Assembly (NCBI GenBank): GCA_020846875.1
Contig: JADLDB010000097.1
Location: 1-43,611 of the forward strand
Origin: Myxococcales bacterium
Lineage (GTDB): Bacteria; Myxococcota; Myxococcia; Myxococcales; Myxococcaceae
Direction: 5' to 3'
Length of the DNA stretch: 43,611 bases
Shown here in pieces: positions 1-43,611 of the stretch. Position 1 is the stretch's first letter; every line of letters starts with the position of its first letter. Position numbers and translations under genes: made by a program. Below the pieces are notes generated by a model. That model did not search any database and was not told the DNA's origin. It saw only the letters and a list, made by a program, of their open reading frames with translations.

Positions 1-6
1 AGGACG

Positions 7-83
7 TTGCCCGGAGGTCGAGAAGCGAGGAGGGAGCGGGCTGGTGGGCCCGTGACCGACGAGCGACGACGAGATCCGGGCAA
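7..83. repeat. 9-bp inverted repeat
   Basis: TTGCCCGGA at 7-15 is perfectly complementary to TCCGGGCAA at 75-83, with 59 bases between. The span is close to tRNA length and the bases just after it read GGGACCA, but I see no T-loop, D-loop or anticodon arm, so I do not call a tRNA. The rest of positions 1-162 shows no convincing gene. It could be the edge of an unrecognised structured RNA or chance pairing in GC-rich DNA. Confidence 0.25.
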
Positions 84-162
84 GGGACCAGCGAGGCGTG
101 CTCTGCTCAGGCGATCTCCGGGGTTAAGCCGCGGCTCCTCGCGTAGGTAGGCTGCGGGTCGG

Positions 163-258
163 ATGACGACGGCTCGCCGGCTCCACCACTCCTACGCCGA
201 CTTCCTGCGCGCCCTCGACGCCAGCTACGACGGCCTCGGGCTCGAGCCGGGCACCTGA
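163..258 (+). pseudogene. Possible Uma2-like N-terminal fragment
   Basis: A 31-codon reading frame starting at ATG 163 and stopping at TGA 256-258. It reads MTTARRLHHSYADFLRALDA then a short unrelated tail. The block HSYADFLRALDAS resembles the first helix of Uma2/DUF820-type restriction-endonuclease-fold proteins, where a similar Y-x-D/E-[YF]-L-x-L motif precedes the conserved 'leyidG.iv.ma' strand. That strand is absent here, so this would be a remnant only. The match is from memory of the family and short, so confidence is low; it could equally be a random open frame. Confidence 0.22.
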
Positions 259-327
259 CTCTCGGGTGGCCACCGCCTCCCGTTCGCCAGGCTGTCGCGG
301 ACCTGCGAAACCTGCGACAACGCGCGC

Positions 328-1164
328 GTGAGCGAACGCACTGACCGCCGCATCGCGCTGTTCATCGACTTCGAGAACCTGGTCACCAACACCGGCATCA
401 CCGCGGCCAGCTTCGACCTGCAGCCGTCCCTCGACCGGCTGCTGGAGAAGGGGAAAGTCATCTTCCGCCGCGCGTACTGCGACTGGACGCGCTTCCGCGA
501 GGCGAAGGCGTCTCTGCATGAGTTCGGCGTGGAGCTCGTCGACGTGCCGCCGTCCACCCGCGCGGGGAAGAACGCCGCCGACATGCGCCTGGTCATCGAC
601 GCGCTCGAGCTGTCCTACCTGCGCGAGCACATCGACACCTACGTCATCGCCTCCGGCGACTCGGACTTCTGCCCGCTGGCCGCCAAGCTGCGCGAGAACG
701 ACCGCTTCGTCATCGGGCTGGCGGTGAAGGAGGCCACCAGCCCGATGTTCGTGAAGGCCTGCGACGAGTTCCTCTACCTGAAGACGGAGCGGCGGGCGCC
801 GCGAGAGCAGCGGCCCCCCGCGAAGAAGCGTGAGGGCGCCAAGCCCGGAGAGCGGCGCCGCGAAATCCCCGACATCGCCCGCGAGGTGCTGGAAGGCCTG
901 CTGGCCCGTGCCACCGGGCCGCTCAACCCGTCCCTCATCAAGGAAACCATCGTCCGCAAGGAGCCCGACTTCGACGAGCGCGACCACGGCTTCTCCAGCT
1001 TCAACCGCCTCCTGGAGGCGATGGAGAAGGAAGGCCTGTGCAGCCGCCTGCAGCAGGGCCGCCAGTGGTACGTCGTGGCGAGGGACGCCCCGAAGGGCGA
1101 GAAGCCCAGCCCCGGCGCGCACCCCGACGACGAGGAAGAGCGCATCCCCGACCCCGAGGACTGA
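328..1164 (+). CDS. NYN domain (LabA-like PIN) protein with OST-HTH/LOTUS domain
   Basis: 278 residues from a GTG start. Residues 8-152 form a NYN/PIN-like nuclease domain: IALFIDFEN (Asp14, Asn17), Asp85 in KNAADMRL, Asp91, and the ASGDSDF signature (Asp111, Asp113) supply the acidic cluster that binds metal in this fold. A basic, Pro/Lys/Arg-rich linker (about 152-178) leads to residues 180-256, which look like an OST-HTH (LOTUS) winged helix, ending in GRQWYVV. The tail is acidic. Family knowledge: NYN proteins are predicted RNases and LOTUS domains bind RNA, so a role in cytoplasmic RNA processing or turnover is likely, but the substrate is unknown. The gene stands alone, 135 bp ahead of the SDR gene. 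Confidence 0.88.
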   Translation: MSERTDRRIALFIDFENLVTNTGITAASFDLQPSLDRLLEKGKVIFRRAYCDWTRFREAKASLHEFGVELVDVPPSTRAGKNAADMRLVIDALELSYLREHIDTYVIASGDSDFCPLAAKLRENDRFVIGLAVKEATSPMFVKACDEFLYLKTERRAPREQRPPAKKREGAKPGERRREIPDIAREVLEGLLARATGPLNPSLIKETIVRKEPDFDERDHGFSSFNRLLEAMEKEGLCSRLQQGRQWYVVARDAPKGEKPSPGAHPDDEEERIPDPED

Positions 1165-1299
1165 AGCGCCCTTGAGCCCCGCCGGAAGGCGGCCGCGTGG
1201 CCCTGCGCGACGGCGCGCGAGCAACCGCGGCGTCAGCGTGCGCGGCCCAGCGCTGCCCATGCGTCGCGCAGCGCCGCGCCCGGGGTTAGATGGCGCCCC

Positions 1300-2037
1300 A
1301 TGCCCCACGTCCTCATCACCGGCGGCTCCCGCGGCCTCGGGCTGGGCCTCGCGCGCCAGTACCTGCAGCGGGGCCACGCCGTCACCATCACCGGCAGGGA
1401 GCAGCCCGCCCTCGACGCAGCCGTCGCGCTGCTGCGCCCCCACGGCCCCGTCGCCGCCCTCGCCCTCGACGCCGGGGACCTCGACGCCACGGTGAAGGGC
1501 CTTCGCGCCCTCGACGAGAGGGTGGGAGGCCTCGACGTCGTCATCGCCAACGCGGGCGTGGGCGCGGACCCATCGAAGGGCGCGCCGTACTCGTGGGAGG
1601 CCATCGCCCAGGCGCTGCACGTCAACTTCACCGGCGCCGCCGCCACCCTGACGGCCGTGCTGCCGGCGATGGTGGAGCGCCGGCGCGGGCACCTGGTGGG
1701 CATCTCCTCGCTGGCCAGCTACGGGGCGCTGCCCAACGCCGCCGCCTACTGTGCCCCCAAGGCCGGCCTCAACATGCTGCTGGACTGCCTGGCGCTGGAC
1801 ACGCGCGGCACCGGCGTGGCCGTCACCACCGTGAAGCTGGGCTTCGTGAAGACGCGCATGGTGGAGACGGCCACGCACCCCATGCCGCAGTTGATGGAGG
1901 TGGACGACGCCGCCCGGCGCGTCGTCCGCGCGCTCGAGGCCCGCCCGCGCGTCGTCACCGTCCCCAGGGCGCTGGCCTTCGGCGCCTGGGTGGGCGGCGC
2001 CCTGCCGCTCGCGGTGAAGGCGAAGCTCCCGCGCTGA
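1300..2037 (+). CDS. Short-chain dehydrogenase/reductase (SDR)
   Basis: 245 residues, a normal length for a classical SDR. The Rossmann signature TGGSRGLG lies at 7-14, NAG at 84-86, Asn109 in HVNF, the catalytic Ser at about 137 (ISSLAS), and YCAPK with Tyr150 and Lys154. It should be an NAD(P)(H)-dependent oxidoreductase in the cytoplasm. The residue after the second beta strand region (TGRE) suggests NADP(H) preference, which is inference. The C-terminal 25 residues are hydrophobic and basic (ALAFGAWVGGALPLAVKAK), so it may touch the membrane as in some retinol-dehydrogenase-like SDRs. Substrate cannot be told. The ATG start fits the beginning of the first beta strand. The downstream queE is not obviously related. 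Confidence 0.9.
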   Translation: MPHVLITGGSRGLGLGLARQYLQRGHAVTITGREQPALDAAVALLRPHGPVAALALDAGDLDATVKGLRALDERVGGLDVVIANAGVGADPSKGAPYSWEAIAQALHVNFTGAAATLTAVLPAMVERRRGHLVGISSLASYGALPNAAAYCAPKAGLNMLLDCLALDTRGTGVAVTTVKLGFVKTRMVETATHPMPQLMEVDDAARRVVRALEARPRVVTVPRALAFGAWVGGALPLAVKAKLPR

Positions 2038-2055
2038 CCGCACGTCCTCCCGCAG

Positions 2056-2175
2056 TGCGCCGCTGGGCACGACGGCCAGTGCGCAGGCTGCGGGGGCGTC
2101 GGCCAGCGCTGCCGCGAGGGCCGCCTCTGCCGGACGGGGACGTGCAGCACCTTCAACCAGGGCCCCTGGCGGTGC
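2056..2175 (+). other. Cys-rich open stretch, possible gene remnant
   Basis: In the 202-bp gap between the SDR gene and queE, the frame that continues past the SDR stop encodes seven cysteines in forty codons (CAGCGGVGQRC, then LCRTGTC and WRC). The spacing is reminiscent of the Cys-rich modules of myxobacterial secreted lipoproteins. There is no start codon or signal peptide, so at most it is a fossil. It could be chance. Confidence 0.18.
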
Positions 2176-2239
2176 CCGCGGCTGGTCATTCTTCCGGCTT
2201 CTGGCGAAGCGCGGCTTGCCGCTGTCCCCACCTTGAGCG

Positions 2240-2947
2240 ATGAGCTTCGCCCGCATGCTGTCCGGCCGCCCCCGCATCGAGCCGCGCCTCGTCCCCCACG
2301 CCGACTCGGTGGTGGTGAAGGAGGTGTACCTGTCGCTGCAGGGCGAGTCGTCCCACCAGGGCCTCTTGTGCGCCTTCGTGCGGCTCACCGGCTGCCACCT
2401 GCGCTGCGCCTGGTGCGACAGCGAGTTCTCCTTCCGCGGCGGGGCGCGCCGCGCCGTGGCCGACGTGGTGGCCGAGGTGGTGGCGATGAAGACGCCGCGG
2501 GTGGAGGTGACCGGCGGAGAGCCGCTGCTCCAGCCCGGCGTGTACCCCTTGATGCAGGGGCTGCTGGACGCGGGCCTCACCGTGCTGCTGGAGACGAGTG
2601 GCGCCATCGACACCCGCCTGGTGCCTGCCGCGGTGCACAAAGTCGTCGACTGGAAGACGCCGTCGTCGGGCGAGGCGGACCGCAACGAGCCGCGCGTCTT
2701 TGAGTCGATGACGAGCCGCGACGAGCTCAAGTTCGTCATCGGCAGCCGCGCCGACTACGAGTGGGCGGTGCGGGAGCTGGACGCGCGCCGCCTCGAGGGA
2801 CGCGCCTTCGCCCTGCTCTTCAGCGCCGTCTTCGGCCGGCTGGCTCCGAAGGCGCTGGCCGAGTGGGTCATCGCGGATCGGCTGCCGGTGCGCTTCCAAC
2901 TGCAGCAGCACAAGTACGTCTGGCCGCCCGACGCGCGCGGAGTGTGA
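2240..2947 (+). CDS. queE: 7-carboxy-7-deazaguanine synthase QueE (radical SAM)
   Basis: 235 residues. The substrate-recognition motif SLQGES is at 32-37, followed by the radical-SAM cluster motif CHLRCAWC (Cys52, Cys56, Cys59) with the CxxxCxxC spacing, and TGGEP at 91-95 that contacts S-adenosylmethionine. QueE converts 6-carboxytetrahydropterin to 7-carboxy-7-deazaguanine in the queuosine/preQ0 pathway, using SAM, Mg2+ and a 4Fe-4S cluster. The start at ATG 2240 gives the usual short N-terminus before the KEVYLSLQGE strand. No queC, queD or queF lies nearby, so the pathway genes are scattered. It converges with the next gene, 38 bp away. Confidence 0.93.
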   Translation: MSFARMLSGRPRIEPRLVPHADSVVVKEVYLSLQGESSHQGLLCAFVRLTGCHLRCAWCDSEFSFRGGARRAVADVVAEVVAMKTPRVEVTGGEPLLQPGVYPLMQGLLDAGLTVLLETSGAIDTRLVPAAVHKVVDWKTPSSGEADRNEPRVFESMTSRDELKFVIGSRADYEWAVRELDARRLEGRAFALLFSAVFGRLAPKALAEWVIADRLPVRFQLQQHKYVWPPDARGV

Positions 2948-2985
2948 GGCGGCGCCACGGAAGTCGTCGCCGAGTGAGGAGTCTT

Positions 2986-3540
2986 TCAGCGGCGGGTGCG
3001 ACGGGCGCGCGCGGCCCGGGCGGTGCGGGCGGCGACGCGCTTGACGGTGCGGCGCGCGGTGACGGCGCGGGCCTTCTTGGCCAGCTTCACCTTGCGCGGC
3101 TTCTTCGCGGCGCGGGACGCGGTGCGCGGCTCCTGCGCGGGCGCGGGCACCGGCGTGGACCGCGACGCAGCCACCAGGCGCTCCTGGCGCGTGCGCAGCT
3201 CCAGCTTCACCTGCTCGAAGTAGTCGCGCCCGCCGGGGATGGTGTCGGCGCCCTCGATGACCTCCGGCGCGCCCTGCACCACGATGGGCCACGCCGGCGT
3301 CTTGGTGTCGATTTGCTTGAGCCGCTGCGTCAGCACCGCGCGGAAGGTGGTCAGCGCCCCCAGCTCCGGCGCGGGGCCCGGCACCAGGAGGATGGCCGCG
3401 AACAGCCCCGGCTTCCCCGTCTCGTCCATCCCCCGCATCGTGAAGGCGTCGGCCACGTTGAAGCCCGGCACCATCGGCCGCGCCACCAGTTCCCGGGACA
3501 GCTCCTGCAACTTACCGTCGAGTCGCGTGTCGTCGAACAT
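2986..3540 (-). CDS. Hypothetical protein with histone H1-like basic tail
   Basis: 184 residues from ATG 3540. Residues 1-130 form a globular, mixed alpha/beta part (motifs VADAFTMRGMDE, FAAILLVPGP, WPIVVQGAPE) that I do not recognise as a named family. A Pro/Ala hinge at about 128-142 leads to a 45-residue C-terminal tail made almost only of Lys, Arg, Ala, Val and Thr (AAKKPRKVKLAKKARA and further RTARAARARR), like histone H1 tails or other nucleic-acid-binding extensions. No signal peptide or membrane segment. Codon use is strongly GC3-biased, as in its neighbours. DNA or RNA binding through the tail is inference. Confidence 0.7.
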   Translation of the reverse strand: MFDDTRLDGKLQELSRELVARPMVPGFNVADAFTMRGMDETGKPGLFAAILLVPGPAPELGALTTFRAVLTQRLKQIDTKTPAWPIVVQGAPEVIEGADTIPGGRDYFEQVKLELRTRQERLVAASRSTPVPAPAQEPRTASRAAKKPRKVKLAKKARAVTARRTVKRVAARTARAARARRTRR

Positions 3541-3633
3541 GCGCGCGCTCTATACCTGAAGCCCTGCGCTCTTCTGGAGGGGGAGAGAACGGATTCTTCC
3601 AGAATTCTGAGAGTACGCCCTGTTTCCGGCAGG

Positions 3634-4029
3634 TTAGCGGTGGGCGATGAGACGCATCGGCTTCCGCCTGGAAGTCTTCTTCGCGGTGGGCTGGGGGCCA
3701 TCGCCCTGGACGGGGCCCTTCTCGATGGCCTGCAGCACCAGCGAGGTGGCGCGCACCAGGTCGGTGGAGGACACCTTGCCGTTTCCATTCAGCCTGGAGA
3801 GGTGCGTCAGCCGCCGCTGGCCGTTGGCCATGGTGACGGTGAACTCCACGCCACCCTTCACCGGGCGCATCGCCACCACGGCCTCGCGGCTGCCGCCCTT
3901 CACGCAGTTGAGCGAGAAGCAGAGCGTCTCGGCCAGCGGGTTGGACGAGGGGGTGAGGACCACGCGCTCACCCGTGGCGAAGGCGGCCGGGGCGGCGAGG
4001 AGGACGGTGAGGAGGAGGAGGCGTCGCAT
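3634..4029 (-). CDS. Small secreted hypothetical protein
   Basis: 131 residues, starting at ATG 4029. The start was chosen because the next 18 residues (MRRLLLLTVLLAAPAAFA) are a clean Sec signal peptide with an AFA cleavage site; an upstream in-frame ATG would add 37 unlikely residues. The mature part has one Cys pair (LCFSLNC), a strand-rich core with GVEFTVTMANGQRR, and a basic C-terminus. No family recognised; probably periplasmic. It is 93 bp downstream of nothing on its own strand and its start faces the membrane-protein gene at 4187, with 157 bp between the two starts. Confidence 0.68.
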   Translation of the reverse strand: MRRLLLLTVLLAAPAAFATGERVVLTPSSNPLAETLCFSLNCVKGGSREAVVAMRPVKGGVEFTVTMANGQRRLTHLSRLNGNGKVSSTDLVRATSLVLQAIEKGPVQGDGPQPTAKKTSRRKPMRLIAHR

Positions 4030-4186
4030 GCCTTCCCACAGTGCAGAATCGAGGCCGGAGCGGAACCGGGCAGGATCAGGCCGGCCCGTCCTGCAATGGA
4101 GCCCCGGTGCACCAGGTTGGGGGGCTCCACCCCCGCCCACTCCAGTTCACACCGCCCAGCGGCCGGAGGTGCTATTCCCTCGGGCC

Positions 4187-4474
4187 ATGAACTTCGTGCG
4201 CGCGGTGCTGAACTTCGTCGTGGGCGGAGCGCTGCTGGGAGTGCTGTTGACGACGCTGGTCGCCCCTCGGGTGATGACGTGGGACAACACGCCCGCCATG
4301 GGCAAGGCGCTGTGCGACTGCGCAGAGACGACGCGGCAGACGGCCGCCCGGTTGGTGAACGCGCAGTTGATGGGGACGGGCGTCGGCGCGGGGCTGGGGC
4401 TGGTGGCGGGCCTCGTCTTCGCGGCGGTGCGCAGGAAGAAGGCCGCTGACAACCCGGCGGCCCCCGCGGCGTGA
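4187..4474 (+). CDS. Small two-helix membrane protein
   Basis: 95 residues. Two predicted membrane segments: about residues 6-27 (VLNFVVGGALLGVLLTTLV) and 60-83 (MGTGVGAGLGLVAGLVFAAV), each Gly-rich, followed by a basic RRKKAAD tail that should face the cytoplasm. A Cys-x-Cys (LCDC) sits in the loop. No family recognised. Its TGA overlaps the GTG start of the GIY-YIG gene (GTGA at 4471-4474), so the two are probably translationally coupled, though that says little about function. Confidence 0.65.
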   Translation: MNFVRAVLNFVVGGALLGVLLTTLVAPRVMTWDNTPAMGKALCDCAETTRQTAARLVNAQLMGTGVGAGLGLVAGLVFAAVRRKKAADNPAAPAA

Positions 4475-4779
4475 AGGGCACCGCCCGCCGCAGAGCGAGG
4501 CCGCCAGGCAGCTCGTGGTTCGTCTACCTGGTGCGCTGCCAGGACGGCTCGCTCTACACCGGCTGCACCAACGACCTCCTCCGCCGCGTCGCGGCCCACA
4601 ACGCGGGGAAGGGCGCGCGCTACACCCGCAGCCGCCGCCCGGTGACGCTCGTCTACTCGCAGAAGGTGCGCGGGCGGTCGCAGGCGCTGTCGAAGGAGGC
4701 GGGGCTCAAGCGGCTGACGCGCGCCCAGAAGCTGGCCCTGGTGGCGGGGCGCGGGCGCCGGGCAGGACGGCGGACTTGA
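4471..4779 (+). CDS. GIY-YIG nuclease-fold protein (UPF0213/YhbQ-like)
   Basis: 102 residues from GTG 4471. The GIY-YIG signature is present as VYL at 18-20 and YTG at 29-31, with Arg39 (LLRRV), the helix HNAGKGARYTRSR, and Glu76 in SKEAGLKRL, which is the family's metal-binding Glu. Length is right for the single-domain YhbQ group. These proteins have nuclease activity or are proposed DNA-repair accessories. The basic N-terminal extension of about 14 residues may mean the true start lies a few codons downstream. Confidence 0.87.
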   Translation: MKGTARRRARPPGSSWFVYLVRCQDGSLYTGCTNDLLRRVAAHNAGKGARYTRSRRPVTLVYSQKVRGRSQALSKEAGLKRLTRAQKLALVAGRGRRAGRRT

Positions 4780-4815
4780 AGCACGGGCCGCAAGGTGGCC
4801 ACAATTCCCCCTGTC

Positions 4816-5850
4816 ATGGCGGACGAGCTGGACGCGCGCGCGAAGGAGGTCCTCAAGGCCGTCGTGCAGCAATTCATCGCCTCGGGCGATCCGGTGGGGT
4901 CCAGCCACTTGACCCGCACCGGCGAATTCGAAGTCTCGCCGGCCACGATGCGAAACGTGCTGTCCGAGCTGGAGGAGCTGGGCTACCTGGAGAAGCCGCA
5001 CACCAGCGCGGGTCGGGTGCCTACCGACCAGGGCTACCGGCTCTTCGTCGACTCGCTGCTCCAGCTTCGGGAGCCGAGCGCGCGGGACCGGGAACTCATC
5101 GAGTCCGGCCTGTCGGGCGTGGCGGTGGAGGAGCGGCTGCAGGTGGCGGGGCGGGTGCTGCACCAGCTGTCCCACCACGCGGCGGTGGTGTTGATTCCCA
5201 GGCCCTCGGCGGCGGCGCTGGAGCGGGTGGAGTTCGTCCGGCTGCGCGACGACAAGCTGCTGGCCATCCTGGTGGGGCTGGGCGGGCAGGTACAGAACAA
5301 GCTGGTGACGGTGGACTTCGCCCTCGCGCCCGAGGAGCTGACGCAGGCGGCCAACTACCTGAACCAGCTGCTCCAGCACGCCACCAGCGTGGAGGAGATG
5401 CGCGGCCGCATCCTGCAGGAGCTGGAGAGCGAGCGCGCGCAGTACGACGCGCTGGCGGCGCGGGCGCTGAAGCTGGGCGCGCTGGCCACCGACGTCCCGT
5501 CGACGGAGCGGGTGGTCATCGAGGGCACCGGCAGCTTCCTCGAGCAGCGGGAGTTCGCCGAGGACGTCAAGCGCATGAAGGTGTTGTTCAAGGCGCTGGA
5601 CGACAAGCACAAGCTGCTGGCCCTGCTGGACCGGGTTCAGCGCGCGCGAGAGATGCAAATCTTCATCGGCGCCGAGAGCGAGTTCTCTTCCCAGGGCGAC
5701 GTGTCGCTGGTGGCCACGCCGTACGGGCCGGCCGACGCGGTGCTGGGGACGGTGGGCGTCATCGGCCCCACGCGCATGAATTACCAGCGCGTCATTCCCC
5801 TGGTGAGCCTCACCGCCCAAATCCTCTCGCGGGGCCTCAAGGAGGAATAG
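4816..5850 (+). CDS. hrcA: Heat-inducible transcription repressor HrcA
   Basis: 344 residues. The ATG at 4816 is preferred over an in-frame GTG at 4795 because HrcA proteins begin close to the (D/E)xRxKEVLKAVV helix seen here. Residues 1-75 form the winged-helix DNA-binding domain (GSSHL, SPATMRNVLSELEELGYL, the conserved HTSAGRVPTDQGYR block). Then comes the GAF-like and inserted dimerisation domain to the C-terminal GVIGPTRMNY motif typical of the family. HrcA represses heat-shock operons (groESL, dnaK) through CIRCE operators and needs GroEL to fold. No grpE/dnaK/dnaJ follows, and I find no CIRCE element in the window, so its targets lie elsewhere. Confidence 0.95.
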   Translation: MADELDARAKEVLKAVVQQFIASGDPVGSSHLTRTGEFEVSPATMRNVLSELEELGYLEKPHTSAGRVPTDQGYRLFVDSLLQLREPSARDRELIESGLSGVAVEERLQVAGRVLHQLSHHAAVVLIPRPSAAALERVEFVRLRDDKLLAILVGLGGQVQNKLVTVDFALAPEELTQAANYLNQLLQHATSVEEMRGRILQELESERAQYDALAARALKLGALATDVPSTERVVIEGTGSFLEQREFAEDVKRMKVLFKALDDKHKLLALLDRVQRAREMQIFIGAESEFSSQGDVSLVATPYGPADAVLGTVGVIGPTRMNYQRVIPLVSLTAQILSRGLKEE

Positions 5851-5932
5851 GGGAAGGCGCCCCGAGGGCGCGGACTATGCTGGCGGCCGTCCGGGCTTCC
5901 TGGAGGCCCGGGCGGGGAGGAGTGACGGCTTC

Positions 5933-6988
5933 GTGAGTGAACAGGTGAGCGTCGAGCTGGACTTGACGGGCGCGTCGCTGGGCCCGTGGAAGCTGGAGCA
6001 CCTGCTGGGTGAGGGCGCGATGGCCCGCGTCTACCAGGCCAGGCACGAGCAGGACGGCCGGGTGGCCGCGGTCAAGGTGCTGCGGGCCGAGCACTCGAAG
6101 GACGCCGAGCTGGTGCAGCGCTTCGTCCGCGAGGCGCGCGCCATCGCCGCCGTGCAGCACGAGAACATCCCGCTGGCCTACGACGTGGGCGAGCACCGCG
6201 CGCCCGACGGCACCGCCGTCACCTACCAGGTGATGGAGCGCCTCGAGGGGAAGCTGCTGTCCGACGCGTGCGACGCGGGGCCCCTGCCGCTCCAGCGGGC
6301 GGTGCGCATCTGCCTGAAGGTGGCGCGGGCGCTGCACGCCGCTCATCAAATCGGCGTGGTGCACCGGGACATCAAGCCGGAAAACGTCTTCCTCCACGGG
6401 CAGGACGAGGCGGTGAAGGTGCTGGACTTCGGCATGGCCAAGCTGACCAAGCAGGTGGGAGAGATGCCCAAGTCCGGCACCATGGAAGGCGTGGTGCTGG
6501 GCACGCCGGAGTACATGGCCCCGGAGCAGGCCCTGGGCCGCCCGGTGGACCTGCGCGCCGACGTCTACGCGGTGGGGCTGATGCTGTACGAGCTGCTCAC
6601 CGGCGCTCGGCCCTTCTCCGGCGACACCTTCGGCAAGCTGCTGGTGCAGATCACCTCGAGGCCGGTGGAGCCGCTGCCCCAGACGCTGCGCGACGGCACG
6701 GCCGTGCCGCCCGCGCTGGCCGAGGCGGTGATGAAGTGCCTGGCGAAGAACCCCGACGACCGCTTCCCGTCCGCCGAGGCGCTGGCCGACGCGCTGCAGC
6801 CCTTCTCCGGCGAGCCCGCGCCGCCGCCGCGCCCCGCCGCGCCCGCCCCGCCGCCCGCGCTGACGCCGCGCCTGTCCTTCACCGAGCTGGAGGCCATCAA
6901 GCCGTCGAGGACGCCGCTCATCGTCGCCGCGGTGGCGGGCGCCGCCTTGCTCGTGGCGATTCTGTGGGCGGTGGCGACGAAGTTCTGA
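5933..6988 (+). CDS. Membrane-anchored eukaryote-like Ser/Thr protein kinase
   Basis: 351 residues from GTG 5933. The kinase domain spans about 18-292: Gly-rich loop GEGAMARVY (26-34), Lys48 in AAVKVLR, catalytic loop HRDIKPEN (144-151), DFG (165-167), activation segment ending GTPEYMAPEQ (190-199), and GLMLYELLTGARPF. The HRD Arg and the threonine-bearing activation loop suggest control by autophosphorylation. A Pro/Ala linker (294-312) leads to one membrane segment at 328-347, with only four residues outside, so no extracellular sensor domain is present. The atypical GAM instead of GGM in the loop is minor. Such kinases are abundant in myxobacteria; targets unknown. Confidence 0.93.
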   Translation: MSEQVSVELDLTGASLGPWKLEHLLGEGAMARVYQARHEQDGRVAAVKVLRAEHSKDAELVQRFVREARAIAAVQHENIPLAYDVGEHRAPDGTAVTYQVMERLEGKLLSDACDAGPLPLQRAVRICLKVARALHAAHQIGVVHRDIKPENVFLHGQDEAVKVLDFGMAKLTKQVGEMPKSGTMEGVVLGTPEYMAPEQALGRPVDLRADVYAVGLMLYELLTGARPFSGDTFGKLLVQITSRPVEPLPQTLRDGTAVPPALAEAVMKCLAKNPDDRFPSAEALADALQPFSGEPAPPPRPAAPAPPPALTPRLSFTELEAIKPSRTPLIVAAVAGAALLVAILWAVATKF

Positions 6989-7102
6989 AGAGCGCCGCCG
7001 AAGGCTGTCGCGCGAAGGTGACGCGGCATCGAGAGGCCAGTGTCGTCAGAAGTGGGCTGTCGCCCTGTCAACGCGGCTTGCGTAACGCCTGCGCACCGGG
7101 CT

Positions 7103-7118
7103 GTCACCCGCCGGTGAC
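7103..7118. other. Perfect inverted repeat between kinase and amidase genes
   Basis: GTCACC at 7103-7108 and GGTGAC at 7113-7118 with a four-base loop (CGCC). It lies 115 bp after the kinase stop and 105 bp before the amidase start, with no T-tract, so it may be an operator or weak terminator. The rest of the 235-bp gap shows no gene. Confidence 0.3.
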
Positions 7119-7223
7119 GCCCAATTTCCGAGTGACTACGCCGCGATGAACGAGGGCGCGAGGACGGCCGGGCCCAGGCGCGCCCGCGTCCGGATGGCAC
7201 CGGGCTTGATCCTCCCTGGGCGC

Positions 7224-9785
7224 ATGACGCACCCCACTCGAATCCTCCCCCTGCTGGTGCTGGCTGCGGCGTGCGGCGTGGAGTCTCCGTCGGCGCCGGC
7301 ACAGCCTCCCGCCGGCCGCGGAAGCTCGGCACTCGAGGCCGCCTTCGCCGACGCGGCGCGCGCGTACCAGGTGCCCGTCGCCGTGCTCAAAGGGCTGGCC
7401 TGGACGGAGACGCGCATCTCCCCCGCGCCTGGCCTGGAGTCCGGCAGCGGCGGCAAGGGCCTGATGCAGCTCGCCCGGCGCGCAGACTGGGACACCCTGG
7501 GCGACGCGGCGCGCCTCACCGGCGTCACCGAAGGCCGCCTCACCGTGGACCCGGTGGCGAGCCTCCACGGCGCGGCGGCGGTGCTGCGCCGGCTCTTCGA
7601 CCGACAGCGGCAAGCCGACACGTCGCTCGACCCGTACGAGGCGGGCGACTGGTACCCGGCGGTGGCGCTCTACCCGGGCTTCGAGTCGGCCACCGGCGCG
7701 GCGGACTACGCGGCCGACGTCTTCCTCGCGCTCGAGGCCGGCTTCACTTCGCCCCAGAAGGACGGCGACGTGGTGCAGGCCCCGCTGGCGACGAAGTGGC
7801 GGCGGCACGCGCCCGAAGTCACCGCGCGGCGCGACGGCGTGAAGGAGTACCCGGCGGCGGCGCAGTGGGTGGCGTCTCCCAACTACTCTTCGGGGCGCAG
7901 CACCTATGAATTTGTCCTCATCCACACCACCCAGGGCAGCTACTCGGGCGCCATCTCCTGGTTCCAGAACACCAACTCCAACGTGTCGTCGCACTACGTG
8001 GTGCGCTCCTCCGACGGCGCCATCACGCAGATGGTGGAGCACCGCAACACCGCGTGGCACGCCCAGTGTTACAACGCGCGCAGCATCGGCATCGAGCACG
8101 AGGGCTTCGTCGCGGATCCAGGCCGCTGGTACACCGACGCGATGTACCGGGAGTCGGCGAAGCTGACCAAGTACATCACCGACCGCCACGGCATTCCCAA
8201 GACGCGCAGCCGCATCATCGGCCACGTGGAGGTGGCGCCCAACTGCAACACCGGCCGGCACACCGACCCGGGCAGCGGGTGGAACTGGACGAAGTACATG
8301 AGCCTCGTCACCGGCTCCGCGCCCACGCCGTCCACCGGCGTCCTCATCGGCGTCATCTACACCGGGGGCAACTCGGCCAACCGCGTGCCCGGCGCCTCGG
8401 TGACGGTGAACGGCCAGACGGTCACCAGCGACGCCAACGGCGTCTACCAGTTTACCCTGCCGCCCGGCAGCTACACCGCGGCGGCCACCAAGTCCGGCTT
8501 CGGCTCGGCCAGCACCACCAAGACGGTGACGGCGGGCGCGCAGGTGTGGGGCTCGATGGAAATCAACCCCACCCAGGCCACCGGCACGCTGCGGGGCGCC
8601 GTCTTCGTCTACAACCCGGCCAGCCCGTCGGACATGAGCCAGCGCATTCAGGGTGCCACGGTGACGGTGAACGGCCAGACGAAGACGACGGCGGCGGACG
8701 GCAACTGGCTCTTCACCCTGCCACCCGGGACGTACACGGTGGCGGTGTCGAAGTCGGGGTACATGAACAACTCGGCCACCCGCACGGTGACGGCGGGGCA
8801 GACCATCTGGGGCTCGGTGGGCCTGTCCGGCACACAGACGGCGGACGCGCAGGCGCCCACGGTGGCCATCTCCTTCCCGGCCAACGAGGCCACGCTGACG
8901 GTGGGCGCGGTGGAGCTGAAGGGGACGGCGTCGGATGACCGCGGCGCGGTGAACAACGTGCAGGTGTCGCTCAACGGCGGCGCGGCGGTGGATGTGCCGG
9001 TGACCAGCGGCACCTTCGCGGTGGACATGCTGCTCAAGCCCGGCAGCAACACGGTGGTGGTGACGGCGAAGGACGCGGCGGGCAACACCGGCCGCGCGCA
9101 GGCGGTGGCGACCTTCACCGCGGGCGTGGCGGGCGTCGTCTCCACGGGCGAGCCGGCGGCGCCGGTGGTGGGCGCGGTGCTGTCGCTGCGCGAGGCGGGC
9201 TCGGGCACCGAGGTGTCCACCGCCACCACCAACGACAAAGGCGAGTACACCCTGGGCGTGATGACGGTGGGCGCGGACTACCTGCTGGTGGTGAAGGCGG
9301 CGGGCTACCTGACGGCCAGCGAGACGGTGACGGTGCCGGAGGACCAGCAGCTCAAGCACCACGTGACGCTGGTGCCGGGCACCGACGAGGTGGGCGAGCT
9401 GCAGGTGTCCTTCGTCGAGCCGATGGACGGCGCGACGGTGACGACGGACACGGTGACGGTGTACGGCACGGCGACGGGCTTCGAGGTGGTGGCGGTGACG
9501 GTGAACGGCGCGGCGGGCGAGCTGCTGGGCAGCGGAGGCTTCTCCGCCACCGTGCCGCTGGTGGAAGGCGCCAACGTGCTGGAGGCCATCGCCTCGGGCG
9601 CGGGCGGCGAGCGGGTGTCGGCGCGCATCACCGTGACGCGGAAGCTGGTGGGCACCGGCCCCGGACCGACCAACAACCTCGCGCCGAAGGACGACCTGGC
9701 GAAGGGCGGCTGCGCGGCGGTGCCGGGCCTGGAATTGCTCGCCCTGCTGGGCGTGCTGCCGCTGCTGCGGCGCCGGAAGGACTGA
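7224..9785 (+). CDS. Envelope peptidoglycan hydrolase: transglycosylase-like plus amidase_2, MYXO-CTERM tail
   Basis: 853 residues from ATG 7224, chosen because it gives a signal peptide (MTHPTRILPLLVLAAAC) with a lipobox-like Cys17. Residues about 35-170 resemble an SLT lysozyme-like domain (VLKGLAWTETR with Glu62, GKGLMQL at 78-84). Residues 205-360 are an N-acetylmuramoyl-L-alanine amidase (amidase_2/PGRP fold): zinc ligands His234 (LIHTTQG), His334 (GHVEVAPN) and Asp348 (TDPG), and Glu291 (IGIEHEG). Two carboxypeptidase-regulatory-like repeats follow (VTVNGQT...TLPPGSYT and VTVNGQT...TLPPGTYT), then Ig-like modules, and a tail GGCAAVPG, a hydrophobic run and LLRRRKD, matching MYXO-CTERM architecture. 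It should sit at the cell surface and cut peptidoglycan, its own or a prey's. Confidence 0.88.
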   Translation: MTHPTRILPLLVLAAACGVESPSAPAQPPAGRGSSALEAAFADAARAYQVPVAVLKGLAWTETRISPAPGLESGSGGKGLMQLARRADWDTLGDAARLTGVTEGRLTVDPVASLHGAAAVLRRLFDRQRQADTSLDPYEAGDWYPAVALYPGFESATGAADYAADVFLALEAGFTSPQKDGDVVQAPLATKWRRHAPEVTARRDGVKEYPAAAQWVASPNYSSGRSTYEFVLIHTTQGSYSGAISWFQNTNSNVSSHYVVRSSDGAITQMVEHRNTAWHAQCYNARSIGIEHEGFVADPGRWYTDAMYRESAKLTKYITDRHGIPKTRSRIIGHVEVAPNCNTGRHTDPGSGWNWTKYMSLVTGSAPTPSTGVLIGVIYTGGNSANRVPGASVTVNGQTVTSDANGVYQFTLPPGSYTAAATKSGFGSASTTKTVTAGAQVWGSMEINPTQATGTLRGAVFVYNPASPSDMSQRIQGATVTVNGQTKTTAADGNWLFTLPPGTYTVAVSKSGYMNNSATRTVTAGQTIWGSVGLSGTQTADAQAPTVAISFPANEATLTVGAVELKGTASDDRGAVNNVQVSLNGGAAVDVPVTSGTFAVDMLLKPGSNTVVVTAKDAAGNTGRAQAVATFTAGVAGVVSTGEPAAPVVGAVLSLREAGSGTEVSTATTNDKGEYTLGVMTVGADYLLVVKAAGYLTASETVTVPEDQQLKHHVTLVPGTDEVGELQVSFVEPMDGATVTTDTVTVYGTATGFEVVAVTVNGAAGELLGSGGFSATVPLVEGANVLEAIASGAGGERVSARITVTRKLVGTGPGPTNNLAPKDDLAKGGCAAVPGLELLALLGVLPLLRRRKD

Positions 9786-9786
9786 G

Positions 9787-9847
9787 CGTCGCCACTGTCT
9801 CTACATGGGCCACCAGGGCGGTGGCTGGTGTAGAGGCAGTGTCGGCG
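9787..9847. repeat. Dispersed hairpin element, copy 1
   Basis: Arms CACTGTCTCTACA (9793-9805) and TGTAGAGGCAGTG (9829-9841) pair along their length with one G-U wobble, extend outward through CGTCGC/TCGGCG with one wobble and one mismatch, and enclose an inner stem GCCACC (9809-9814)/GGTGGC (9820-9825). The core from CTG 9795 to AGT 9840 is 46 nt, the same length as the copy near 36.9 kb, whose left arm is identical. It starts two bases after the amidase stop, so it may also end that transcript, but there is no T-tract. Confidence 0.7.
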
Positions 9848-10023
9848 AGGGCCCGCGGCGAGAGAAGTCCAGGGCGAAAATCCCCGCCGGGCGTCGGCCT
9901 ATGTCCGCGGACCCACTGGGATGCCCGACATCGGGGGCGTGGTGTCCATCTTCGTGAACGCTGGACGAGCGCTGGGCGAACGCCCGGCCGGCCTGTCCTT
10001 GAGGCGCAGGGTGCCGAGGCGCG

Positions 10024-10254
10024 GTGGCGAAGGAGAGGGGCTCGTGTCTGGCGGTGTGTGGTGCCCTCGCGGCGTGCTCCGGGCCGGTCAGCGGAGATGA
10101 CGGTGGCTCGGGTGGTGGCGGCGGCGGAGGCGCGGGTAGCGGTGGCGCAACGGGCGGAGGAGGCGGCGGCGCCACGGGCGGCGGCGGCGGCGCTGCTTGG
10201 TGGCCCGTTCAAGGCGGCCCGCCGAGGCCACCTCCATGGCCTCCGCCGCAGTAG
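10024..10254 (+). CDS. Short Gly-rich lipoprotein-like ORF
   Basis: 76 codons from GTG 10024. The N-terminus (MAKERGSCLAVCGALAACSG) has a lipobox-like LAAC. It is followed by a Gly/Ser/Thr linker of about 40 residues and then a short Trp/Pro-rich end (WWPVQGGPPRPPPW) with no folded domain. Myxobacterial lipoproteins commonly carry such Gly-rich linkers between the lipid anchor and a functional domain, so this may be the truncated front of one, or a real small lipoprotein. Apart from it and the hairpin, the region 9786-10268 holds nothing I can call. Confidence 0.35.
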   Translation: MAKERGSCLAVCGALAACSGPVSGDDGGSGGGGGGGAGSGGATGGGGGGATGGGGGAAWWPVQGGPPRPPPWPPPQ

Positions 10255-10268
10255 TGTCTTGAAGGCAC

Positions 10269-10772
10269 ATGCGACGCGCGCTCCTGCTGAGCCTGTGGCT
10301 CCTCTCCGCCTGTGGGCGGAACGCTTCCTTCCCCGACGACGCCGGCGCCGACGCGGGCACCACCGGCGACGCGGGCACCACCGTCGACGCCGGCTGGCGC
10401 TGCCTCGAAGCGCGCGTCTCTTGCGCCTGGCCGGGCCGCTGGAACGTGCTGGCCTCCCTGGCGCCCGGATTCGACGCCGGCGTCTTCTCTCCCTGCCTGC
10501 CGCTTCCGCCCCTGGAGTGGGAGTTGTCCATCGCCGCCGACGCCGGCGCGTGGTGCAGCACCTCGCAGCTCGCCTGGGCCGGCGACGCCGGCTGCGGCCT
10601 CGCCTTCCACGACGGCTTCACCAGCACCAACCCCTCGGAGACGTACAACCACTCCATCGACCTGGTGCTCTCGCTCACCGCCGCGGGCGTCAACGGCGAC
10701 GGCACCTACACCCTGCGCGGCGGCAGCAACTGTGAAGTGCCGCTCGTCGCCAGCGGCGGGCCCGCGCCCTGA
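10269..10772 (+). CDS. Secreted lipoprotein with DAG repeats
   Basis: 167 residues from ATG 10269. Signal peptide and lipobox MRRALLLSLWLLSACG (Cys15). A linker of repeated Asp-Ala-Gly (DAGADAGTTGDAGTTVDAG) precedes a compact domain with six cysteines (WRCLEARVSCAW, SPC, WCST, GCG, NCEV), probably disulfide-bonded outside the cytoplasm. No named family. DAG linkers of this sort are frequent in myxobacterial lipoproteins. It ends 24 bp before the next gene and may share its transcript. Confidence 0.75.
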   Translation: MRRALLLSLWLLSACGRNASFPDDAGADAGTTGDAGTTVDAGWRCLEARVSCAWPGRWNVLASLAPGFDAGVFSPCLPLPPLEWELSIAADAGAWCSTSQLAWAGDAGCGLAFHDGFTSTNPSETYNHSIDLVLSLTAAGVNGDGTYTLRGGSNCEVPLVASGGPAP

Positions 10773-10796
10773 ACTGCCGCTACACTCGCGGCCCGC

Positions 10797-11195
10797 GTGA
10801 GCCTGCTCCTCGAATTCCACCACCCCGACACGGGCCTCGCCGTGGTCTTCGACGACGACGGCCGGGTGGCGTGGGCGTACCTGCGCACCGGCGACGGTGA
10901 CGTCATCGCCGACGTCTGGCTCTACAACCACGGCCCCGCGCCGCGGGAAGCCGACTGGACCGACCGGCGGCAGGTGCCCTTCTTGAATCCCTCCTCGCTC
11001 GCGCGCGACCTCGAGCAGCCGCCGGCCCGCCACCCGAAGGACGTGGCCGTGGAGTGGACGCTCGACGGAGAGCTGCTGCTGGCGGACATCCTCCTGCGCG
11101 GGAGCCTGCTGGCGCGGCTGTCTCCGGGCAGCCAGCCGGGCTGGTCCACTCTGGCGAAGGAAGACGGGCCCTGCGCGCGCGTGCTGCCGAGCTGA
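10797..11195 (+). CDS. Conserved-type hypothetical cytoplasmic protein
   Basis: 132 residues from GTG 10797. Strand-rich N-terminal part (LLLEFHHPDTGLAVVFDDDGRVAWAYL) with several acidic turns, then a region with WLYNHGPAP and a final strand pair around AVEWTLDGELLLADILL. No signal peptide, membrane segment or catalytic motif. I do not recognise the family. Strong GC3 codon bias supports it as real. It converges with the next gene, only six bases away. Confidence 0.65.
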   Translation: MSLLLEFHHPDTGLAVVFDDDGRVAWAYLRTGDGDVIADVWLYNHGPAPREADWTDRRQVPFLNPSSLARDLEQPPARHPKDVAVEWTLDGELLLADILLRGSLLARLSPGSQPGWSTLAKEDGPCARVLPS

Positions 11196-11201
11196 GGCCG
11201 C

Positions 11202-11609
11202 TCAGGGCATCGGGGCCGGCGCGGTGGTGCCCAGCAGCGGCCGGCCGATGGCCATCACCCCGCCGACGATGAGGATGAGCGCGAGGCCCACCGCCAGGAG
11301 CCGCAGCGGCAGCGCGCGCTCCGGCCGCCTCTTCGCCATGACGAAGAGGCCGTGCGTCACCGCCACCGCCAGCACCATCATCACCAGGTGCCCGATGAGC
11401 TGCGGGTAGAAGCGGCCCAGCGCCACCATCACCACGCCCAGCACCAACTGCACGTCGAGGAGCCCGACGAAGGCGCTGCCGAGGACGCGGTGCAGCTTCC
11501 CGGCCTCCGCCTTCTTCGCCGCGCCCAGCGCCAGCACCACCAGGTTGGCCAGCGCCAGGAGCAGCACGAGGTACCGCAGGCCGGAGTGCGCGTAGAAGAG
11601 CCCGTTCAT
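11202..11609 (-). CDS. Four-helix membrane protein
   Basis: 135 residues with four predicted membrane helices: about 8-30 (SGLRYLVLLLALANLVVLAL), 43-66 (VLGSAFVGLLDVQLVLGVVMVAL), 70-91 (LIGHLVMMVLAVAVTHGLFV) and 100-124. The first helix begins YAHSGLRYLVL, and histidines recur in or near the helices (His8, His40, His74, His86). This resembles small cytochrome-b-like four-helix proteins annotated in several phyla, but haem binding is not shown. It is 28 bp upstream of the RlmN stop, so it is transcribed after rlmN on the minus strand... in fact rlmN lies upstream of it and may share its promoter. Confidence 0.72.
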   Translation of the reverse strand: MNGLFYAHSGLRYLVLLLALANLVVLALGAAKKAEAGKLHRVLGSAFVGLLDVQLVLGVVMVALGRFYPQLIGHLVMMVLAVAVTHGLFVMAKRRPERALPLRLLAVGLALILIVGGVMAIGRPLLGTTAPAPMP

Positions 11610-11636
11610 GGTGCGCGCTCACCTAACACGCGCGCC

Positions 11637-12698
11637 TCAGGCCGCAACCGGAGCGTCCAGCACCACGCCCCCGCGCTGAGAGGCCTCCAGGGTGCCGCAC
11701 GCCGCGCCGATGTCCTTCCCGCCCGAGTAGCGCCGCGCGATGGGCACCTTCAGCACCTGCAGGTGGCCGCGGAAGGCGGCCAGCTCCTCGGCGTCCGGCG
11801 GCTGGTAGGTCCCGGTCGGGTCCGTCACGTCGATGAGGTCCAGCTTGAGCGGCACGCCCTCGAACACCTGCTTGAGCGCCAGCGCGTCCTCCAGCCCGGT
11901 GTTGAAGCCCTTGATCATCACGTACGCCACCATCGCCCGCTCGCCGCGCTCGAGCGCGTACGCGCGAATCTCTTCCACCAGCGTCGCGAGCGGCCAGGTC
12001 TGTTCCACCGGCAGCACCTGCGCGCGCTTCTGGGGAATCGCCGAGGTGACGCTGAAGGCCAACCGGTAGGGCAGCTTGTCCGCCCGGTAGCGGCGGATGC
12101 CCGGCACCCAGCCCGCGGTGGAGAAGGTGATGGCCCGCCCGCTGATGGACAGGCCCGCCGGGTGGCACATCACGCGCGCCGCTCTGGTCGCGTTGGCGTA
12201 GTTGAGCAGCGGCTCGCCCATGCCCATGAAGACGACGCCGCGCACCGGGCGCTCGCCTTCTTCGCGGATGCGTAAGACCTGGTCCAGCATCTCCCAGGTT
12301 TCCAGGTTGCGCTCAAAGCCCAGCTTCCCCGTCATGCAGAAGTCGCAGGCCAGCGCGCAGCCCACCTGCGCGGAGATGCACACCACGTACTTGGTGTCGA
12401 AGAGGGGAATGCGGACCGCCTCGAAGCGGCCGCCCAGCGGCGACTCGAAGAGGTACTTCACGAAGCCGTCGTCGGCCTTGCGGCGCTCGACGACGGCCAG
12501 GCGGGGAAGCGTGGCGTTTGCCTGCACCCAGTCGCGCATCGCGGCCGGCACCTGGGGCGTGCTCCACACGTCGGCCATGTTCTTCGCGCCGTGAGAGAAG
12601 ACGCGGGCGAACAGCTTCAGCACGGCGGTGCGCCTGGGCGACAGGTGCGCCACCGCGGCAGAGAGCTCGTCGAGGTCGAGGTTCTTCAGGTTGAGCAC
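11637..12698 (-). CDS. rlmN: Dual-specificity 23S rRNA/tRNA adenine-C2 methyltransferase RlmN-type
   Basis: 353 residues from GTG 12698. Radical-SAM motif CALACDFC with Cys114, Cys118 and Cys121 in CxxxCxxC spacing, GMGEPLLN for SAM binding, and Cys334 in GKDIGAACG, the mechanistic Cys that carries the methyl group in RlmN/Cfr. RlmN methylates A2503 of 23S rRNA and A37 of some tRNAs. The N-terminal 90 residues contain the accessory helical domain, but the usual YRxxQ/WvyxK start is altered (LDLDELSAAVAHLSPRRTAV), so it is somewhat divergent. Cfr cannot be strictly excluded, but chromosomal context favours RlmN. Confidence 0.85.
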   Translation of the reverse strand: MLNLKNLDLDELSAAVAHLSPRRTAVLKLFARVFSHGAKNMADVWSTPQVPAAMRDWVQANATLPRLAVVERRKADDGFVKYLFESPLGGRFEAVRIPLFDTKYVVCISAQVGCALACDFCMTGKLGFERNLETWEMLDQVLRIREEGERPVRGVVFMGMGEPLLNYANATRAARVMCHPAGLSISGRAITFSTAGWVPGIRRYRADKLPYRLAFSVTSAIPQKRAQVLPVEQTWPLATLVEEIRAYALERGERAMVAYVMIKGFNTGLEDALALKQVFEGVPLKLDLIDVTDPTGTYQPPDAEELAAFRGHLQVLKVPIARRYSGGKDIGAACGTLEASQRGGVVLDAPVAA

Positions 12699-12749
12699 GG
12701 CGGGCTGCGCGTAGCAGGAGAGTGGGCCGGAGCGCCAGTTGGCCGGCTT

Positions 12750-12770
12750 CGGAGCAACTTTGGTGCTCCG
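12750..12770. promoter_or_regulatory. Hairpin upstream of rlmN, with a -35-like box
   Basis: CGGAGCA (12750-12756) pairs perfectly with TGCTCCG (12764-12770) across a seven-base loop, 52 bp upstream of the rlmN start. Further upstream on the minus strand a TTGACA hexamer (12799-12804) lies inside the near-palindrome AGTTGTCAACT (12796-12806); no good -10 box follows at 17 bp. These may form the rlmN leader and promoter. The 186-bp gap between rlmN and the protease gene holds no gene. Confidence 0.3.
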
Positions 12771-12884
12771 CTGGGAGACCCCGGCCCCTCCCCCGAGTTG
12801 TCAACTTGAGTGCTCCACACTCCCGGATCCTCGCGTAGGGCAGAGGGGCTGACCGTTCAGGCTCGGGCGATCGCCACGCTGCCG

Positions 12885-14492
12885 TCACCGCCACCTCGTG
12901 GCCGGACGGCTCCGTCGGCTCAGCACGACCGCGAGGGCGAGCCACGTCCACACCGCACCCGTGGGCACCGCTGCGCAGCCACCGCGCACCCCCCTGTCCT
13001 CTTCCTTCGCCTGGCACAGGCCGGCGGTGCACACCATGTCCAACTGGCACTCCGCCGAGCCGGTGCACGCGCGCGAGCAGAACTTGAAGCCGCGCCGGTC
13101 GTCGAGGCACTGCTTCCCCACGCACTCCGAGGCGCTCATGCACCCCGAGCCATCGTCCAGGCAGTCCGGGTCCTGCGCCGGACAGGAGGTCGCGCTGCAG
13201 GTGCCGTTGGCGCCGCAGTCCGCGCAGTCCGGGTCGGGCTGCGCCATGGGGCACGCGGCCACGCACACCGCGTCGGCGTTGCAGCTGCAGTCCGGGTCCG
13301 TCCCTCCGCCGGGGCAGTTGCCTTCGCAGGTGCCGTCGGCGCGGCAGCGGCAGTCCGGGTCCGTCACGCCCGTGGGGCAGCCCGTCTCGCAGGAGCCGTT
13401 CAGCACGCACACGCAGTCGGGGTCCGTCACGCCGGTGGGGCAGCTCGTCTCGCAGGTGCTGTCGGCGCGGCAGCGGCAGTCCGGGTCCGTCCCCGCGGGG
13501 CAGCCGGCCTCACACACGCTGTTGGCGATGCAGGTGCAATCGGGGTCGGTGGCTCCGGTGGGGCAGGTCATCTCGCACATGCCGTCGGCGGTGCAGGCGC
13601 AGTCGGGGTCGCGCGGCGTGCAGCCGGTGACGCAGGCGCCGTTCATGCTGCAGTCCACCGGACAGTCGGGGTCGGCGGGGGTGCAGCCGGCGGCGCAGCG
13701 CCCGTCCGCCGTGCAGAGGGGCGCGTCGTTGGCGCCGATGAAGCCGTCGATGAAGGGCAGGCGCGCGTCGACGCGGATGTCCGAGCCCAGGCCGCAGGAG
13801 CCGCTCCGGGTGAGGGAGTGGATGCCGATGACGCGCTCCACCGTGTCCGGGCCGCGGAAGAAGGACGGGCCGCCCGAGTCACCGCTGCAGATGCCGGTGG
13901 CGCCGGCCGCGCCGAAGTCCAGCGTGCCGGAGCTGACCGCGTCGACGGTGATGTCGGCGGTCCGCCGCGTGCCGCTCGACGAGCCATTGCCCGCCGAGGT
14001 GCGTCCGTAGCCGACGATGCGCATCGACTGGCCCACCAGGTTGCCGGGCAGCGTGCGCTGCAGCGGGGCGGGCGTGGTGCCGGCGGGCACCGAGGCCAAC
14101 AGCAGCGCGCCCAGGTCGTACGGGCTCATCGACGCGCCCGGGTTCCACTGCGGGTGGCGCGCCTGCATGGTGACGGCGATGAAGTCCGAGGACATGAGGT
14201 TCGAGTCGTTGGCCTTGTTGGTGGCCCTCACCGTCACCGCGGTGGCGCCCGAGTGGAGCGCCGGCTCGATGCAGTGCGCCGCGGTGAGCAGCACGCGGGG
14301 CGACACCTGCACCGCGCTGCAGATGCTGGCGTCGCCGTTGTCGAAGCGCAGGTCCAGCAGGAAGACGGTGGTGGTGGTGGTGTCGTCGGTGGCCGCGAGG
14401 ATGGCGTCGGCGCGCGACGCGCTCGCTTCGGAGAGGTGGGTGGGTCCACAGGCCGGAAGGGCCAGGAGGATCAGGAGTGCCGCCGCACGCAC
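12885..14492 (-). CDS. Secreted trypsin-like serine protease with Cys-rich repeats and MYXO-CTERM tail
   Basis: 535 residues from GTG 14492, the first start that gives a clean lipoprotein signal (MRAAALLILLALPACG, Cys15). The S1 protease domain covers about 28-255: His73 (TAAHC), Asp126 (SPYDLGALL) and Ser206 (GDSGGP), a complete catalytic triad. Residues 261-445 are nine tandem Cys-rich modules of about 20 residues (pattern C-x-AD/NG-x-C-xxx-CP-xG-x-DPDC). A further six-Cys module (CMSASECVGKQC) follows, and the end GGCAAVP, hydrophobic run, SRRSRPATRWR matches a MYXO-CTERM sorting tail. It should be an exported, surface-held protease, with the repeats as a stalk or binding region. Confidence 0.9.
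   Translation of the reverse strand: MRAAALLILLALPACGPTHLSEASASRADAILAATDDTTTTTVFLLDLRFDNGDASICSAVQVSPRVLLTAAHCIEPALHSGATAVTVRATNKANDSNLMSSDFIAVTMQARHPQWNPGASMSPYDLGALLLASVPAGTTPAPLQRTLPGNLVGQSMRIVGYGRTSAGNGSSSGTRRTADITVDAVSSGTLDFGAAGATGICSGDSGGPSFFRGPDTVERVIGIHSLTRSGSCGLGSDIRVDARLPFIDGFIGANDAPLCTADGRCAAGCTPADPDCPVDCSMNGACVTGCTPRDPDCACTADGMCEMTCPTGATDPDCTCIANSVCEAGCPAGTDPDCRCRADSTCETSCPTGVTDPDCVCVLNGSCETGCPTGVTDPDCRCRADGTCEGNCPGGGTDPDCSCNADAVCVAACPMAQPDPDCADCGANGTCSATSCPAQDPDCLDDGSGCMSASECVGKQCLDDRRGFKFCSRACTGSAECQLDMVCTAGLCQAKEEDRGVRGGCAAVPTGAVWTWLALAVVLSRRSRPATRWR
13161..13712. repeat. Nine tandem ~60-bp repeats coding Cys-rich modules
   Basis: Within the protease gene, about 60-bp units containing GGGCAG and GCAGTCCGGGTCCGT-like cores repeat nine times, each coding one DPDC-ended module. 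Units are diverged (TDPDC, RDPDC, QPDPDC), so they look like an old protein-level expansion rather than a recent minisatellite. Copy number could vary between strains. Confidence 0.75.
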
Positions 14493-14593
14493 GAAGCCAG
14501 AGTCAACCACGACGGCCCGGCCGCGTCTCCCTACCCGCGCGCACACGCCCAGGAGCGAGGCGCCGGGAGTGAGGCGTTGGGTTGAAGGGGCCC

Positions 14594-14626
14594 AGGCCGA
14601 GTCGAGCGCGACGAGCCCCTCGGCCT
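14594..14626. terminator. Inverted repeat downstream of the hydrolase gene
   Basis: AGGCCGAG (14594-14601) and CTCGGCCT (14619-14626) pair perfectly across a 17-base loop, 95 bp beyond the hydrolase stop on the minus strand and 102 bp before the protease start. No T-tract is present. It may end the hydrolase transcript or be part of the protease leader. Confidence 0.3.
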
Positions 14627-14698
14627 CGAACGTCGCCCAGCCGCAGCGGCCCTCCTTCTCTCCGTACGGGAGTCCCTTCGGCCGAGTGTGTGCAGTTT

Positions 14699-14714
14699 GC
14701 CGGTCCGGACCGGC
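14699..14714. other. Perfect 16-bp palindrome
   Basis: GCCGGTCCGGACCGGC is its own reverse complement, six bases beyond the stop of the alpha/beta hydrolase gene. With no loop it suits a dimeric protein-binding site or a cruciform better than a terminator. It may simply be chance in GC-rich DNA. Confidence 0.35.
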
Positions 14715-14720
14715 GCCGCG

Positions 14721-15548
14721 CTACGCCACGCGCGAGAGGAGCACCCGCAGCGTCCCCTTCGGGTCGTCGGTGTGCACCCAGTGGCCGGTGTCGAGGAGGT
14801 CCACCGTGACGCGGCCGTTCGACTCCGACTCGAGGTGCGTGGCGTGGACGCGCTCCTCGAGGGCGAACACCAGCGAGCGCGTGCCGATGACGAGGTGGAA
14901 GCGCGGGCCCTGCTTCGAGTGGGCCGCGGCCTCCAGCGCCGGCCAGAGGTCGGTGTGCAGGTAGCTGGTGAGCAGCGCGCGGATGCGGGGCAGCGCCAGC
15001 CGAAAATGGAATTCCCCGTCGCGGCGCTCCAGGTTCATCGCCAACCACTGGCCGAGGAAGCGCGGCTGCCCGGCGCCCTGCACCGCGCGCACGAAGTCGT
15101 CGCGGCTGGCCCAGGGCCCCTGCAGCGCCTCCAGCAGCTCCACCACCGCCAGCGTGGCCTCGCTCCCGCGCGCGTCGACTCGCGTCCCGGGGGTGGAGTC
15201 CAGCGTCACCACGTCTTCGAGGCCCGGGCAGAGGGCGGGCAGCCCCAGGGCCACCTTCCCGCCGAAGCTGTGCCCCAGCACCGCCCGCGGGGGGACCGTC
15301 CAGGTGGCGCACGTCTGGGCGAGGTCCTGCGTGGCGCGCTCCAGCGTGTCCGGGAAGCCGTCCTCTTCCAGCGACTCCCCGTGGGCGCGCAGGTCCACCA
15401 GCACCGCCTGCCAGCCGGGCCGTGCGTCGAGGAACTGCCGCGCCAGGGTGCGCAGGTTGCCGCCGCTGCCGAGGAGGCCGTGCAACACCACCAGGCTCCG
15501 CTGCGCCGGCGCGCCCGCGGAGGAGAGCACCTCGTGGTGGAGCCTCAT
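14721..15548 (-). CDS. Alpha/beta hydrolase (YbfF/ABHD11-like)
   Basis: 275 residues from ATG 15548. Oxyanion-hole motif LHGLLGSGGN near residues 23-32, nucleophile elbow GHSFGGKVAL (Ser near 94), VTLDSTPG after the next strand as in the YbfF esterase group, and the catalytic His in DTGHWVHTDDP near the C-terminus. Length fits this esterase family. No signal peptide, so it is cytoplasmic; substrate unknown, probably an ester or thioester. It sits six bases downstream of the P-II gene on the same strand, so the two are likely cotranscribed; whether that means a functional link is open. Confidence 0.88.
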   Translation of the reverse strand: MRLHHEVLSSAGAPAQRSLVVLHGLLGSGGNLRTLARQFLDARPGWQAVLVDLRAHGESLEEDGFPDTLERATQDLAQTCATWTVPPRAVLGHSFGGKVALGLPALCPGLEDVVTLDSTPGTRVDARGSEATLAVVELLEALQGPWASRDDFVRAVQGAGQPRFLGQWLAMNLERRDGEFHFRLALPRIRALLTSYLHTDLWPALEAAAHSKQGPRFHLVIGTRSLVFALEERVHATHLESESNGRVTVDLLDTGHWVHTDDPKGTLRVLLSRVA

Positions 15549-15554
15549 GGTCGC

Positions 15555-15914
15555 TCAGATGGCCTTCTGCCCGCGCTCGCCGGTGCGGATGCGGACCACC
15601 TCATCCAGCGGCACCACGAAGATTTTCCCGTCGCCCACCGCGCCGTCCGGAGCCGTGCGCGCGCCCTCGGTGAGGGCGGCGATGGTCTTCTCCACGTACG
15701 CGTCGTTGACGCACACGGTGATGCGCTTCTTCTCCACCATGCGCACCCGCACCTGGGTGCCGCGGAAGAGCTCCACCTCGCCTTCCTGCCGGCCGTGGCC
15801 TTCCACCGTGTCCACGGTGATGCGGTAGTGGTCGCCTTCGTCCAGCACGCGCTTGAGCGACTCCTCCACCGCCTCCAGGCGCTCCGGACGGATGACGGCG
15901 ATGATCATCTTCAT
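15555..15914 (-). CDS. Divergent P-II family signalling protein
   Basis: 119 residues from ATG 15914. P-II hallmarks: MKMIIAVIRPERLEAV start, GHGRQEG at the T-loop base, GDGKIFVVPLDEVVRIRTGE near the end (P-II signature 2). ATP and 2-oxoglutarate binding is therefore likely. The T-loop is unusual: ELFRGTQVRV replaces ELYRGAEYxV, so the uridylylation Tyr51 equivalent is Val55 and Tyr46 is Phe50, and four residues are inserted before it (LDEGDHYRI). It cannot be uridylylated by GlnD at the usual place. No amtB or glnA adjoins it; neighbours are a hydrolase and two Cys-rich lipoproteins. A non-nitrogen role is possible. Confidence 0.88.
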   Translation of the reverse strand: MKMIIAVIRPERLEAVEESLKRVLDEGDHYRITVDTVEGHGRQEGEVELFRGTQVRVRMVEKKRITVCVNDAYVEKTIAALTEGARTAPDGAVGDGKIFVVPLDEVVRIRTGERGQKAI

Positions 15915-15953
15915 GGTGCGCGGAAGTGTACCCGAGGCGCGCCGCGCGTCACT

Positions 15954-16277
15954 TCAGTCGGCGGGCGGAGGCGCGAGCGGATTGGCCAGGTGGCAGACCT
16001 TCGGCTCGCCGGCGCCGCCGCAGAAGAAGCCCTTGGGGCACTCGTCGTCCTTGGTGCAGGTGGGCAGGCACACCTGGCGGCCGCCGCCCCACACGCAGGC
16101 CGCACCGTCGGGACAGGGCCGGGCGTCGTCGCACTCGCGGGTGCAGATTTCGGCGCGGGCGCAGTAGCCGTCGGGCAGCGAGCCGCAGTCGCCGTGGTTC
16201 TTGCACTTCTCCCCGGGCAGGCGCGTACCGCCGCAGGAGAGCAGCGCCAGGCCGAGGGCGAGGGCCAGCCGCCTCAT
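15954..16277 (-). CDS. Cys-rich lipoprotein B
   Basis: 107 residues from ATG 16277. Signal peptide and lipobox MRRLALALGLALLSCGG (Cys15). The mature part has twelve further cysteines in small disulfide-type modules (EKCKNHGDC, GYCARAEICTREC, DGAACVWGG, CTKDDECPKGFFCGG), as in many myxobacterial surface lipoproteins. Its start overlaps the stop of the upstream gene in the sequence ATGA (16274-16277), so translation is coupled. It shares the block AEICTREC with its neighbour, showing common origin. No enzyme motif; function unknown. The P-II gene begins 39 bp downstream. Confidence 0.8.
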   Translation of the reverse strand: MRRLALALGLALLSCGGTRLPGEKCKNHGDCGSLPDGYCARAEICTRECDDARPCPDGAACVWGGGRQVCLPTCTKDDECPKGFFCGGAGEPKVCHLANPLAPPPAD

Positions 16278-16711
16278 CGCTCGGGCCCCTGGCCGCGGTT
16301 GCCCTTGAAGGGCGAGGGCCCGTACTCGTCGTAGAGGCAGCCGCCGTCGAGGCACTTCTCTCGCTGGCACCACCCCCCCAGGCACACCATGCGCTTCGTC
16401 TCTGGGCAGAAGCCGTCCTCGCTCGTCTCCACGAAGGTCCCGCCGTCGGGCAGCGTCATCAACGGCAGCCGGTCGCTGCGGCAGCCGTCCTCCACCTTCA
16501 CCCAGCAGTCCGTCGTCTCCACGCACTCGCGGGTGCAGATTTCGGCGCCCAGCGCGCACACGTAGCCCTTCGGACAGTTGGCGTCGCGGGGGTCGCACGA
16601 GCCACCTACGGTGGAAGGGCAGGCGCCCAGCTTCACGCAGCCGGCGAGGAGGAGGGGCAGCGCCGCGGTCCAGCGGGCGGAGGTCGACGACACGAGGGCC
16701 CTCAGTCTCAC
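16274..16711 (-). CDS. Cys-rich lipoprotein A
   Basis: 145 residues from GTG 16711; an in-frame GTG at 16693 would give a shorter signal peptide and is also possible. Lipobox LLLAGC near residue 25. Mature part holds twelve or so cysteines with the blocks GSCDPRDANCPKGYVC and GAEICTRECVETTDCW, paralogous to the downstream lipoprotein, plus a second half (FCPETKRMVCLGGWC, KCLDGGCLYDEYGP) lacking in it. Function unknown, likely outer-surface. It is the first gene of a minus-strand run lipoprotein A, lipoprotein B, P-II, hydrolase. Confidence 0.78.
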   Translation of the reverse strand: MRLRALVSSTSARWTAALPLLLAGCVKLGACPSTVGGSCDPRDANCPKGYVCALGAEICTRECVETTDCWVKVEDGCRSDRLPLMTLPDGGTFVETSEDGFCPETKRMVCLGGWCQREKCLDGGCLYDEYGPSPFKGNRGQGPER

Positions 16712-16766
16712 CTCGGGCCGGGTGGGTGCAAGTCCCTGCCTCCTCCCTCCAGGGGCTTCCAGCGCC

Positions 16767-18599
16767 CTATTTCTGCAGGTACCCGAAGGCGACGAGCATC
16801 TTCACCGCCACGCCCAGGAGCGACTCGCCGGCGATGAAGCCCGACGCCACGGGCATGGTCACCTTGTCCGCTTCCTTCTCGCCGCGCTTGCGGCGCATCC
16901 ACTCGGCCCAGGCGGCGCCGGCGAACATCATGATGGAGTTGAAGGCGGGGATGACCATGCCGATGCCCAGGCCCGACGCCGACGGCACGTACCTGCGCTT
17001 GTCCTTGGGCAGCTTCACCTCCAGCACCGACAGCGCCGTCCCCACCACCAGGCCGATGAGGGCCGCCCAGCGCGCCGAGGGGTGCAGCGCCGACAGGCCG
17101 TCCACCAGCATCTTCGACACGTTCGCCCACACCTGCGCTGCGGGGGCGGGGAACTCGGTGCCGCCCAGCGCGCTGGCGTCGGGGACGATGAGGTTGAAGG
17201 CCGGCACCACGATGGCCGCGCCGGCCAGCACGCCGAAGAGCTGCCCGTAGAATTGCTGCCGGGGGCTGGCACCCAGCAGGTAGCCGCACTTGAGGTTGGT
17301 GAGCAGGTCCGCCGAGTGCAGCCCCACGCCGCCGGCGATGTTGGCGCTCATGATGTTGGGCACCAGTTGGCCGGGCAGCAGGCCCGCGTACACCAACTGC
17401 GTCACCGGCCCGAGCGCCTTGGTGGGCGTCACGTCCGTCTCGCCCGTCACCCGCGCGGCGATGACGCCGGAGACGAGCGCCAGCGGCAGCGCCAGCAGGC
17501 CCGCCCAGAGCGGGATGTCGAAGGCGTACCAGGCCAGCAGCGCCACCGGCGGCCCGATGATGAGGAAGCCCAGGGGGAACCAGGCCGGCGCGCACTCCAC
17601 CCCGGCCAGCGGATCCTCCTCGTCGGTGGCGCGCTTGCGGGTGACGACGCCCTTGAGCTCCTTCATCGCCTTGGCCACGGACTTCCACTGGAAGGCGAAG
17701 CTGGTGAGGCCCGAGGACACCAGCACCGCCGCGCCCATCCACACCGTCCACCCGACGATGCCCTTGAAGCTGATGGTGGTGATGATGCCCGCGCCCGCCA
17801 TCGCCGGCGCGATGACGCCGAAGGTGAGCAGCCCGCCCACCAGCAGCGACCAGCCGGTGCGGAAGGACATCAGCGCCCCGCCGCCCAGCATCAGCACGCC
17901 GCCCTCGACGCCCAGCGTCCAGGAGGCCAGGGGCTTGCCGTGGAAGTCGACCGGCAGCGACAGCACCTCGGGGGTGGACCACGCCTTCCACGAGGCCTTC
18001 ACGTCGCGCAGGAAGCTGAAGGCCGCGCCCACCAGCCCGGCGATCAGCAGCCACTGGGCCTGCTTCTTCCCTTCGCCCTCGTGCGAGTGGAGGAGGCGAA
18101 TCGTCTCAGCGGTGGCGGTGCCGGTGGGGAAGGGCAGCTTCTCGCGGTTGACCAACTGGCGCTTGATGGGGATGGCGGCGAAGACGCCCAGCGCGGCGAC
18201 GCCGGCGAACCACAGCATCAGCACCCACGCGTCGGGGCGCACCGCGGTGAGCATGAGCAGCGCCGGCAAGGCCGCCATGTTCCCGCCGCCCGTCATGTAC
18301 CCCGCGCCCGAGGCGACGGAGCTCATCGCGTTGTTCTCCAGCATCCCGTACCTGCTGAACCAGGGGAGCCGGTTGACCAGCGAGAAGAAGCTCCACCCGA
18401 GGATGCAGGCCGTCAGGGTGACGCCCACGCTCCAGCCCGTCTTCAAGACGATGTACAGGTTGGACAGGCACAGCAGCATGCCCACCACCATCCCGAAGAG
18501 GACGGCGCGCACCGTCAACTGCGGCTCGTCCGGGCGGTAGATGGTGTCACGCCACAGCTTCTCGGCGGCCAGCGCCTCGGCCTCGGTGCTCTGACTCAT
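16767..18599 (-). CDS. OPT family oligopeptide transporter
   Basis: 610 residues from ATG 18599. The start is fixed by the soluble N-terminus (MSQSTEAEALAAEKLWRDTI) before the first of about 14-16 membrane helices (LTVRAVLFGMVVGMLLCLSN). Family features include the NLYIVLKTGW segment after helix 1, GSG/GYMTGGGNMAAL-type re-entrant stretches, and the C-terminal block PVASGFIAGESLLGVAVKML found in bacterial OPT proteins. These are proton-coupled importers of oligopeptides or metal chelates in the inner membrane; the exact substrate is unknown. For a proteolytic, peptide-feeding bacterium peptide uptake is plausible. It diverges from the ThrE-type gene with 91 bp between starts. Confidence 0.9.
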   Translation of the reverse strand: MSQSTEAEALAAEKLWRDTIYRPDEPQLTVRAVLFGMVVGMLLCLSNLYIVLKTGWSVGVTLTACILGWSFFSLVNRLPWFSRYGMLENNAMSSVASGAGYMTGGGNMAALPALLMLTAVRPDAWVLMLWFAGVAALGVFAAIPIKRQLVNREKLPFPTGTATAETIRLLHSHEGEGKKQAQWLLIAGLVGAAFSFLRDVKASWKAWSTPEVLSLPVDFHGKPLASWTLGVEGGVLMLGGGALMSFRTGWSLLVGGLLTFGVIAPAMAGAGIITTISFKGIVGWTVWMGAAVLVSSGLTSFAFQWKSVAKAMKELKGVVTRKRATDEEDPLAGVECAPAWFPLGFLIIGPPVALLAWYAFDIPLWAGLLALPLALVSGVIAARVTGETDVTPTKALGPVTQLVYAGLLPGQLVPNIMSANIAGGVGLHSADLLTNLKCGYLLGASPRQQFYGQLFGVLAGAAIVVPAFNLIVPDASALGGTEFPAPAAQVWANVSKMLVDGLSALHPSARWAALIGLVVGTALSVLEVKLPKDKRRYVPSASGLGIGMVIPAFNSIMMFAGAAWAEWMRRKRGEKEADKVTMPVASGFIAGESLLGVAVKMLVAFGYLQK

Positions 18600-18690
18600 G
18601 GAGGGCGCGCACCTTACCCCCAGCGCTGCGCGGCCGCGTCCACGAAAGACGGGGCGGCGGTGGCGCGCCTCGGCTACACCTCGAGGCGCC

Positions 18691-19923
18691 GTGGCCCGGA
18701 CTGAAACGTTGAGCGCCCAGGAGGCCCTGGAGTACGTGGTCGAGCTGGGCTCGGCGCTGATGTCCGCGGGCTGCCCGACGCACCGCCTGGAGGAGCTGCT
18801 GGACAGCGTGGCGAAGGCCCAGGGTTTCTCCGCCGACGTCTTCGCGGTACCCACCGGCCTCTTCGTCACCCTGCGCGGCGCCGAGGGCACGCCGCCCGTC
18901 TTTTCGATGGCGCGCGTCAGCACCTGGAGCACCGACCTGCACCTGCTGGGGCAGTTGGACGAGGTCGTCACCGACGTGGCCAGCGGGGTGCTGTCCATTC
19001 CCGAGGCGCGCGCGCGCATCCGCGCCTTGAAGCAGGCCCCGCCGTTGTGGGGCCGTGGCGCCAAGGTGCTGGCGGGCATGGGGGCGAGCGCGGGCTCGGT
19101 GGTGTCCCTGGGCGGCAGCTCCTGGACGGACTCGCTGCTGGCGGGCGTGGGCGGGGGCCTGTTGGCCCTGCTGCTCACCTCCCCGCGCCGGCAGCCGGGG
19201 GTGCGGGTGCTGGAGAACTTCCTCGGGGGGCTCCTCGCCGGGCTGGTGGCGATGGCCGCGACGCTGGTGTGGCCGGGGCACGCGCGCGACGCGCTGGTGC
19301 TGGCCATCATCATCCCCCTGTTGCCGGGGTTGGTGCTGACGACGGGGCTGGCGGAGCTGACGTACCGGAACCTGGTGGCAGGCAGCTCGCGCCTCTTCCA
19401 CGCCGGGGTGACGCTGCTGTCGCTGGTGTTCGGCATCGGGGCGGTGGTGACGCTGGAGGCGAAGCTGGGGCTGTCCCCCGGGGCGGCGGCGCCGAGGGAG
19501 GCGGCGGGGCTGTTGTGGAACCTGGCCGCGCTGGGCCTCTCGTCGGTCAGCTACGGGGTGCTGCTGGGGCTGTCGAGGAAGGAGCTGGGCGTGGCGGTGG
19601 GCTCCTGCGCCTTCGTGTGGGTGTCCACCTGGCTGTCGCGCTACTTCCTGGTGGACCTGGCCATCTTCGCGGTGGCCTTCGCGCTGGCGGCGGCGGCCAA
19701 CGCCTACGCGCGCATCACCTCGAGGCCGGCGCAGCTCTTCCTGATGCCGGGCATGCTGCTGCTGGTGCCGGGGGTGGTGGGCTTTCGCGGGCTGGACGCG
19801 CTGTTGCGCGGCGACGTGGCGGCGGGCAGCGCGCAACTGGCGGACCTCTTGCTCGTCTCGGGCGCGCTGGTGACGGGGCTCCTGGTCGCCAACGTGGTGG
19901 TGCCGCCGGAGAAGACGTTGTGA
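18691..19923 (+). CDS. Threonine/serine exporter family protein (ThrE-like)
   Basis: 410 residues from GTG 18691; an in-frame ATG at 18598 would overlap the divergent OPT start and adds an implausible Arg-rich leader. Residues 5-110 form the soluble start of the ThrE/YjjP family (MSAGCPTHRLEELLDSVA, FSADVFAVPTGLFVTL). The rest has about ten membrane helices in two blocks corresponding to the DUF1212 and DUF3815 halves, fused in one chain as in actinobacterial ThrE. It likely exports threonine/serine or similar small molecules. It is divergent to the OPT transporter, so import and export genes share an intergenic region. Confidence 0.87.
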   Translation: MARTETLSAQEALEYVVELGSALMSAGCPTHRLEELLDSVAKAQGFSADVFAVPTGLFVTLRGAEGTPPVFSMARVSTWSTDLHLLGQLDEVVTDVASGVLSIPEARARIRALKQAPPLWGRGAKVLAGMGASAGSVVSLGGSSWTDSLLAGVGGGLLALLLTSPRRQPGVRVLENFLGGLLAGLVAMAATLVWPGHARDALVLAIIIPLLPGLVLTTGLAELTYRNLVAGSSRLFHAGVTLLSLVFGIGAVVTLEAKLGLSPGAAAPREAAGLLWNLAALGLSSVSYGVLLGLSRKELGVAVGSCAFVWVSTWLSRYFLVDLAIFAVAFALAAAANAYARITSRPAQLFLMPGMLLLVPGVVGFRGLDALLRGDVAAGSAQLADLLLVSGALVTGLLVANVVVPPEKTL

Positions 19924-20010
19924 CTTCAGGGGAAGCGCTGCGATGGCCTCAGCCGTCCGGAGTCGTGCTCGACGGCCCCCTCGCGAAGGCCAGGCCGCAA
20001 GACGCGACCG

Positions 20011-21018
20011 TCACCACTCCAGGCTGCGCGCGCGGGACAACAGGCCCAGCACCACCTTGTCCACCACGTCGGCCGCCGCCTGCCCCAGCCGCTGCCGCCA
20101 CGGGTGCGCCGGCTTGAAGCGCACCTGGAAGACGGCCGCGTCCTTCGCGCGCGCCAGGAGGTAGTCGTCGCTGGTGGAAAGAGAGTCCACCAGGCCCAGC
20201 GTGGCCGCCTTCCGCGCCAGCCAGTACTCGCCGGTGGACACCGCGTCGACGTCCAGCGCGGGGCGGTTGGCCTTGACGAAGTCCTTGAAGAGGTGGTGCG
20301 TCTCTTCCAGTTGCTCCTTCAGCTTGGCGCGGCCCTTGTCCGTCACCTCGCCGAAGACGGTGATGGTGCGCTTGAATTCGCCGGCCGTCAGTTCCTCCAC
20401 GTGCACGTCGTGCTTCTCGAGCAGCTTCCGCACGTTGGGGATTTGCGCGATGACGCCGATGCTGCCGATGACGGCGAAGGGCGCCGCCACCACCTTGTCC
20501 GCCACGCAGGCCATCATGTAGCCGCCCGAGGCCGCCACCCGGTCGATGCACACCGTCAGCTTCAGCTTCCTGTCCTTGAGCCGCACCAACTGCGCCGCCG
20601 CCAGCCCGTAGTGGGGCACCGCGCCACCGGGGCTCTCCAGGCGCACCACCACCTCGTCGTCCGGGCCCGCCACCTGGGCGATGGCCGTCACCTCTTCCCT
20701 CAAGGCATGCACCGCGGTGGCGAGGAGGTCGCCGTCGAAGTCCAGCACGTACACCGACGGCTTCTTCGCCGGCCCCGCAGAGAGTTCCTTCTTCCGCTGC
20801 GCGCCCAGCGCCTTCTTCGCCTTCTTGTCCAGCGACACCACCCTGAGCGCGTCGCCCAGGGCCTCGAAGCGCTGGTGGAGCGGCACCACCTCCAGCCGGG
20901 GCAGCGCGCCGCGCCGCCGCCGGGCCAGGCCGAAGACGACCGCCGCGCACGCCGCCACCGTGAGGAAGACGACGAAGCCCTTCGCCGCGAAGGAGAGCGT
21001 CTCGAAGAGAATGTCCAT
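20011..21018 (-). CDS. sohB: SohB-like inner-membrane S49 protease
   Basis: 335 residues from ATG 21018, which places the single N-terminal membrane helix (about 10-32) at the start as in SohB; the longer upstream frame is not needed. The protease domain has the S49 motif DRVAASGGYMMAC with nucleophile Ser164, and the general-base Lys216 in GEFKRTITVFGE. LESPGGAV at 128-135 forms the oxyanion region. SohB and SppA digest signal peptides and membrane fragments; SohB faces the periplasm or membrane. Length (E. coli SohB is about 349) and architecture agree. It faces the phosphoesterase gene divergently, 115 bp between starts. Confidence 0.9.
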   Translation of the reverse strand: MDILFETLSFAAKGFVVFLTVAACAAVVFGLARRRRGALPRLEVVPLHQRFEALGDALRVVSLDKKAKKALGAQRKKELSAGPAKKPSVYVLDFDGDLLATAVHALREEVTAIAQVAGPDDEVVVRLESPGGAVPHYGLAAAQLVRLKDRKLKLTVCIDRVAASGGYMMACVADKVVAAPFAVIGSIGVIAQIPNVRKLLEKHDVHVEELTAGEFKRTITVFGEVTDKGRAKLKEQLEETHHLFKDFVKANRPALDVDAVSTGEYWLARKAATLGLVDSLSTSDDYLLARAKDAAVFQVRFKPAHPWRQRLGQAAADVVDKVVLGLLSRARSLEW

Positions 21019-21133
21019 ATTCCCCCTCGCTAGCCCGGGCCGCCTCCGCACGCCACCACCAGCCGCGCCCCGCCGTTTGGGCAGGAATGGGCCGGTGGCT
21101 CCCGCGTTGTCCGCCTCGTTACGCTGGCACGAC

Positions 21134-22003
21134 ATGAAGCTCTCCCGCCGCTCTGCCCTCACCGCGCTGGCCGCCACCGCCCTGGCGCCCGCGGCCGCGC
21201 GCGCCGAGCGGAAGTTGACTGCCGCCGAGTACTACGAGGTGACGCACGTCGAGGTGCACCTCACCGGCCTCCACCCCTCCCACGACGGCCTCACCGTGGC
21301 GCAGTTGTCCGACCTCCACATCGGCGGCGGGGTGCCCGACGGCCGCGTCATCTCCGCGGTGCGCACCTTGAACGAGGTGAAGCCGGACCTGGTGGTGCTG
21401 ACGGGCGACTTCGTCACCACCCGCTTCGACCCGGTGCGCCGGGTGCCCGAGCTGCTGGAGCCCCTCGCCGCGCCCACCGTGGCCATCCTCGGCAACCACG
21501 ACCACTGGACGTACCCGAAGGACCTCGTCGCCGGCCTCTCGAAGGTGGACATTCCGGTGCTGCAGAACCGCAACACCACCACCCGGCTGCGCGGCGCCGA
21601 CTTCACCGTCATCGGCATCGACGACTCCACCTCGAAGCACGACGACGTGCAGGAGGCCTTCAAGGGCGCGAAGCAGGGCTCGCGGCTGGTGCTGACGCAC
21701 ACCCCCAACTGCGCGGCGAAGCTGCCGGAGTGGGAGGACCTGCTCTGCTTGTCCGGCCACACTCACGGCGGGCAGATGGACTTCGGCGCGTTGACCCGCT
21801 CGATGTTCCGCGGCTCCGGGCAGCCCTGGTACCGGGGCGCCTACGCGGTGCGCGGCAACCGGCTGTACGTCAACCGCGGGCTGGGCTGGGGCAGCGGGAC
21901 GAGGTTGCCCCGCTTCCACGCGGACCCCGAGGTGACGCTCTTCACCCTGCGGCGGCGCGAACCCGGCGGCCAGCAGCCCGAAGAGGCCGCCTCGCCCACG
22001 TAG
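21134..22003 (+). CDS. Tat-exported metallophosphoesterase (YkuE-like)
   Basis: 289 residues from ATG 21134. The N-terminus MKLSRRSALTALAATALAPA has the twin-arginine motif, and cleavage after ARA is likely. All calcineurin-like motifs are intact: SDLHIG (Asp60, His62), GD at 91-92, GNHDHW (120-125), LTHTP (His189) and GHTHGG (208-213), with NRGLGW near the end as in the YkuE/YaeI group. It should be a dinuclear-metal phosphoesterase working in the periplasm, perhaps on UDP-sugar lipids or phosphodiesters. The intact motifs contrast with the two degenerate UshA-like proteins at 24-30 kb. Confidence 0.9.
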   Translation: MKLSRRSALTALAATALAPAAARAERKLTAAEYYEVTHVEVHLTGLHPSHDGLTVAQLSDLHIGGGVPDGRVISAVRTLNEVKPDLVVLTGDFVTTRFDPVRRVPELLEPLAAPTVAILGNHDHWTYPKDLVAGLSKVDIPVLQNRNTTTRLRGADFTVIGIDDSTSKHDDVQEAFKGAKQGSRLVLTHTPNCAAKLPEWEDLLCLSGHTHGGQMDFGALTRSMFRGSGQPWYRGAYAVRGNRLYVNRGLGWGSGTRLPRFHADPEVTLFTLRRREPGGQQPEEAASPT

Positions 22004-22150
22004 CGGCTACCGCTTCCGGACAGCGACAGGACGATGGCGGAAGACGGGCGCCACCGCCAGTTGGATGGTGTGCTCCTGGGCGCCGAGGTGTAGTGCGGCT
22101 CCGCGCGTCCTGCACCTCGCGTCGGGCGCGCTGTGCTATTTCGCCCGCCC

Positions 22151-23230
22151 ATGCGCTTCCTCATCGCCGGGCTGGTCCTCATCGCGCTGGGCATCGGCCT
22201 CACCGAGTACCAGCGGCGCAGCGGCGCGCCCTCCGACGAGAAGAAGGACGAGCCGGACGGCACCGGCGCGAAGAAGCCCAGCCTGCCCCCGAAGCTGGCC
22301 AGGCTGCTCGAGCTGTCCGCGCCGGACCTCGCCGAGGAGCCCGCTTCGCCCGACGCCACCGCGAAGCTCCTCGCCTCCCTGAAGACGGACGGCCCGGCGG
22401 AAGGCGGCTTCTCCCCGCTTCTCTCCGGCGCCTTCGACGCGCGGCTCTTGTGCGCCGGCTTCGGCTACGCGGTGCTGGCGCTGGACGTGGGCGAAGGCAC
22501 TTCGCTGCTGCGCCTAGAGCCCGGCAAGGGCCCCCACCCCCTCGCGCTGCGGGCGCGCCGCCTCACCGCCCTGACGCTGGACGCCAGCACCCTCTTCTTC
22601 GCCGAAGGCGGGCACGTCTTCACCACCTCCACCCGCGGCGACGGCCCGCCCCTGCCGCGCGTCACCTTCAAGAATGCCACCGTCACCGCGCTGGCCGCCT
22701 CGGGCGACGACCTGGTGGCGGCGGTGGTGCCGCAGGACGGAGACGGCAAGGACGGCGCGGTGGTGCGCATCGACGCCGCGGGCGAGCTGCACGTCCTCGC
22801 CTCGGACCAGGCCGGGCCCCGCGCCGTGGTGACGGACGGCAAGGAGGCCTTCTGGGTGGCCGACGGGCTGTGGCGCGCCGCGCTGGACGGCAGCTTCTCC
22901 TCCCGCATCGCGGAGGGGGCCGACGGCCCGCTGGCGCTGGACGGGGACGCCCTGGTGGCCAGCTTCGGGGGCGAGGTGAAGCGCCTGTCCCGCGCCGGAG
23001 GAAAGAGCCAGACGCTGGCGGAGGCACGCGCTTCGGCCCTGGTGGCCTCCAGCGGCCTCATCCGCTACGCCACCGACGAGTCCCCCGCGCGCCTCTTCGA
23101 AGTCACCGCCGGCGCCGAGCCCACCCTGTCCACCACGCTGGGAGGCAAGGTGTCGGCGCTGGCCCTGGGCGGCACCACCCTCTTCGCCCTGGGGCAGGAC
23201 GCGGCGGGCGCGGTGCTGTGGGCGAAGTGA
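22151..23230 (+). CDS. Membrane-anchored hypothetical, propeller-like
   Basis: 359 residues from ATG 22151. One N-terminal membrane anchor (FLIAGLVLIALGIGL), then a charged linker (PSDEKKDEPDGTGAKK). From about residue 95 the chain is made of short repeated strands (VLALDVGEGTSLLRLEP, LDASTLFFAEGGHVFTT, GKEAFWVADGLWRAALDG, VASSGLIRYATDESPARLFEV), the pattern of a beta-propeller with about 40-residue blades. No catalytic motif. Likely a periplasmic binding or scaffold protein. Only four bases separate it from the acetyltransferase gene, so they are probably cotranscribed. Confidence 0.75.
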   Translation: MRFLIAGLVLIALGIGLTEYQRRSGAPSDEKKDEPDGTGAKKPSLPPKLARLLELSAPDLAEEPASPDATAKLLASLKTDGPAEGGFSPLLSGAFDARLLCAGFGYAVLALDVGEGTSLLRLEPGKGPHPLALRARRLTALTLDASTLFFAEGGHVFTTSTRGDGPPLPRVTFKNATVTALAASGDDLVAAVVPQDGDGKDGAVVRIDAAGELHVLASDQAGPRAVVTDGKEAFWVADGLWRAALDGSFSSRIAEGADGPLALDGDALVASFGGEVKRLSRAGGKSQTLAEARASALVASSGLIRYATDESPARLFEVTAGAEPTLSTTLGGKVSALALGGTTLFALGQDAAGAVLWAK

Positions 23231-23234
23231 CGCC

Positions 23235-24143
23235 ATGTCCTTGAGGCTGGCCACCGACGAGGAGAGGCGCGCGCGCGACGCGGTGACGCACGAGGCCTGG
23301 GGCCAGGGCCTCACTCGCGAAGCCTTCCTCGCCCGGGAGGAGAAGCTGCGCGGCCACCGCTGGGCGAAGCAGGCGATGCGCACCTGGCTGTGGACGGGCC
23401 CCGCCGGGGAGCCGCTGGCGTCCTGCGAGACGTTCGAGGTGGACAGCGACGTGGGCGGCCTGCGCGGGAGGAGCTGGCTGGTGGCGTCCGTCTTCGTCGA
23501 ACCTTCGCTGCGGCGCCGCGGCCACTCGGCGGCCATGCTGTCCGCCCTCAAGGAGCGGCTGGGCGCAGAGCCCGACGGCCACGCGGTGGCGCTCTTCTCC
23601 GAGGTGGGAGTGGACCTCTACGCGCGCCTGGGCTTCTTCGCGGTGCCTTCCTGGGACGCCTGGTTCGACGCCTCCACCGAGAAGCCCGAGGAGGTGCAGT
23701 GGCTGTCCTCACCCCTGCCCGCGCCCCGCCCGCCTCCGCCGGCTGCGCGGGTGGTGCGCCTCACCCTCTCCGACGGCCACCTCGACTGGCACCTCGAGCG
23801 CGAGCGCTTCTACCAGCAGGCGTGGCGCAAGCCTGCCCTGCCCTGGCACGGCGCGAAGGTGGGCGCTTCCTCCATCGGCTGGATGGCGTACTGGCGCACC
23901 GGCGAGTTGCACGTGCTGTTCCTCGACGTCGTCGACGAAGCGCACCGGCTGCCTCTGGTGCAGGCCGCGCAGTGGGCCGCGGCGCAGGCCGGGGTGCCGG
24001 TGGTGCGGGTGTGGGAAGGCACGCCCCTCGACGACTTGCCCAGCGCCCGCCGCGCCCGCCGCGACGACGAAATCGGCATGTTCGCGCCGCTGCGCCCGGG
24101 CATCACCGGCTGGACGCACGTCGAGCGCGGGCTGTGGGCCTGA
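23235..24143 (+). CDS. GNAT acetyltransferase, LYC1-like
   Basis: 302 residues from ATG 23235. The N-terminal half is a GNAT fold: SCETFEVDS strand, VASVFVEPSLRRRGHSAAMLSAL as motif A with the acetyl-CoA pyrophosphate-binding RRRGHS, and SEVGVDLYARLGFFAVPSW as motif B. This combination (CETF..., VFV-P--R--G, YSE-G---Y---GF) recalls fungal LYC1 lysine acetyltransferases, including a C-terminal half with no known catalytic role (WHLERERFYQQAW, IGWMAYWRTGELHVLFLD). The similarity is from memory and needs checking. Cytoplasmic. The stop-start spacing suggests an operon with the propeller-like gene. Confidence 0.82.
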   Translation: MSLRLATDEERRARDAVTHEAWGQGLTREAFLAREEKLRGHRWAKQAMRTWLWTGPAGEPLASCETFEVDSDVGGLRGRSWLVASVFVEPSLRRRGHSAAMLSALKERLGAEPDGHAVALFSEVGVDLYARLGFFAVPSWDAWFDASTEKPEEVQWLSSPLPAPRPPPPAARVVRLTLSDGHLDWHLERERFYQQAWRKPALPWHGAKVGASSIGWMAYWRTGELHVLFLDVVDEAHRLPLVQAAQWAAAQAGVPVVRVWEGTPLDDLPSARRARRDDEIGMFAPLRPGITGWTHVERGLWA

Positions 24144-24210
24144 CACCGCCTCCTGTGGACGGCCCAGACGGAGGTGGCGCCGCGCGGGCGTGCTGCTAGA
24201 GAGGCCCTCC

Positions 24211-25599
24211 ATGCGCTCCCGACTCCTGCTGGCCGTGTCGTCGTGCGCCCTCCTCGCCGCCTGCCCCGAGCCGAAGCCACCCCCGCCGCCGCCGGCGCCG
24301 GTGAAGGACGCGGGCCCGCCGCCGCGCCACGTCACCGTCCTCGTCACTGGCCACGAGTCGGGCGAGCTGCCGCTGCGCGCGCCCCGGCTGCTGCAGGAGT
24401 GGACGGACAGGGAAGGCTGGCCCAACGTCATCGCCGTCTCCACCGGGGACAGCTTCGCGGGCAACGCCATCTCCTCCCGCTTTGACGGCCTGCCCACCGC
24501 GGAGGCGATGAAGGCCATGCAGTACCGCGCGTCCGCCCTGGGCAACCACGACCTGGACCTCGGCGCGGAAGTCCTGAAAGGCTTCATCCAGGCGTCGGGC
24601 GTCCAGGTGCTGGCCGCCAACGTGCGCCGGAAGGACGGCAAGGACTCGCCCCTGCCCGGCCACCTCGTCCTCGAGCGCGGCGGGGTGAAGGTGGGCCTGG
24701 TGGGCCTCACCAGCGAGAAGACGCTGTACACCACCGGGCCGGGCCGGGCCGCCGAGTATGAGTTGGCGCCGGCGGGCCTGGTGCTGCCCGCGGCCATCAC
24801 CGAAGTGAGGAAGGCCGGCGCCGAGGCCGTCGTCCTCATCCTCGACGACTGCTTCAGCGCCGTGCAGCCCCTCTTCGCCGCGCACCCGGAGTGGGAGGTG
24901 GACGCGGTGGTGGGCGGCCGCTGCGAAGGCCCGCAGGAGTCCACCGGCGGCAAGACGCCCTTCTACAGCGTGGGTGATGACCTCTCGGCGTACGTCTCGG
25001 TGCGCCTCGAGCTCTCGCCCGGCGGCCACTCGGTGAAGACGTCGCGCCAGGTGGTGGCCGCGGACGGCAAGGAGGACGCGGACCTCGCCGCGTTGCGCGC
25101 CCGCTGGCAGGAGAAGCTGAAGGTCGAGCTGGGCCAGGTGATTGGCTTCTCGAAGAAGGGCTTCCCCGCCGAGGCGCCCGAGCTGCGCACCCTGGTGGCC
25201 ACCGCGCTGCGGGACGAGGCGAAGGCCGACGCCGCGCTCGTCAACAAGAAGGGCGTGCGCGCCGGGCTGCCGCAGGGGCCCATCACCCGCGAGACGGTGT
25301 ACTCGATGATTCCCTTCGAGAACGCGGTGCTGACGGTGAAGGTGAAGGGCGAGCTGCTGCTGAAATTGAAGTCGTACCCCGAGGCGGTGCTGGTGCTGCC
25401 CAAAGGCAAGGTGGACCCGGGCAAGGACTACCTGCTGGCCACCACCGAGTACCTCTACTTCGGCGGCGACGACCTGGGCCTCGAGGCCGCCGCGCCCAAC
25501 CCGGAGCTGACCGGCCAGGTGTGGCAGACGCCCGTGGTGGCGTGGATTGCCCGCCAGGCCTCGACGGAGAAGAAGCCCCTGGAAGGACTGATGAAGTAG
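24211..25599 (+). CDS. UshA-like lipoprotein with degenerate metal site, copy 1
   Basis: 462 residues from ATG 24211. Lipoprotein signal MRSRLLLAVSSCALLAACPE (Cys18) and a Pro-rich linker. Residues 40-290 follow the metallophosphatase half of 5'-nucleotidases, but most metal ligands are changed: the DxH motif is TGHESG (46-51), the middle His motif is ILDDC (210-214) and the GHxH motif is GGRCEG (235-240). TGD (78-80) and GNHD (111-114) remain. Residues 305-455 are the 5'-nucleotidase C-terminal domain (VIGFSKKGF, MIPFENAVLTVKVKGELL, FGGDDL), which binds the nucleoside in active enzymes. Probably not a functional nucleotidase. Paralogue of the gene at 28433-29947. Confidence 0.85.
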   Translation: MRSRLLLAVSSCALLAACPEPKPPPPPPAPVKDAGPPPRHVTVLVTGHESGELPLRAPRLLQEWTDREGWPNVIAVSTGDSFAGNAISSRFDGLPTAEAMKAMQYRASALGNHDLDLGAEVLKGFIQASGVQVLAANVRRKDGKDSPLPGHLVLERGGVKVGLVGLTSEKTLYTTGPGRAAEYELAPAGLVLPAAITEVRKAGAEAVVLILDDCFSAVQPLFAAHPEWEVDAVVGGRCEGPQESTGGKTPFYSVGDDLSAYVSVRLELSPGGHSVKTSRQVVAADGKEDADLAALRARWQEKLKVELGQVIGFSKKGFPAEAPELRTLVATALRDEAKADAALVNKKGVRAGLPQGPITRETVYSMIPFENAVLTVKVKGELLLKLKSYPEAVLVLPKGKVDPGKDYLLATTEYLYFGGDDLGLEAAAPNPELTGQVWQTPVVAWIARQASTEKKPLEGLMK

Positions 25600-25658
25600 G
25601 CGCTTCTGGCGAACTGGCTTGCGGAAGAGGGGCCCCCGATTCTACGTTGGCGAGGTCC

Positions 25659-25979
25659 ATGAGGAACCCCCGTGCGTGGCTCGTCTGGTTGAGCGCGCTC
25701 CTCAGCGTGTGGTTGGTGCTGCTGCCGGTCGCCTCGGCGATGGGCGGGCCGGCGGCCGACTCCCGCGGTGAACAGGCGAACAACCTGCTGGGCGTGAGCG
25801 CTGACGACTCTGGGCCCTGGTCTCCGACGCTGGGCGCGGGGCTGGAAGAAGAGGACGATCAGCTCACCGAGCTCGACGGCGCCCATGCCTCGGGCCTGCC
25901 GGAAGACGCCCGGCGGCCTCTGCCAGAGCTCTTGTCCGACCTCGCGACGAAGCGCCTGCTGCGACCTCCGCAAGGCTGA
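25659..25979 (+). CDS. Small secreted hypothetical protein
   Basis: 106 residues from ATG 25659. Signal peptide MRNPRAWLVWLSALLSVWLV followed by LLPVASA with a likely cleavage site. The mature part is acidic, with GEQANNLLGVSADD, EEEDDQLTELD, and an amphipathic C-terminal helix (LPELLSDLATKRLLR). No cysteines, no known domain. It lies 59 bp after the UshA-like gene and 163 bp before the carbonic anhydrase gene; the latter gap shows no further gene. Function unknown. Confidence 0.62.
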   Translation: MRNPRAWLVWLSALLSVWLVLLPVASAMGGPAADSRGEQANNLLGVSADDSGPWSPTLGAGLEEEDDQLTELDGAHASGLPEDARRPLPELLSDLATKRLLRPPQG

Positions 25980-26132
25980 CGCCCCGCCTCCGCCGGCCTG
26001 GTTGACTCGCGTCTGCCCCTCGCGCGCCTGAAGCGCCCGCGCCCGGCGGCCCCCGCGTGTCCCAGCGGCTGAGGCTCTCCTCCCTTCACGCCTCTTGCTC
26101 GCGCGTCGCGCTTCGCCCGCGCCACCTCAACC

Positions 26133-26136
26133 GGAG
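26133..26136 (+). promoter_or_regulatory. Ribosome binding site deciding the carbonic anhydrase start
   Basis: GGAG lies six bases before GTG 26143. It supports that GTG rather than the in-frame ATG at 26095, which would add 16 residues not seen in the family and has no such site. Confidence 0.6.
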
Positions 26137-26142
26137 TCTTCC

Positions 26143-26796
26143 GTGCAGAAAATCATCAAAGGCATCCACCGTTTTCAGAAAGACGTCTACCCGCAGCGAA
26201 AGAAGTTCTTCGAGGGGCTGGTGAAGGACCAGCACCCCGAGGCGTTGTTCATCACCTGCTCCGACTCACGCATCAACCCCAACCTGTTGACGGGCACGGA
26301 CCCCGGCGACCTCTTCATCATCCGCAACGCAGGCAACATCGTCCCTCCGCACGGCCCGGCCCCGGGAGGGGAGGCGGCCACCATCGAGTTCGCTGTGATT
26401 GGGCTGGGCGTGAAGGACATCATCATCTGTGGGCACACCCAGTGCGGCGCGATGAAGGGACTGTTCGAGCCCGGCGCGCTGGAGAGCCTGCCGGCGATGC
26501 GCGCCTACCTGAACCACGCCGAGGCCACCCGGCGCATCATCACCGAGAACTACCAGCACCTCACCGGCGAGGCGCACCACATCGCCACCGTGGAGGCGAA
26601 CACCCTGGTGCAGCTGGAGAACCTGCGCACCCACCCGGCGGTGGCGGCGCGGCTGGTGCGGGGCGGGCTCACCCTCCACGCCTGGGTCTACAGGCTCGAG
26701 ACGGGCAGCGTCTTCGCCTACGAGCCAAAGGAGCAGCAGTTCCTCCCTCTTGGCGAGCGCGCGCCGGCCCACGGCGAGCCGCTCCGCCGCATCTGA
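26143..26796 (+). CDS. Beta-class carbonic anhydrase
   Basis: 217 residues from GTG 26143. Zinc ligands Cys39 (FITCSDSR), His98 and Cys101 (CGHTQCGAMKG), and the Asp41-Arg43 catalytic dyad, all in the standard order, with NAGNIVPP following. It interconverts CO2 and bicarbonate in the cytoplasm. The 20-bp distance to the SulP gene on the same strand, and known SulP-carbonic anhydrase pairs in many bacteria, argue that it works on bicarbonate delivered by the transporter or makes it for carboxylation reactions. Confidence 0.95.
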   Translation: MQKIIKGIHRFQKDVYPQRKKFFEGLVKDQHPEALFITCSDSRINPNLLTGTDPGDLFIIRNAGNIVPPHGPAPGGEAATIEFAVIGLGVKDIIICGHTQCGAMKGLFEPGALESLPAMRAYLNHAEATRRIITENYQHLTGEAHHIATVEANTLVQLENLRTHPAVAARLVRGGLTLHAWVYRLETGSVFAYEPKEQQFLPLGERAPAHGEPLRRI

Positions 26797-26815
26797 CACC
26801 CGCCTGGAAAACACC

Positions 26816-28423
26816 ATGAGCACCACACCTCCTCTCGCGGGGCCGGCGGGCCTCAAGGCCACCGCGCCGTCGGACTTTCTGGCGTCCATCGTCGTCTTCC
26901 TGGTGGCGCTGCCGCTGTGCATGGGCGTGGCCATCGCTTCGGGCCTGCCCGCCGAGTACGGCATCATCACCGGCATCATCGGCGGCCTGGTGGTGGGCTT
27001 CCTTCAGGGCTCGCCCATGCAGGTGTCGGGGCCGGCGGCCGGCCTCACCGTCGTCGTCTGGGACCTGATGCAGCGCCACGGGCACGCGAAGCTGGCGGTG
27101 GCGGTGGCGCTGGCGGGCGTGCTGCAGGTGGTGGCGGCCACGGCGAAGGGCGGGCGGTGGTTTCGCGCGGTGCCGCCGTCCGTCATCCACGGAATGCTGG
27201 CGGGCATCGGCGTGCTCATCTTCTCCAGCCAGGTCCACGTGATGGTGGACGACAAGCCGCGCGGCTCAGGGCTGGAGAACCTGCTCAGCATTCCCGCGGC
27301 GGTGTGGAAGGGCGTGGCGCCCAACCAGGACCTGCCTCACCGCGAGGCGGCGCTGGTGGGCCTGCTCACCATCGTCACCCTGGTGCTGTGGAACCGCTTC
27401 GCCAAAGGCAAGCTGAAGCACCTGCCCGGGGCGCTGGTGGGCGCGGTGGTGGGCGCGCTGGTGGCCAACGCGCTGGCCTTCCCCATCAAGAAGGTGGGGG
27501 TGCCGGACAGCCTGCTGGAGACGGTGCTGCCGCCGTCCTCCGAGGCGCTCTCGTGGCTCTCCGAGTCGTGGCTGTGGGGCGGGGCGCTGATGTTGGCCGT
27601 CATCGCCAGCGCCGAGACGCTGCTGTGCGCCGGCGCCGTCGACCGGATGCACGCCGGCCCCCGCACCCAGTACAACCGCGAGCTGTTCGCGCAGGGCGTG
27701 GGGAACCTCTTGTGCGGGCTGGTTGGGGCGCTGCCGATGACGGGCGTCATCGTGCGCTCCTCGGCCAACGTGCAGGCGGGCGCGCGCACCCGGCTGTCCA
27801 CGTTTCTCCACGGCGCGTGGCTGTTGTTGCTGGTGGGGCTCCTCCCGGCGGTGCTGCGGCCCATCCCCGTGTCCGCGCTGGCGGCCATCTTGGTCTACAC
27901 CGGCTACAAGCTGGTCAACCCGAAGATGGTGAAGGAATTGGCGAAGTACGGGAAGAGCGAGGTGGTCATCTTCGCGGCGACGGTGACGGGCATCGTGGCG
28001 CTGGACCTGCTCAAGGGCGTGCTGCTGGGGCTGGGCCTGTCGATGGCGTACCTCCTGTACAAGCTGTCGCACCTGGAAATCCGGCTGGAGGACGACGCGG
28101 CGACGAAGCGGGCGGTGCTGCACCTTCGGGGCTCGGCCACCTTCCTGCGGCTGGCGGACATCGCCGAGGCGCTGGACCAGGTGCCCACCGACAGGGAGCT
28201 GCACATTCGCCTCGACGACCTGGACAGCCTGGACCACGCCACGCTGGAGCTCTTGAGCGCCTGGGAGAAGCAGCACAAGGCGCGCGGGGCCGACGTCATC
28301 GTCGACTGGGGCGAGCTGGACCGCCGGTTCCGCAGCGGGAAGCAGGCTGGCGCCGAGGACGCGAGGCCTCCGGCGGCCAGGGAGGAGCGCGACGGCGTCC
28401 CCAGCAAGCCCCAGGCGGCCTGA
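26816..28423 (+). CDS. SulP family anion (probable bicarbonate) transporter
   Basis: 535 residues from ATG 26816. About 12-14 membrane helices starting at residue 19 (DFLASIVVFLVALPLCMGVAI), with the SulP marker stretch GLPAEYGIITGIIGG and QVSGPAAGLTVVV, and a second repeat half around SAETLLCAGAVDRM and NRELFAQGVGN. The C-terminal 430-510 region is a short STAS domain (VLHLRGSATFLRLADI, LDDLDSLDHATLELL). Because the gene follows a beta-carbonic anhydrase at 19 bp, bicarbonate is the likeliest substrate, although SulP members also carry sulfate or dicarboxylates. Inner membrane. It converges with the second UshA-like gene, nine bases away. Confidence 0.92.
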   Translation: MSTTPPLAGPAGLKATAPSDFLASIVVFLVALPLCMGVAIASGLPAEYGIITGIIGGLVVGFLQGSPMQVSGPAAGLTVVVWDLMQRHGHAKLAVAVALAGVLQVVAATAKGGRWFRAVPPSVIHGMLAGIGVLIFSSQVHVMVDDKPRGSGLENLLSIPAAVWKGVAPNQDLPHREAALVGLLTIVTLVLWNRFAKGKLKHLPGALVGAVVGALVANALAFPIKKVGVPDSLLETVLPPSSEALSWLSESWLWGGALMLAVIASAETLLCAGAVDRMHAGPRTQYNRELFAQGVGNLLCGLVGALPMTGVIVRSSANVQAGARTRLSTFLHGAWLLLLVGLLPAVLRPIPVSALAAILVYTGYKLVNPKMVKELAKYGKSEVVIFAATVTGIVALDLLKGVLLGLGLSMAYLLYKLSHLEIRLEDDAATKRAVLHLRGSATFLRLADIAEALDQVPTDRELHIRLDDLDSLDHATLELLSAWEKQHKARGADVIVDWGELDRRFRSGKQAGAEDARPPAAREERDGVPSKPQAA

Positions 28424-28432
28424 GGCGGGACG

Positions 28433-29947
28433 TCAGCGCGGTAAGAGGGCCTCGAGCGGCTTCTTCTCGTCGGACTTCTTCGCCGCGGTCCACTCGATGA
28501 GGGCCTGCTGCCAGCTCGTCTTCGTCTGGGTGGCCTTCGGGTCCGCCTCCAACAGCTTGAAGCCGTCGCCGCCCAGGTAGAGGTAGTCCAGCGTCGCCAC
28601 CGAGTACGTCCTCGCCGGGTCGAGGGGAGCGCCCTTCGCGTCCACCCAGCCGTCGCCCTTCGCCTTCACGCCGGCGGCGCGGGCCTCGACGTTCGAGAGC
28701 GCGGCCAGGAGCGCGTCGCCCTTCACCTGCGCCACCACCACCTCATTCTCGAAGGGGATGAGGTCCCACACGGTGGCCTTCGTCACCGGCCCGGCCGGCA
28801 GGGCCTGGCGCACGCCGCGGCGGTTGAGGAGCGCCACGTCGGCCTTGAATTGCTCCTTGAGGGCGGTGGTGAGCCACGCCGACATCTGCGGAGACTGTTG
28901 GTCCAGGCCCTGCTTCGAGAAGCCGATGACTTCCCCCAGCGCCGCGTCCAGCTTCTGCTTCCAGCCGGACAGCAGCGCCTTCGCCTTCGCCTCGGGGGCG
29001 GCCGCGCCTTCCTTCGCCACCACGTCCACCGAGGAAGCAGCCACCTTCGTCACCTGCGCGCCTTCCACCGCCACCACCACCTTCGCGTAGCTGTTGAAGT
29101 GCCGGCCCGGGTAGACGAGGCGCGTGTCCCCGACGGCCTCGGGGTACGGCACGTCACAGTCGCGGCCGGCGACGAAGGCGGGCTTCCAGTCGGGGTGGGC
29201 GGTGAGGACCTCGGGCACCTCGTGCAGGCAGCCGTCCGTCACCACCACCACCACGTCGGCGCCGTCCTTCTTCGCGGCGGGAATCGCCACCCCCAGCGCC
29301 ACGTCGTCGGGCACCACCTCGAGGCCAGTCATCCGCCCGGGCATGGGCGTCCAGGTGGCCTTGCGCGCGGCCAGCCCCACCACCGCCACCGTCACGCCCC
29401 GCCGGGTGAGGAGGCGGTACGGCTGCAGGCCCAGGGCGCGGCCCTCTTCGCTCTTCACGATGACGTTGGCCGCCAGGTAGGGGAAGCCGCCGCGCCGGGT
29501 GTTGGCGAGGAATTGCTCGCGCGCCCAATCCAGCTCGCGGTTGCCGAAGGCGGAGCCGGCGTAGCCCATCAGGCGCATCACCTCGGCGGTGGGCTCGCCC
29601 TTGTAGAAGCTGGAGATGGCCTGGCCGTTGGCGTTGTCGCCGGTGGAGAGGACGACGGTGTGCCCGTCGGGGCAGGCCGACTCACCGTTGGGGCCGAGCG
29701 CGCCGGGACAGTGGCCTTCGTCGGCGGCCCAGCGGCCCAGCACCTCCGCCGCGCCGCCGTGGAGGGCGCCCTGGTCGGGCGTGGCCAGCAGGTAGCCGTT
29801 CTCCGCGCCGGTGAGGAGGAAGGTGAGCTCGACCTTCTTCGCCGGGCCGGCGTCGGCGGGGGCGGGGGCGGGGGCGGGCGGCGCGTCCTGCTTGCAGCCG
29901 AGGGCGGCGAGGGTGAGGGACAAGACGACGAGGAGGGGTCGAGCCAT
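28433..29947 (-). CDS. UshA-like lipoprotein with degenerate metal site, copy 2
   Basis: 504 residues from ATG 29947. Lipoprotein signal MARPLLVVLSLTLAALGCKQ (Cys18) and a Pro/Ala linker. It aligns end to end with the protein at 24211-25599: VIGFSKQG, LIPFENEVVVAQVKGDALL and the closing DEKKPLEALL match VIGFSKKG, MIPFENAVLTVKVKGELL and TEKKPLEGLM. Its metal site is more eroded: TGAENG (46-51) for DxH, GNRE (135-138) for GNHD, VTDGC for the His motif and AGRDCD for GHxH; only TGD (102-104) stays. A 30-residue insert near 75-97 carries two cysteines. Likely a binding or structural lipoprotein, not an enzyme. Confidence 0.85.
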   Translation of the reverse strand: MARPLLVVLSLTLAALGCKQDAPPAPAPAPADAGPAKKVELTFLLTGAENGYLLATPDQGALHGGAAEVLGRWAADEGHCPGALGPNGESACPDGHTVVLSTGDNANGQAISSFYKGEPTAEVMRLMGYAGSAFGNRELDWAREQFLANTRRGGFPYLAANVIVKSEEGRALGLQPYRLLTRRGVTVAVVGLAARKATWTPMPGRMTGLEVVPDDVALGVAIPAAKKDGADVVVVVTDGCLHEVPEVLTAHPDWKPAFVAGRDCDVPYPEAVGDTRLVYPGRHFNSYAKVVVAVEGAQVTKVAASSVDVVAKEGAAAPEAKAKALLSGWKQKLDAALGEVIGFSKQGLDQQSPQMSAWLTTALKEQFKADVALLNRRGVRQALPAGPVTKATVWDLIPFENEVVVAQVKGDALLAALSNVEARAAGVKAKGDGWVDAKGAPLDPARTYSVATLDYLYLGGDGFKLLEADPKATQTKTSWQQALIEWTAAKKSDEKKPLEALLPR

Positions 29948-30040
29948 ACGGCCCGTGCGTCTAGCACGCCGCGGTGGCCAACAGTCCCCACCTCGCATTC
30001 GTTGACCGCGTGGTCCACTCGTGGTCGCCTGCGCGCCTTC

Positions 30041-30045
30041 GGAGG
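30041..30045 (+). promoter_or_regulatory. Strong Shine-Dalgarno before the lamin-tail lipoprotein
   Basis: GGAGG six bases before ATG 30052. It is among the best ribosome sites in the window and selects ATG 30052 over an in-frame ATG at 29974. Confidence 0.65.
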
Positions 30046-30051
30046 TCGTTC

Positions 30052-31317
30052 ATGCGCAATGAGTTCTTCGCGGTGGTGCTGGGGCTGGGCCTGGGCGCGG
30101 TGGTGTCTTCGTCGGCCGCGTGCGGCAAGGCGCCGGCGACCTGCTCGGCGTCCAACTGCATGGGCTGCTGCTCGACGGAAGGCATCTGCTCCGGCGGCGG
30201 CAGCGTGCTGGAGTGCGGCATCAACGGCGCCCTGTGTCAGACGTGCGCCGCCAGCGACCAGTGCATCGCGGGGACGTGCCGGACCACCAGCACGGGGGGC
30301 GGGACGGGCGGTGGCTCCGGCGGCGGGACGGGCGGTGGCTCCGGCGGTGGGACGGGCGGTGGCTCCGGCGGCGGCGTCGGCGGCGGCGGCGGCGTCGGCG
30401 GCGGCGTCGGCGGCGGCACGGGCGGAGGCTCCGGCGGTGGAATCGGCGGCGGCACCGGCGGTGGGACGGGCGGTGGCTCCGGCGGTGGGACGGGCGGTGG
30501 AGTCGGCGGCGGCACCGGCGGTGGGATGACCGCGTTCTGCGGCGCGCGGGCCCTGACGGACCACCTGGTCCTCTCCGAGGTGCGCGTCTCGCCCACGCCC
30601 GGCGAGGCGGTGGAGCTCTACAACCCCACCAGCGCCGCCATCACGCTGACGGACTACCGGCTGTACAACGCCACCTTCACCTCGACGGACGGCGGGCTGG
30701 ACTGCCGGTACTTCGATCACACCACCAACCCCACCTGCGGCACCGGCTTCGGCGACTTCGACCTCCAATTCCCCGCCGGCGCCACCATCGGCCCGGGGCA
30801 GACGCGCGTCATCGCCATCACCGGCGCGGCCAACTACCTCGTGGCCTGCGACGCGGGCTGCGCGCCTCCGGACTTCGAGGTGCCTCCGCCCACCGGCGGC
30901 GACTCCACCGTCACGGACATGGTGGGCGTGTGGGACACCAACCCGCAGAACTTCACCGGCTTCGGCTTCCTCACCAACGGGGGCGAGGACCTGGTCCTCT
31001 ACACCTGGAATGGCAACCCGAGCACCCCGGTGCGCGACGTGGACTACTTCATCTGGGGCACCAACACCGGCGTGCGCACCGACAAGACGGGCATCTCGGG
31101 CTACGTCGCCGACACGCCGGTCGCTTCCCAGTTGCCGATGACGATGGCCGCCTCGGCCACCACCTCGTTCCAGCGCGCCTGCTACAACGAGTTCAACGAG
31201 AGCCTCCCCGGCGGAAACGGCCTGTCCGGCCACAACGAGACGAGCGAGGACCTCGGCACCAACTGGATTGTCGGCGTCCCGTCGCTCGGCCAGAAGACCC
31301 CCGGCAGCGTACCCTGA
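30052..31317 (+). CDS. Secreted protein with Gly-rich linker and lamin-tail-like domain
   Basis: 421 residues from ATG 30052. Signal region MRNEFFAVVLGLGLGAVVSS then SAACGK, a possible lipobox. Residues 24-80 are Cys-rich (CSASNCMGCCSTEGICSGGG, LCQTCAASDQC). Residues 82-158 are a linker of only Gly, Ser, Thr, Val and Ile. From about 168 a lamin-tail (LTD) type immunoglobulin fold begins: LVLSEVRVSPTPGEAVELYN, then LTDYRLYN, FPAGATIGPGQTRVIA and NGGEDLVLYTW. LTD domains occur in secreted bacterial proteins next to nucleases or as surface adhesion modules. No catalytic domain is present. It should be an exposed surface protein. Confidence 0.85.
   Translation: MRNEFFAVVLGLGLGAVVSSSAACGKAPATCSASNCMGCCSTEGICSGGGSVLECGINGALCQTCAASDQCIAGTCRTTSTGGGTGGGSGGGTGGGSGGGTGGGSGGGVGGGGGVGGGVGGGTGGGSGGGIGGGTGGGTGGGSGGGTGGGVGGGTGGGMTAFCGARALTDHLVLSEVRVSPTPGEAVELYNPTSAAITLTDYRLYNATFTSTDGGLDCRYFDHTTNPTCGTGFGDFDLQFPAGATIGPGQTRVIAITGAANYLVACDAGCAPPDFEVPPPTGGDSTVTDMVGVWDTNPQNFTGFGFLTNGGEDLVLYTWNGNPSTPVRDVDYFIWGTNTGVRTDKTGISGYVADTPVASQLPMTMAASATTSFQRACYNEFNESLPGGNGLSGHNETSEDLGTNWIVGVPSLGQKTPGSVP
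30295..30525 (+). repeat. Low-complexity GGC/GGT repeat tract coding the Gly linker
   Basis: About 230 bp of repeated GGCGGTGGCTCC / GGCGGTGGGACG units. The 18-bp combination GGGACGGGCGGTGGCTCC recurs four to five times nearly unchanged, a tract prone to slippage in multiples of three that would change linker length without breaking the frame. Confidence 0.8.
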
Positions 31318-31331
31318 GCCCTCAGCGGCTC

Positions 31332-31781
31332 TCACGTCACTTCACGCAGCATCTCGATGTGGGGAATGCCGTCCTCGTCGTACTCCTCGCCCACGGGCTC
31401 AAAGCCCAGCGAGCGGTAGAAGCGCTCCAGGTAGCGCTGCGCCCCGACGCGCACCGGCTGCCCCGGCCACAGGCGCCGTACCTGGCCCAGCGCCTCCAGC
31501 ATCAGCGCGCGCCCCACGCCGGTGCGCCGCACCTCGGGTGCCGTCACCACCCGGCCGATGGCGGGCTCCGCGAACTTGAGCCCCGGCGGCACCAGGCGCG
31601 CGGTGGCGACCAGCACCCCGCCTTCGTTGCCCAGCCCGTGCCAGCACTGCGGGTCCGCCCCGTCGGCGTCCAGGTACGCGCACCTCTGCTCGACGATGAA
31701 GACGCGCGCGCGCAGCTGCAGCACGTCGTGCACCTGCCGCGGCGTCAGGCGGTCGAAAGGCAGCCACTCCCACGTCACCAT
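31332..31781 (-). CDS. ElaA-like GNAT acetyltransferase
   Basis: 149 residues from ATG 31781; an in-frame ATG six codons upstream is less likely because ElaA proteins begin just before a W-x-x-L-x-F block (here TWEWLPFDRLT). Conserved family parts: LQLRARVFIVEQRCAYLDAD, IGRVVTAPEVRRTGVGRALM with the acetyl-CoA-binding RRTGVGRA loop, and RFYRSLGFEPVGEEYDEDGIPHIEM at the end, in the ElaA style. Cytoplasmic N-acetyltransferase of unknown substrate. Starts divergently to the thioredoxin-like gene, 70 bp apart. Confidence 0.9.
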   Translation of the reverse strand: MVTWEWLPFDRLTPRQVHDVLQLRARVFIVEQRCAYLDADGADPQCWHGLGNEGGVLVATARLVPPGLKFAEPAIGRVVTAPEVRRTGVGRALMLEALGQVRRLWPGQPVRVGAQRYLERFYRSLGFEPVGEEYDEDGIPHIEMLREVT

Positions 31782-31851
31782 GCGGCTGCCGTCTACCACC
31801 TCCTGGCAGGCCCGCGTTGCGCCCCTCCCCCCGCGCGGCTACGAGGGACGC

Positions 31852-33108
31852 ATGGTGACTGCCTTCCTCCTCTGCGCCGTGCTGTCCACGCCCCTCGCCG
31901 GCCCCCGCGTCATCGAGGACGACTACGGGAAGGCCCTCAAGGCCGCGAAGGCGTCAGGGAAGCTGCTCTTCGTCGACGCCTGGGCCCCGTGGTGCCACAC
32001 CTGCGTGTTCATGCGCGAGCACGTGCTGACGCGCCCCGCCTTCGCCACCTTCGAGAAGGACGTGGTGTTCGCCGCCATCGACACCGAGAAGGCCAGGAAT
32101 GCCGCCTTCCTGGAGAAGTTCCCCGTCGACGTGTGGCCCACCCTGTACTTCATCGACCCCTCCAGCGAGGCCCTCGTTTTCAAGTGGATCGGCAGCGCCG
32201 ACGAAGCGCAGATGACGGCGCTGCTGTCCGCGGCGAAGGGCAAGGGCACCCCGGTGGCCGAAGCCGACGCGCTGTTGGCGAAGGGCGACGCCACCACGGC
32301 CGCGGAGAAGTACCTGGCCGCGGTGAAGGCCGGCGGCGGCGACTCGCGCACCACACTGTCCGCCCTGTCCGCGCTGTACCTGGCGAAGCAGCACGAGGCC
32401 TGCGCCCGGACGGCCGACGAGCAGCTGAACGCGCTGACGTCCCCGGGCGACCGCGTCAACGGCATCGTCTGGGGCCTGGGCTGCGCGCTGGACCTGCCGG
32501 CCTCGCCCGAGCGCACGAAGCTGTTGGCCCGCTTCGTGGCCGAAGGGAAGAAGGCGCTCACCCTGGAAGGCGTGCTGGCCGACGACGTGTCCGGCCTCTA
32601 CGACGCGCTGGTGAGCGAGCGGCAGGACGCGAAGGACGGCGTGGCCGCGGAAGCCCTGGCCCTCGACTGGCTCACCTTCCTCGAAGGGCAAGCCGCGAAG
32701 GCCACCACCCCCGCCGCCCGCGCCGTCTTCGACCCGCACCGCGTGTCCGCCGCCCTGGCCGGCAAGCACCCCGAGCGGGCGCTGGACGCCCTGGCCCGCT
32801 CCGAGGCCGAGCTGCCGAAGGACTACAACCCGCCCGCCCGCCTGGCGATTCTCTACCGCGAGCTGGGCCAATACGACGCGGCGCTGGCGGCGGCGGACCG
32901 GGCGCTCAAGAAGTGCGCCGAAGGCCCCCGCAAGCTGCGGGTGTACGAGACGAAGGCCACCATCCTCTCGAAGAAGGGCGACCGCGCCGCCCAGAAGCAG
33001 ACCCTCACCGAGGCGGTGGCCTACGCGAAGAAGCTGCCGAAGGCCCAGCGCAGCGAGCAGCGCATCGCCGCCCTGGAGAAGCAGGCGCAGGCCATCCCCC
33101 CTCCCTGA
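31852..33108 (+). CDS. Exported thioredoxin-like protein with TPR-type C-terminus
   Basis: 418 residues from ATG 31852, which gives a signal peptide (MVTAFLLCAVLSTPLAGP). Residues 20-130 are a thioredoxin fold of the DsbD-gamma/thioredoxin_7 kind: FVDAWAPWCHTCVFM with redox Cys48 and Cys51, and the cis-Pro segment VDVWPTLYFID. Residues 140-418 are helical repeats consistent with tetratricopeptide units (ARLAILYRELGQYDAALAAA, then ATILSKKGDRAAQ). It should act in the periplasm on disulfides of other proteins, with the helical part as a docking surface. The active-site HT between cysteines is DsbA-like in character rather than the GP of thioredoxin. Confidence 0.88.
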   Translation: MVTAFLLCAVLSTPLAGPRVIEDDYGKALKAAKASGKLLFVDAWAPWCHTCVFMREHVLTRPAFATFEKDVVFAAIDTEKARNAAFLEKFPVDVWPTLYFIDPSSEALVFKWIGSADEAQMTALLSAAKGKGTPVAEADALLAKGDATTAAEKYLAAVKAGGGDSRTTLSALSALYLAKQHEACARTADEQLNALTSPGDRVNGIVWGLGCALDLPASPERTKLLARFVAEGKKALTLEGVLADDVSGLYDALVSERQDAKDGVAAEALALDWLTFLEGQAAKATTPAARAVFDPHRVSAALAGKHPERALDALARSEAELPKDYNPPARLAILYRELGQYDAALAAADRALKKCAEGPRKLRVYETKATILSKKGDRAAQKQTLTEAVAYAKKLPKAQRSEQRIAALEKQAQAIPPP

Positions 33109-33111
33109 AAA

Positions 33112-33514
33112 CTCCCCGCTGCTGGACGACTTCGGGCAAGAATCACCCTCTCCAAGCCACGCGGAGCCATCAAGAGCTTCGACGCCGGCGACCAGGTGCA
33201 CTTCGACGTCTCCGTCGCCACCACCAGCGCCATCCGGGTGGGCCAGCGGGCGGAAGTCGTCACCGGCATCGGCCGCGGCGGACAGCATGTCGCCCGCGTC
33301 GTGCTGGTGGACGGCAGCGCGGACGACCGCCAGCCCTTCGTCAGCGGCCTTTGCGGCGCTGCAAGAGGTGGGGCTCTTCTCCGTGTGGCAGTTGGCCGAC
33401 GCGCGGGCGCAGGTGAGGGACGCGAAGAAATTGACGCGCCTGCTGTGCGCGCTGGCGCCGGAGGAGCTCTTGCGGGTGGTGTCCGTGACGCTGGTGGACT
33501 GCGCGACGGACTGA
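33112..33514 (+). pseudogene. Decayed gene with a frameshift
   Basis: Two coding-like pieces lie in different frames. The first (about 33130-33345) includes GAIKSFDAGDQVHFDVSVAT and then GQRAEVVTGIGRGGQHVARV with strong GC3 bias but no good start codon. The second (about 33350-33514) reads FAALQEVGLFSVWQLADARA, then KKLTRLLCALAPEELLRVV and a TGA. Joined, they would make one protein of about 125 residues. I do not recognise the family. It is probably a 5'-truncated, frameshifted remnant. It fills most of the 483-bp gap between the thioredoxin-like gene and the kinase. Confidence 0.45.
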
Positions 33515-33591
33515 CGACGCGGTGCATGCCTCACCTGCCCCGGCGCGGCGGCGCGTTTGTTTCGCGGCCTGCCTTCTGGGACGCTGCGCGC

Positions 33592-35676
<2,085 letters not shown>

Positions 35677-35712
35677 CGTGCGAGGCGGGACAGGAGGCGC
35701 AGCGCCACTGAG

Positions 35713-35965
35713 GGCGGCGTCGAAGCGGGGCGGCGTCGAAGCGGGCGGCGTCGAAGCGGGCGGCGTCGAAGCGGGGCGGCGTCGAAGCGGGGCGGCGTCG
35801 AAGCGGGCGGCGTTGAAGCGGGGCGGCGTCGAAGCGGGCGGCGTCGAAGCGGGCGGCGTCGAAGCGGGCGGCGTCGAAGCGGGCGGCGTCGAAGCGGGGC
35901 GGCGTCGAAGCGGGTGGCGTCGAAGCGGGCGGCGTCGAAGCGGGGCGGCGTCGAAGCGGGGCGGC
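35713..35965. repeat. 15/16-bp minisatellite, 16 units
   Basis: The unit GGCGGCGTCGAAGCG repeats 16 times; the interval between GTCGAA cores is 15 bp nine times and 16 bp six times, the extra base being one G in a GGG/GGGG run. Only two units carry substitutions (GTTGAA at 35812 and GGGTGGC near 35913), so the array is young or kept uniform. On the minus strand a 15-bp unit codes RFDAA (pentapeptide-repeat-like), ASTPP or LRRRP depending on frame, and each 16-bp unit moves to another frame; no stop occurs in any of them. It fills the 338-bp gap between convergent genes. Confidence 0.92.
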
Positions 35966-36014
35966 ATTCAGAGAGCGCCGGGTGAAAGCGCGACCGCCAC
36001 TGAAGCGGGGTGCG

Positions 36015-36707
36015 TCAGCTCTGGCCGGGCTGGCCCTCGATGTCGGTGCGCGCCGGGGCGCCGTGCACGCGCACCTCGCTGGAGCCAAAGGCGTGGCCGC
36101 TCACCTGCTCGCGGGCCGTGACGTGGATGGTGCTGAGTTGCTCGGCCAGCACCCGGGCCACCTTCGCGTCGACGGCCAGGGCCACCACGTCGCTCTCGTC
36201 GCTGGCGGCGGCCTCCACCACCCGGGCCGCGCCCGAGGCCTCCACCCGCGAGTCACCGCGCGCCTCCAGCACCAGCGCGTCGCAGTCCACCGCGCGCGCG
36301 TGGAGCCGGGAGGAGCCCTTCGCCCGCAGCGCCACCCGTGCCCCTCTCAGCTTCTGCACCGTCACGTTGGCGCCGGCCGAGGAGCTGACGTCCCCCAGGT
36401 AGGTGGTGCGCAGCTTGAGGCGCAGCGGCACCACCGGGCTCAGGCCCTCCGCGTCGATGCGCAGCGTGCCGCCGGCGAGGTCCCACGAGACGTGGGACAC
36501 CAGGTTCTCGTCGGCCTCGAGGTGCATGCCCGGCGAGGCCTGCGGGTCCACCTCCACCTCCACCGCGATGGGCCCGGCGACCTCCAGGGTAGCGAAGGCG
36601 TCCAGCTTGCGCTCCACCACCGTGGCCACCCCGTCGCCCTGCAGCCGGGGCGCGCAACCGGAGACGACGAGGAGGAGCGAGGCAGCGAAGAAGAGGCGGC
36701 GGTTCAT
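36015..36707 (-). CDS. DUF2807 (head GIN domain) lipoprotein
   Basis: 230 residues from ATG 36707, the start that gives the lipoprotein signal MNRRLFFAASLLLVVSGCAP (Cys18). Two repeats of a right-handed beta-solenoid-like pattern follow, as in the DUF2807/GIN family: VERKLDAFATLEVAGPIAVE at the front, then LRIDAEGLSPVV, SSAGANVTVQ, AKGSSRLHARA, ARGDSRVEASGAARV. The recurrent short Ser/Gly-turn strands are the family's mark. These proteins are thought to be adhesin heads or envelope-stress-related; function is not established. Likely anchored in the outer or inner membrane by the lipid. Confidence 0.85.
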   Translation of the reverse strand: MNRRLFFAASLLLVVSGCAPRLQGDGVATVVERKLDAFATLEVAGPIAVEVEVDPQASPGMHLEADENLVSHVSWDLAGGTLRIDAEGLSPVVPLRLKLRTTYLGDVSSSAGANVTVQKLRGARVALRAKGSSRLHARAVDCDALVLEARGDSRVEASGAARVVEAAASDESDVVALAVDAKVARVLAEQLSTIHVTAREQVSGHAFGSSEVRVHGAPARTDIEGQPGQS

Positions 36708-36880
36708 GTGGTGCGTCCATCGGTCGGGCGCCGCCGGCTCGCGGGCCCTTCTGCCTGAGTGGGTTGCCCGCACCGACGGGAGCGATCACTCCACCATTCA
36801 CGCAGGACTGAAATGGCAAACGGGACGGACGGTTCCGTGGGTGCCGGGAGCGGCCGGAGCGCTCCTGGGAGCCGCCGAGG

Positions 36881-36938
36881 GGGGGAACTGTCTCTACACC
36901 ATGGGCAAAGAGTGCCCGCCGTGTAGAAGCAGTCCCCC
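36881..36938. repeat. Dispersed hairpin element, copy 2
   Basis: Arms GGGGGAACTGTCTCTACAC (36881-36899) and GTGTAGAAGCAGTCCCCC (36921-36938) pair with one bulged A, one G-U pair and one A-C mismatch. The inner stem is GGGCA (36903-36907)/TGCCC (36913-36917), different in sequence from copy 1 but again self-complementary. The core CTG 36888 to AGT 36933 is 46 nt, as in copy 1, and the 11-nt left arm CTGTCTCTACA is identical. It lies between divergent genes, so it is not a terminator here. Confidence 0.7.
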
Positions 36939-36995
36939 GCGCCCTCTCGCCGGGGCCGTCAGCCCGTCCACGGCGGCGTCGTCCGGCCCTCCGTC

Positions 36996-37842
36996 ATGGG
37001 CACTCACCCGGTCGAGTCGCGCTTTGCGCAGGCCGCGCTGCCGCTCGAGGTGGCGCCGGCTCCTTTCGTCGCGGCCTCCGGAGCGGAGCGCGTCGTGCAG
37101 TTGGACATCGCGCGCGACCGCCGGGGCGAGCGCTTCCGCGTATGGCCGGGGGCGGACGCCAACCGCCTGGTGGTGCAGGGCGTCGACTCCAGGCTGCACC
37201 AGTTGGTGATGCTGGTGGACGAGCCGAAGCACCGCTTCCTCGCCGAAATCCCCCGCTGGACGGTGCCGGATCGCCCCGTGGTGCGGAAGGAAGGGCACCG
37301 CCGCTGGGTGGCGATGGAGACGCCGGGCCAGAAGCGGCACTTCCTGCTGGGCCTGGACGAAGCGCACCTCTTCATCGCGCAGCTGCCGCGCGGGCTGTCC
37401 TCGGTGGCGCGGGCGCGCGACGCCCTCAAGAGCCACGACGTCACCCGCGCCGAGCGGGACGCGCCGTTCCGCACCATCCGCCAGGGCGAGTGGTTCCTGG
37501 TGGCCATCGACGCCCCGCGCCTCGCCGCGTTGGACGAGGTGGCCCGCCGCGCGCCGCACCTGGTGGCCCACCAGCGGGGCATCGCCCAGACGGCCGGGTG
37601 GCGCCGCGCCGGCAGTCCCCACGTGGCCGACGAGGTGCTGCTGCTGCGGTCCGACGCCGTGCAGCCGCGACTCCACGGTGCGGCGGTGGCGAAGGCGGCC
37701 CTCGTCGCGCGCCCGGGCGTCTACGTGCGCGGCAAGGGTGAAGCACCCGGACCACGCCACCGTGGAGGTGAAGAGCTGGCGGCTGGCCCTGCCCAACGCC
37801 GAGTCCTTCAACCAGCCGGCCGGCGTCTTCTGGGTGGACTGA
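36996..37842 (+). pseudogene. Hypothetical protein gene with a one-base frameshift
   Basis: From ATG 36996 a well-coded frame runs to about residue 247 (motifs VVQLDIARDRRGERFRVWPG, FLLGLDEAHLFIAQLPRG). At 37736-37738 an AAGGGTG sequence shifts the frame: dropping one G gives GKVKHPDHATVEVKSWRLAL and a convincing end FNQPAGVFWVD with TGA 37840-37842, for about 281 residues. Without the correction the frame runs on to 38015 as a shadow across the terminator and into the next gene. Either a recent frameshift, or a sequencing error at the G run. The family is not recognised; no signal peptide or membrane segment. Confidence 0.7.
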
Positions 37843-37867
37843 AGGCCGGTGGGCCCGGAAGACGAAA

Positions 37868-37897
37868 CGGCCCCCCGGAGTCCTTCCCGGAGGGCCG
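37868..37897. terminator. Bidirectional hairpin between convergent genes
   Basis: CGGCCCCCCGG (37868-37878) and CCGGAGGGCCG (37887-37897) form a ten-pair stem with one C-A mismatch and an eight-base loop (AGTCCTTC). It is preceded by GAAA on the plus side, as in Rho-independent terminators that serve both directions, though no long T-tract follows. It sits between the frameshifted gene and the propeller gene, where both transcripts end. Confidence 0.6.
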
Positions 37898-37923
37898 CTC
37901 ACCTCACCGCGAGGCTTCCCGGC

Positions 37924-40053
37924 TTACGGGTACTCGACGTACCGCTCGAGGTTGGCCGTCGCCAGGGGGACGCTCAGGTTGGCGAGGTTCGCCACCCGGA
38001 TGCCCGCGTCGCTGATGGCGTAGACGAACTCGTCGGCCATCACGCTGCGGCGCACGTTCGGCGTCCAGTAGTACGACCAGTTGTAGTACCGCTGCACCTG
38101 GTAGAGGTCGCGCATCCCGATGGCGCCCTTCGGGGTGAAGCCGGTGACGGGGTCCACCTCGAACACCCGCAGGTCGCTGGTGAAGGACGACCAGTACTCG
38201 TCCCCGCCGGAGCTGGAGTTCCAGTCCGCGAAGGGAATGGCCAACAGCTTCTTCGCCGGGAAGTAGTTGAACGCCTTGTGCTCGGACTGCGCCTCGCTCC
38301 AGCCGTAGGCGGTGCCCACCAACTGCACGTGCGTCTGCCGCGGGTTGGCCAGGTCGGACACGTCGAAGATGGCGAGCTGCAGCGCGCGCGCCTGCCAGTC
38401 CACCGGCTGCCCGTTGACGGGCTCCGGCATGTACGTGCCGATGGTGAGCAGGTGGTTGGGGCCCATCGGGTGCATGTAGGTGGAGAAGCCGGGAATCTTC
38501 AGCTCGCCCTTCTTCACCACCAGGTTGGGGTTGGACAGGTCGAAGGTGAACAGCGGGTCCACCTGCCGGTACGTCACCACGAAGCCCTTGTCCCCGATGA
38601 TGCGGCTGGACATCACGCGCTCACCCTTGGCGAGGTCCTCCGACTGGCTGGTGACCGTCAGCAGGCCGTTGTTCTCACCCAGCACGGTGAGGCGGTTCCA
38701 GGTCTCCATGGTGCCCCACCAGTTGGTGGGGTTCACCAGGTCCGGCACGCGCTGGTTGATGGTGGTCACCACGCGGAAGTGGCCGCTGGCCGCCTCGTCC
38801 ATCGAGAACTGGTCGACGATGTGCCCATCCACCGTGCCCGACGCGGCGTACACCGCGCGATCCGGGTGGCTGATGTCGAACTTGTGCACGTAGGTGGTGT
38901 CCTTCTGGCCCGGGGCCGGCCACCACCACCAGTGACGGGTGGCCACGTAGAGGTTGTTCTGCGAGGCGTAGATTTCGCCCGGCTCCGCGATGATGCTGGT
39001 GCGCGCGATGCCGCTGTTGGCCAGGTTCAGCGTCACCACCGACACCGTGCCCAGCCGCGTCGGCGCGTTCACCCGCGAGAAGTCGCTGCAGGCGTGCGGC
39101 ACCACCAGCGTCTGGCCGTTCTGCTTCACCTTCGCCGCCGGCACCCACTCGGCCAGCGTCTGCGCGCGGATGAGCTTCTCGTTCTCGTCGATGATTCTGT
39201 CATACGCGGCGCGCAGCTTGCCCTTGTCCTCCCACAGGCCGGGCACCCAGTCGGGGCTCCACTTGAAGCCGGCGGGGAAGTTGAAGTCGTCGGACAGCAC
39301 GAGGCGCACCGAGCTGCCAATCTTCCGCGCCGAGTTGTAGTGGCCGGGCAGGTAGGTCTCCTTCAGGACGCGAAGCTGCGCCATGTTGGACACGTCCACC
39401 ACCGTCACCTTCACGGTGTTGGCGTAGTAGTAGCCGCAGGACATCGCGTCGCAGGCCACGCCCTGGGTGTTGGACAGCGGGTACCACTGGTAGATGCTGG
39501 AGAAGACGACCGCCTTGTCGGTGCCGTCGAGGAAGAGCTCCTGCGGCCAGCCCTCAATCTTCAAGGTGCCCAGCACCTGCGTCTGGTCCGCCGGCCAGCT
39601 CTTCACCGCGTGCAGCTTCTCGCCGGACAGCACGAAGATGCGCGTGCCGTCATTCTTCACGAAGTCCGCTTCATCCACGCCGGCCACCTGGTTGTTGGTG
39701 GTGGTGAAGTCCGTGGGCGCGGCCTTCGGAGGCGCGGTGCCACCGGCCGAGGCCTGTGGGCCGCCGTTGGCGTCGAAGGCCTCCGGGCCCCAGCCCCAGC
39801 CGCCCCACCAGCCCCACCCTGGCACGCCGTCGCGCTGCGCTTCCAACTGCGTGCGCATCTGCAGCACCGCGGTGTCCTCGAGGTACTGCTCGAGGTCCGT
39901 GCAGGCGTTCTGCCCGGTGAAGGCCTGCAGCCCGGCGCGCTGCGACACGCCCGGGGGCTCGGGAATCTCGCTGCCCTTGCTGCAGCCCACCGAGAAGACG
40001 CCCAACCCCGCCGCCGCCACTGCCCAACGCCATCGATTCATCCAGGACTTCAT
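37924..40053 (-). CDS. Secreted beta-propeller lipoprotein
   Basis: 709 residues from ATG 40053 (a second ATG four codons later is possible). Signal MKSWMNRWRWAVAAAGLGVF then SVGCSKG, lipobox Cys near 24. A Trp/Gly-rich patch (PGWGWWGGWGWGP) at about 79-91 precedes VAGVDEADFVKNDGTRIFVL, which closely matches the opening strand of the Beta_propel (PF09826) family. The remaining 580 residues consist of propeller-type blades with aromatic turns (YVATRHWWWWP, HLLTIGTYMPEPVNG) up to ISDAGIRVANLANLSVP. Likely at the cell surface, in binding or scaffolding; the family has no proven activity. Confidence 0.88.
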   Translation of the reverse strand: MKSWMNRWRWAVAAAGLGVFSVGCSKGSEIPEPPGVSQRAGLQAFTGQNACTDLEQYLEDTAVLQMRTQLEAQRDGVPGWGWWGGWGWGPEAFDANGGPQASAGGTAPPKAAPTDFTTTNNQVAGVDEADFVKNDGTRIFVLSGEKLHAVKSWPADQTQVLGTLKIEGWPQELFLDGTDKAVVFSSIYQWYPLSNTQGVACDAMSCGYYYANTVKVTVVDVSNMAQLRVLKETYLPGHYNSARKIGSSVRLVLSDDFNFPAGFKWSPDWVPGLWEDKGKLRAAYDRIIDENEKLIRAQTLAEWVPAAKVKQNGQTLVVPHACSDFSRVNAPTRLGTVSVVTLNLANSGIARTSIIAEPGEIYASQNNLYVATRHWWWWPAPGQKDTTYVHKFDISHPDRAVYAASGTVDGHIVDQFSMDEAASGHFRVVTTINQRVPDLVNPTNWWGTMETWNRLTVLGENNGLLTVTSQSEDLAKGERVMSSRIIGDKGFVVTYRQVDPLFTFDLSNPNLVVKKGELKIPGFSTYMHPMGPNHLLTIGTYMPEPVNGQPVDWQARALQLAIFDVSDLANPRQTHVQLVGTAYGWSEAQSEHKAFNYFPAKKLLAIPFADWNSSSGGDEYWSSFTSDLRVFEVDPVTGFTPKGAIGMRDLYQVQRYYNWSYYWTPNVRRSVMADEFVYAISDAGIRVANLANLSVPLATANLERYVEYP

Positions 40054-40306
40054 GACTGTTGCCCCCGTTCCCAAGCTGGTTCCGGCCGGTTGAGGTGAAA
40101 CTCGCGCCGCCACCCGGTTGCGAGGGGCAGGCCAACCGGACCCTGATTGATTTCGCTCGGTTGCGCGCGACTTTGGCCTCAAAAAGCTGACGGGGGCGCA
40201 AAGCGCGCGGGGTCCGCCACGGATCTCCGAGGGCCTTGGGCCAGGTCAGAACAGGGGCTTGTGCGCACGGAAACTCGCCTTGCGGTGTCCTCTCTGTGAG
40301 GGCAGC

Positions 40307-40465
40307 ATGGCGGACATGTGGAAGAGCCTGGTCGTGGCAGTGGCGCTCGCGATCGCAGCGGCGGCGTGCGGGGGCGGAGACGTCAGTGAGAGTGAGCTGT
40401 GCGGGGGCCCGTGCGACGCCTGCATCGGCGCCGGGTGTCACCTCGCCGCGGACGGCGGCTCCTGA
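40307..40465 (+). CDS. Very small Cys-rich lipoprotein
   Basis: 52 residues from ATG 40307 (or 49 from ATG 40316). Signal and lipobox MWKSLVVAVALAIAAAACGG. The mature peptide is only about 30 residues, with LCGGPCDACIGAGCH, four cysteines in a row of short spacings, which suits a metal-binding or disulfide-linked peptide. No known family. It points away from the propeller gene (253 bp between starts, no other gene in that gap) and converges with mtgA nine bases later. Confidence 0.55.
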   Translation: MADMWKSLVVAVALAIAAAACGGGDVSESELCGGPCDACIGAGCHLAADGGS

Positions 40466-40474
40466 GGCGGCTCT

Positions 40475-41197
40475 TCATTCGCCCAGCTGCGTCACCGTGC
40501 CGAGGCCGAGGCGGCGGGCCTGGTCCTCAATCCACCCCACTCGCTCTGCGACGGCGGGCGTGGGCGCGGTGATGCGGCGGGTGCGCGGGCTGGGCAGCAC
40601 GGCGGCCAGCAGCGCGGCCTGGTGGGCGTCCACCGCGGACGGAGCGACTCCGAAGGCCAGCCGGCTGGCGGCGTCGACGCCGTACACGCCGTTGCCGAGT
40701 TCGGCCACGTTCAAGTGCACCTCGAGGATGCGGCGCTTGGGCCAGCACAGCTCGAGGAGGACGGTGAAGTACGCCTCGAGGCCCTTGCGCACGAAGGAGC
40801 GCCCCGGCCAGAGGAAGAGGTTTTTGGCCACCTGCTGAGTCAGGGTGGAGGCGCCGCGCCGGGACTTGCCTTCCAGCCGGTCCTCCAGGGCGTCCTCGAT
40901 GGCCGCCACGTCGAAGCCGAAGTGCTCGGGGAACTTCTGGTCCTCGGCGGCGACGAAGGCGAGGCGGAGGTCGGGAGAGATTTTCCCCAGTGGCACCCAC
41001 CTCTGGCGGACGGTGAAGTGCGGCTCATTCTCCCACCAGGCCTTGAGGCGGCGCTCGAGGATGAAGGCGGTGGTGGGCGGGTCGACGAAGCGCAAGAGCA
41101 GCACCGGCGCCAGCGTCACCGCCAGCCACGCCAGCGACAGGCGCACCGCCCAGCGCTTGAGCTTCGGCAGCCACGGCGGGGGCGCAGGAAGGGCCAC
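40475..41197 (-). CDS. mtgA: Monofunctional peptidoglycan glycosyltransferase MtgA
   Basis: 240 residues from GTG 41197. One N-terminal membrane anchor (about 17-37). GT51 motifs in order: EDQKFPEHFGFD with catalytic Glu85, GASTLTQQVAKNLFLWPGRS (115-134), RKGLEAYFTVLLE and KRRILEVHLNVAELG. There is no transpeptidase domain, so it polymerises lipid II glycan strands without crosslinking them. The rhodanese gene lies seven bases upstream on the same strand; cotranscription is likely but a functional link is not evident. Confidence 0.94.
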   Translation of the reverse strand: MALPAPPPWLPKLKRWAVRLSLAWLAVTLAPVLLLRFVDPPTTAFILERRLKAWWENEPHFTVRQRWVPLGKISPDLRLAFVAAEDQKFPEHFGFDVAAIEDALEDRLEGKSRRGASTLTQQVAKNLFLWPGRSFVRKGLEAYFTVLLELCWPKRRILEVHLNVAELGNGVYGVDAASRLAFGVAPSAVDAHQAALLAAVLPSPRTRRITAPTPAVAERVGWIEDQARRLGLGTVTQLGE

Positions 41198-41204
41198 CGG
41201 GCCG

Positions 41205-41552
41205 TCACTTCTCCACCGGCAGGCCGGCCGCGTTCCACGCCAGCATGCCGCCCACCAGGTTCATCACCTTCCCGAAGCCGGCGCGGGTGAGGGCGTGGGC
41301 CACCTGCGCGGAGCGGCCTCCGGAGCGGCAGACGAGCACCAGGGCTTCGTCGCGGCTCCAGTCCATCGCCTGGGCCATCACCGAGTGCATCGGGACCAGG
41401 GCCGAGCCGGGCACATGGCCGAGCTCTCCTTTGTACTCGTGGGGCTCGCGCACGTCGACGACGCGGAAGCCCTGGGCGGGCAGCTTCACGTCGGCGGGCG
41501 CTACGTCTCTGTAGCCGGCGAGGTGGGGGCGGGCCGAGTCGAACAAGCTCAT
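41205..41552 (-). CDS. Single-domain rhodanese
   Basis: 115 residues from ATG 41552, chosen over an ATG twelve codons upstream because it begins right before the domain. VVDVREPHEYKGELGHVPGS is the rhodanese opening, and the active-site loop VCRSGGRSAQ carries Cys75. GGMLAWNAAGLPV closes the fold. It probably transfers sulfane sulfur or senses oxidants in the cytoplasm. First gene of a two-gene unit with mtgA; divergent from the FHA gene with 74 bp between starts. Confidence 0.9.
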   Translation of the reverse strand: MSLFDSARPHLAGYRDVAPADVKLPAQGFRVVDVREPHEYKGELGHVPGSALVPMHSVMAQAMDWSRDEALVLVCRSGGRSAQVAHALTRAGFGKVMNLVGGMLAWNAAGLPVEK

Positions 41553-41626
41553 GGCCCCTTCACTGCCGCGCGGCGGGCCGAAAGACAAGTCGACAGCGAC
41601 GCAACGAGCGGTATGTTCGCGTCGGT

Positions 41627-42322
41627 ATGTCCGACTCGAAGATGATCACCCTGTCGCCTCACCTCTGGGAGGCGCTCGACCAAATGTCTTCGGAGATGGG
41701 GGTGGCCACCGACGCGCTGGTGTCGCAGGCCGTCTTCATGCTGGCGAGGCTCAACGGCTTCGTGGTACCCGGGAAGGTGGGCGCGCCCGCTGCGCAAGGT
41801 CGTCACGCCGCGCCTGCAGCCGCACCGCCCAGCCTCAAGCCCGCGGCCAAGCCTGCCGCCCGCCGCCCCGAGCCGGAGCCCGAGCCCGAGCCGCCTCCCG
41901 AGGAGGACGGCAACCCCTTCGACGAGCCCGAGCCGCCGCCCGAAGAGGAGCCAGCCGAGGCGCCCGCCGACGACTTCCCTGAGCCCGAGCCTGAGCCCGA
42001 GCCCGCCCCGCCGCCGGCGCGCGGAGGGGGCAAGGTGGCGCTGACGCTCATCGTCGCGGGGAGGGACCCGTTCAAGATGGGCGGCGACGCCTTCACCATC
42101 GGCCGCGGGAAGAGCTGCGACTTCGTCATCGAGTCCAACCGCGTGTCGCGCGAGCACGTGCGCATCGCCCGCGAGGGCGCGGACTTCTTCCTCGAGGACC
42201 TGAACTCGTCCAACGGCACCTTCTTCGGCCCCGCCAAGGAGAAGGTGACGCGCCGGAAAATCAAGGACGGCGACGAGTTCACGCTGGGCACCGAGAAGAT
42301 CAAGTTCCAGATTCGCAAGTAG
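41627..42322 (+). CDS. FHA-domain protein with RHH-like N-terminus
   Basis: 231 residues from ATG 41627. Residues 5-47 (ITLSPHLWEALDQMSSEMGV then DALVSQAVFMLARLNGF) look like a ribbon-helix-helix DNA-binding or dimerisation unit: a short strand followed by two helices. A Glu/Pro-rich linker (80-133, many EPEPEP) follows. Residues 135-231 are an FHA domain: FTIGRGKSCDFVI, NRVSREHVRI and LNSSNGTFFG carry the phosphothreonine-binding residues. It probably recruits phosphorylated proteins, possibly from Ser/Thr kinases, to a DNA site or a dimer. No kinase is adjacent. Confidence 0.88.
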   Translation: MSDSKMITLSPHLWEALDQMSSEMGVATDALVSQAVFMLARLNGFVVPGKVGAPAAQGRHAAPAAAPPSLKPAAKPAARRPEPEPEPEPPPEEDGNPFDEPEPPPEEEPAEAPADDFPEPEPEPEPAPPPARGGGKVALTLIVAGRDPFKMGGDAFTIGRGKSCDFVIESNRVSREHVRIAREGADFFLEDLNSSNGTFFGPAKEKVTRRKIKDGDEFTLGTEKIKFQIRK

Positions 42323-42416
42323 GCGCCACTTCCGGGGATTCCGGGCCCGGGTCGGCACCACGCTTCTTCACGGAGCGGTGGATGGCCTCATGCGCCCGGG
42401 TGGTTAGACAAGGGGC

Positions 42417-43550
42417 ATGGGTGGTTCTCTCAAGGTAGCCCGCGTCGCGGGCATCGACTTGAAGGTGCACTGGAGCTTCGTGCTGGTGCCGGTGCTGGGC
42501 GCGCTGCAGTGGGGCGGGCTGGGCACGCGGGGCGCGCTCTTCGGCGCGGTGCTGATGCTGCTCATCTTCGGCTTCGTGGCCCTGCACGAGCTGGGGCACT
42601 CGCTGGTGGCGCGGGCCTTCGGCATCCCGGTGAAGGACATCACGCTGATGCCCCTGGGAGGCATCGCGCTGTTGGGGAAGAAGCCGAAGACGCCGGGGCA
42701 GGAGCTCCTCATCGCGCTGGCGGGGCCGGCGGTGAACGTGGTGCTGGCGCTGGGCCTGGGCTGGGTGGGGGTGGAGCTGTTCGGCGTCGAGGCGCTGGAG
42801 CGCGCGGTGCAGGCGGCGCGGGTGGAGCAGCCGACCGAGGTGACGCTGTGGGCCATGGTCATCACCTCCAACGTGGCGCTGGCGGTCTTCAACATGATTC
42901 CGGCGCTGCCGATGGACGGCGGGCGGGTGCTGCGCGCCTTCCTCGCCTGGTTTCTGGGCTTCGAGAAGGCGACGAAGCTGGCGGCGTCGCTGGGGCGACT
43001 GCTGGCGGTGGGGCTCGGGGTGCTGGGCCTGGTGGGCGGCAACCCGCTGCTGCCCATCATCGCGGTGTTCATCTTCTTCGCCGCGGGGGCGGAGGCGCGG
43101 GACGCCAGCGTGACGCGGGTGCTGGAAGGGATTCGCGCGGCCGACGCGGTCAACCCCTACGCGCCGCGCTTCCAGCCGGCCACCACGCTGGGCGAGGCGA
43201 TGCAGGCGCTCATCTTCACTCCGTACAGCGCCTTCGCGGTGGAGCACTTCGGGCGGCTGGTGGGCGTGGTGACGCGGGAGCAGGTGATGGCGGCGGTGAA
43301 CGAATGGGGCGCGCACGGCTACGTGGCCGGGGTGATGGAGCGGCAGGTGCCCACGGTGGACGGGCGCGAGCCGCTGGAGGCCGCGCGGCAGAAGATGAAC
43401 GAGGCGCTGTCGCCCTTCGTGGCGGTGCTGCAGGACGGGCTGTTCCTGGGCCTCATCACCGAGGTGGAGTTGGCGCAGCAGGCGCAGTGGGTGGACGCGC
43501 TGAAGAGTGGGCAGCCGCGCCGGCGCGAGGCCCGCCCGGTGGAGCGCTGA
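42417..43550 (+). CDS. Site-2-protease-type metallopeptidase (M50) with CBS-like C-terminus
   Basis: 377 residues from ATG 42417, with AAGGGG seven bases before it. Zinc motif HELGH (57-61, His57, Glu58, His61) in a membrane helix, and the third ligand in NMIPALPMDGGRVL (Asp167). Five to six membrane helices span 20-230. Residues 245-375 look like two CBS modules (ITEVELAQQ, FGRLVGVVTREQVMAAV), as in the M50B/Rip-like group. Such peptidases cut membrane-bound anti-sigma factors or signal proteins in regulated intramembrane proteolysis; the CBS part may sense nucleotides. Substrate unknown. Not part of an obvious operon. Confidence 0.92.
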   Translation: MGGSLKVARVAGIDLKVHWSFVLVPVLGALQWGGLGTRGALFGAVLMLLIFGFVALHELGHSLVARAFGIPVKDITLMPLGGIALLGKKPKTPGQELLIALAGPAVNVVLALGLGWVGVELFGVEALERAVQAARVEQPTEVTLWAMVITSNVALAVFNMIPALPMDGGRVLRAFLAWFLGFEKATKLAASLGRLLAVGLGVLGLVGGNPLLPIIAVFIFFAAGAEARDASVTRVLEGIRAADAVNPYAPRFQPATTLGEAMQALIFTPYSAFAVEHFGRLVGVVTREQVMAAVNEWGAHGYVAGVMERQVPTVDGREPLEAARQKMNEALSPFVAVLQDGLFLGLITEVELAQQAQWVDALKSGQPRRREARPVER

Positions 43551-43556
43551 AGCTCG

Positions 43557-43611
43557 TTACGGCACCACCAGGCGGTCCACCACCGTGTACGCCTGGCCGG
43601 GGAGGTTGGAG
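43557..43611 (-). CDS. C-terminal end of a gene running off the window
   Basis: On the minus strand the last 55 bases read SNLPGQAYTVVDRLVVP then TAA (43557-43559), with good GC3 codon use. This is the tail of a protein whose body lies beyond the window. Too short to name. Confidence 0.55.
   Translation of the reverse strand, partial: SNLPGQAYTVVDRLVVP

What the first reader, a model, noticed from the sequence alone, without database searches (positions are those of the whole stretch)
9787..9847. 46-nt hairpin element seen twice, 27 kb apart (copy 1)
Copy 1 (core 9795-9840) and copy 2 (core 36888-36933) have the same 46-nt length, an identical 11-nt left arm CTGTCTCTACA and right arms TGTAGAGGCAGT/TGTAGAAGCAGT. 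The inner stem differs in sequence (GCCACC/GGTGGC versus GGGCA/TGCCC) yet stays self-complementary, which is compensatory change and points to selection on the folded form. One copy follows a gene, the other lies between divergent genes, so simple termination does not explain both. It could be a REP-like mobile hairpin or a structured RNA.
Basis: seen in the sequence. Interest (0 to 1): 0.7.

Follow-up and report, generated by a model that had tools for sequence, protein, structure and literature searches.

The report
Dispersed palindromes paired with nuclease genes
The two palindromes are copies of a 49-base DNA element scattered at about 18 places in this genome, and it belongs to a little-studied gene (an antitoxin fused to a homing-endonuclease-like DNA cutter) whose relatives, also in other bacteria, often sit beside their own such palindrome: an apparently undescribed pairing that resembles the REP/RAYT mobile-repeat system but uses an unrelated enzyme.

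Summary
The genome holds 16 strong and 2 degenerate copies, intergenic, in two subtypes, with similarity ending at the element's edges. Rfam and sampled relatives give no clear match. The decisive finding is the partner. Of the genome's four closest AbiEi-DUF559 genes, two (C42, C121) abut this element, C42 on both sides; the other two have different hairpins upstream. Across 62-64 homologues in the order, upstream hairpins are strongly enriched (score >=14: 16/63, versus 0/64 inside genes and 1/192 shuffles), and about ten genes carry the same hairpin on both sides. A prediction held: one genus-specific hairpin is multicopy in exactly the four genomes carrying its cognate gene and absent from the ten others tested. 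A Tsukamurella (Actinomycetota) case has the same layout with 9 dispersed places. The protein models confidently as an AbiEi antitoxin joined to an EDxHD/Vsr nuclease. AbiEi operators span 49-59 bp, like these elements. Conserved half-sites with an unpaired gap favour a duplex protein-binding dyad over a structured RNA. Most likely: dispersed cognate sites of a nuclease-fused AbiEi protein, REP/RAYT-like in organisation. Binding, cutting and mobility are untested.

The parts
9793..9841 (+). Copy 1 of the 49-bp dyad element (A-type outer arms, B-type inner stem GCCACC/GGTGGC)
9793..9814 (+). Left half-site of copy 1: CACTG-TCT-CTACATGGGCCACC
9820..9841 (-). Right half-site of copy 1, inverted: CACTG-CCT-CTACACCAGCCACC
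36886..36934 (+). Copy 2 of the 49-bp dyad element (A type, inner stem GGGCA/TGCCC)
36886..36907 (+). Left half-site of copy 2: AACTG-TCT-CTACACCATGGGCA
36913..36934 (-). Right half-site of copy 2, inverted: GACTG-CTT-CTACACGGCGGGCA
7146..9785 (+). Context only: Amidase_2/SLT/Ig-repeat protein with a C-terminal GGCAAVPG...LLALLGVLPLLRRRKD sorting-like tail; copy 1 starts 7 nt after its stop codon
36015..36773 (-). Context only: DUF2807 lipoprotein gene whose 5' end faces copy 2
36996..38015 (+). Context only: 339-aa ORF without a Pfam match on the other, divergent, side of copy 2; a weaker gene call

Best explanation
The element is the cognate DNA site of a family of AbiEi antitoxin-nuclease fusion proteins (AbiEi domain about residues 1-197, DUF559/MTES_1575 = EDxHD/Vsr-type nuclease about 198-303), and the genome carries many gene-less copies of that site. 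Each site is a 41-59-bp inverted repeat of two roughly 20-23-bp half-sites, the size of known AbiEi operators. At the gene, the site next to the start codon probably autoregulates, as in AbiE. Elsewhere, copies were scattered into intergenic DNA, most likely because the protein binds the dyad as a dimer and its nuclease domain nicks or cuts there (perhaps on the extruded hairpin), seeding copies by repair or re-integration, much as RAYT enzymes are thought to do for REPs. Shown: the dispersed family, its gene linkage, co-occurrence with the gene, the two-domain fold (predicted), conserved acidic/His residues. Inferred: binding, autoregulation, cutting, mobilisation. My odds: the dyad is the protein's binding site 0.85; the protein caused the dispersal 0.6.
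For: (1) About 18 copies in the genome with sharp edges: pairwise identity 0.64 inside versus 0.33/0.31 in flanks. (2) In this genome PF04480 finds only 4 genes; two abut the element, C42 on both sides in inverted orientation and C121 directly at the start codon, and the other two have other strong hairpins upstream. (3) Upstream hairpins at homologues: score >=14 in 16/63, versus 0/64 inside genes, 1/192 shuffles and 1/38 other gene starts (Mann-Whitney p = 1.5e-4); energy z-scores upstream versus inside p = 3.5e-7. (4) Around ten genes carry the same-arm hairpin on both sides, including G064, whose hairpins were found before its gene was known. (5) Co-occurrence: the GAGAACAAC hairpin has 2-4 exact-arm copies in each of the four genomes with the cognate gene and none in ten others, setting aside two 48-nt hits of other spacing (1/1001 by Fisher, my arithmetic). 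(6) Second phylum: a Tsukamurella DUF559 gene with an upstream 41-nt dyad, 9 places in 3 contigs, one between convergent and one between divergent genes. (7) Structure: mean pLDDT 93.9; AbiEi 6y8q Z 13.2, Rv2827c Z 10.0, I-Bth0305I Z 12.8, Vsr Z 10.6. E203, D234, H252 invariant, D261 about 90%. (8) AbiEi binds two 23-bp inverted repeats 3 bp apart (49 bp), Rv2827c 13 bp apart (59 bp) (PMC7319586); I-Bth0305I dimerises on nearly 60 bp (PMC3943268).
Against: No empty-site comparison or target duplication was found, so movement is not shown; two dispersed sites are conserved between species (L266/L275, L272/L281), so they may be old. More than half of the homologues have no strong hairpin by my score (27 of 62 reach 11). 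Copy number is far below classical REPs. No binding or cutting data. Flanking pairs occur in direct as well as inverted orientation. Many genomes of the order are draft assemblies.
Confidence: 0.68

Rival explanations
1. Operators only: the dyads are ordinary duplex operators of an AbiEi-type repressor; dispersed copies are a regulon or accumulated by other means, and the nuclease has no part in spreading them.
For: Size and position match known AbiEi operators; half-sites with an unpaired gap look like protein-bound duplex; many copies lie between divergent genes, i.e. in promoter regions.
Against: Copies also lie between convergent genes and just after stop codons; similarity covers the whole 49 nt with sharp ends, as if copied; several genes carry sites on both sides; catalytic residues are conserved.
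Confidence: 0.25
2. Classical REP/RAYT element moved by an IS200-like tyrosine transposase.
For: Dispersed intergenic palindromes; one Y1_Tnp gene in the genome.
Against: That gene carries no copy of the element; no 5' GTAG head; the hairpins instead track AbiEi-DUF559 genes in several genera.
Confidence: 0.03
3. Structured RNA, attenuator or bidirectional terminator selected for its fold.
For: Strong predicted fold; covariation above shuffles over 16 copies; orthologous copies in G004 and G117 show two paired double changes (CTTG/CAAG versus TCTG/CAGA).
Against: No T tract; all gene-orientation classes; pairing not maintained in the N3/N5 gaps; no Rfam match. Paired changes can also arise by quasi-palindrome correction.
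Confidence: 0.05
4. A conserved peptide is encoded: one strand reads N-C-[LF]-Y-T-M-G-x-x-C-P-P-C-R-S-S without a stop.
For: The frame is open in the A copies (sequence).
Against: Copies are intergenic; third codon positions are as conserved as second and more than first (counted from the conserved columns), not what coding selection gives.
Confidence: 0.01

Closest known systems
REP/REPIN elements with RAYT (Y1/HUH) transposases (PMC2817692, PMC3116915)
   Same: Short intergenic palindromes; each enzyme gene flanked by its own type, several enzyme-palindrome pairs per genome; gene-less dispersed copies; vertical persistence.
   Different: Enzyme is AbiEi + EDxHD/Vsr nuclease, not HUH; no GTAG head; about 3-18 copies found rather than tens to hundreds; flanking copies direct or inverted.
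AbiEi operators of type IV toxin-antitoxin systems (PMC7319586)
   Same: AbiEi fold; inverted repeats of 49 or 59 bp just upstream of the gene.
   Different: No AbiEii toxin beside the genes tested in this genome; a nuclease domain is fused; the sites are also dispersed across the genome.
EDxHD homing endonucleases (I-Bth0305I) and Vsr mismatch endonucleases
   Same: Nuclease fold and residue order E...D...H...D; long dimeric target of nearly 60 bp for I-Bth0305I (PMC3943268).
   Different: DNA-binding part is an AbiEi antitoxin; free-standing gene; sites are dispersed palindromes rather than one homing site.

Membership tests
REP/RAYT system | Partner is a Y1 (HUH) tyrosine transposase flanked by the palindromes | tested here: not met
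   Single Y1_Tnp gene has no copy within its locus; AbiEi-DUF559 genes do
REP/RAYT system | GTAG/GTRG head immediately 5' of the palindrome | tested here: not met
   No such head in the alignments; CTAC/GTAG lies inside the arms
REP/RAYT system | Multiple gene-less intergenic copies | tested here: met
   16-18 copies, intergenic by codon-model gene calls, two or three ambiguous; Tsukamurella and genus g5 likewise dispersed
REP/RAYT system | Enzyme gene flanked by two cognate copies in inverted orientation | tested here: inconclusive
   C42 inverted; others direct or inverted; about 10 of 62 genes
AbiE type IV toxin-antitoxin | AbiEi fold and sequence | tested here: met
   PADLOC AbiEi 1e-27; 6y8q Z 13.2; AbiEi_4 in 38 of 55
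AbiE type IV toxin-antitoxin | Adjacent AbiEii nucleotidyltransferase toxin | tested here: not met
   Neighbours tested at the four genes of this genome are U32 peptidase, serine dehydratase, redoxin, vault-like protein, SH3 protein, enoyl-CoA hydratase and one without a Pfam match; other genomes not tested
AbiEi operator | Inverted repeats of about 23 bp, 3 or 13 bp apart, upstream of the gene | tested here: met
   49-nt element; upstream hairpins mostly 46-49 and 52-61 nt long; compared with PMC7319586. Geometry only; binding not tested
EDxHD/Vsr nucleases | Nuclease fold with conserved E, D, H, D | tested here: met
   I-Bth0305I Z 12.8, Vsr Z 10.6; E203, D234, H252 invariant, D261 about 90%
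EDxHD homing endonuclease | Cleaves its site and drives gene homing | not testable with these tools
   needs biochemistry or empty-site pairs
Integron attC site | RYYYAAC ... GTTRRRY core sites | tested here: not met
   Bases beyond AAC/GTT do not fit the cores; copies are single and scattered
Intrinsic terminator | GC hairpin followed by a T run at gene 3' ends | tested here: not met
   No T run; copies also between divergent genes

The most novel reading that the evidence does not exclude
A previously undescribed class of mobile-site system in at least two phyla: an AbiEi antitoxin turned into a site-specific nuclease by fusion with a homing-endonuclease-like EDxHD domain, which spreads 41-59-bp dyads (its own operators) through the genome as REP-like elements, each paralogue with its own site type.
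Probability: 0.45. Interest if true: 0.9.

Novelty: new variant of a known kind. Interest (0 to 1): 0.76.

Why it matters
REP-type palindromes are so far tied to one enzyme class (HUH/RAYT). A second, unrelated enzyme with its own dispersed palindromes would show that gene-plus-scattered-site partnerships evolved more than once. It would also give a concrete substrate and testable function to the DUF559 fusions, which databases still list as of unknown function or as toxin-less AbiEi antitoxins.

Tried and rejected
Rfam: no match at gathering scores. Plasmid DNA search with copy 1: no match. Pattern scan of genome contigs: 92 hits, judged chance because they are unrelated taxa and hundreds are expected at that collection size. 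Exact-arm pattern in 59 relatives: sporadic hits of other lengths and sequences only. R2 in the family: weak hits, of which only the G064 ones proved relevant. RAYT partner rejected. Peptide-coding reading rejected. attC and terminator rejected. Viral contigs: no relative of the protein. The Thermus plasmid hit examined is an ordinary AbiEi-AbiEii pair. The C36 hairpin is single-copy. Hairpin similarity tracks protein similarity mainly among close homologues (Mantel r = 0.12, p = 0.014): weak support. The literature search found no paper holding both DUF559 and AbiEi, and none of the 14 titles and abstracts mentioning DUF559 describes palindromes.

Full report
Observation. The arm pattern is absent from shuffles and both copies fold far better than shuffles. 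The true unit is 49 nt: 9793-9841 and 36886-36934.

A dispersed family. The arm pattern found six places in the genome, a looser one added a seventh. A covariance model from these found about 17 places, nearly all matched over the full 49 positions; a rebuilt model confirmed 16 strong copies and two degenerate ones. They form subtype A (AACTG-N3-CTACACCA-n-GGGCA half-sites) and subtype B (CACTG-N3-CTACRCCAGCCACC). Window copy 2 is A; window copy 1 has A-like outer arms and a B inner stem. Identity falls from 0.64 inside to about 0.32 in the flanks. By codon-model gene calls the copies lie between genes, about half divergent, about half tandem, one convergent, with two or three ambiguous gene starts.

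Is it folded? Over 16 copies covariation exceeds all 500 shuffles, but it comes mainly from two coherent half-site types plus the outermost base. Comparing each left half with its inverted right half, the inner five positions and the outermost base agree more than random re-pairing would give, while positions 6-8 agree no better than chance. In a second family (12 copies, genus g5) covariation is not above shuffles and five middle positions are often unpaired. The constant feature is a pair of inverted, sequence-conserved, bipartite half-sites, as expected for a duplex bound by a protein dimer. One orthologous pair (L272/L281) does show two paired double changes, so a role for pairing, or quasi-palindrome correction, is not excluded.

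The partner. Two C42 copies flank a gene for an AbiEi-DUF559 protein, and the C121 copy abuts a homologue. PF04480 finds only four genes in this genome. The other two have unrelated but strong hairpins upstream: 51 nt at C36 (single copy) and 33 nt at C4. A profile search of 145 genomes of the order found homologues in 25, two more divergent ones being in this genome. Of 64 genes fetched, upstream regions are strongly enriched for hairpins, usually about 45-60 nt long and often ending 45-80 nt before the coding match. Around ten genes carry the same hairpin on both sides. In G064 the hairpins were found by the window-derived model before the gene between two of them was known.

Prediction test. 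Four genomes of genus g5 carry a homologue with a GAGAACAAC...GTTGTTC-type hairpin. A pattern search of 14 genomes found 2-4 copies with exact arms and fixed spacing in each of those four, and none in three congeners or seven other genomes apart from two hits of different spacing. Two sites are orthologous between species with aligned flanks, so copies persist.

Second phylum. A Tsukamurella DUF559 gene (29% identical) has a 41-nt dyad about 60 nt upstream. That dyad has 9 places in three contigs of the same genome, one between convergent and one between divergent genes.

The protein. AlphaFold gives mean pLDDT 93.9. Residues 3-197 match S. agalactiae AbiEi (Z 13.2) and M. tuberculosis Rv2827c (Z 10.0); 198-303 match I-Bth0305I (Z 12.8) and Vsr (Z 10.6) (the sequence profile agrees). 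E203, D234 and H252 are invariant or nearly so and D261 about 90% conserved in 55-62 homologues. No AbiEii toxin was found beside the four genes of this genome. AbiEi binds two 23-bp inverted repeats 3 bp apart, Rv2827c 13 bp apart: 49 and 59 bp in all (PMC7319586). I-Bth0305I dimerises on nearly 60 bp (PMC3943268). A DUF559 protein of Caulobacter behaves as a Vsr-like protein in vivo (PMC12907096).

Conclusion. The hairpins are most likely dispersed cognate sites of an AbiEi-nuclease fusion, organised like REP/RAYT but with an unrelated enzyme. What is shown is linkage, co-occurrence, dispersal and (predicted) fold; binding, cutting and movement are inferred. It does not meet the defining enzyme or sequence features of REP/RAYT, nor the toxin partner of AbiE, so it is filed under neither.

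Noticed in passing
window 35712-35965: A 15-bp tandem repeat array (GGGCGGCGTCGAAGC, 16.5 copies, 95% matches) just after a hybrid histidine kinase gene.
   Followed up: no
L120 (C131:31875): A single IS200-like Y1_Tnp gene with a long C-terminal extension; no dyad nearby.
   Followed up: partly
L240 (G016:C222): An AbiEi-DUF559 gene sits between two nearly identical direct repeats of about 186 bp, each holding the same hairpin: perhaps a recent duplication or insertion.
   Followed up: no
L281 versus L272: A block of about 430 nt with a small lipoprotein-like ORF lies next to the dyad in G117 but not at the G004 orthologous site, and ends in a degenerate half-dyad.
   Followed up: partly
L211 / L265 (G035:C29): Three dyads in a row within 300 bp downstream of their gene, plus further repeats upstream.
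   Followed up: no
L167:5820-8069 (C121): A bacterial major-vault-protein-like gene (MVP_shoulder, 8e-28) starts right after the C121 dyad.
   Followed up: no
A-type copies, e.g. window 36886-36934: Recurrent T.G and C.A mismatches at arm positions 6-7; Vsr-type nucleases act at T.G mismatches, so these might matter if the site is extruded. Speculation.
   Followed up: no
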